Source of the DNA: Bryobacterales bacterium
GTDB lineage: Bacteria > Acidobacteriota > Terriglobia > Bryobacterales > Bryobacteraceae
NCBI GenBank assembly: GCA_003169195.1
Contig: PMQB01000157.1
Span: forward strand, 307-32,670
DNA: 32,364 bases
Direction of reading: 5' to 3'
Both the position numbers and the translations under genes were made by a program. The notes below the pieces were generated by a model that was not told the DNA's origin, did not search any database, and saw only the letters and a list, made by a program, of their open reading frames with translations. Positions 1 through 32,364 of this stretch are shown piece after piece (position 1 is the stretch's first letter; every line of letters begins with the position of its first letter).

Positions 1-645
1 ACCAAGAAGGCCGCGCCCAAGCCGCCGCCCATCCCGGCCGAATACAAAGTTAAATTTGAAACCACCAAAGGTGACATCGTCATTCAAGTCCATCACGATT
101 GGGCTCCTCTCGGCGCCGATCACTTCTACGAACTCGTCACCAAGGGCTATTACAACGACAATGCCTTCTTCCGCGCCGTCAAAGATTTCGTCGTGCAATT
201 CGGCATGCATGGCGACCCAAAGGTCACCGCCAAATGGAACGCTCTGCCCATTAAAGACGATCCTTCCAAGAAAATTCCCAACAAACCAGGCACCGTTGTG
301 TTTGCCCAAACCAGCATGCCCAATTCCCGTACCACGCACATCTTCATCAACCTCAGAGACAACTCCGAAGGTCTCGATGCTATGGGGTTCACTCCCTTTG
401 GAGAAGTCATCTCCGGCATGGATGTCGTCAACAATCTCTACACGGGTTACGGCGACGGCCCGCCCTCGGGCGGCGGCCCTGATCAGGAAGCCCTAGCCCA
501 CGGCGGCAATACGTATCTGAAAAAGGATTTTCCCCTTCTCGACTACATAAAGAAAGCCACTGTGATCGACCCACCGCCTCCCGCGCCCGTCGTTCACAAA
601 CCAGTAGCCACCGTCAAACGTACCGCCACCTCCACCAAAAAGTAG
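1..645 (+). CDS. Cyclophilin-type peptidyl-prolyl cis-trans isomerase (5' end outside window)
   Basis: Cyclophilins isomerise Xaa-Pro bonds during protein folding. The frame is open from base 1, so the start codon and N-terminus lie upstream. The visible part opens with a Lys/Pro-rich linker, then the fold begins at YKVKFETTKGDIVIQ. The catalytic-Arg strand appears as FFRAVKDFVVQFG, followed by GTVVFAQ, HIFINL and the closing FGEVISGMDVVNNLY. These are family landmarks in the right order, with substitutions usual in bacterial secreted members. A Pro-rich, Lys-ending tail (PPPPAPVVHKP and onward) follows the domain. Pro-rich flanks suggest an exported or envelope protein, but the signal region is not in view. 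Family assignment is firm; cellular location is inference. It converges on the thioredoxin-like gene, 38 bases away. Confidence 0.93.
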   Translation, partial: TKKAAPKPPPIPAEYKVKFETTKGDIVIQVHHDWAPLGADHFYELVTKGYYNDNAFFRAVKDFVVQFGMHGDPKVTAKWNALPIKDDPSKKIPNKPGTVVFAQTSMPNSRTTHIFINLRDNSEGLDAMGFTPFGEVISGMDVVNNLYTGYGDGPPSGGGPDQEALAHGGNTYLKKDFPLLDYIKKATVIDPPPPAPVVHKPVATVKRTATSTKK

Positions 646-664
646 GGCGGGCCTCCTGGCCTGC

Positions 665-684
665 GGCGGAGCTCCCGCTCCGCC
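665..684. repeat. 8-bp perfect hairpin between convergent genes
   Basis: GGCGGAGC (665-672) and GCTCCGCC (677-684) form a perfect inverted repeat with a TCCC loop. It sits in the 38-base gap between two convergent genes and its last base overlaps the stop codon of the minus-strand gene. There is no T-run on either side, so it is not a classical intrinsic terminator. It may act as a bidirectional transcript-end hairpin. Confidence 0.45.
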
Positions 685-1202
685 TACTTCTCCATATGAT
701 TCACCAACTCCAGCGGCCGCACCCCCGTGCGGTCGCCCGTCAACCATACCAGCCGCTCCTCTAACTCCTCCCGTCGAATCTCCCCCAACACCCGCGCCAC
801 AATCACGCCCTTCTCATCAACAAACGCAGTATCCGGCACCCCCTCTCCCATGTGCAGTAAATCGAGTTCATCTGACGACGCCCCCAGCCAAACCGCAAAT
901 CTCACACCATACTTCTCAACAAAATCCGCAATCTTACTCTTCCCCTTCTCCTCATCCACTGACACCGCAATAAACACCACGCCCTTCGCCGCCCACGTCT
1001 TCTCCGCCTCAACCATCATCGGCATCTCCTCCCGGCACGGCCCACACCAAGTCGCCCAAAAGTTCAACACCACCACCTTGCCCCGGTAATCACTCAGCCG
1101 AACCTTCTTGCCCTCCAGGTCTCTCAACCGAAGTTCCGCTGGCTTATCGGCCCGCACTAACCCCGCAAACAATAATCCAATCAAAATCAAAGCGCGACAC
1201 AT
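684..1202 (-). CDS. TlpA/ResA-like secreted thioredoxin-family protein
   Basis: Thiol-disulfide oxidoreductase of the TlpA/ResA/AhpC-TSA type, normally a periplasmic reductant in cytochrome c maturation or disulfide handling. The 172-residue product starts with a short signal-like segment (LILIGLLFAGLVRAD, residues 5-19). The thioredoxin strand and active site follow at VVVLNFWATWCGPC, with the redox pair C53/C56 and a cis-proline at GVP (P123). The start is ATG with AAGAG three bases upstream. Cys2 near the N-terminus is not a proper lipobox. The gene is divergent from the β-barrel gene, with a 138-base shared upstream region in which I see no convincing promoter. The specific substrate is unknown; two six-cysteine secreted proteins encoded nearby are possible clients, but that is speculation. 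Confidence 0.93.
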   Translation of the reverse strand: MCRALILIGLLFAGLVRADKPAELRLRDLEGKKVRLSDYRGKVVVLNFWATWCGPCREEMPMMVEAEKTWAAKGVVFIAVSVDEEKGKSKIADFVEKYGVRFAVWLGASSDELDLLHMGEGVPDTAFVDEKGVIVARVLGEIRREELEERLVWLTGDRTGVRPLELVNHMEK

Positions 1203-1340
1203 AGACTCTTATGTACCGCAGATCGTCCGCCAATCACCTCATCCAAAAGGCTGACGTAAAAACCAATCATCTATCCGATGACACTACTCAACAAAATCTA
1301 CTACCCTTACGAAGTCAGTAAGTCCAAGTAAGGAAACTCA

Positions 1341-2504
1341 ATGACATTCTTCAGGGTCTTTTCACAACTGTCCCCATACGCACGCCCCCGTTTGGGAGGT
1401 CTGCTCTTTATCCTCGGATCCACTTGTCTCCCATCTCTACTCTGCGTCTCCCACGCCTATGGCCAAGGCTGCATCGTCTCAAGGTCGAACGGAGAACAGG
1501 GAGGTCCCGAGAGTGAAGGCGGCTATCTCGCTCCCGGCGACTGGGAGTTCGGCATCGGTTACCGCCACCAGTTCTCCTATATTCACTTCGTAGGTGCCGT
1601 CGAACAGAATTACCGCACGCAGTTAGGTACTCAAGTCGAAAACAAGATCAATCTTGAGAACTTCACCGCCACTTATCAACTTTCTCACCGTTTCAGCATC
1701 ACCGCCGATATCCCACTTCTTACCGCCAGCCGCCACACCAATAACTCTCCCATCATCTACACCTCCGCCGGCATCGGGGACTCTTCCGTTCTGGCTCAAG
1801 GCTGGATCTGGGATCCCCGCGAAAAAACCTCCGGCAACGTGCAGCTTGGACTCGGTGTCCTGTTCCCCACTGGTAAAGACAACGTGCAAAACACCACCAG
1901 CGTAAATGGCGTTACCACAACAGCGCTCGTCGATTACTCCATCCAGCCTGGCCAAGGTGGTTGGGGCATTCCATGGTCATGGGTTGCCTACAAGAATTGG
2001 CGCTCCAGTCAGTTCTATTTCAACGGCAGCTACACCATGATGACCAAAGATCTCGGCGCCCGCCGCAGCAACACGAATAACCCGGTGACACTCACCCAAT
2101 TCAACGCCGTGACGGATCAGTATCTGATGGAAGGCGGCCTCGCTCATCCGCTCTCCAAAGTCCGCGGACTAACCGTCCTCTTCGGACCCCGCATGGAGGG
2201 CGTCCCCGCCAAGAATCTCCTCCCAGTCGGAGATAATCTCGGATTCCGCCGCCCCGGCTTCGCTGTCTCCGTCGAACCCGGAATCCAATATGCCCGCAAC
2301 GGCAACGTGCTGTCGATCACGATTGCCCGCGCCATCTATCGCGACCGTACCCGCAGCGTCCCCGACGTCCTCACCGGCGGCCACGGCGACGCTGCCTTCG
2401 CCAACTGGGTCTGGCTCGCCAACTACACCTTCCGCGTCCGCCACGTCGACAACTCCCATGCCGACCAAGCCCACGCCGCACCCACTCACAACGGAAACAT
2501 CTAA
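1341..2504 (+). CDS. Outer-membrane β-barrel protein of unknown substrate
   Basis: Predicted exported protein of 387 residues. A long basic/hydrophobic signal region ends near AYGQG (residues 39-43). The mature part has alternating aromatic strands typical of an outer-membrane barrel (WEFGIGYRHQFSYIHFVG, FYFNGSYTMM, WVWLANYTFRVRH) joined by polar Asn/Thr/Gly turns. It resembles the transporter/MetA-type barrels often annotated in phenol-degradation contexts, but no substrate can be read from the sequence. AAGGAA lies nine bases before ATG and supports this start. The C-terminus is a His/Ala/Asn tail rather than the usual terminal aromatic residue, so a soluble tail may follow the last strand. 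An intrinsic terminator follows directly, so this is probably a single-gene transcript. Confidence 0.78.
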   Translation: MTFFRVFSQLSPYARPRLGGLLFILGSTCLPSLLCVSHAYGQGCIVSRSNGEQGGPESEGGYLAPGDWEFGIGYRHQFSYIHFVGAVEQNYRTQLGTQVENKINLENFTATYQLSHRFSITADIPLLTASRHTNNSPIIYTSAGIGDSSVLAQGWIWDPREKTSGNVQLGLGVLFPTGKDNVQNTTSVNGVTTTALVDYSIQPGQGGWGIPWSWVAYKNWRSSQFYFNGSYTMMTKDLGARRSNTNNPVTLTQFNAVTDQYLMEGGLAHPLSKVRGLTVLFGPRMEGVPAKNLLPVGDNLGFRRPGFAVSVEPGIQYARNGNVLSITIARAIYRDRTRSVPDVLTGGHGDAAFANWVWLANYTFRVRHVDNSHADQAHAAPTHNGNI

Positions 2505-2510
2505 TCGGTG

Positions 2511-2536
2511 AGGCAGGCGCTGTCGCCTGCCTTTTC
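2511..2536 (+). terminator. Rho-independent terminator after the β-barrel gene
   Basis: AGGCAGGCG (2511-2519) and CGCCTGCCT (2524-2532) make a perfect 9-bp stem with a CTGT loop. The T-run TTTT spans 2532-2535. It begins seven bases after the stop codon. On the minus strand the hairpin lacks a T-run, so it acts mainly for the plus-strand gene. Confidence 0.85.
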
Positions 2537-2547
2537 ATTCTTATTCA

Positions 2548-3291
2548 TCAATGCCCCGCCGGTGGCATCTGATCCTTGATCTGTCCGGGTCCGCTGCCAC
2601 CCCCCATACGGCAATGCCAATCGCCAAAGGTGTCTTTATAACAGCTGCCCTGTGTCCCCGACAGTGGGTACTTGTAACAGTCATGGGTGTTCGCGAAAGC
2701 ATTCAGCATGGTGGATTGCACTCCACATTGATACCTCGTGTAACTGCCGCGAATATCATACACGGTCGACTTCGTGTCGATCGCCGTGTAACTTGAATCA
2801 AGGCTGTAGTTAAAAGGTCTGGCGCTTCCCACCTGAACCACTACATCGCTGGTGAGGTAGATAGTATCGCGAGAAAAAATGCCCTCATTGTCACACGCAA
2901 AATATTGTTTGGCTGTCGCGGCATTGATCGGAGCTTTCCGGTTCGTGCAAATGGCGGGTTCTCGCGTGCCAAATTTCCCGCCAATCTCCCCTTTAGGACG
3001 ATTATTGATGGCATTGGCCGTTTCTGTTGCTACTTTCAGTTCCTCTGCAGTCGGCTGGTAGTGCCGTAAGTAATTCGGGTCAGCGTTCACTGGCAGAGCC
3101 AACGGCCCCTGATTCACGTAGTAGCTCCCGGCGTTCAGCGGAGTAGCGATAGTGACTGTAAACCAGGTATACCCCATTTTCATCTGGGCCCAATCGCCAA
3201 CCTTAAAATCATCCACCGCCCATGCGGAAGCGTTCTGTATCAAGCCGGCCAGCAGCGCCACGGCTAATAGTCCACATCGGATTCGTTTCAT
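2548..3291 (-). CDS. Secreted six-cysteine protein of unknown function
   Basis: Not recognised as a known family. The frame also allows a GTG at 3300, but GAGGAG directly abuts that codon, while it lies eight bases before the ATG at 3291. I therefore choose 3291, giving 247 residues. Residues 1-23 are a clear signal peptide ending in ASA. The mature protein has exactly six cysteines (115, 133, 189, 205, 217, 227), consistent with three disulfides, many Tyr/Asn/Thr residues, and a Gly/Pro-rich tail. A β-rich periplasmic or extracellular domain is plausible. It converges on the β-barrel gene and shares the terminator gap. Existence of the gene is likely; its role is unknown. Confidence 0.75.
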   Translation of the reverse strand: MKRIRCGLLAVALLAGLIQNASAWAVDDFKVGDWAQMKMGYTWFTVTIATPLNAGSYYVNQGPLALPVNADPNYLRHYQPTAEELKVATETANAINNRPKGEIGGKFGTREPAICTNRKAPINAATAKQYFACDNEGIFSRDTIYLTSDVVVQVGSARPFNYSLDSSYTAIDTKSTVYDIRGSYTRYQCGVQSTMLNAFANTHDCYKYPLSGTQGSCYKDTFGDWHCRMGGGSGPGQIKDQMPPAGH

Positions 3292-3300
3292 TCGTTTCAC

Positions 3301-3821
3301 TCCTCGTAGCTATAAAGCGAAAAAGCCGCTCCGGAACCGTCACTTATTTTTCCCGAAAAGGGACAGACGACCTTACGTTTTCCATCCTCTTTCACTATCG
3401 ATCCGCCCATCACCTTGCAGCGCAGCACACCCGCCATTTGAAGAAGGGTTTGAAAGTGACGCTTCGCAAGAAGTCATAGCAAAGCAACTGCGGCAGCAAA
3501 ATCGATCTGCCATTGATCCTAATCCTCCGACGGTGACCGATTTTGAAAATAAAGTTTCTTCAATAGCCTCAACCACTTGCGCAAAATTGACACATTTGCC
3601 CCGAACGCCGGCATTCCAAAATCGTACTGAAAGGTAGGGTCACATGTTAACGAACAGCAACTGCCCAACTTGGCTTGCGGCAAAATCACAAATCATCGAT
3701 TCCGTGTTGCAAACAAAGGTGTTAGCGAATTCTGCTTCGTAAAAAACGCTGTTTCTTCGCCCTCGAAAAACGCGCCGTCACTACCCTCTTTTTCGCCCGC
3801 GCGCGATGATGAAAGCTGACG
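3301..3821. other. Long intergenic region, no convincing gene
   Basis: About 520 bases separate the minus-strand secreted protein gene and the plus-strand ABC exporter, so both upstream regions lie here. Short open frames exist on both strands, but none has a ribosome site plus protein-like composition. The only structured element is the REP-like motif at 3356-3383. I could not identify a -35/-10 pair with confidence for either flanking gene. Confidence 0.6.
3356..3383 (+). repeat. REP-like GGGACAGACGAC motif, copy 1 (degenerate)
   Basis: The core GGGACAGACGAC followed by a TTTTCC box is also present at 29483-29508 in the same orientation, 26 kb away. In this copy a CTTACG insertion lies between the core and TTTTCC, and I see no right-hand CTGTCCC arm, so it looks eroded. 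Short GGGACAG-type repeats in intergenic DNA are typical of REP elements mobilised by RAYT transposases; no such transposase is in the window, so that link is inference. Confidence 0.6.
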
Positions 3822-5630
3822 ATGGAAAAGCCAAAGCGATCTGAATCTTTAAAAACACTGCTGCCCGAAGTGATGGCGTTACTGAAGCCGCGGCGCGGGC
3901 TGCTCCTAATTGGTGCAGTGCTCATGCTGATCAATCGAGTCTGTGGTTTGGCACTCCCCTTCAGCACAAAATATCTGGTGAACGATGTCATGCTGAAGGG
4001 CGAGTTCAAACTGCTGCTGCCGATTGTCTTGACAGTAGTGGCGGCCACCATTATTCAAGGTGTGACCTCGTTTTCACTCACGCAACTGCTTTCGAAATCG
4101 GGCCAGCGTTTAATTTACGAAATGCGCATCAAGATTCAAGATCACATCGGCCGCCTTCCGGTGCGCTTCTACGATGCCAACAAGACGGGCACCCTCGTCT
4201 CGCGCATCATGAGCGACGTAGAAGGCGTCCGCAACCTCGTAGGTACAGGCTTGGTTGAGTTAGTCGGCGGCATTTTGACAGCAATCATTGCCACCGTGCT
4301 CTTGTTTCGCACCAGCGCGACCATGACGTCCATCGTACTCGTCGTCTTGTTGGCGTTCGGTGCTGTGCTGCAGCGCGCGTTCAAAACAGTCCGTCCAATT
4401 TTCCGGGAGCGCGGCAAGATCACTGCGGAAGTCACCGGGCGCTTAACCGAAACCTTGGGCGGCGTCCGCGTGATCAAGGGTTACCATGCCGAAGATCGCG
4501 AAGCCGGCATCTTTGCCAAAGGCGCGCAACGCCTGCTCGACAACGTGTTCCAAAGTTTGACAACAATTTCGCTGATGACCCTCGCGTCCACCGTCCTCAT
4601 GGGCTTGGTGGGCGCGGTCATCATGTACCTGGGCGCGCGCCAGATTGCCGCGCACAAAATGCAAGTGGGCGATTTCGTCATGTACACCGCGATGCTTGCG
4701 TTCATGGTGGCGCCGGTGGTGCAAGTGGTCAATATCGGCACGCAGATTTCAGAAGCGCTAGCTGGGCTCGAGCGCACTCGCCAGATTATGAGGGAGCGCC
4801 CGGAAGACGAAGATCCCAATCGTACCGTCCTGCTGCCGCTCATCAATGGACTTGTTCAGTTCGAGAATGTGCACTTCGCCTACGAAGAAAAGAAGCCGGT
4901 GCTGCACGGTATTTCGTTCGATTCTCGTCCCGGCACTGTGACCGCGTTAGTAGGTTCGTCGGGCTCGGGAAAATCTACCATTATCGGTTTGGTGTCGGCC
5001 TTTCACACTCCGACGAGCGGGCAAATTTTGGTGGATGGTTTTGATCTATCGAAAGTGCAACTCGCCAGTTATCGCACCCAGTTAGGTGTAGTGTTGCAGG
5101 AATCGTTTTTATTCGATGGTTCGATTCGAGAAAACGTTGGCTTCTCGCGGCCAGGCGCAACCGAAGAGCAAATTATGGAGGCGTGCCGCATTGCGCGCGT
5201 AGATGAGTTCGCGCTGAATTTTCCGGAGAAGTTCGACACCATTGTGGGTGAGCGCGGCGTCAAGTTGAGCGGTGGCCAACGGCAGCGCGTCTCCATCGCC
5301 CGCGCGATCCTCGCCGATCCGCGCATTCTGATTCTGGACGAAGCCACCTCCAGTCTCGATTCCGAATCGGAGGCTCTGATTCAGGAAGGCTTGTCGCACT
5401 TGATGCAAGGCCGTACGACCTTCGTCATCGCCCATAGGCTCTCCACCATTCGGCGCGCCGATCAGATCTTAGTCATCGAAGAGGGCCGGGTTTTAGAGCG
5501 CGGCAACCACCAAGAGCTGTATGCCAAACGCGGCCGTTACTACGACCTCTACACCCGCCAGCATGCCGTGGAAGCAAACTTGTTCTTGGCCCCGGGAGAA
5601 GGTGACAAGATTGAGGCAGTCGTGACTTAG
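3822..5630 (+). CDS. MsbA-like ABC exporter, fused permease and ATPase
   Basis: Half-size ABC exporter that should work as a homodimer in the inner membrane, moving lipids, peptides or drugs outward. The N-terminal half (about residues 20-320) is a six-helix type I exporter domain with the usual EMRIKIQDHIGRLP and FRERGKITAEVTGRLTE coupling segments. The nucleotide-binding domain follows: Walker A GSSGSGKST near residue 378, Q-loop VLQESFLF, signature LSGGQ near 481, Walker B ILILDEAT near 502, and the H-loop IAHRLST near 536. All catalytic motifs are intact. At 602 residues it has the normal length. The substrate cannot be deduced. No second half-transporter is adjacent. The ribosome site is weak. 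Its stop codon interlocks with that of the convergent channel gene. Confidence 0.95.
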   Translation: MEKPKRSESLKTLLPEVMALLKPRRGLLLIGAVLMLINRVCGLALPFSTKYLVNDVMLKGEFKLLLPIVLTVVAATIIQGVTSFSLTQLLSKSGQRLIYEMRIKIQDHIGRLPVRFYDANKTGTLVSRIMSDVEGVRNLVGTGLVELVGGILTAIIATVLLFRTSATMTSIVLVVLLAFGAVLQRAFKTVRPIFRERGKITAEVTGRLTETLGGVRVIKGYHAEDREAGIFAKGAQRLLDNVFQSLTTISLMTLASTVLMGLVGAVIMYLGARQIAAHKMQVGDFVMYTAMLAFMVAPVVQVVNIGTQISEALAGLERTRQIMRERPEDEDPNRTVLLPLINGLVQFENVHFAYEEKKPVLHGISFDSRPGTVTALVGSSGSGKSTIIGLVSAFHTPTSGQILVDGFDLSKVQLASYRTQLGVVLQESFLFDGSIRENVGFSRPGATEEQIMEACRIARVDEFALNFPEKFDTIVGERGVKLSGGQRQRVSIARAILADPRILILDEATSSLDSESEALIQEGLSHLMQGRTTFVIAHRLSTIRRADQILVIEEGRVLERGNHQELYAKRGRYYDLYTRQHAVEANLFLAPGEGDKIEAVVT

Positions 5631-6196
5631 GCTTCTTCGATCCTGCGGTCCGGCAAAAAGTAAAGGGACGGGATGAGGATGAAGATGAAGAACGAAGCTT
5701 TGATCGAGACAAAGGCCAGCGGCACGGAAGTGATGTATAGCAACAGAACGGAGACATCTTTCACGTGAAGTTGTTTGTGCGCGCGCGATAGCGTGGCGTC
5801 GGCTTTGTGCTGTTTCGCCACCACGAAGCGCAACAAAGCAAATGACGCGGACGTAATAGCGAGCAACAATCCATACACGGCTACCGAGAGCGGGGCCGCC
5901 TTGGTTTGGCCCATATAAGCTGTAGCGAACGGTATCAGCGAAAGCCAAAACAGTAAGTTGTTATTGCTCCATAAAACGGACGCATCCACACGGCGCACTA
6001 AGCCCAAGATGCTGCGGTGATTGATCCAAAAAATAGCGGTGACGGCGAAGCTGAGCAGGTAGTTCAGCATCGGTAGTTGCAGCTTCAGCAGTGCGGAGAA
6101 TTCGCCATTCTCGGGTGGCTTTATCTCCAACACCATGATGGTCACAATGACGGCGATTACGCCATCGCTAAACGCCTCTACGCGGCCAATGCCCAT
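5627..6196 (-). CDS. TMEM175-family (DUF1211) ion channel
   Basis: Small integral membrane protein of 189 residues. The N-terminus carries RVEAFSDG, the RxxxFSD signature of the TMEM175 family, whose bacterial members assemble as tetrameric cation (mostly potassium) channels. About six hydrophobic segments follow: one over the signature helix, then near residues 40-60, 78-95, 103-125, 147-160 and 162-180. It starts three bases after the stop of the FAH-family gene, so both are probably on one transcript. At its end it shares TTAG (5627-5630) with the ABC exporter gene, the two stop codons interlocking. Family identity is secure; selectivity is not visible. Confidence 0.93.
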   Translation of the reverse strand: MGIGRVEAFSDGVIAVIVTIMVLEIKPPENGEFSALLKLQLPMLNYLLSFAVTAIFWINHRSILGLVRRVDASVLWSNNNLLFWLSLIPFATAYMGQTKAAPLSVAVYGLLLAITSASFALLRFVVAKQHKADATLSRAHKQLHVKDVSVLLLYITSVPLAFVSIKASFFIFILIPSLYFLPDRRIEEA

Positions 6197-6199
6197 GAG

Positions 6200-7024
6200 T
6201 CAACCTACCTGATTGACGAGCGTACCAATAGGCGGGATCGTGATGCGGATTTCGTCGCCTGCCTGCAGAGTAAATGCGTCGGGCGGTACGATGCCGGTGC
6301 CGGTCAGAAGAAAACAACCGCTGGGAAAGCTGTTGCTGCGGTAAAGGTATTCGACCAGCGAGGCGGGATCGCGCTTGAGCGATTCCAGACTAGTGGCGCC
6401 GGCGAATTCAGACTTGCCGGCGCGCAGAATGTCGAGACGGATTTCGGTGGCTCTCGGCAACGGCGCAGGCGAAACGAAGATGCAAGGGCCGAGCGCGCAA
6501 CTACGGTCATAGACTTTCGCTTGCGGAAGGTACAGCGGATTTTCGCCTTCGATATCGCGCGAGCTCATGTCGTTGCCGATCGTGTAGCCGGTGATTTTGC
6601 CGCTCGGCGTGATGAGCAATGTGAGTTCGGGTTCCGGCACATTCCACTTGGAGTCGGCTCGAATAGCCACTTTGCGATTGGTGCCGACCACGCGATGCGG
6701 AGTCGCTTTCATGAACAGCTCAGGCCGCTCGGCAGAATAGACGCGATCGTAGAAATCGCCGCCGCCTGCCGACTTTGCTTCCTCCATGCGTGCGTCACGG
6801 CTGCGATAGTAAGTGACGCCGGCGGCCCAGACTTCCTGGCTGCCGATAGGCGCTTGGATTTCTGTGGTAACCGGCGCAACCGGAGTGAACTTGCCCAGCG
6901 ACGACGTTAGGAAATCGGCAAGGTCATCGCGGGAAACGAGAACGTCCCACGCAGTATCGTCTCCGCGATAGAACTGCGAACCTTGTTCCACGAAATAGGC
7001 AACGGCTGTTCGGTAAAGCTTCAT
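6200..7024 (-). CDS. Fumarylacetoacetate hydrolase-family enzyme
   Basis: FAH-fold enzyme, a metal-dependent hydrolase, decarboxylase or sugar-acid dehydratase acting on 2-oxo acids. With the ATG at 7024 it is 274 residues and begins MKLYRT, a normal start for the family; an in-frame GTG at 7045 adds seven residues. No good ribosome site precedes either codon. The metal ligands appear as E131 and E133 in VPEPELTL and D152 in [11 protein letters not shown], followed by a lysine in QAKVYD. The segment [14 protein letters not shown] recalls 2-keto-3-deoxy sugar-acid dehydratases (the KdaD/XylX branch), so a sugar-acid role is a reasonable guess. No other sugar pathway gene is adjacent. It lies between the AAA+ ATPase gene (27 bases upstream) and the channel gene (3 bases downstream). 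Confidence 0.93.
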
Positions 7025-7051
7025 AGCAAATAAGAAGCTTCGCACACTGCG

Positions 7052-8404
7052 TTACGTGATGTCTGTGGTTTGCAGGAAGCAACCGTCGTAGGCCCGGTCG
7101 AGAAGGTCTTCGGTGATCTCAAAGGGAAGGTTGCGGAAGTGAATGTGATCGATGACTTGCGAGACGATGTCGCGCGGATGACAGCGGCGAAACGCTTTGC
7201 CTGTTCTGCTGTAGTAGCGTTCGATGAACTTGGCGATCAGGTGCGGCTGTGGATGAAGGTTTTGTGTGAGGCAGTAGCTGTGGAAGATGCTGTAGAACTC
7301 CTGTTCATCGGGACTACGCAACAGCATCTTGTACTGAATGCGCCGGAGGAACGCTTCGTCGCCCAATTCGGAAGGGTGGAGATTCGTGGAAAAGACGAGG
7401 AACGTTTCGAAAGGCACGGCCATTTTGCCGCCGTTCAGCATGGACAGATAATCGACCCGGCGATCCATGGGCACAATCCAACGGTTCAGGATGGCGGCCG
7501 GTGCGGACACTTGGCGGCCGAAGTCATCCACCAGGTAAATGCCGTTATTCGCTTTCAGTTGAAGCGGTGCTTCGTAAATGCCGGAGACCGAGTTGTAGCT
7601 GAGATCAAGCATAGAGACCTCCAGTTCACCGCCGCTTGTGATGAACGGACGCCGGCAGCGCACCCATCTTCCGTCCGACTCGCAATCCGGTTCGTGGCCT
7701 GCCAGATCGACAGGGTGGTGGCAAGTGGGATCGAACAGCTGAATGATTTTGCCCTGGTATTCGAGGGCGTAAGGCACATAAATATCGGTCGTTTGAATTC
7801 GTGACAAGGCTTCGGCAACGTAGGTTTTGCCGTTTCCGGGCTGTCCGTACAGCAGCAGTGACTTGCCGGAACTGATGGCCGGGCCAATCTGATCGAGCAT
7901 GGCGTCGTTCACAACCATGTGCGCATACGCTTTCGCCAAGCGTTCCGGTCTAAGCCAATTGGGAGGCATGCGCTGTGCCTTGACCGCGACTTCGTACTGA
8001 CTGACCGGGACGGGCGCCGGGCCCGTGTACTGGTTGTTATCGAGATAATCGCGAGCTACTTTGCGTCCGGAATCGGTTAGCGAGAGCAGAGACGAGATCG
8101 AACCCAGTCCGAGCGAACTCTTGACGTGGATGAGTTGCTGCATTCGGAACGATTCGAGCAGCGGTTGGATGAGACTAAATTTCAGACCCATGGCGTTGCT
8201 TAGATCGCCGGCCAGCATATCGCCACGGTAATAGAGGAGCTTAAAAATGAGCTGTTCGAGGAGCGATGACGAGTAGCCTAGGTCCGCGAGGCAGTGCGGG
8301 GGAGCGGGCGCAAAGCGTTCGCTATGCCGGGCTTTACCATGGCGGACGAGCTCTGCTTTGGGCTGGGGATCGAGCAATAGGGAGCCGTGGCCACGAGAAC
8401 TCAT
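7052..8404 (-). CDS. AAA+ ATPase with N-terminal winged-helix-like region, function unknown
   Basis: A 450-residue cytoplasmic ATPase. Residues about 45-125 look like a winged-helix fold (ALLYYRGDM-type helix, then SLLSLTDSGRKVARDYL). The AAA+ core has Walker A GQPGNGKT (187-194), Walker B YLVDD (290-294), sensor-1 FSTN (338-341) and a GDEAFLRR segment with candidate finger arginines (354/355). Between Walker A and B sits an insertion with C228, H229, H230, H237, C241 and C250, which could bind zinc. A helical lid follows to residue 450. The architecture suggests a MoxR-like remodelling or DNA-linked ATPase; the partner is unknown. No clear Shine-Dalgarno precedes the ATG. It sits between the NCS1 permease and FAH genes on the same strand. 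Confidence 0.85.
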   Translation of the reverse strand: MSSRGHGSLLLDPQPKAELVRHGKARHSERFAPAPPHCLADLGYSSSLLEQLIFKLLYYRGDMLAGDLSNAMGLKFSLIQPLLESFRMQQLIHVKSSLGLGSISSLLSLTDSGRKVARDYLDNNQYTGPAPVPVSQYEVAVKAQRMPPNWLRPERLAKAYAHMVVNDAMLDQIGPAISSGKSLLLYGQPGNGKTYVAEALSRIQTTDIYVPYALEYQGKIIQLFDPTCHHPVDLAGHEPDCESDGRWVRCRRPFITSGGELEVSMLDLSYNSVSGIYEAPLQLKANNGIYLVDDFGRQVSAPAAILNRWIVPMDRRVDYLSMLNGGKMAVPFETFLVFSTNLHPSELGDEAFLRRIQYKMLLRSPDEQEFYSIFHSYCLTQNLHPQPHLIAKFIERYYSRTGKAFRRCHPRDIVSQVIDHIHFRNLPFEITEDLLDRAYDGCFLQTTDIT

Positions 8405-8458
8405 ATGTCTACAGTGAGTTATCGACCAGGACTCCCTTTTTATTAATTTGCCGGCAGT

Positions 8459-9802
8459 CTAGACGGTCGCGCCCTGCGCCGTGTTCACTCGTTCAGGCAC
8501 TACCTTCGATTGCAATCCAGCCTTGGCCAGAACCATATAAACCACAAGTCCCGCCACAAAGCTGTAGACAGCGGCCGGTTGCAGATAAGCCTTGGTTTCT
8601 GCTGAAAGAGGCATGAAGTCAGACGGCAGAATACCGACGATAAAACCCACAACCCATGCGCCGTAACCTGCCAGGTTGACCCCTTCGCGCGGCCCAGACC
8701 ATTTGCGGCCAGAGAGCAGATAATCGGCCATCATCGCGCCGCAAATGGGTCCAAAGGAAGCGCCGATAATGCCAAATAGACCCTTAAGATCGTTTGCCGC
8801 CCCAGTTATTGCTAGAACAGCTGCAACAGCGGCACCGACCATGGCGGACGACAGCCGGGGCACGCCGGGAATCATCGTGGCGAAGCTGTTACCTGCGATA
8901 AAAGAGGACACGCAGGCCGGAGCAATAGAAGCCAACGCAAACAGACCAAACATCGCCGTGGCGACGAAGCCGCCAGTTTGCCCAATCACCGTTTGAAAGT
9001 CCAGATCAGGAATGTTGTAGAGCGCTTTGGCGCCCGCAACAGCCATTAACGGCAACCCGCCGGCGACAAGAATGGCGAGCCCTACACCCACCAAACCGCC
9101 CCAACGGACATCGCTCTCATTTCTGCTGTTCAGACCGAAATCAACACCCGCCGCGCCAGCCGTTGCAAAGAAGCCCACCACCACTTGGATGATCAACACG
9201 AAACCCAGGTAAGGCGCAGGCGTCGGCACCACGTAATGCGAAACGCCACGCGCCGTGCTGGCAAAAACCACAATGATCATGAGCAGCGGAATCCAATTCA
9301 GAAAAGTGGAAAACTTTGAAACATATTGGATACCCTTAACGCCGATGTACCCCATAGCCAGCGCCCAGACGCCGGCGATCACGCTAAAAGACAAACTGCC
9401 CGGTCCCGACTTAGAACCGACGGCGCTGAGCACGAACGAAGCCGACACGTACGCGTTGACTGACATCCAGCCTACTTGCAATACACCCATCAGCAGGCCG
9501 GGCATCAGATAGCCGCCTTTCGTGCCGAACGTAGAACTACCAACAACGTACAGCGGAAGACCGGTTTGCATGCCGAGCATGGCCGGTACCCGGTAGAAAA
9601 GCGCGTAGCTCAGAATACCGGCGACCAGGAGACCGAGTAGGCAGAGCCCAACGCCGGCCCGGTCTAGCGTCCCCACCGCAATCGTTTTATAAAACACGAT
9701 CCAGAGAAAAACTCCGGCGTAGGTCGGCGCAGTGTTCTTATACCAAGGCGCACGATTAGAGGCAGGATTGGGGACCGCCTTGGAAATATAGTCTGGCAAC
9801 AT
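8459..9802 (-). CDS. NCS1-family (CodB-like) nucleobase/hydantoin permease
   Basis: Inner-membrane secondary transporter of the NCS1 family, which imports cytosine, purines, allantoin, hydantoins or related compounds with a cation. The 447 residues form about twelve hydrophobic segments beginning at TYAGVFLWIVFYKTIAVGTL. Family-type features include the first-helix Trp-containing segment, FGTKGGYLMPGLLMGVLQVGWMSVNAY, and the Gly/Ala-rich GVDFGLNSRNESDVRWGGLVG loop. AAGGAG five bases before the ATG supports this start. A perfect TATAAT box lies about 44 bases upstream. It is the first gene of the minus-strand cluster. No nucleobase deaminase or hydantoinase gene is adjacent, so the substrate cannot be narrowed. 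Confidence 0.9.
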   Translation of the reverse strand: MLPDYISKAVPNPASNRAPWYKNTAPTYAGVFLWIVFYKTIAVGTLDRAGVGLCLLGLLVAGILSYALFYRVPAMLGMQTGLPLYVVGSSTFGTKGGYLMPGLLMGVLQVGWMSVNAYVSASFVLSAVGSKSGPGSLSFSVIAGVWALAMGYIGVKGIQYVSKFSTFLNWIPLLMIIVVFASTARGVSHYVVPTPAPYLGFVLIIQVVVGFFATAGAAGVDFGLNSRNESDVRWGGLVGVGLAILVAGGLPLMAVAGAKALYNIPDLDFQTVIGQTGGFVATAMFGLFALASIAPACVSSFIAGNSFATMIPGVPRLSSAMVGAAVAAVLAITGAANDLKGLFGIIGASFGPICGAMMADYLLSGRKWSGPREGVNLAGYGAWVVGFIVGILPSDFMPLSAETKAYLQPAAVYSFVAGLVVYMVLAKAGLQSKVVPERVNTAQGATV

Positions 9803-9845
9803 GGATTCTCCTTAGAATCAAAAATCAGGACAAAATGATGGATTG

Positions 9846-9851
9846 ATTATA
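9846..9851 (-). promoter_or_regulatory. Candidate -10 box for the NCS1 permease gene
   Basis: The plus strand reads ATTATA, giving a perfect TATAAT on the minus strand, 43 bases upstream of the start codon. No good -35 is present: the hexamer at 17-base spacing is AACATG, and TGAACA lies at 19. The palindrome CAGTACTG lies between the two, a possible operator. Only the -10 is supported by sequence. Confidence 0.45.
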
Positions 9852-9915
9852 CAGACAGTACTGATTTACATGTTCAGCGCGTGCACGGCGCGGGGCTTTG
9901 TGAAATTATCAAAGG

Positions 9916-10311
9916 ATGCGACGGCTCTGGGTAGCGTTAGCTTTATCGGTTCTGTTCTGTTCCATGATCGGTGCCGCAGATGGGGTGCCGGGCAGCCAAC
10001 AAGCCTTAGGTCATTGTGGCGCCAGGAAAGACAAAGTAGGTGAATGTTACAAGATACGAGGACGGTTACGGGCGTATGCGGGTTATCCGCGCTGCCGAAT
10101 TTGGCCTGTAGGATCATCGCGCCTTTTAGGCGTAGCCGATCCGAACGCCTTGCCATCCAACGTAGCGTGCGGCGAGGGCTTTGAGGTGTATGCCGATTTC
10201 CTCGTCTGCCCGTTAACAGAAGCCAAGCCGAGCGGCCTGCAGATGGTTTGCGTGGCGAGTGCCGGGAATATTCGGGCGTCGGAAATCAAACCAGATAGCG
10301 GCGGCCGCTAA
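9916..10311 (+). CDS. Small secreted six-cysteine protein, conserved-looking hypothetical
   Basis: 131 residues, function unknown. Residues 1-22 form a signal peptide (MRRLWVALALSVLFCSMIGA). The mature chain has six cysteines (34, 44, 60, 85, 98, 112) and a compact β-like pattern: CYKIRGRLRAYAG, RIWPVGSSRLLGV, EVYADFLVCPLT, GLQMVCVASAGNIR. I have an impression of similar small exported proteins in acidobacteria, but cannot verify it here. An in-frame stop at 9901 limits the start to this ATG; AAAGG abuts it directly, closer than usual. The gene is divergent from the NCS1 permease. Its end overlaps the Hsp70-like gene by four bases with interlocked stops. The signal peptide and even cysteine count argue that it is a true gene. 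Confidence 0.72.
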   Translation: MRRLWVALALSVLFCSMIGAADGVPGSQQALGHCGARKDKVGECYKIRGRLRAYAGYPRCRIWPVGSSRLLGVADPNALPSNVACGEGFEVYADFLVCPLTEAKPSGLQMVCVASAGNIRASEIKPDSGGR

Positions 10312-11585
10312 GAATCGGCGCGCATCGCCAACCCGCGTGCGACCGATGTGAATTCGTCGCCGGTGCGAATTTTCTCCTCCCCAAAGCGTGTTTCGAAAAT
10401 GCGGCGCACAGCGGGAACGAACGAAGAGCCGCCGGTGAGAAACACCCTGTCGATTTCTTTCGCGTGAATACCCGTTTTGCGTAACAGTGAATCCACCTTC
10501 TGTTCTACGCCGGCCAGTTCCTCGGCAATCCAGCTTTCAAACTCGGCGCGCGTAACTTGTGCCTCCAGTTCTACGTCTCCATCCCGAAACAAGAACTGCG
10601 CGCTCTCATTGTGCGACAAGCCGACTTTAGTTTTCTGCACAGCGCGATGCAGATAAAATCCAAGATCGTGATTGATTAAATAGAGCAGAGCCTTGATCTT
10701 TTCCGATTCCACCGCTTGCGTCATCACGCTTTGCAGCATGTTGAGTGTTTCGCGCGAACGCAGAAACGAAAGATGGTGCCAGCGCTCTAGTTTGAAATAA
10801 ACCCAATTGGGCACGGGCAGCATTTTGCCGTGAGAATCGAGCATCGAGCCCGCACCTAAGGCAGGCGAAACCAAATGGCGAATAATTTTCGCGTCGAAGG
10901 CGTCGCCCGCGAGTGGCAAACCTTCGTTGCCCAGCACCGCACGCTGGCCATGGCGCGTTTTGCGCGCTGCTGGTCCCACGCGCAGCACGGAGAAATCACT
11001 GGTGCCCCCGCCGAAATCGCCAATCAGAATTTGTTCATCATGATCGAGTGTCGATTCATAGTAAAAAGCGGCCGCCACCGGCTCAAATTCAAACTCGACT
11101 TCTTCGAAGCCGGCTTTCTGCAAAGCGATTTTCAAACGGCTAACCGCGAAATCATCGTCGCCATCATTCTCGGCGCCCACAAAACGCACGGGGCGTCCCA
11201 CCACCGCCCGGCGAATCGGCGCGCCGAACTGTTTTTCCGCAGCGATGCGGATGTCGCGAATCACGTTCGCCACCAGTTCTTCGAGTTGGAAACGGCGGCC
11301 GAAGATCTCAGTGGTTTGCAGGCTGCGGCTCGAAAGGAAAGACTTGAGCGACTGGATCAAGCGACCCTTGTCGTCCGCGTCCAAATAGCACTCGATGCCT
11401 TCAGGACCAGCCCAAGACTTGATGGTGCTGCGTCCAGCAGTCTTCAAACGCTCGAGATAAAGCAGCGATCGAAACGACTCGGTCAGAGCGCCGCTAAAGC
11501 TAAACCGCGCTAGTTCGACTTCTCCGTTTTCGGCAATCCGCGCAATGGAACTATTGGTGGTACCGAAGTCAAAGCCGACCTTCAT
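10308..11585 (-). CDS. Hsp70/DnaK-like ATPase of the YegD type (no full substrate-binding domain)
   Basis: Actin-like ATPase domain protein of 425 residues, shorter than DnaK because the C-terminal substrate-binding and lid regions are absent. Phosphate-1 motif VGFDFGTTNSS lies at residues 3-13, phosphate-2 IGDFGGGTSD at 188-197, and the adenosine motif FLTGGSSFVP near the end. This is the layout of YegD-like putative chaperones. It begins inside the stop codon of the M23 peptidase gene (ATGA, 11582-11585), which implies translational coupling. The co-factors DnaJ and GrpE are not encoded nearby. Its real role is unknown; coupling to a cell-wall peptidase suggests an envelope or cell-shape link, which is inference. 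Confidence 0.92.
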   Translation of the reverse strand: MKVGFDFGTTNSSIARIAENGEVELARFSFSGALTESFRSLLYLERLKTAGRSTIKSWAGPEGIECYLDADDKGRLIQSLKSFLSSRSLQTTEIFGRRFQLEELVANVIRDIRIAAEKQFGAPIRRAVVGRPVRFVGAENDGDDDFAVSRLKIALQKAGFEEVEFEFEPVAAAFYYESTLDHDEQILIGDFGGGTSDFSVLRVGPAARKTRHGQRAVLGNEGLPLAGDAFDAKIIRHLVSPALGAGSMLDSHGKMLPVPNWVYFKLERWHHLSFLRSRETLNMLQSVMTQAVESEKIKALLYLINHDLGFYLHRAVQKTKVGLSHNESAQFLFRDGDVELEAQVTRAEFESWIAEELAGVEQKVDSLLRKTGIHAKEIDRVFLTGGSSFVPAVRRIFETRFGEEKIRTGDEFTSVARGLAMRADS

Positions 11586-12487
11586 TCCTGAGGCGCCGCC
11601 GCCGGAGGAGCAGTGGGCGGGGTGGTAGCAGTGGACTTAGCCTTGGGAGCGGTATGGTGCACAGGCGCAGCTGGATGAGAGCCCGCCGCGCAAGGTTCCA
11701 GCTTCATCCACTGGCCCGGATTGACCGGAACCCCGTTGACATACATAGTCCAGTGAACATGCGGTCCGGTGGAGCGTCCGGTAGAGCCGATGTATCCGAT
11801 CACATCACTAGTGGTCACCTGCTGGCCTTCCTTGGCTTGGAAAGCGGACATGTGAAGGTAGATGCTTTCCACGCCTTGCCCATGATCAATCGCGACGGTA
11901 CCACCGCGCAGATTCCACTTCTGCACAATCTTGACGACGCCCGGGGTGATCGGATGAATCGGAGTAGACATGGCCCCGCGCTGGTCAATGCCTGCGTGAA
12001 AGTCACCCGTCAGTTTGCCGTTATGCAGACGCGTCGAACCATAAGGCGACGTGACGCAGCCAGGAACGGGCGCGTCAAATGGTTCTTTCCAGTAACGTTC
12101 CGGGGTCACCGTGTCGCGGAACTTCCCAACCGTGGCCTGTTCGCCGGGCGAAGGTTTCAACGTGGAAAGCTGCGGTGCAATCGTCAGGTTCTCTCGCGGA
12201 TAATAGGCATCGGCCACAGTGATTTCCATGGAATGCAAAACGGCCCCGCTGCTATCCAGAAAATCCAGCTGATACTTGCCCGGCTTTTCCAACGTAGGTA
12301 TCGGCATCAAACCCAATGCCGGGCCATCTGCTTGTGGAAAGAGCTTGATGGTGCGGTCGTTGATCCGCGCACTCACGGCTTTGTCGCTCGTAACCTTCAC
12401 GACTTGACCCTGTTCTGGCTTCTGCGGGACAGCATCGAAGACTTGCGCTCCAGCGCACGCTGCTAACAAAAAAAGGAACCAACGCAT
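11582..12487 (-). CDS. Secreted M23-family metallopeptidase (LytM-like)
   Basis: Zinc peptidase of the LytM/lysostaphin family, acting on peptidoglycan cross-bridges or serving as a hydrolase activator. The 301-residue product begins with a signal peptide (MRWFLFLLAACAGA). A β-rich region with an Ig-like flavour precedes the catalytic domain. The zinc ligands are intact: H164 and D168 in FHAGID, and H245 in GPHVHW, with H243 as the catalytic partner. The tail is Ala/Pro/Thr-rich with several histidines. All expected catalytic residues are present, so an active enzyme is likely rather than a degenerate activator. It is the first gene of a two-gene unit with the Hsp70-like gene and is divergent from the APC permease across 153 bases. 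Confidence 0.93.
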   Translation of the reverse strand: MRWFLFLLAACAGAQVFDAVPQKPEQGQVVKVTSDKAVSARINDRTIKLFPQADGPALGLMPIPTLEKPGKYQLDFLDSSGAVLHSMEITVADAYYPRENLTIAPQLSTLKPSPGEQATVGKFRDTVTPERYWKEPFDAPVPGCVTSPYGSTRLHNGKLTGDFHAGIDQRGAMSTPIHPITPGVVKIVQKWNLRGGTVAIDHGQGVESIYLHMSAFQAKEGQQVTTSDVIGYIGSTGRSTGPHVHWTMYVNGVPVNPGQWMKLEPCAAGSHPAAPVHHTAPKAKSTATTPPTAPPAAAPQE

Positions 12488-12640
12488 CTCTTAAGATTAG
12501 CCATAGCGGCATGCGGTCATACCAAACTGCGCGTTCCTGGCATTTTTTCTAGTTGGCGTTCAGTTACAATTTGAACTGCACACAATTCTGCGCATGGCCC
12601 CTGTCGTCCCTGCCTTGATCAACTGACTTCATTCGGTTCC

Positions 12641-14875
12641 ATGGAAGTAACAAAAGTTTCTAATTCGGCCTCAAAGGCCGCCACCACAGCGAAAGTTGTT
12701 GTTGCCACCACGGTGGCGCTTACCTTTATCAGCTATTGGCGTGGCGCTTCAATCGTTTTGAGCGATCTTGCCTCGTCTATGTTCTACGCGGGCGGCATCG
12801 CAGAAGCGGCGATTGGACCATCCGCCGCCTGGTACGTGCTGTTCGTCATGATCTTCAGTTTCGCCGTGCGTTCCGTTTACATGGAAAGCTGCGGCATGTT
12901 CGTGCGCGGCGGCGTCTACGTGGTGGTTAAAGACAGCATGGGGCCCGTGGTGGCCAAGGCCTCCGTCTCGGCGCTGGTGTTTGATTACATCCTGACCGGG
13001 CCTATCAGCGCCGTCAGCGCCGGACAATATCTGGGCAACCTGGTCAACGAAATTTTCGAGTACGCGCACCGCACTACTCACATCGATCCGAACATGTTCG
13101 CGGTCTTCTTTTCGGTGTTGGTAACTATTTATTTTTGGCGCAGCAACATCAAAGGCATTCACGAATCGAGCGGCGCCGCGTTGAAGATTATGCAGATCAC
13201 CACGGTGATGGTCGTGGCTCTTCTGATTTGGTGCCCGATTACCATTGCCTTGCAAGGCAAGTGGCATTTGCCGCTTTCGCCCATACCCAGCCATTTGAAA
13301 TTCAATGACGATTCCTTGGGCTGGTTTAAAGGCACTGTTTGGTGGACGATTCCGCTTGTCGGCGTGATCATCGCATTCGGCCACTCGCTGCTCTCCATGA
13401 GCGGCTTTGAGACGCTGGCCCAGATCTACCGGGAGATTGCTTCTCCCAAAATGAAGAATCTGAAAATCACCGCAAATATCGTTTGCATCTACGCCATTCT
13501 TTCCACCGGCGTGATTACGATGTTTGCCACGATGATTATCGACAACGATAAGACCCGGTTGAAGTATGTGGACAACCTACTGGGCGGATTGGCGATGAAT
13601 CTGGCCGGACCTGAATTGCTTCGCCTTGGCTTTCACGTTTTTGTGGTGGCGGTGGGCGTGCTGATTCTGGCTGGAGCGGTCAATACCTCCCTGATTGGCG
13701 CCAACGGTGTGATGAATCGCGTGGCGGAAGACGGCGTTCTGCTTGAGGAATTCCGCAAGCCCCATAAAAAATTCGGCACAACCTACCGCATTATCAACTT
13801 CATCACCATCATGCAGATTCTCACCATTGTGCTCAGCCGTGGCGACATGGTTCTGCTGGGTGAAGCGTATGCGTTCGGTGTGGTGTGGAGTTTCGCGCTC
13901 AAGGCCCTGGGAGTACTTGCACTGCGCTTCCAGAGGCACGATCAGGAATACAAAGTTCCATTCAATTTTCACCTCTTTGGCAAAGAGATTCCCGTTGGCC
14001 TCGGCGCCACAACGTTGGTCCTTCTTGCCACCGCTGTGGCCAATCTGTTCTCCAAGCAGTACGCCACCAAGTTCGGTATCGCCTTTACGATCGGCTTTTT
14101 CATTCTGTTTACGATTTCCGAAAAAATCAATCTTCGCCGGCATAAACAGATCCACGAGACGTCGCTAGAAGAATTCAACCTCGAATATCAGCCGCAGGTG
14201 GAAACGGAATCGGTCCACGCGCGCCCCGGCAGCGTGTTGGTAGCCGTTCGCAATATCAACAACATGTCGCATTTGCGGCGCACTTTGCAGCGCACGAATC
14301 TGCGGCGCAACGACATCATCGTAATGACCGTGCGGCCTCTTGGCCCTGACAGCGAATACGACCTGAAAGACGATCAGGTCTTCGGCTCGGATGAGAAATC
14401 GCTTTTCACCTCTGTGGTGAGCATGGCGGAAAAAGAAGGCAAGCCAGTGGAATTGTTGGTGGTGCCGGCCATCAATCCGTTCGACGCGCTGGTGCAGACG
14501 GCCGATCAACTGAAAGTTTCGCGTTTAATCACCGGTGTTTCACCGAAAATGACATCGGACGAACTGGCCCGCCAAATCGGTTTGGCATGGGAAAGATTGC
14601 CCGAGCCGCGGCATCCGTTTTCGCTCGAGATCATCTGTCCCGACAGACCGTCCACGTTCGTCAACTTGGGTCCCCACCCGCCGCGCCTTTGGCCGGAAGA
14701 TGTTGATAAGCTGCACGATATCTGGCTGAAGCTTAGCACCGAAGAGAAGCTTGGATCAAAGCTGCATCATCGCGATATTGTCGGCTATGCGTTGCGCCGG
14801 CTAGAAAGCGAACTCAACAGCAACCAGCACGATGAGATTCTGCAGCAGTTGAATACGGAAGTACGGGATCACTAG
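12641..14875 (+). CDS. APC-family amino-acid permease with C-terminal UspA-like domain
   Basis: A 744-residue inner-membrane transporter. Residues about 15-505 form the APC-fold permease with roughly twelve hydrophobic segments, including FISYWRGASIVLSDLASSMFYAGG near the first helix and FGHSLLSMSGFETLAQIYREI in the sixth. After a charged linker (about 505-535), residues 535-690 look like a universal-stress-protein fold: PGSVLVAVRN, a helix, then VELLVVPAINPFDALVQTADQLKVSRLITG. Permeases with cytosolic UspA tails are known, and the tail is thought to sense nucleotides or regulate transport. The substrate is not evident. The gene converges on the PII gene with stop codons interlocked in CTAG (14872-14875). 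A nitrogen-linked role is inferred from context only. No clear Shine-Dalgarno precedes the ATG. Confidence 0.9.
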   Translation: MEVTKVSNSASKAATTAKVVVATTVALTFISYWRGASIVLSDLASSMFYAGGIAEAAIGPSAAWYVLFVMIFSFAVRSVYMESCGMFVRGGVYVVVKDSMGPVVAKASVSALVFDYILTGPISAVSAGQYLGNLVNEIFEYAHRTTHIDPNMFAVFFSVLVTIYFWRSNIKGIHESSGAALKIMQITTVMVVALLIWCPITIALQGKWHLPLSPIPSHLKFNDDSLGWFKGTVWWTIPLVGVIIAFGHSLLSMSGFETLAQIYREIASPKMKNLKITANIVCIYAILSTGVITMFATMIIDNDKTRLKYVDNLLGGLAMNLAGPELLRLGFHVFVVAVGVLILAGAVNTSLIGANGVMNRVAEDGVLLEEFRKPHKKFGTTYRIINFITIMQILTIVLSRGDMVLLGEAYAFGVVWSFALKALGVLALRFQRHDQEYKVPFNFHLFGKEIPVGLGATTLVLLATAVANLFSKQYATKFGIAFTIGFFILFTISEKINLRRHKQIHETSLEEFNLEYQPQVETESVHARPGSVLVAVRNINNMSHLRRTLQRTNLRRNDIIVMTVRPLGPDSEYDLKDDQVFGSDEKSLFTSVVSMAEKEGKPVELLVVPAINPFDALVQTADQLKVSRLITGVSPKMTSDELARQIGLAWERLPEPRHPFSLEIICPDRPSTFVNLGPHPPRLWPEDVDKLHDIWLKLSTEEKLGSKLHHRDIVGYALRRLESELNSNQHDEILQQLNTEVRDH

Positions 14876-15210
14876 AGAGCCAGTTCACCGCGATCATTGT
14901 TGCGGATGCGAACGGCTTCGCCAATATCGCTGATGAAGATCTTGCCGTCGCCGATCTTGCCGGTCATGGCTGCGGAACGGATCAGCGTTATCACTTCCTC
15001 CAAACGGGAGGACGGCACCACAAGCTCGAGTTTGATCTTTGGGAGAAGATCGAGTTTGTATTCGGAGCCTCGATAAACCTCGGTATGGCCCTTTTGGCGG
15101 CCATGGCCACGCACCTCACTTACGGTCAGCCCTTCGATGCCGGCTCCGGTGAGGGCGTCTTTCACTTCGTCAAGTTTAAAGGGCTGGATAACGGCTTCAA
15201 TCTTCTTCAT
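14872..15210 (-). CDS. glnK: PII nitrogen-regulatory protein (GlnB/GlnK family)
   Basis: Trimeric PII protein that senses ATP/ADP, 2-oxoglutarate and often uridylylation, and typically gates AmtB. The open frame extends to 15288, but AAGGAG six bases before the ATG at 15210 and the canonical opening MKKIEAVIQPFKLDEV fix the start there, giving 112 residues, the normal size. The T-loop RGHGRQKGHTEVYRGSEY carries Y51, the uridylylation tyrosine. The C-terminal GKIGDGKIFI signature is present. It lies downstream of amtB on the same strand, 95 bases away, with an intrinsic terminator in between. GlnK is preferred over GlnB because of the amtB neighbour; the sequence alone does not separate them. 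Confidence 0.97.
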   Translation of the reverse strand: MKKIEAVIQPFKLDEVKDALTGAGIEGLTVSEVRGHGRQKGHTEVYRGSEYKLDLLPKIKLELVVPSSRLEEVITLIRSAAMTGKIGDGKIFISDIGEAVRIRNNDRGELAL

Positions 15211-15251
15211 GATTTGCTCCTTATGCTTTGATCCTTTGAGGCAAATTCGAT

Positions 15252-15292
15252 TAAAAAAGCGAGGTGCCCCGGAGGCTGAAAGGGACACCTCG
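15252..15292 (-). terminator. Intrinsic terminator between amtB and the PII gene
   Basis: On the minus strand CGAGGTGTCCC (15292-15282) pairs with GGGGCACCTCG (15270-15260): an 11-bp stem with one G-U pair and an 11-base loop. A T6 run (15258-15253) follows one base after the stem. It begins 13 bases after the amtB stop and ends about 40 bases before the PII start codon, so it should end or attenuate amtB transcripts before the PII gene. Confidence 0.88.
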
Positions 15293-15305
15293 AAGTGTGG
15301 TAACT

Positions 15306-16988
15306 CTACAAAGCCTGACTTTGCGTTTTCGCGAGCGAGATGCGGGCCGGAGATTCGGCGACCATTCCTGGCTCGGGCGCAATGCCTTCCGGCCGGCCGA
15401 TGGTAGAGATGACATATTCCGGGTAAGCGGAGATGCCGTGCTCGTGAAGATCCAGACCATAACGCTCTCCCTCCTCCGAGACTCGCAGTAGTTTGAAAGC
15501 GTTGACGGCGTACATCACCGCCAGGGCTACTCCGAACGTAGAGAGCGTTATAATCGCGCTGCCTATGGCCTGTGCGGCTAAGACGGTGGTACCGCCGCCA
15601 TAGAACAGACCTTTGAGGGGAGCGGAGTTGTCGGCGGCGAACGGACCAGTTGCGCCGTAATCACCGCAAGCGAACAGTCCTAAAGACAACGTGCCCCAAA
15701 TGCCGCAAAAGCCATGCACTGGAACGGCGCCGATGGGATCATCAATGCGCAGCCACTCGAGTAACTCAACGCCCAGCACCACCAGAACACCGGCAACCCC
15801 GCCCAGCATAATGGCTCCAGCGGGGCTCACCCAATAGCAAGGACAGGTGATGGCTACCAAGCCTGCCAGGAAGCCGTTGACTGTGAAACTCACGTCCCAC
15901 TTCTTGCTGCCGATATAGGCATACGCCATTGCTGTGAGACCAGCGGCGCAAGCGGCCAGAGTCGTATTCGCAGCCACCCGGCCAATACCGGTGAAATCCA
16001 TGGCAGAGAGAGTGCTACCCGGATTGAAGCCATACCAGCCGAACCAGAGAAGCAAACCACCGGAGGCGGCGATGGTCAGATCGTGCGGTTGCATAGGAGC
16101 GCCGCCATCCCGTTTGAATTTTCTCCCAATGCGAGGTCCCAGGACGATCGCTCCGGCGAGTGCGATGAAACCTCCAATGGTGTGAACGACAGTGGAACCT
16201 GCGAAATCGTGGAAACTCGTTCCGAGTGATGGGAGGAAGAATCCCGTGCTGCCCATGGTGGCGAGGAATCCATCCGGACCCCAAGCCCAATGACCAATGA
16301 TGGGATAGATAAATCCTGAGACCGCCACACTGTAGAGCAAATCTCCCACAAAGCCGGTGCGGCCAATCATGGCGCCGGATGTGATGGTGGAGCAAGTGTC
16401 GGCGAAGGCGAATTGAAAAAGCCAGAAGGCTAGAAAGGCAACTCCGGTGCCCTCATAGGTGGCAGGCGCGCCTTGCAGCATGAACCAGTGATACCCAATG
16501 AAGCCGTTGCCGTGGCTGAACATGAACGCGAAGCCAAACGCGTAGAAAAGCAAGCCGCACAAACACGTGTCGACGATACACTCCATGAGTACGTTCACTG
16601 TTTCGCGCGAGCGGCAGAAACCAGCTTCCAGCATGGTAAAGCCCACCTGCATGCCGAACACGAGGAAGGCAGCCACCAGAGTCCAGACAGTGTTGATTGG
16701 ATTGACGATGTCGTTGCCTTTTAGCGCTGGATCGGCGGCAAAGACTTTGAAGCCGAGTAAGTCTGGGTTGATGAGATAGGTGGCGATGGCCAAGACGGCT
16801 AGTCCGGCGACTTTTCCTGCTAATAGTAGGAGGCCATATTTGCGCCATTCCTGCGAGCTGAAGCGGATTTTCAAACGAGTCCAAAGGCTCGGCGTCGTGT
16901 TTGCGGGGCCGAATTTCCTACGCGTTGAAAGCAGTGTGAAGACGATCGCGACTACACTTAGAAAAACAGTGAATATGGTGTTTCCCAT
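15306..16988 (-). CDS. amtB: AmtB ammonium transporter
   Basis: Amt/Mep/Rh ammonium channel, normally trimeric in the inner membrane. The open frame runs to 17114, but AAAGGA five bases before the ATG at 16988 marks the start (MGNTIFTVFLSVV), giving 560 residues; the upstream part is Arg/Leu/Pro-rich and unlikely to be protein. The long N-terminal region (about 100 residues, two hydrophobic segments) precedes the Amt core, which begins at INTVWTLVAAFLVFGMQVGFTMLEAGFCR. Pore landmarks follow: FADTCSTITSGA, GSTVVHTIGGF with a pore histidine, LLWFGWYGFNPGS, and VHGFCGIWGTL with the second pore histidine. The C-terminal tail includes GLDLHEHGISAYPEY, close to the PII-contacting tail consensus. 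Control by the downstream PII protein is therefore likely. Confidence 0.96.
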   Translation of the reverse strand: MGNTIFTVFLSVVAIVFTLLSTRRKFGPANTTPSLWTRLKIRFSSQEWRKYGLLLLAGKVAGLAVLAIATYLINPDLLGFKVFAADPALKGNDIVNPINTVWTLVAAFLVFGMQVGFTMLEAGFCRSRETVNVLMECIVDTCLCGLLFYAFGFAFMFSHGNGFIGYHWFMLQGAPATYEGTGVAFLAFWLFQFAFADTCSTITSGAMIGRTGFVGDLLYSVAVSGFIYPIIGHWAWGPDGFLATMGSTGFFLPSLGTSFHDFAGSTVVHTIGGFIALAGAIVLGPRIGRKFKRDGGAPMQPHDLTIAASGGLLLWFGWYGFNPGSTLSAMDFTGIGRVAANTTLAACAAGLTAMAYAYIGSKKWDVSFTVNGFLAGLVAITCPCYWVSPAGAIMLGGVAGVLVVLGVELLEWLRIDDPIGAVPVHGFCGIWGTLSLGLFACGDYGATGPFAADNSAPLKGLFYGGGTTVLAAQAIGSAIITLSTFGVALAVMYAVNAFKLLRVSEEGERYGLDLHEHGISAYPEYVISTIGRPEGIAPEPGMVAESPARISLAKTQSQAL

Positions 16989-17293
16989 AACTATCCTTTC
17001 GAGACGAAGTTCTGTGCTGAGGGGATGATTGAACCGCAGCAGGCGGGGCTGACCGGTTAGACGGGGAGATCTAAATCGCAAGTTTGGCAGCGGGTAGGAA
17101 GTAAGTCCAATCATTGTCTTGAATTGGGAGAGAAGGGGTTTTTGATACCGCTGTCAATCGATATGGAAACGTGACCGAAAGATAGGTCGCGCTCGGAGGT
17201 TTAGAGCTTCAATCTCCGCAATCAACCCGGAGACTCGCAGGATTGACTGTAGCCGTTCGATAGCAACGGGCGTCTTTTGAAAGAAGACTACGC
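16989..17293. other. Divergent intergenic region between amtB and the histidine kinase gene
   Basis: About 305 bases holding both upstream regions. It includes the amtB ribosome site and a TTGACA on the minus strand (17157-17152), but the hexamer 17 bases beyond is TTCTCT, a poor -10. No GG-N10-GC sigma-54 core was found upstream of amtB. GTCTT/AAGAC (17272-17276/17284-17288) is a weak inverted repeat just before the kinase GTG start. Confidence 0.5.
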
Positions 17294-17923
17294 GTGAAAG
17301 TACAAAACGAAACGAGGGCCACGAGTGTAGTTGCTCAATTCTTGGCGGCGGGTCACCTGGCAATCCTGGCGGGCACGTTGATCTCGATGCTGGCTATTGC
17401 AGTGGCGGATTGGGCGGTGGGTAACGGCGTCTCGCTGGGAGTGCTCTACATTTTTCCCATGATGCTGGGAGGGCTGGCGCTAAGACCGGTGGCGGTTCTC
17501 ACCTTGGCGTTGGTGTGCTCTGTTTTGCGGACCGCTTTCGATACGCCGGGTTCGGCGGCGGAAGTCGATTTACGCTTTGCCTTCGCCACGGTAGCTTATT
17601 TCTGCGCCGGTTTGTTTGTGACTGCTTTGGTTCGCAATCGCAAACTCATTGTGCAACATTTGGCCGATCTGCAGCAGGAACAGGAATTGCGGCAGGGTGC
17701 CGAGCAGCAGTTGAAACTCATGGTGGAAAGTAGTTCAGCGGCTATCCTGACCACAGACCGTGAGGGGCGAGTGCTGGCCGCCAACGATTCCGCAAATACG
17801 ATGTTTGGCCTGGAGCCCCCCAAAATGTTGATCGGTCAAGATATTCGGAGTTATCTGCCGGTGCTCGCCGATGCATTGCAATTGGAGATGGGCTCGCAAG
17901 TCTTTAAAACGGCCGTGCAGTGA
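17294..17923 (+). CDS. Sensor histidine kinase, N-terminal part: membrane region and PAS domain (frameshifted gene)
   Basis: First part of a membrane-bound sensor kinase. It starts with GTG (weak AAGAAG upstream), has three to four hydrophobic segments (about residues 15-120), a Gln/Glu-rich coiled linker, and the beginning of a PAS domain (MVESSSAAILTTDREGRVLAANDSANTMFGLEP). The frame ends at TGA (17921-17923) inside the PAS domain, and the PAS continues in the +1 frame with EALRDNGELFLAHTWFSTY. The two parts together make one normal kinase of about 465 residues. Reading CAG, skipping T, then GAG GCG restores the protein; an ancestral CAG TGC GAG that lost two bases would also explain it. 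It is divergent from amtB. Confidence 0.82.
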   Translation: MKVQNETRATSVVAQFLAAGHLAILAGTLISMLAIAVADWAVGNGVSLGVLYIFPMMLGGLALRPVAVLTLALVCSVLRTAFDTPGSAAEVDLRFAFATVAYFCAGLFVTALVRNRKLIVQHLADLQQEQELRQGAEQQLKLMVESSSAAILTTDREGRVLAANDSANTMFGLEPPKMLIGQDIRSYLPVLADALQLEMGSQVFKTAVQ

Positions 17924-18701
17924 GGCGCTGCGCGACAACGGGGAGCTGTTTTTAGCACACACCTGGTTCTCCACTTATGCGGCAGCCCAAGGCCCACGTC
18001 TGGCGGCGATCGTGGGAGATTCCTCGGAGGAGATGAAAGACAGGGAAGAGCAGAATCTCCGTGAACTCTTAGAGTACAACCGCATTACGGCCGCCGCACT
18101 CTCCCATGAAGTGCGCAATGCCTGCGCCGCGCTTAAGATCCTAGCCGGACACTTGGATGAGAAACGGCATTTGGCGGGTGATGGCGATTACCAGGCGCTA
18201 GTGACTTTGGTCAACGGGTTGGAAAGCGTGGCGGCCATCAGTTTGAAAGCTCGGGCTGAAGGAACTCTTGACCATATGTCGATCGAGACGCTCCTGAATA
18301 ATTTGCGGATCATTGTAGATGCTGAGTGGCGTGATATGGGTGGTACGACTTATTGGCCGAGCAATGCTGAGGGCGTGACCGTGTTTGCCGATCCGCATGG
18401 ATTGTTGCAGGCGATGCTGAACCTGGCGCAAAACAGCCTGCGTGCAGTGAGGGAATGCGAGAGAAAGGAACTGCGGATTGTCGTTCACAACATTGATGGC
18501 CGCGTACTGATACGAGTGACCGATAGCGGAGTGGGCATGAGCGCACCCGATCAACTCTTTCGGCCCTTTCACCCAGGCATGGACGGAACCGGCCTAGGCC
18601 TCTATATTTCGCGCGCCATGATTCGAAGCTTCGGCGGCGAGTTGCGCTACGAACCCGGCGGCGACGGCACCTGTTTTGTCGTTGAGTTACAAATGGTTTA
18701 A
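17871..18701 (+). CDS. Sensor histidine kinase, C-terminal part: end of PAS, HisKA-like and ATPase domains
   Basis: Second part of the frameshifted kinase. Coordinates follow the open frame from the ATG at 17871; family-like sequence starts only near 17922, so that ATG is probably not a real start. The end of the PAS domain reads WFSTYAAAQGPRLAAIVGDSSEEMKDREEQN. The phospho-acceptor His is in ALSHEVRNACAAL (codon 18105-18107). The ATPase domain has an N-box-like LNLAQNSLRAV, G1 VTDSGVGM, F-box LFRPFHPG and G2 GTGLGLYISRAM, all intact. The catalytic half could therefore phosphorylate its partner if the two halves are joined or if it is translated alone as a soluble kinase. The response regulator gene begins three bases downstream. 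Confidence 0.85.
   Translation: MHCNWRWARKSLKRPCSEALRDNGELFLAHTWFSTYAAAQGPRLAAIVGDSSEEMKDREEQNLRELLEYNRITAAALSHEVRNACAALKILAGHLDEKRHLAGDGDYQALVTLVNGLESVAAISLKARAEGTLDHMSIETLLNNLRIIVDAEWRDMGGTTYWPSNAEGVTVFADPHGLLQAMLNLAQNSLRAVRECERKELRIVVHNIDGRVLIRVTDSGVGMSAPDQLFRPFHPGMDGTGLGLYISRAMIRSFGGELRYEPGGDGTCFVVELQMV
17912..17926 (+). other. Frameshift junction in the histidine kinase gene
   Basis: Protein-like sequence passes from frame KTAVQ-stop to the +1 frame EALRDNGE across GTG CAG TGA GGC GCT. A single extra T or a loss of two bases accounts for it. The stop-adjacent +1 slip resembles the geometry of prfB recoding (slip at UGA), but the CUU slippery codon and upstream Shine-Dalgarno-like element of prfB are absent. 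Confidence 0.75.
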
Positions 18702-18704
18702 CGT

Positions 18705-19370
18705 ATGGCCGGCGACGCGGAAAACGCAAACGAGAACGAGATCAAGGTGCTGCTGGTAGATGACCACAGCATGTTTCGAGAAGGACTGGCGCGCCTGCTG
18801 GATAAACAACCGTCGTTCTCGGTGGTAGGGCAATGCGGGACATCGGCGGAAGCGCTGGCGGAGTTGAAGAAGAGCGGCGCCAACATGGTTTTGCTGGATG
18901 TGGATCTAGGGCGCGAACGGGCCTTGGATTTCGTTCTAGAAGCGCGCAAGCGGGGATTCGAAGGTAAGGTGTTGGTGGTGACGGCGGGCGTTAGTGGTGC
19001 CGAGGCAGTGCAATTGGTGCAATCAGGCGTAGCTGGCATTTTGCACAAGTATCACTCTGGCGATGAGTTGCGCACGGCCATCCGGCAAGTAGCGGGCGGC
19101 GGCGTTTGGCTGGACGATGAATATTTGCCGGCTATCTTTCGAACAGTGGACCGAACGAGGCCCTCGGCGAAACCGCAATTGGCGGAACGCGAGAAGGCGA
19201 TTTTGCGGTTTATTTTTCAAGGTAAGACGAATAAAGAAATCGGCGTACAGTTGGAAATCTCGGAAGGCGCAGTGAAAGCGGCGCTGCGTCAGCTCTTCGA
19301 TAAGTTGGGCGTCCGTACGCGTTCACAGTTGGTAAAGGTGGCCCTAGAGCAATACCGTGAACAGTTGTAG
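18705..19370 (+). CDS. NarL/LuxR-type response regulator
   Basis: DNA-binding partner of the preceding kinase. The receiver domain (residues about 13-130) has acidic D19/D20 (VLLVDDHSMFREGL), phospho-acceptor D65 in MVLLDVDLG, and the conserved lysine K115 in GILHKYHSGDEL. A linker leads to a LuxR/NarL helix-turn-helix at about 155-221 (LAEREKAILRFIFQGKTNKEIGVQLEISEGAVKAALRQLFDKLGVRTRSQLVKVA), in which the recognition helix is recognisable. Length 221 is normal. It begins three bases after the kinase stop without its own Shine-Dalgarno, so translation is probably coupled. Target genes are unknown; autoregulation or control of the neighbouring amtB is possible but not shown. Confidence 0.94.
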   Translation: MAGDAENANENEIKVLLVDDHSMFREGLARLLDKQPSFSVVGQCGTSAEALAELKKSGANMVLLDVDLGRERALDFVLEARKRGFEGKVLVVTAGVSGAEAVQLVQSGVAGILHKYHSGDELRTAIRQVAGGGVWLDDEYLPAIFRTVDRTRPSAKPQLAEREKAILRFIFQGKTNKEIGVQLEISEGAVKAALRQLFDKLGVRTRSQLVKVALEQYREQL

Positions 19371-19371
19371 G

Positions 19372-19590
19372 CTAGCCTTCGGAAACAATCTGTTCCGATT
19401 CGAATTGATTTCGAAACTCAGCCTCGGCCGAGTGCAGAAGTTGGGTGGCTTCACGTTCCGTTTGCGCTACGGCGAGCAAGATATCCGCAATCGCATCCAC
19501 CGCACTGGCGTAGGAATCATTGCCGGTAAGAGTGCGGTATCTCTTGGTGGTTTCTTCGCCCCGGCGTTTGCGTTCTTTGATGGTAACCAT
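19372..19590 (-). CDS. Small hypothetical protein (72 residues)
   Basis: Not recognised. The frame opens with TTG at 19641, but the more natural start is the ATG at 19590, giving MVTIKERKRRGEETTKRYRT and a 72-residue product. It has a basic N-terminus and an amphipathic helical remainder (AVDAIADILLAVAQTEREATQLLHSAEAEFRNQFE). There is no signal peptide. Ribosome-site support is weak (GAG near -6). It converges on the response regulator gene with a one-base gap (TAG G CTA) and diverges from the SulP gene. The helix-like composition and neat packing favour a real gene, but conservation would be needed to be sure. Confidence 0.5.
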   Translation of the reverse strand: MVTIKERKRRGEETTKRYRTLTGNDSYASAVDAIADILLAVAQTEREATQLLHSAEAEFRNQFESEQIVSEG

Positions 19591-19680
19591 GCTCAGCAAT
19601 GATAATAGCCGATTTGGTGAAGCGGTAGAATCGAGATTCAAAGTGTTTCAAAGCATAGGCATTGGGATCGAGAGCATCGC

Positions 19681-21390
19681 GTGGCTTTAGCTGAGCGCTG
19701 GTTGCCCAAGTCGTTTCTGGCACTGCGTCACTACACAGTGCAAGACTTCGGGGCCGATCTGTTGGCGGGGTTGACCGTCGGCTTGGTAGCACTTCCTCTA
19801 TCCATGGCGTTCGGCATTTCGTCGGGTGTCACGCCGCAGGCAGGCATCTACACGGGCGTTGTAGCCGGGTTCTTGATTTCTGCCTTCGGTGGATCGCGCA
19901 TGCAGATTGGCGGTCCTACCGGTGCGTTCGTTGTCATCGTAGCGGGCATCGTGGCCAAGTTCGGCATCTCGGGGTTGGCCTTGGTCACACTCATGGCGGG
20001 CATCATGCTCGTCTTCATGGGGATCACCGGGCTGGGCGCGGCGGTCAAATTTATTCCGCGGCCTGTAACCATTGGGTTCACCAACGGTATTGCACTGCTG
20101 ATCGCGTCAACGCAGATTAAAGATTTTTTCGGTTTGACTACCGGTCCGGTTCCCAGTGTTTTTGTGGAACGCATGAAGGTGCTGGGAGAAGCTTTCCGGA
20201 CGATGAGTTGGCCAGCCGTCTTGGTGGGCGGCCTTTCATTAGCGCTAATTTTGCTTTGGCCGCGCGTAACGAAACGTGTGCCGGGGTCGATTATTGCCTT
20301 GCTTGTTTCCACCTTGGCTGTGACCTTGTTAAAGCTGCCGCTAGAGACGATTGGCAGCAAGTTTGGCGGTATACCCAGCGGCTTCCCGCATTTTCAATTT
20401 CCCGAGTTTCATTCCGAACACATTCTCCCCTTGATTTCACCGGCGTTCACTGTGGCCTTGCTGGCGGCAGTGGAGAGCCTTTTATCGGCGGTGGTTTCCG
20501 ATAGCATGAGCGGCGACCGGCACAATTCAAACGTGGAATTGATCGCCCAAGGTTTGGCCAACATGGTCTCGCCTTTGTTCGGCGGCATTCCCGCAACGGG
20601 CGCGATTGCCCGCACCGCTACCAATATTCGGTCAGGCGCACGTACGCCGGTGGCCGGCATGATTCACGCGCTTACGCTGTTGGCTATTTTGCTGGTCGCG
20701 GCCCCGCTGGCGCGTTTTATCCCTTTGGCCACGCTGGCGGCCATCTTGTTCGTCGTGGCCTACAACATGGGCGAGTGGCGCGAGATTGGCACCATTGTGC
20801 GCTTGTCGAGACAGGATATTGCCGTTTGGGCCGCCACGTTCTCGTTGACCGTGCTGGCCGATCTTACCGTGGCCGTGGAAGTAGGCATGATGCTGGCCGC
20901 GCTGCTCTACATCTACCGCATTTCCCAGACCACCACGGTTGTGCCTGTCACCGGTGAGTACATCGAAGAGGGCCGGCCGCATATTTTGCAGGATAAGCAA
21001 CTGCCTCCTTACGTCACTATCTTGCGCATCCACGGGCCGTTTTTGTTTGGCACAACGGAAAAACTCGAAGACGCTACCCATGACCTGCAACGCTACGGTC
21101 AGGTGGTGGTGGTGCGGTTGCGCAACATGACCGCGTTGGATGCTACGGGCTTGCACGCATTAGAGAAACTTTCGGAACGCTTACGCAAATCGGGACGGAC
21201 GCTGTTGTTGTGCGGGGCGCGCGATCAACCGCTGGCTATGTTATCGAGCGGCGATTTTCTGGATCATCTGGGACGCCAGAATCTTCTGCCACACGTGGAA
21301 GCCGCCATTGAGCGAGCCAAACAGATTAACGCAGCTTTCGGCGGCGTGGGTTCGGAAATGGCGGACGATTTTTCGCGCAGTTCCCTGTAG
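19681..21390 (+). CDS. SulP-family anion transporter with C-terminal STAS domain
   Basis: Inner-membrane transporter of the SLC26/SulP family, importing sulfate, bicarbonate or other anions. The GTG start gives 569 residues. The membrane core begins at DLLAGLTVGLVALPLSMAFGISSGVTPQAGIYTG, the family's signature region, and continues through GGPTGAFVVIVAGIV and about ten to twelve more hydrophobic stretches to about residue 410. The cytosolic STAS domain occupies about 430-550 (TILRIHGPFLFGTTEKLEDA, VVVVRLRNMTALDATGLHALEKL). No carbonic anhydrase or sulfate-assimilation gene is adjacent, so the anion is unknown. Upstream spacing shows only a weak purine stretch (GAGAG) for ribosome binding. Confidence 0.94.
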   Translation: MALAERWLPKSFLALRHYTVQDFGADLLAGLTVGLVALPLSMAFGISSGVTPQAGIYTGVVAGFLISAFGGSRMQIGGPTGAFVVIVAGIVAKFGISGLALVTLMAGIMLVFMGITGLGAAVKFIPRPVTIGFTNGIALLIASTQIKDFFGLTTGPVPSVFVERMKVLGEAFRTMSWPAVLVGGLSLALILLWPRVTKRVPGSIIALLVSTLAVTLLKLPLETIGSKFGGIPSGFPHFQFPEFHSEHILPLISPAFTVALLAAVESLLSAVVSDSMSGDRHNSNVELIAQGLANMVSPLFGGIPATGAIARTATNIRSGARTPVAGMIHALTLLAILLVAAPLARFIPLATLAAILFVVAYNMGEWREIGTIVRLSRQDIAVWAATFSLTVLADLTVAVEVGMMLAALLYIYRISQTTTVVPVTGEYIEEGRPHILQDKQLPPYVTILRIHGPFLFGTTEKLEDATHDLQRYGQVVVVRLRNMTALDATGLHALEKLSERLRKSGRTLLLCGARDQPLAMLSSGDFLDHLGRQNLLPHVEAAIERAKQINAAFGGVGSEMADDFSRSSL

Positions 21391-21414
21391 TCCATTCTCA
21401 GATACACTAGTCGC

Positions 21415-21912
21415 ATGCGAGTTATTGCCGCCGCGCTGCTGCTCTTTTCTGCCTTACCTGCTTTCGCGCAGGATCTGAAAGGCGATCTTGTCAATCACTT
21501 TAAAACTTCGCGCGATTTCACCCTCAAAGTCGCTGAGGCGATGCCCGCAGACTCTTACAACTTCAAACTAACCCCGCCCCAGATGAGTTTCGCCGAACAG
21601 ATGATCCACCTTGGGCAGGCCCAGGATTTCTTTTTGCACTACCTGTCTGGAGACAAATTGAGCGACGCGAAACCGGCATCAATGTCGAAGGCTGATGTGA
21701 TGGCCTTCTTAAAGATGTCGTTCGATAAAGCGATTGCTCGAGCGGAAGCAGCGACGATCGAACAGATGCATACCACCTACAACACGGATGAGGGCAAGTT
21801 GACCGGTTTAGACTTGCTGTTGGGCGATTTGGATCACACCACCCATCACCGGGCATCGGCGGAAATGTATTTGCGCGCCAAAGGAATCACTCCTCCGCAG
21901 TACGCTTTTTGA
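21415..21912 (+). CDS. Exported DinB-fold protein
   Basis: A 165-residue protein with a signal peptide ending in AFA (MRVIAAALLLFSALPAFAQ). The mature part is a four-helix DinB/YfiT bundle. Histidines able to bind a metal appear in QMIHLGQAQDFFLHYL and in the C-terminal DHTTHHRASAEMYLRAKGITPPQY, the most characteristic DinB signature. DinB-fold enzymes include thiol-dependent transferases such as those using bacillithiol or mycothiol; the reaction here is unknown. Periplasmic members are frequent in acidobacteria. It lies 24 bases after the SulP gene with no clear ribosome site, and its stop overlaps a TTG that could start the next gene. Fold assignment is firm; function is not. Confidence 0.88.
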   Translation: MRVIAAALLLFSALPAFAQDLKGDLVNHFKTSRDFTLKVAEAMPADSYNFKLTPPQMSFAEQMIHLGQAQDFFLHYLSGDKLSDAKPASMSKADVMAFLKMSFDKAIARAEAATIEQMHTTYNTDEGKLTGLDLLLGDLDHTTHHRASAEMYLRAKGITPPQYAF

Positions 21913-21914
21913 AA

Positions 21915-22463
21915 ATGGCTCATCAATTCACCACCTCTTATCTTGCCGATTCGCTGACGCTGTTTCGCCAGTACAAGAAGCTGGCCGATGGTGCGATGGC
22001 TCAAGTTTCGGATGAGCAGTTGAATGCCACGCTCGATCCGGAGATGAATTCAATTGCGCAGATTGTCAAACACATGGCCGGCAACATGCGTTCGCGCTGG
22101 ACTGACTTTTTGACAACCGACGGCGAGAAACCGAATCGGAATCGCGATCGCGAATTTGTCGATGCACCGGCCACGCGTGAAGCTTTGCTAGCGGTTTGGG
22201 AAGACGGCTGGCAGCATGTGTTTCACGCATTAGAACCGTTATCGGACGAGGACTTGAGCCGCACCGTGCAGATTCGCAATGAACCGCATTCGGTAATGCA
22301 AGCCATTAACCGGCAGATTGCGCATTACTCCATGCATTGCGGGCAAATCGTTCTGCTGGCCAAACATTTCGCCAGCGGTCACTGGAAAACTTTGAGCGTG
22401 CCCAGAAACCGCTCGGAAGAATTTAACCGCGCCGTGCTGTCCGGCGAGAAGAGCCAGCGCTAG
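21915..22463 (+). CDS. Cytoplasmic DinB-fold protein (DUF1572-like)
   Basis: A 182-residue DinB-superfamily protein without a signal peptide. A TTG at 21909 would add two residues, but the ATG at 21915 is the more usual choice. Neither has a Shine-Dalgarno, so coupling to the preceding gene is likely (its stop is at 21912). The metal-site histidines are visible in AQIVKHMAGNMRSRWTDFL and INRQIAHYSMHCGQIVLLAKHF, matching the DUF1572 branch. The GEKPNRNRDREF segment is also typical of this branch. The enzymatic role is unknown. It differs from the upstream paralogue in being cytosolic and having a different loop, so the pair is not a recent tandem duplication. Confidence 0.9.
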   Translation: MAHQFTTSYLADSLTLFRQYKKLADGAMAQVSDEQLNATLDPEMNSIAQIVKHMAGNMRSRWTDFLTTDGEKPNRNRDREFVDAPATREALLAVWEDGWQHVFHALEPLSDEDLSRTVQIRNEPHSVMQAINRQIAHYSMHCGQIVLLAKHFASGHWKTLSVPRNRSEEFNRAVLSGEKSQR

Positions 22464-22472
22464 GAATCCATC

Positions 22473-23660
22473 ATGCGCAACGTTCTTTTGTTATACGCCC
22501 TTACGGCAACTCTGCTCTTCTCACAAACTCCCACCGCGCAAAGCCTCATCGCGGATGGCGACGCCGCTCTGCGACAAATGAAATGGCATGACGCCGAACT
22601 CGCCTATCAAAAGGCCACCGAGGCCGATCCCCAATCGGCTGAAGCTCACGCCAAACTCTCGAATGTCCTGGCCCTCCAACTTCGCCGCGGATTGGTCACG
22701 TCGGACGAGAATCGCCCACTGATCACACGCATTCTGGCAGAACAGCAAAAAGCCGCCGATCTCGCTCCGCAAGACGCCCAAAACCTCTTCCACCTCGCCC
22801 GTATTCAGGACGCCATCTCCCGCGCCTCGCAAGACCCAGTTGAACAATCGCAGCTGCTCAAACTTTCTATTGAAAACATGCGTCGCGTCCTTGCGCTCCA
22901 GCCTAACAATCGGAACTTTCATTTCGCCCTCGCCACAACGGAGATCTTTGCTTTAGAGCGAGCGTTCGGCAAAGCCGCGCGCGGAACCGAAGGCCAGCCT
23001 GGCAGTCTCCGTCTTTCCGACGACGCACTGCGCCAGAAAATGGCCTCCCAATATGCGCCCACGGCCGACGATGCCGTCGCCCAGATGCAACAAGTTTCCG
23101 ACTTTCCGATTGGAGTGCCATACAACAAACATATGGCCGCAGTGGCTTACCGGTTACGTGCCGCTCTGGCCGATTCCGAAGCAGACGCCGCGCATGACGG
23201 CCAACTCGCCGACAAGAGCGAGCAAGAGTTTGAGGCGCAGATCACTCACCTCATCCTCACTCCTCAACTTCCTCTCGCGGTTAACCCGGGCGACACTGGA
23301 GTCATAGGCGGCGTGATCGCCGGAGTCCCGCCTCCGCCTCCACCACCACTTCCTCGACTCCCTCTCACCGGTCCGCAACGAATCGGTGGCAACGTGATGG
23401 AAGCCAATCTCCTCAAGAAAGTGGAGGCAGTTTATCCCCCCCTAGCCAAATCCGCCCGGGTGCAAGGCAGAGTCGAATTCACTGCGACGATCGATACCAC
23501 CGGCCACATCGTGAGCCTCGAACTGGTGCGCGGCCACCCGCTGTTGGTGAACGCCGCCAAGGAAGCGATCCTCCAATGGGAGTACCGCCCCACTCTGCTG
23601 AATGGCAAACCGGTCAGCGTCATTACCGACGTGATTATTAATTTCACTCTGACTCAATAG
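22473..23660 (+). CDS. TPR protein with C-terminal TonB domain
   Basis: A 395-residue envelope protein. An N-terminal hydrophobic segment (MRNVLLLYALTATLLFSQ) serves as signal or anchor. Residues about 22-75 form TPR-like helices (AALRQMKWHDAELAYQKATEADPQSAEAHAKL), and helical sequence runs to about 260. A Pro-rich linker (GVPPPPPPPLPRLP) precedes a TonB C-terminal domain (about 310-395: VEAVYPPLAKSARVQGRVEFTATIDTTGHIVSLELVRGHPLL and onward). TonB C-terminal domains contact outer-membrane receptors or partner proteins. The TPR module in place of the long TonB rod suggests a protein-interaction role rather than standard energy transduction. AGGA seven bases before the ATG supports the start. 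No ExbB/ExbD genes are adjacent. Confidence 0.9.
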   Translation: MRNVLLLYALTATLLFSQTPTAQSLIADGDAALRQMKWHDAELAYQKATEADPQSAEAHAKLSNVLALQLRRGLVTSDENRPLITRILAEQQKAADLAPQDAQNLFHLARIQDAISRASQDPVEQSQLLKLSIENMRRVLALQPNNRNFHFALATTEIFALERAFGKAARGTEGQPGSLRLSDDALRQKMASQYAPTADDAVAQMQQVSDFPIGVPYNKHMAAVAYRLRAALADSEADAAHDGQLADKSEQEFEAQITHLILTPQLPLAVNPGDTGVIGGVIAGVPPPPPPPLPRLPLTGPQRIGGNVMEANLLKKVEAVYPPLAKSARVQGRVEFTATIDTTGHIVSLELVRGHPLLVNAAKEAILQWEYRPTLLNGKPVSVITDVIINFTLTQ

Positions 23661-23782
23661 CCGGCGCCATATTGGTGAGACGGAGCCAGGAGCGTAACTG
23701 ACTTAAATTGGAGCGTTCGCTTAAGCAGGCTGCGGATCAGTGAGTCACCGGCCCGCATTTCGCCTCTCGCTATCCTAGTAGC

Positions 23783-25057
23783 GTGCGCCACGTAACCTGG
23801 AAACTCCTTCTGCCCGCGCTGCTGCTCTGTCGAACCGTTTTTTCTGCTCCAGCCGACCCTTTCTACTTGCATCCCGCCGATACCGTCGTCTTCTACGGCG
23901 ACAGCATTACCGATCAACGGCTGTATACAATGCTGACTGAGCTTTACACCGTCACACGTTATCCAAAGCTAAACGTAAAATTTGTACATTCCGGCTGGGG
24001 AGGCGACCGTGTCAGCGGCGGCGGTGGCGGCCCGATTGATTTGCGCCTCCAGCGTGACGTGCTCACCTACCATCCAACCGTGATGACCATCATGCTCGGC
24101 ATGAATGACGGAAAATACAGCAACCACACGCCCGCCGATGATGACGTTTATTATGCCGGGTTCAAACACTTGGTAGAAACCGTGCGGCAAGCGGAGCCGA
24201 GTCTGCGGATCACGGCCATTGAGCCTTCGCCCTATGACGACGTGACGCGCCCCTTCATTCTTCAACCCGATGGCTACAACGCGGTGCTACAAAAATTCAG
24301 CGAGTGGATTCAACATTACGCCGGCGAAGCGCATCTGGATGTCGCCGATCTCAACGGCCCGGTCGTCGAGATGCTGAAAAAAGCAAACGCCGAAGACCCC
24401 GCACTCGCACAAAAGATTTTGCCCGATCGTGTTCATCCTGCTTTGGCGGGTCATATGGTGATGGCCGAGCAACTCCTCAAAGCCTGGCATGCGCGGCCGA
24501 TTGTTTCTTCGGTGACGATCAATGCAGCCGATGGCAAGGTGAGCGCTGCCGAATTCACCAAAATCAGTAACGTCAAAACAACGCCTTTGTCGTGGACCGA
24601 ATTGGACGAAGCGTTGCCCCTGCCGTTTGCCGCCTGGCTGGCGGACGACAAAGATCACTCGATTGCGTTGGCCATCAAGAGCTCCGATATCACCGAAGCG
24701 CTGAATGAGCAGCCGCTGCGCGTGACGGGTTTGGCGGAAGGCCGCTACAAGCTGAATATAGACGGTGCGCCCGTCGCCACGTGGACCGACAAAGAACTCG
24801 CGGAGGGTGTAAATCTCGCTGTTCTCAATACACCCATGGCGAAGCAAGCCGCTGATGTGCGCGATCTCACCATCCGCCGCATTGATATTCATCAGCAGCG
24901 CTGGCGCTCGTTCCAAGTGCCGCTGGAAAAACTCAATCTTGAAAATCTCGACCGATCGTTGAAAGATTTAGATGCGTTAGACGCGGAAGTAGCGGCGCAC
25001 CAGCACGCGGCCGCGCAACCGCATGCGCATTCGTTCGAACTTGTTTTAGCCCAATGA
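23783..25057 (+). CDS. Secreted SGNH/GDSL-family hydrolase
   Basis: Esterase-type hydrolase of the SGNH fold, 424 residues, starting at GTG without a clear ribosome site and carrying a signal peptide (MRHVTWKLLLPALLLCRTVFSAPAD). Catalytic blocks are intact: S41 in VVFYGDSITD, the Gly block GWGGDRV, N108 in LGMNDG, and the D215/H218 pair in PDRVHPALAGH. These enzymes typically remove acetyl or acyl groups from carbohydrates or lipids. A C-terminal region of about 190 residues is less typical and ends in a His/Ala-rich segment. The stop overlaps the start of the next gene (ATGA), indicating translational coupling with an alpha/beta hydrolase. Confidence 0.92.
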   Translation: MRHVTWKLLLPALLLCRTVFSAPADPFYLHPADTVVFYGDSITDQRLYTMLTELYTVTRYPKLNVKFVHSGWGGDRVSGGGGGPIDLRLQRDVLTYHPTVMTIMLGMNDGKYSNHTPADDDVYYAGFKHLVETVRQAEPSLRITAIEPSPYDDVTRPFILQPDGYNAVLQKFSEWIQHYAGEAHLDVADLNGPVVEMLKKANAEDPALAQKILPDRVHPALAGHMVMAEQLLKAWHARPIVSSVTINAADGKVSAAEFTKISNVKTTPLSWTELDEALPLPFAAWLADDKDHSIALAIKSSDITEALNEQPLRVTGLAEGRYKLNIDGAPVATWTDKELAEGVNLAVLNTPMAKQAADVRDLTIRRIDIHQQRWRSFQVPLEKLNLENLDRSLKDLDALDAEVAAHQHAAAQPHAHSFELVLAQ

Positions 25058-26124
25058 AGTTTTTGATACGCAAAGCAGCGGGCGGTTACCGCAACTGGAT
25101 GTATGGCTGGGAGAACGGCTTGGCCAACCGCTCGACAGATCGCATTGTGCGTCCGTTCGACTTCGGCCTGGAGTGGAGTAAGAACTGGCCTTGCAGCGAA
25201 GGGTTTTCGTACGAAGGCCAAGATCCAGTTGAGTATATTGAAGCGCTAAATCTGCGGGCGATGGAGCGATCCGACGAGTTCTTCGCCTACGCGCCGCCTA
25301 CTGATTTTTCGTTGCACAAGCAAGCGGATGGCGAGTGGCTGCGCTTCACCTCGCCCGTAAAGACCCCGTTTCCGGAGAACAACACCGTGCATTGTCTTTG
25401 GTATCCGGCGCGCGGGGGTGGGCGCAAGGCCATGACGCTGCTGCCGCATTGGAATTCAAAACTGCCCCAACATAATGCGTTGTGCGCGGGTTTGCAGCGG
25501 CTGGGGATTTCGGTGCTGCGCTTGAGCCTGCCCTATCACGATGCGCGCATGCCTGCAGGCTTGGGACGTGCCGATTATGCGGTGTCTGCGAACATCTGCC
25601 GCACCATCGATGCCACTCGGCAGGCAGTGATTGACACGCGTGCTTGCTTTGATTGGCTCGAGCAGCAAGGGTATAAAGATCTCGGGGTCGTGGGTACCAG
25701 CCTGGGTTCGTGTTACGCGTTCTTGGCCAGCGCGCACGACCCGCGCCTTCGCGTGAATGTCTTCAATCACTGTTCCACCTTTTTTGCGGATGTTGTTTGG
25801 GAAGGGCTTTCGTCCCGCCACATCCGCGAAAGCCTGGAAGGCGCGACAACCTTAGAAACTCTGCGCAAGATGTGGCTCGCCATCAGTCCGCCAAGTTATT
25901 ACGAAAGGTATTCAACGCGCAAGAAGAAATCGAAGTTCATCTATACGCGTTATGACACCACGTTCCCGCTGCATTTGTCGAAGCAGGTGATTGAGGGCGC
26001 GCGTAAATGGAATTGGGATCACGATTCGGTGGAATTGTTGTGCGGCCACTATACGATGGGCGAATTTCCCTTCAAGTACTTGACTGGCTATGAGATTTGT
26101 TCGTTTGCAAAGCGCAATTTGTAG
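25054..26124 (+). CDS. Alpha/beta-hydrolase family protein
   Basis: A 356-residue protein with no signal peptide, of an uncharacterised alpha/beta-hydrolase branch. The strand-turn RLSLPYHDAR leads to the nucleophile elbow GTSLGS with S216. Candidate acid and His residues lie in the last third, the His probably in LLCGHYTMGEFPF. The N-terminal 100 residues (about ten Trp/Tyr/Phe in a basic context) are not typical and may form a lid or an additional domain. It starts inside the stop codon of the SGNH hydrolase, so the two are probably expressed together, one exported and one cytosolic, possibly on the same acylated substrate; that is inference. Confidence 0.8.
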   Translation: MKFLIRKAAGGYRNWMYGWENGLANRSTDRIVRPFDFGLEWSKNWPCSEGFSYEGQDPVEYIEALNLRAMERSDEFFAYAPPTDFSLHKQADGEWLRFTSPVKTPFPENNTVHCLWYPARGGGRKAMTLLPHWNSKLPQHNALCAGLQRLGISVLRLSLPYHDARMPAGLGRADYAVSANICRTIDATRQAVIDTRACFDWLEQQGYKDLGVVGTSLGSCYAFLASAHDPRLRVNVFNHCSTFFADVVWEGLSSRHIRESLEGATTLETLRKMWLAISPPSYYERYSTRKKKSKFIYTRYDTTFPLHLSKQVIEGARKWNWDHDSVELLCGHYTMGEFPFKYLTGYEICSFAKRNL

Positions 26125-26152
26125 CCTGAAACCAGGCGTGGCTCAAAAAAGG

Positions 26153-26164
26153 TTAAGGCCTTAA
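26153..26164. promoter_or_regulatory. Perfect 12-bp palindrome upstream of the TolC-family gene
   Basis: TTAAGGCCTTAA is an exact palindrome 61 bases before the start codon. It could be an operator for a dimeric regulator, but no regulator gene is adjacent and no clear promoter hexamers flank it. Confidence 0.35.
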
Positions 26165-26225
26165 ATATTTCGGGTGCAAAATACGACGTTGCTGCATCCA
26201 AACGATTAGTGCATCTTTTTCAGGA

Positions 26226-27617
26226 ATGGAAACAGTGAAGCTTCGATCTTTTTTTGCTCTCTTTTCGCTAGCCCTCCCTCTTACCGTGGCTGGCCAGAAC
26301 TTTCAGGGCAGCGTGGCGTCGGGCACAGCCGTACCGAACGCGATACCGCTGAGTTTTGCTGAAGCGATGGAGCGCGGCTTGAAAACGAACCTGGGGTTAC
26401 TCACCAGCCAGCAAAGCAGCGAAGAAGTGCGCGCGCAGCGAGTGCGGGCTTTGAGTTCGCTCTTGCCGCAAGTGAACGGGCAGTTGAGTATGACGGAGCA
26501 GCAACTCAATCTGCAGTCACTCGGCTTTAACCTGAAGCTGCCGGCCAGTGCGGGCTTTCAGATACCTAAGATTGTGCCTCCTTATTCCTATCAGGCGGCT
26601 CTCTTAAATGCCTCTGTGCCCATTTTTGATTACCGGTCTTTGAGCAATTGGCGTGGTTCGAAAGAGTCGCAGAAGGCGGCGCAACTCACTGTAAACAACG
26701 CGCGCGATCTGGTTGTGCAGGCCGTAGGCAATGCTTATTTACAGATCATTGCCGACAGCGCGCGCATTGGCGCGACCCAGGCCGAGATTGATGCCGACAA
26801 CGCAGTATTCACCAACGCCACGCGCCGTCACGATGCGGGCACAGCCATTGGTATTGATGTGCTTCGTTCGCAGGTTGAGCTGAAGCAGCGGCAGCAGCAG
26901 TTGGTGGCAGTTACCAATCAGTTCGAAAAAGACAAGCTAGCTTTGGCCCGGCTCATTGGGTTACCGATCGGCCAGGATTTTACGGTCACCGACCCTTCGC
27001 CTTCTGTGCCAATTGACGTGGCGTCTGTGAAAGATGCGCTTGCGCAAGCTTACGATCACCGCGCCGATTTTCAAGCGGCGAAAGCACGCGTGATCGCAGC
27101 ACAGTTCAGCGTGCGCGCGGCCAAGGCGGAACGCTATCCCACTCTCACCGCTAACGGTTATTACGGTGACGAAGGGTTGCGCCTCACCAGCAATTCACAC
27201 GGCGTCTTCAACGCTACAGGTGCAATTAACTTCAACATCTTTGATAGCGGCCGTATCAAGGCTGATGTCCTTGAGAACAACGCAGAGCTCACGAACCGCC
27301 GCAATGAGTTGGAAAATCTGCGCGGCCAAATTGATTATGAAGTCCGCGCCGCGCTTCTCGATCTCAAGGCAGCCGCCGATCAGGTAGATGTGGCGAAGAG
27401 CAATACCCAATTGGCAGCCGAATCGTTGAGACAATCGCGCGACCGCTTTACGGCCGGTGTAACGAACACGGTCGAGATTGTGCAGGCGCAACAAGCCGTC
27501 GCTGTGGCGGACGAGAATTTGATCAACGCACAGTTCCAATACAACGTGGCGAAGGTGTCGTTAGCGCGCGCTGTGGGGTTGGCCGATGAAGGCGTACGCA
27601 GTTACTTCGCTAAATGA
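26226..27617 (+). CDS. TolC-family outer-membrane efflux protein
   Basis: Outer-membrane channel component of efflux or type I secretion systems, forming a trimeric β-barrel plus α-helical tunnel. The 463-residue product has a signal peptide ending near VAGQ. Two repeats of the OEP domain are visible, with coiled-coil helices (ARIGATQAEIDADNAVFTN, RSQVELKQRQQQLVAVTN, LENNAELTNRRNELENL). AGGA abuts the ATG directly; an in-frame GTG nine bases on has better spacing and would also leave a signal peptide, so the start is uncertain by three residues. No inner-membrane pump or adaptor gene is adjacent, so the partner must lie elsewhere. It overlaps the M1 aminopeptidase gene by ATGA. Confidence 0.94.
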   Translation: METVKLRSFFALFSLALPLTVAGQNFQGSVASGTAVPNAIPLSFAEAMERGLKTNLGLLTSQQSSEEVRAQRVRALSSLLPQVNGQLSMTEQQLNLQSLGFNLKLPASAGFQIPKIVPPYSYQAALLNASVPIFDYRSLSNWRGSKESQKAAQLTVNNARDLVVQAVGNAYLQIIADSARIGATQAEIDADNAVFTNATRRHDAGTAIGIDVLRSQVELKQRQQQLVAVTNQFEKDKLALARLIGLPIGQDFTVTDPSPSVPIDVASVKDALAQAYDHRADFQAAKARVIAAQFSVRAAKAERYPTLTANGYYGDEGLRLTSNSHGVFNATGAINFNIFDSGRIKADVLENNAELTNRRNELENLRGQIDYEVRAALLDLKAAADQVDVAKSNTQLAAESLRQSRDRFTAGVTNTVEIVQAQQAVAVADENLINAQFQYNVAKVSLARAVGLADEGVRSYFAK

Positions 27618-29365
27618 ACACCCCCGCTCGCGAACGCGATCTCCATTCCTACGCCGAACCGGAACGTGTTCGCGTCACGCATTGTTCCCTGTCGTTGAGC
27701 GCTTCGTTTGAACAGAAAAGTTTGCGAGGCGCGGCACGGCTCACGGTCGAGCGCACAGACGCCAGCGCACCGCTCATTCTGGACACGCGCGATTTGCAGA
27801 TTGAGAGCGTAACCTGCAGTGGTCAGCCGGTCGAGTACACGCTAGCAAAACGCGACCCGATTTTAGGAAGCGCTTTGCACATCTCTCTGCCGCCCGGCAC
27901 AGATTCGGTCACCATCTACTACGCCACCAGCCCAGAAGCGAGTGGTCTGCAGTGGTTGCAGCCTGAACAAACCGCCGGCAAGAAACATCCGTTTCTCTTC
28001 AGCCAGAGCCAATCGATTCATGCCCGCAGTTGGATTCCTCTGCAAGATTCACCAGGCATTCGCTTTACCTATGACGCGCGGATTGAGGCACCCGCTGGGC
28101 TCACGGCCTTGATGAGTGCGCGCGAACATAAGCACGAAGGAACAACCCACTCCTTTGTGATGGATTTGCCCGTTCCTGCGTATCTCACAGCCTTGGCCAT
28201 CGGTGAATTACAGTCTGCGGAGGTGGGCCCACGCACACGCATCTATGCGGAACCGCCTGTTTTAGCCGCTGCAGCGCACGAATTCGAAGACACCGAAAGG
28301 CTGATCCAGACAGTGGAACGTCTGTATGGCGCCTATCGCTGGGGACGCTATGATCTCCTCATTCTGCCTCCGAGTTTTCCGTTCGGCGGCATGGAAAATC
28401 CTTGCCTCACATTTGTTACGCCCACGGTGATCGCTGGCGATAAAAGTCTCGTGAGTCTCATTTCGCATGAGCTGGCCCATTCGTGGTCGGGCAATCTTGT
28501 GACCAACGCGACCTGGCGCGATTTCTGGCTCAACGAAGGCTTTACCACCTACCTCGAAAATCGCATTCAGGAAGAAGTTTACGGTTTGGAGCAAGCGCTC
28601 ATGGAGCAAGTCCTCGACCGGCGCGATCTCGAAAAAGAACTCCTGGAGTTTCCGCCGCCCGACCAAATTCTGCATATCGATTTAACCGGGCGAGATCCGG
28701 ATGAAGGCTGCACGCACATCCCCTATATCAAAGGCGCGCTGTTTCTGCGGCTAATGGAACAGACGTTCGGCCGCTCCGCCTTCGACGATTTCTTGCGCCG
28801 CTATTTCGACCATTTCGCTTTTCAAAGCGTGACGACAGCCGAAGCGCTAGCGTATCTGCGCGCCGAATTGTTCGCGCATTTTCCAGACAAAGCAGCCGCC
28901 GTCCCGGTCGACGAATGGGTGACGCACCCGGGATTGCCCTTGTCTGCGCCGCACGCGCATTCCCCACAACTGGAAAAAATCGCGCAGGGTGCTGGACCCT
29001 CCCACAATTGGAAAACGCAGGAATGGCTCGAATTCCTCCAAACGCGCCCGTGCCCGATTTCGCTCCGAACCATGGCGGCGTTGGATGCGCAATGGCGCCT
29101 CACAAATAGCGGCAACTACGAAATCTTAGCCGAATGGCTGGGGTTGGCGATCGAAACAAATTACGCTCCCGCTTTCCCAAAGCTACGCGCGTTCTTGCAT
29201 GAGGTTGGGCGCACCAGAATGCTGCGGCACCTTTACGCCGATATGATGAAGACGCCAGCCGGACAGACCTTGGCACGCGAGATCTACGCAACAGCGCGGA
29301 GCGGTTATCATCCGATGGCGCAAACCGTGGTGGACAAAATTCTGTCCACTTCGAAACCTAGGTAG
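27614..29365 (+). CDS. M1-family zinc aminopeptidase
   Basis: Gluzincin aminopeptidase of the leukotriene-A4-hydrolase/cold-active type, 583 residues, no signal peptide. A β-saddle N-terminal domain precedes the catalytic domain. The substrate motif GGMEN is at 258-262, followed by the zinc motif HELAH (H285, E286, H289) and the third ligand E308 in NEGFTTY, exactly 18 residues after H289. The C-terminal helical region resembles LTA4H-type domains (LPLSAPHAHSPQLEKIA and onward). All catalytic residues are present. It likely trims N-terminal residues of peptides in the cytoplasm. Coupling to a TolC gene by ATGA is unusual and suggests co-expression without an obvious shared pathway. Confidence 0.95.
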   Translation: MNTPARERDLHSYAEPERVRVTHCSLSLSASFEQKSLRGAARLTVERTDASAPLILDTRDLQIESVTCSGQPVEYTLAKRDPILGSALHISLPPGTDSVTIYYATSPEASGLQWLQPEQTAGKKHPFLFSQSQSIHARSWIPLQDSPGIRFTYDARIEAPAGLTALMSAREHKHEGTTHSFVMDLPVPAYLTALAIGELQSAEVGPRTRIYAEPPVLAAAAHEFEDTERLIQTVERLYGAYRWGRYDLLILPPSFPFGGMENPCLTFVTPTVIAGDKSLVSLISHELAHSWSGNLVTNATWRDFWLNEGFTTYLENRIQEEVYGLEQALMEQVLDRRDLEKELLEFPPPDQILHIDLTGRDPDEGCTHIPYIKGALFLRLMEQTFGRSAFDDFLRRYFDHFAFQSVTTAEALAYLRAELFAHFPDKAAAVPVDEWVTHPGLPLSAPHAHSPQLEKIAQGAGPSHNWKTQEWLEFLQTRPCPISLRTMAALDAQWRLTNSGNYEILAEWLGLAIETNYAPAFPKLRAFLHEVGRTRMLRHLYADMMKTPAGQTLAREIYATARSGYHPMAQTVVDKILSTSKPR

Positions 29366-29482
29366 TCCACAAACGCGGCGCCCAAAGCGTGATAAACCCG
29401 CCGAACCGCACGCCCCAGAAAAGTAAAATTCCGCGCCATCGCATATTCCACTAGTGTGTTTAGTCCGCAATACGTTTCACTC

Positions 29483-29533
29483 AAAAAAGGGGACAGACGA
29501 CATTTTCCAATCTCCTCCGCCCTGTCCCTTTTC
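29483..29533 (+). repeat. REP-like element, copy 2, with inverted terminal arms
   Basis: The left arm contains GGGGACAG and continues ACGACATTTTCC; the right arm CTGTCCCTTTTC (29522-29533) is a near-inverted copy (10 of 12 bases matching). The GGACAGACGAC core and the TTTTCC box match the motif at 3356-3383. Paired inverse arms of this kind are typical of REP/BIME-like intergenic elements; a RAYT transposase would be the expected mobiliser but is absent here. Confidence 0.7.
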
Positions 29534-29555
29534 TACTCCCGTTGACGCTTATGAA

Positions 29556-29584
29556 TGGTAGAAGGGCTTTTTTCACATCTACCA
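29556..29584 (+). promoter_or_regulatory. Hairpin in the leader of the protease gene
   Basis: TGGTAGA (29556-29562) and TCTACCA (29578-29584) form a perfect 7-bp stem with a 15-base loop containing a T-run. It ends two bases before the AAGGAG ribosome site. It could influence translation or act as weak transcript control. No known riboswitch is recognised. Confidence 0.45.
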
Positions 29585-29586
29585 AT

Positions 29587-29592
29587 AAGGAG
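29587..29592 (+). promoter_or_regulatory. Ribosome binding site that fixes a TTG start
   Basis: AAGGAG is followed by seven bases and then TTG (29600) in the protease frame. The ATG at 29595 is in another frame and yields only a 22-codon ORF, and the in-frame ATG at 29555 lies upstream of this site, inside the hairpin region. Confidence 0.8.
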
Positions 29593-29599
29593 AAATGTT

Positions 29600-31759
29600 T
29601 TGTTTATCCGTCGTAGCCCGGGTGGCTGGTTGTTTGGCAGCCTGCTGGCGTTCACTCAACTAGCGCCTCCAGTGTTTGGCGCGGAAACTCTGACGCCTGC
29701 CGAGGTTTTCAAACATGCGGTACCTGGCGTTGTGGCCATCGATTGCCTCGGCATCAACAATGCCAGGATCAGCACAGCCTCCGGTTTCATCATCTCCGAC
29801 AACGGCAGAATTGCGACGAACCTGCACGTCGTGGAGTCGTGCTCGAGCTTGGCCGTGCGCCTCACCAACGGCGATGTCTACGATTCAACGTGGGTCGTCG
29901 CCACCGATAAGCGCCGCGACTTGGCAGTCATCCGAATCAAAGCGGCTTCGTTGCCCGTGCTACCGCTGGCCGAATCGAACGACCTGGAAGTGGGCCAAAC
30001 GGTGTACAGCATTGGCAATCCCAGTGGACTGCAAAATACGTTGCAATCCGGAATCGTCAGCGCGTTCCGCCAGGTGAATGGTTCACGCCTGGTGCAGATC
30101 TCCGCTTCTCTGAACCCGGGCAATAGCGGCGGTCCGGTTCTGGATGAGAAGGGCCATGTCGCTGCTATTGCGGTTTCAAAAATCAACGGAGCGGAAAACC
30201 TCGGGTTCGCCATTCAGATTGATTATCTAAAGGGTTACCTCGACTCGAAAGAAGAAACTGCATTTTCCGTCTTTGCGGCCACGAACAAGCAGAACACTCT
30301 AAGCCAACTGCAGACCAGCCGAACAATGGACACGTTACCGCGCAGGGGCACTCCCACCACGTGGGTCGGACCGGTTTACAGCCAGTTGCTCAGCTTCTCG
30401 GTTCCCCCAACATTCAGACAGGCGGCTATCAAATCGGACAGCGCCAGTTATTCGAGCGGTTGTATCCCCGAGAACGAAACGACGGAGAAATGGACAAAAA
30501 TGGTTGTTCTAACGGGCGCCAGGGGTCTCGCGTCCACCCCTAACTTATCCCCAAAAACATTCGCAGACATGATGGCCCAATATTTTAAAAAGTCCTGTCC
30601 GGATTCTTTCACGAGATCCGAGCTGTTTGAGGGCAAAATCAGCGGACACGATGCATTCATCACCGTCTTCCACTGCGGCGTCCTCATTCCGCCAGCCCAG
30701 AATACAGCTGAATCGGCCATGATCGCTCTCATCAAAGGCGCTAGCGATTATTACTCGATTCAATGGCTGGAGCGAGGGGCGGCGACACAGGGCCAAATCG
30801 AGATCGACAAAGCGAGTTGGCTTGAAAAATTCAAAAAGCTCGAGCCCATCAAGCTTTGCCCGGTTGTGCCAGGAGAGCAGGCTCCCTATGCCAGTTGCGT
30901 GAACGCAAACCCGCAGCAGGCGCGAGACGCGGTAACTCCTCCACCTGTCGCCGTCAAATACCCCGACCTGCCCAAAGGCGACGGCACGCTGGCCCATGCC
31001 ACCGAATTGGCCCAAGCGAAACGATTTGGCGAGGCGTTTAGCCTCTTCTTGGAGTCGGCAAACGGTGGCAACACGCAAGCGCAGCGTTATGTCGGCGATT
31101 TGTATCGGTATGGTTTGGGAGTGGTGCAGGATTTCACGCAAGCGCGCCTGTGGTACGAAAAGGCTTCTGCTGGCGGAGATCCTATTGCTGCCAACGGTCT
31201 CGGCCTCCTCTACCACTCTGGTCAAGGCGGCGCTCAGGACTATGCAAAAGCTCGCCTGTTCTTCGAACGTTCGGCAACCGCTGGGAATGAACAGGGCATG
31301 CTGAATTTGGGCGATCTGTATCAACGCGGGCTCGGCGGAGCGCAGGACTATCAGCAAGCGCGCAACTGGCTTGCGAAAGCGGCCGCGGCGGGCGATGCCC
31401 TTGCCATGAATAACCTCGGCTATCTTTACCAGAATGGGCTTGGCGGCCCGGTAGATTTTGCGCAAGCACGGCAGCTGTTTGAAAAGGCCGAATCTCAGGG
31501 TATTGCGGCGGCGATGAATAACTTGGGCTTGTTGTATTTGAAGGGCAACGGTGTAGCGCTCGATTACGGGCGCGCTCGCGATCTTTTCGAAAGGGCCGCC
31601 TCCGCCGGAAACGCGATTGCCATGAATAGTCTTGCCTATACATATGAGCACGCGCTTGGCGTTACGCAGGATTACGCGCAGGCCCGCGCCTGGTATGAAA
31701 AGTCTGCGGCCGGCGGATACACCGCGGCCAAAACCAATCTCGAAAGATTGCCCAGATAG
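29600..31759 (+). CDS. Exported trypsin-like serine protease with six Sel1 repeats
   Basis: Secreted or periplasmic protein of 719 residues. The start is TTG at 29600, seven bases after AAGGAG, which places a clean signal peptide at the N-terminus (FIRRSPGGWLFGSLLAFTQLAPPVFGA). The S1C/DegP-like protease domain follows with the triad H76 (NLHVVE), D107 (RRDLAVI) and S176 (PGNSGGPV). There is no PDZ domain; a middle region of about 230 residues with several cysteines is unrecognised. The C-terminus has six consecutive 36-residue Sel1 repeats (about 494-709). Sel1 repeats bind partner proteins, so a scaffolded protease is likely. It is flanked by a REP-like element and a TIR gene remnant, but export argues against an intracellular defence role. 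Confidence 0.92.
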   Translation: MFIRRSPGGWLFGSLLAFTQLAPPVFGAETLTPAEVFKHAVPGVVAIDCLGINNARISTASGFIISDNGRIATNLHVVESCSSLAVRLTNGDVYDSTWVVATDKRRDLAVIRIKAASLPVLPLAESNDLEVGQTVYSIGNPSGLQNTLQSGIVSAFRQVNGSRLVQISASLNPGNSGGPVLDEKGHVAAIAVSKINGAENLGFAIQIDYLKGYLDSKEETAFSVFAATNKQNTLSQLQTSRTMDTLPRRGTPTTWVGPVYSQLLSFSVPPTFRQAAIKSDSASYSSGCIPENETTEKWTKMVVLTGARGLASTPNLSPKTFADMMAQYFKKSCPDSFTRSELFEGKISGHDAFITVFHCGVLIPPAQNTAESAMIALIKGASDYYSIQWLERGAATQGQIEIDKASWLEKFKKLEPIKLCPVVPGEQAPYASCVNANPQQARDAVTPPPVAVKYPDLPKGDGTLAHATELAQAKRFGEAFSLFLESANGGNTQAQRYVGDLYRYGLGVVQDFTQARLWYEKASAGGDPIAANGLGLLYHSGQGGAQDYAKARLFFERSATAGNEQGMLNLGDLYQRGLGGAQDYQQARNWLAKAAAAGDALAMNNLGYLYQNGLGGPVDFAQARQLFEKAESQGIAAAMNNLGLLYLKGNGVALDYGRARDLFERAASAGNAIAMNSLAYTYEHALGVTQDYAQARAWYEKSAAGGYTAAKTNLERLPR
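31079..31726 (+). repeat. Six Sel1-like coding repeats of 36 residues (108 bp each)
   Basis: Six units in perfect 36-residue register, each with the pattern (A/G)xNxLGxLYxxGxGxxxDxxxARxxFEKAxxxG. Units 4 and 5 start AMNNLG identically. A half-unit (AKTNLERLPR) closes the protein and a TPR-like helix pair precedes the array. The exact periodicity with divergent sequence points to old duplication. Confidence 0.93.
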
Positions 31760-31862
31760 GCAGGAGGCCAGCCACGCGGCTTTCCAGCCGCCCCACTGAC
31801 CCTTCCAACCGACCCACAACTAAATCCGCTACCCCAAGTAAGTCAGCGCCCGTCCACCCAAC

Positions 31863-32189
31863 ATGCGCGTCTTCATCAGCCACTCCTCCGTCGACAAACC
31901 CGCCGTCCTCCCCCTCGCCGACGCCCTCCGCGCCCGCGGCATCGACGCCTGGCTCGACCAATACCAAATCGCCCCCTTCGCCGACATCGTCGCCCGCATC
32001 AACGCCGGCCTCTCACCCCATCGCCGAGCGGCTCTCCCAACCGACGAACCCATCCTCGTCCGTCTCCGCGAACGCGTCCAAAAATCCAAATCCACCACAA
32101 ACGCTGAATTGCAACCGCAAAGTTCATATCCCTCCGGTCATTCGGATCGCACCCCGAACTCGATTCCACGATTTGTACCGAGACCCTAA
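31863..32189 (+). pseudogene. Truncated TIR-domain protein gene
   Basis: The first 50 residues are a good TIR start: MRVFISHSSVDKPAVLPLADALRARG, then IDAWLDQYQIAPFADIVARINAGL, covering the first strand, BB-loop region and second helix. After AGL the expected strand (a GLIVFS-type segment) and the rest of the domain, including the catalytic glutamate helix, are missing; instead comes SPHRRAALPTDEP and a low-complexity Ser/Pro/Arg tail. I looked in the other plus-strand frames and found no continuation, so this is a deletion or replacement rather than a simple frameshift. TIR domains cleave NAD or signal in anti-phage defence; this copy should be inactive. There is no ribosome site, and base use is very C-rich. 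Confidence 0.65.
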
Positions 32190-32364
32190 TAACGCTGCCA
32201 TCCCATCCTGTTAACCCGGCCCCGTCGACAATCATCAAAAACCAAGACCGCCAACCCCCGCAGCTCCAAATCTGAAAAAACGAACCCAATCCAAGTTCGT
32301 TTCGTCAACCGCGAAGTTCGTTTCGTCAAGTAACTTTCTCGTTCGCCTTCTGGCTTCCGGCTTC
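32190..32364. other. Non-coding end of window with a short tandem repeat
   Basis: No supportable gene. The plus strand is C-rich, and the minus strand carries an open frame (31999-32289) that shows no protein-like signature. The only clear structure is the tandem repeat at 32293-32329. Confidence 0.5.
32293..32329 (+). repeat. Two tandem copies of a 16-bp sequence, 21-bp period
   Basis: AAGTTCGTTTCGTCAA occurs at 32293-32308 and 32314-32329, separated by CCGCG. Both copies are identical. It could be the start of a longer array beyond the window. Confidence 0.75.

Follow-up and report, generated by a model that had tools for sequence, protein, structure and literature searches.

Several described systems bear on a gene that changes its reading frame at a stop codon. 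The prfB gene carries a programmed +1 frameshift, and its site, as given in the available part of the source, consists of an AGGGGG-like element, a CTTT that follows after three bases, and a TGA codon with C as the next base (PMC12421855). Among the causes given for frame transitions restricted to one genome in the accessible text of Antonov et al. (2013; PMC3711429) are recent indels and sequencing errors. In Yersinia rcsD, a phosphorelay gene, a frameshift leaves the C-terminal phosphotransfer part open, and the excerpt at hand reports the production of the fragment as well as of the full-length protein (PMC10191623). GrtK/GrtR is a known ammonia-sensing pair, as stated in the portion of PMC12918730 that was available.

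Here we describe a sensor kinase gene in a 32,364-nucleotide stretch of DNA (referred to as the window) from the draft genome of a Bryobacterales bacterium (GCA_003169195.1, contig PMQB01000157.1). It resembles prfB in that the frame changes by +1 at a TGA codon, whereas the AGGGGG-like element, CTTT, TGAC and the broad conservation described for prfB are all absent from the kinase site. With the singleton frameshifted genes and pseudogenes in the consulted part of PMC3711429 it shares the restriction to one gene in one genome, the intact relatives and the lack of a recoding motif; there is no difference in principle, apart from the fact that the kinase lesion falls on a 12-base intragenic repeat. 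The parallel to rcsD lies in a frameshifted phosphorelay gene with an open C-terminal part, and differs in that the window kinase is known here from sequence alone. A literature search, mostly of papers accessible without subscription, turned up no mention of this kinase or of its frame break.

A membrane sensor kinase gene in two reading frames

As the preliminary description had claimed, the kinase is split over two frames: ORF1 stops at a TGA inside the PAS domain and the remainder follows in the +1 frame, overlapping ORF1 (Table 1). The ORF2 frame is open from a TGA at 17829-17831 onwards, has a second in-frame ATG at 18033 and closes with a TAA at 18699-18701. The response regulator behind it is intact, again as proposed. 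A search for RNA families in the window gave no match at gathering thresholds.

Table 1. Features of the kinase locus (positions in the window)
Feature	Position	Strand	Remarks
P-II nitrogen regulatory protein (PF00543)	14872-15288	-	
Ammonium transporter (PF00909)	15306-17114	-	divergent from the kinase
ORF1, membrane N-terminus and first part of PAS	17294-17923	+	GTG start, 209 aa, TGA stop at 17921-17923
ORF2, rest of PAS, phosphotransfer helices with H271, HATPase_c	17871-18701	+	276 aa from the first ATG (17871)
12-mer at the break	17914-17925	+	exact copy of 18441-18452
Frame break	17918-17930	+	two bases short compared with the intact relatives; lies within strand 205-212 of the modelled PAS domain
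Second copy of the 12-mer	18441-18452	+	in part coding residues after the N box; possible template
Response regulator, receiver and LuxR-type (GerE) HTH	18705-19370	+	intact; begins 3 bases past the kinase stop; no obvious SD by eye

A single four-base step at the stop joins both ORFs into one protein of 468 amino acids. The joined sequence starts with three hydrophobic segments in a simple hydropathy scan and matches two Pfam profiles above their cut-offs, PAS (PF00989, E 9e-09, residues 139-233), which runs across the junction, and HATPase_c (PF02518, E 2.6e-17, residues 366-466). Together with the conserved phospho-accepting H box these are the features of a membrane PAS sensor histidine kinase; the HisKA models of Pfam gave no match at E 0.001. 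Taken separately, ORF1 covers just the first half of the PAS profile and ORF2 matches the ATPase domain alone. Among solved structures, phmmer matched the sensor protein 3a0r (E 4.7e-16, residues 143-465) and ZraS (9jfj, E 1.4e-13, residues 254-463), both distant relatives that leave the membrane part of the window kinase unmatched.

A structure model of the joined protein reached a mean pLDDT of 83.4 and a pTM of 0.44, so that the arrangement of the domains in the model is uncertain. In this model the break falls inside the PAS strand 205-212 (mean pLDDT 69 for residues 201-210), and ORF2 contributes the next two PAS strands as well as the long helix (residues 244-291) that carries H271.

Intact relatives and the possible origin of the break

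Relatives of the kinase were collected from 60 genomes at E 1e-20 and from 237 genomes of the family at E 1e-105, with matches in 20 and 30 genomes, respectively, in each case including the genome of the window. The aligned set contains 46 relatives, one of them a paralogue from the same genome. Nine partial matches (about residues 21-259) were left out of the alignment and are free of internal stops. Second copies in G205, G194 and G196 also stand outside it; two of these (L090, L092) entered the comparison of invariant columns described below and the third (L128) the reading of gene neighbourhoods. The closest full-length relative is 54% identical to the joined kinase and aligns over nearly its whole length, which shows that the two halves are one gene and not a chance arrangement.

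All 46 relatives pass the position of the break in one frame, and the single TAA seen in one of them (L052) sits at its first aligned codon. Between the flanking residues every relative has four residues, compared with three residues and one base in the window. The additional residue is Cys in 37 relatives, Ser in four, Gly in two and Thr, Leu or Ile in one each. The window is therefore two bases short, and the loss of two bases, one of the alternatives named in the preliminary description, is supported by the alignment of homologues that it had suggested: the extra residue is universal and the shift is found in none. Compared with its intact homologues the gene carries a frame-breaking indel, one of the marks of an indel-broken gene (pseudogene).

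We read the locus as a kinase gene broken by an indel, with a net loss of two bases in the PAS domain that was probably a recent real mutation in this lineage (probability about 0.6). The two bases would then be missing from the DNA of the organism itself. Ribosomes would stop at the TGA and release a membrane stub of 209 residues lacking the catalytic part; since translation would end there, no full-length sensor would be made. The stub presumably has no function, and the regulator would either be without its own sensor or be served by another kinase.

The main competitor is an assembly or consensus error, with both bases present in the organism and the kinase intact. It is a serious possibility, although a real mutation is more likely and the data do not decide between the two. 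The draft genome (7.82 Mb in 704 contigs, 89.86% complete, 6.34% contaminated) gives room for such an error, and the gene shows only this one frame break in 1.41 kb, has normal codon usage in both halves and keeps its catalytic residues as well as the tight coupling to the regulator. In the part of Antonov et al. (2013) that was available, singleton frameshifts backed by BLASTp are moreover expected to be sequencing errors and not indel mutations (PMC3711429). On the other hand, the break does not lie in a homopolymer and coincides with an exact 12-base repeat. In addition, six genes of the window (the permease at 8459-9802, the ORF at 9916-10311, and the genes for an Hsp70-like protein, an M23 peptidase, an APC permease and SulP) showed no frame change against the same-genus genome G012 in tblastn. 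A net loss of two bases is also an unusual error in short-read assemblies, which would count against this explanation if the draft was built from short reads. The adjoining SulP gene has its best match among the 60 genomes in G012 (91% identity), which supports the view that the contig belongs with its genus.

The repeat offers a possible source of the lesion. The 12-mer at the break occurs once more in the window, 527 bases downstream on the same strand of the same gene. In simulations on this window, 4 of 3000 random two-base deletions produced a comparable repeat within 1 kb, and 10 of 3000 undisturbed positions had one. Moreover, the codon two before the stop encodes Val, which only three of the 46 relatives have at this position (Ala in 27, Met in nine). 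A short templated event, in which the downstream copy was used, is a possible, unproven cause of the two-base loss; copying from it would explain the missing bases and perhaps the Val codon too, a post hoc idea that we regard as a hint only.

The preliminary description had considered all functional motifs intact. For the catalytic residues this is correct, as H271 and N380 (both in 46/46 relatives) and D410 (45/46) are kept. It does not extend to every conserved site: of 81 columns that do not vary among 18 close relatives, nine differ in the window kinase, one of the nine being the missing residue. This is the highest number among the 19 kinase sequences, followed by 5 of 77 in two sequences, and the window regulator departs at one of 50 such columns (others 0 to 3). 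Relative-rate tests against the sister L085 point in the same direction, with a faster kinase for 17 of 17 outgroups (p 0.042 or less) and a faster regulator for none of the 17 at p<0.05, the outgroups not being independent in either case. The rate excess of the kinase was seen in both halves (p<0.05 with 10/17 outgroups for the N-terminal and 14/17 for the C-terminal half; 0/17 for the membrane part) and is thus not confined to the untranslated half.

A control on a fixed topology gave a different picture. In this analysis of 18 of the 19 sequences, L096 was left out because its regulator is not the neighbour of its kinase (that regulator is included in the invariant-column and relative-rate comparisons). 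Among the kinase branches that of the window is the longest (0.755), its regulator branch is long as well (0.391), and the kinase:regulator ratio of 1.93 ranks only fifth of 18, with the ratio of L094 being meaningless owing to a regulator branch near zero. As this control does not single out the window kinase, decay beyond the break is unproven. In codon usage, both kinase halves stay inside the range spanned by the 25 other genes scored in the window. With the rest of the frame and the codon usage normal and the kinase not singled out, the break would be either recent or not real.

Readings with translation beyond or across the break

The C-terminal half could also be translated on its own from the ATG at 17871 or 18033, giving a soluble kinase, devoid of the membrane sensor, that would phosphorylate the regulator regardless of any signal. 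We consider this improbable. The sequence GGAGGAG stands immediately 5' of the ATG at 18033, which opens at the predicted phosphotransfer helix 244-291 of the structure model, and the regulator is normally conserved despite its start close behind the kinase stop without an obvious SD. There is also a precedent in rcsD, where a frameshift gave rise to a separate C-terminal phosphotransfer protein, as far as the excerpt of PMC10191623 goes. However, GGAGG is only two bases away from the ATG at 18033 and the ATG at 17871 has no SD. Furthermore, only 16 of the 46 relatives share Met 247, and of these only five have GGAGG in front of it; with both elements so poorly conserved, the start at 18033 seems to be a side effect of the coding sequence, and a conserved internal start at this position was rejected. 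It is slightly more doubtful still that the break is both real and useful, the cut in the PAS domain releasing a soluble phosphotransfer-ATPase half that starts internally and is coupled to the regulator, which would make the ammonium-uptake module independent of its membrane sensor.

The preliminary description had further considered real +1 recoding similar to prfB, and the switch indeed occurs exactly at the TGA stop and in the +1 direction. Nevertheless, a programmed +1 ribosomal frameshift at CAG TGA G is practically excluded. None of the 46 aligned relatives shares the break, all of them carrying the extra residue instead, and a +1 slip would yield a protein one residue shorter than every one of them. 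The site reads ACGGCCGTGCAG TGA G, so the stop is followed by G and not by C; no SD-like or AGG-type element was found just upstream of the stop in ACGGCCGTGCAG, and CAG TGA G takes the place of a slippery P-site codon (CTT T) with a weak TGAC stop. From base pairing, the Gln tRNA on CAG would be expected to re-pair poorly with AGT. The 80 bases past the stop fold no better than shuffled sequences (z -0.12), which leaves the site without a downstream structure as well. A conserved programmed frameshift is thereby refuted.

As a control we inspected prfB itself. A family match was present in 20 of 20 genomes and exceeded the cut-off in 15 (the genome of the window not among them), from which 12 loci were obtained. 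All 12 contain the motif TATCTTTGAC, including CTTTGAC, near the start of the gene, the comparison covering the motif only. This group has thus conserved a genuine +1 site, which the site in the kinase gene does not resemble. The case amounts to a clean negative: a break at a stop codon looks like recoding at first sight, and alignment with the relatives accounts for it by a shortfall of two bases. Plain readthrough of the TGA was rejected, because the homologous sequence past the break lies in the +1 frame and not in that of ORF1.

Ammonium transporter neighbourhood and distribution in the genus

The family search listed 32 matches outside the genome of the window, none of them in its genus, and we read the neighbourhoods of all 32. 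In the 18 closest loci (at least 46% identity) an ammonium transporter was present in 18 of 18 stretches read; it is 70-86% identical to that of the window in 14 loci and 29-40% in the other four. PII was found in 14 of these 18 loci, and the regulator lies directly beside the kinase in 17. For the other 14 loci the transporter was found in none at E 1e-12 and the regulator was present, with some short contigs, such as the 4 kb of L133, restricting the view of the neighbours. Four more distant kinase/regulator pairs within the genus, one of them in the same genome, likewise had no transporter (0/4). The occurrence with the 18 closest loci and with none of the other 14 makes the transporter a marker of the subfamily; as judged from sequence comparison and gene neighbourhood, the kinase/LuxR-type regulator pairs next to an ammonium transporter form a subfamily of their own, to which the window gene belongs. 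This neighbourhood suggests that the pair likely has a role in ammonium uptake, and the PAS kinase/LuxR-type regulator subfamily may control that uptake.

PII, transporter, kinase and regulator form a block at 14872-19370, and most of the 18 closest loci outside the genus have all four together. Within the genus, none of 16 genomes had a kinase match at E 1e-105, and their best regulator match was 45% identical. In G012 the flanks are collinear with the window (77-80% DNA identity) and 73 bases replace the 4,496 bases with the four genes. G014 has the transporter (84%) and no kinase match in the 12 kb read, while the contig of G015 ends inside the transporter and is uninformative on the kinase. 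By these comparisons the block has a patchy distribution among the genomes of the genus, which could reflect either gain or loss. A mobile element enclosing the block was rejected, since no pair among the repeats of at least 14 bases reported for 14700-19700 lies at both block edges.

Three minor observations concern other genes of the window and of the related assemblies. At 11006-11917 of L096 (G196) the transporter match lacks residues of about 291-506, as if it were internally deleted. The APC permease match at 2024-4208 of L100 (G075) shifts frame at residue 653, another break among the assemblies of this group. Finally, positions 31863-32189 of the window hold the start of a TIR_2 gene in which only 53 of 122 profile positions are matched; by eye, no forward frame has a TIR-like continuation up to the end of the window, and the gene thus looks truncated.
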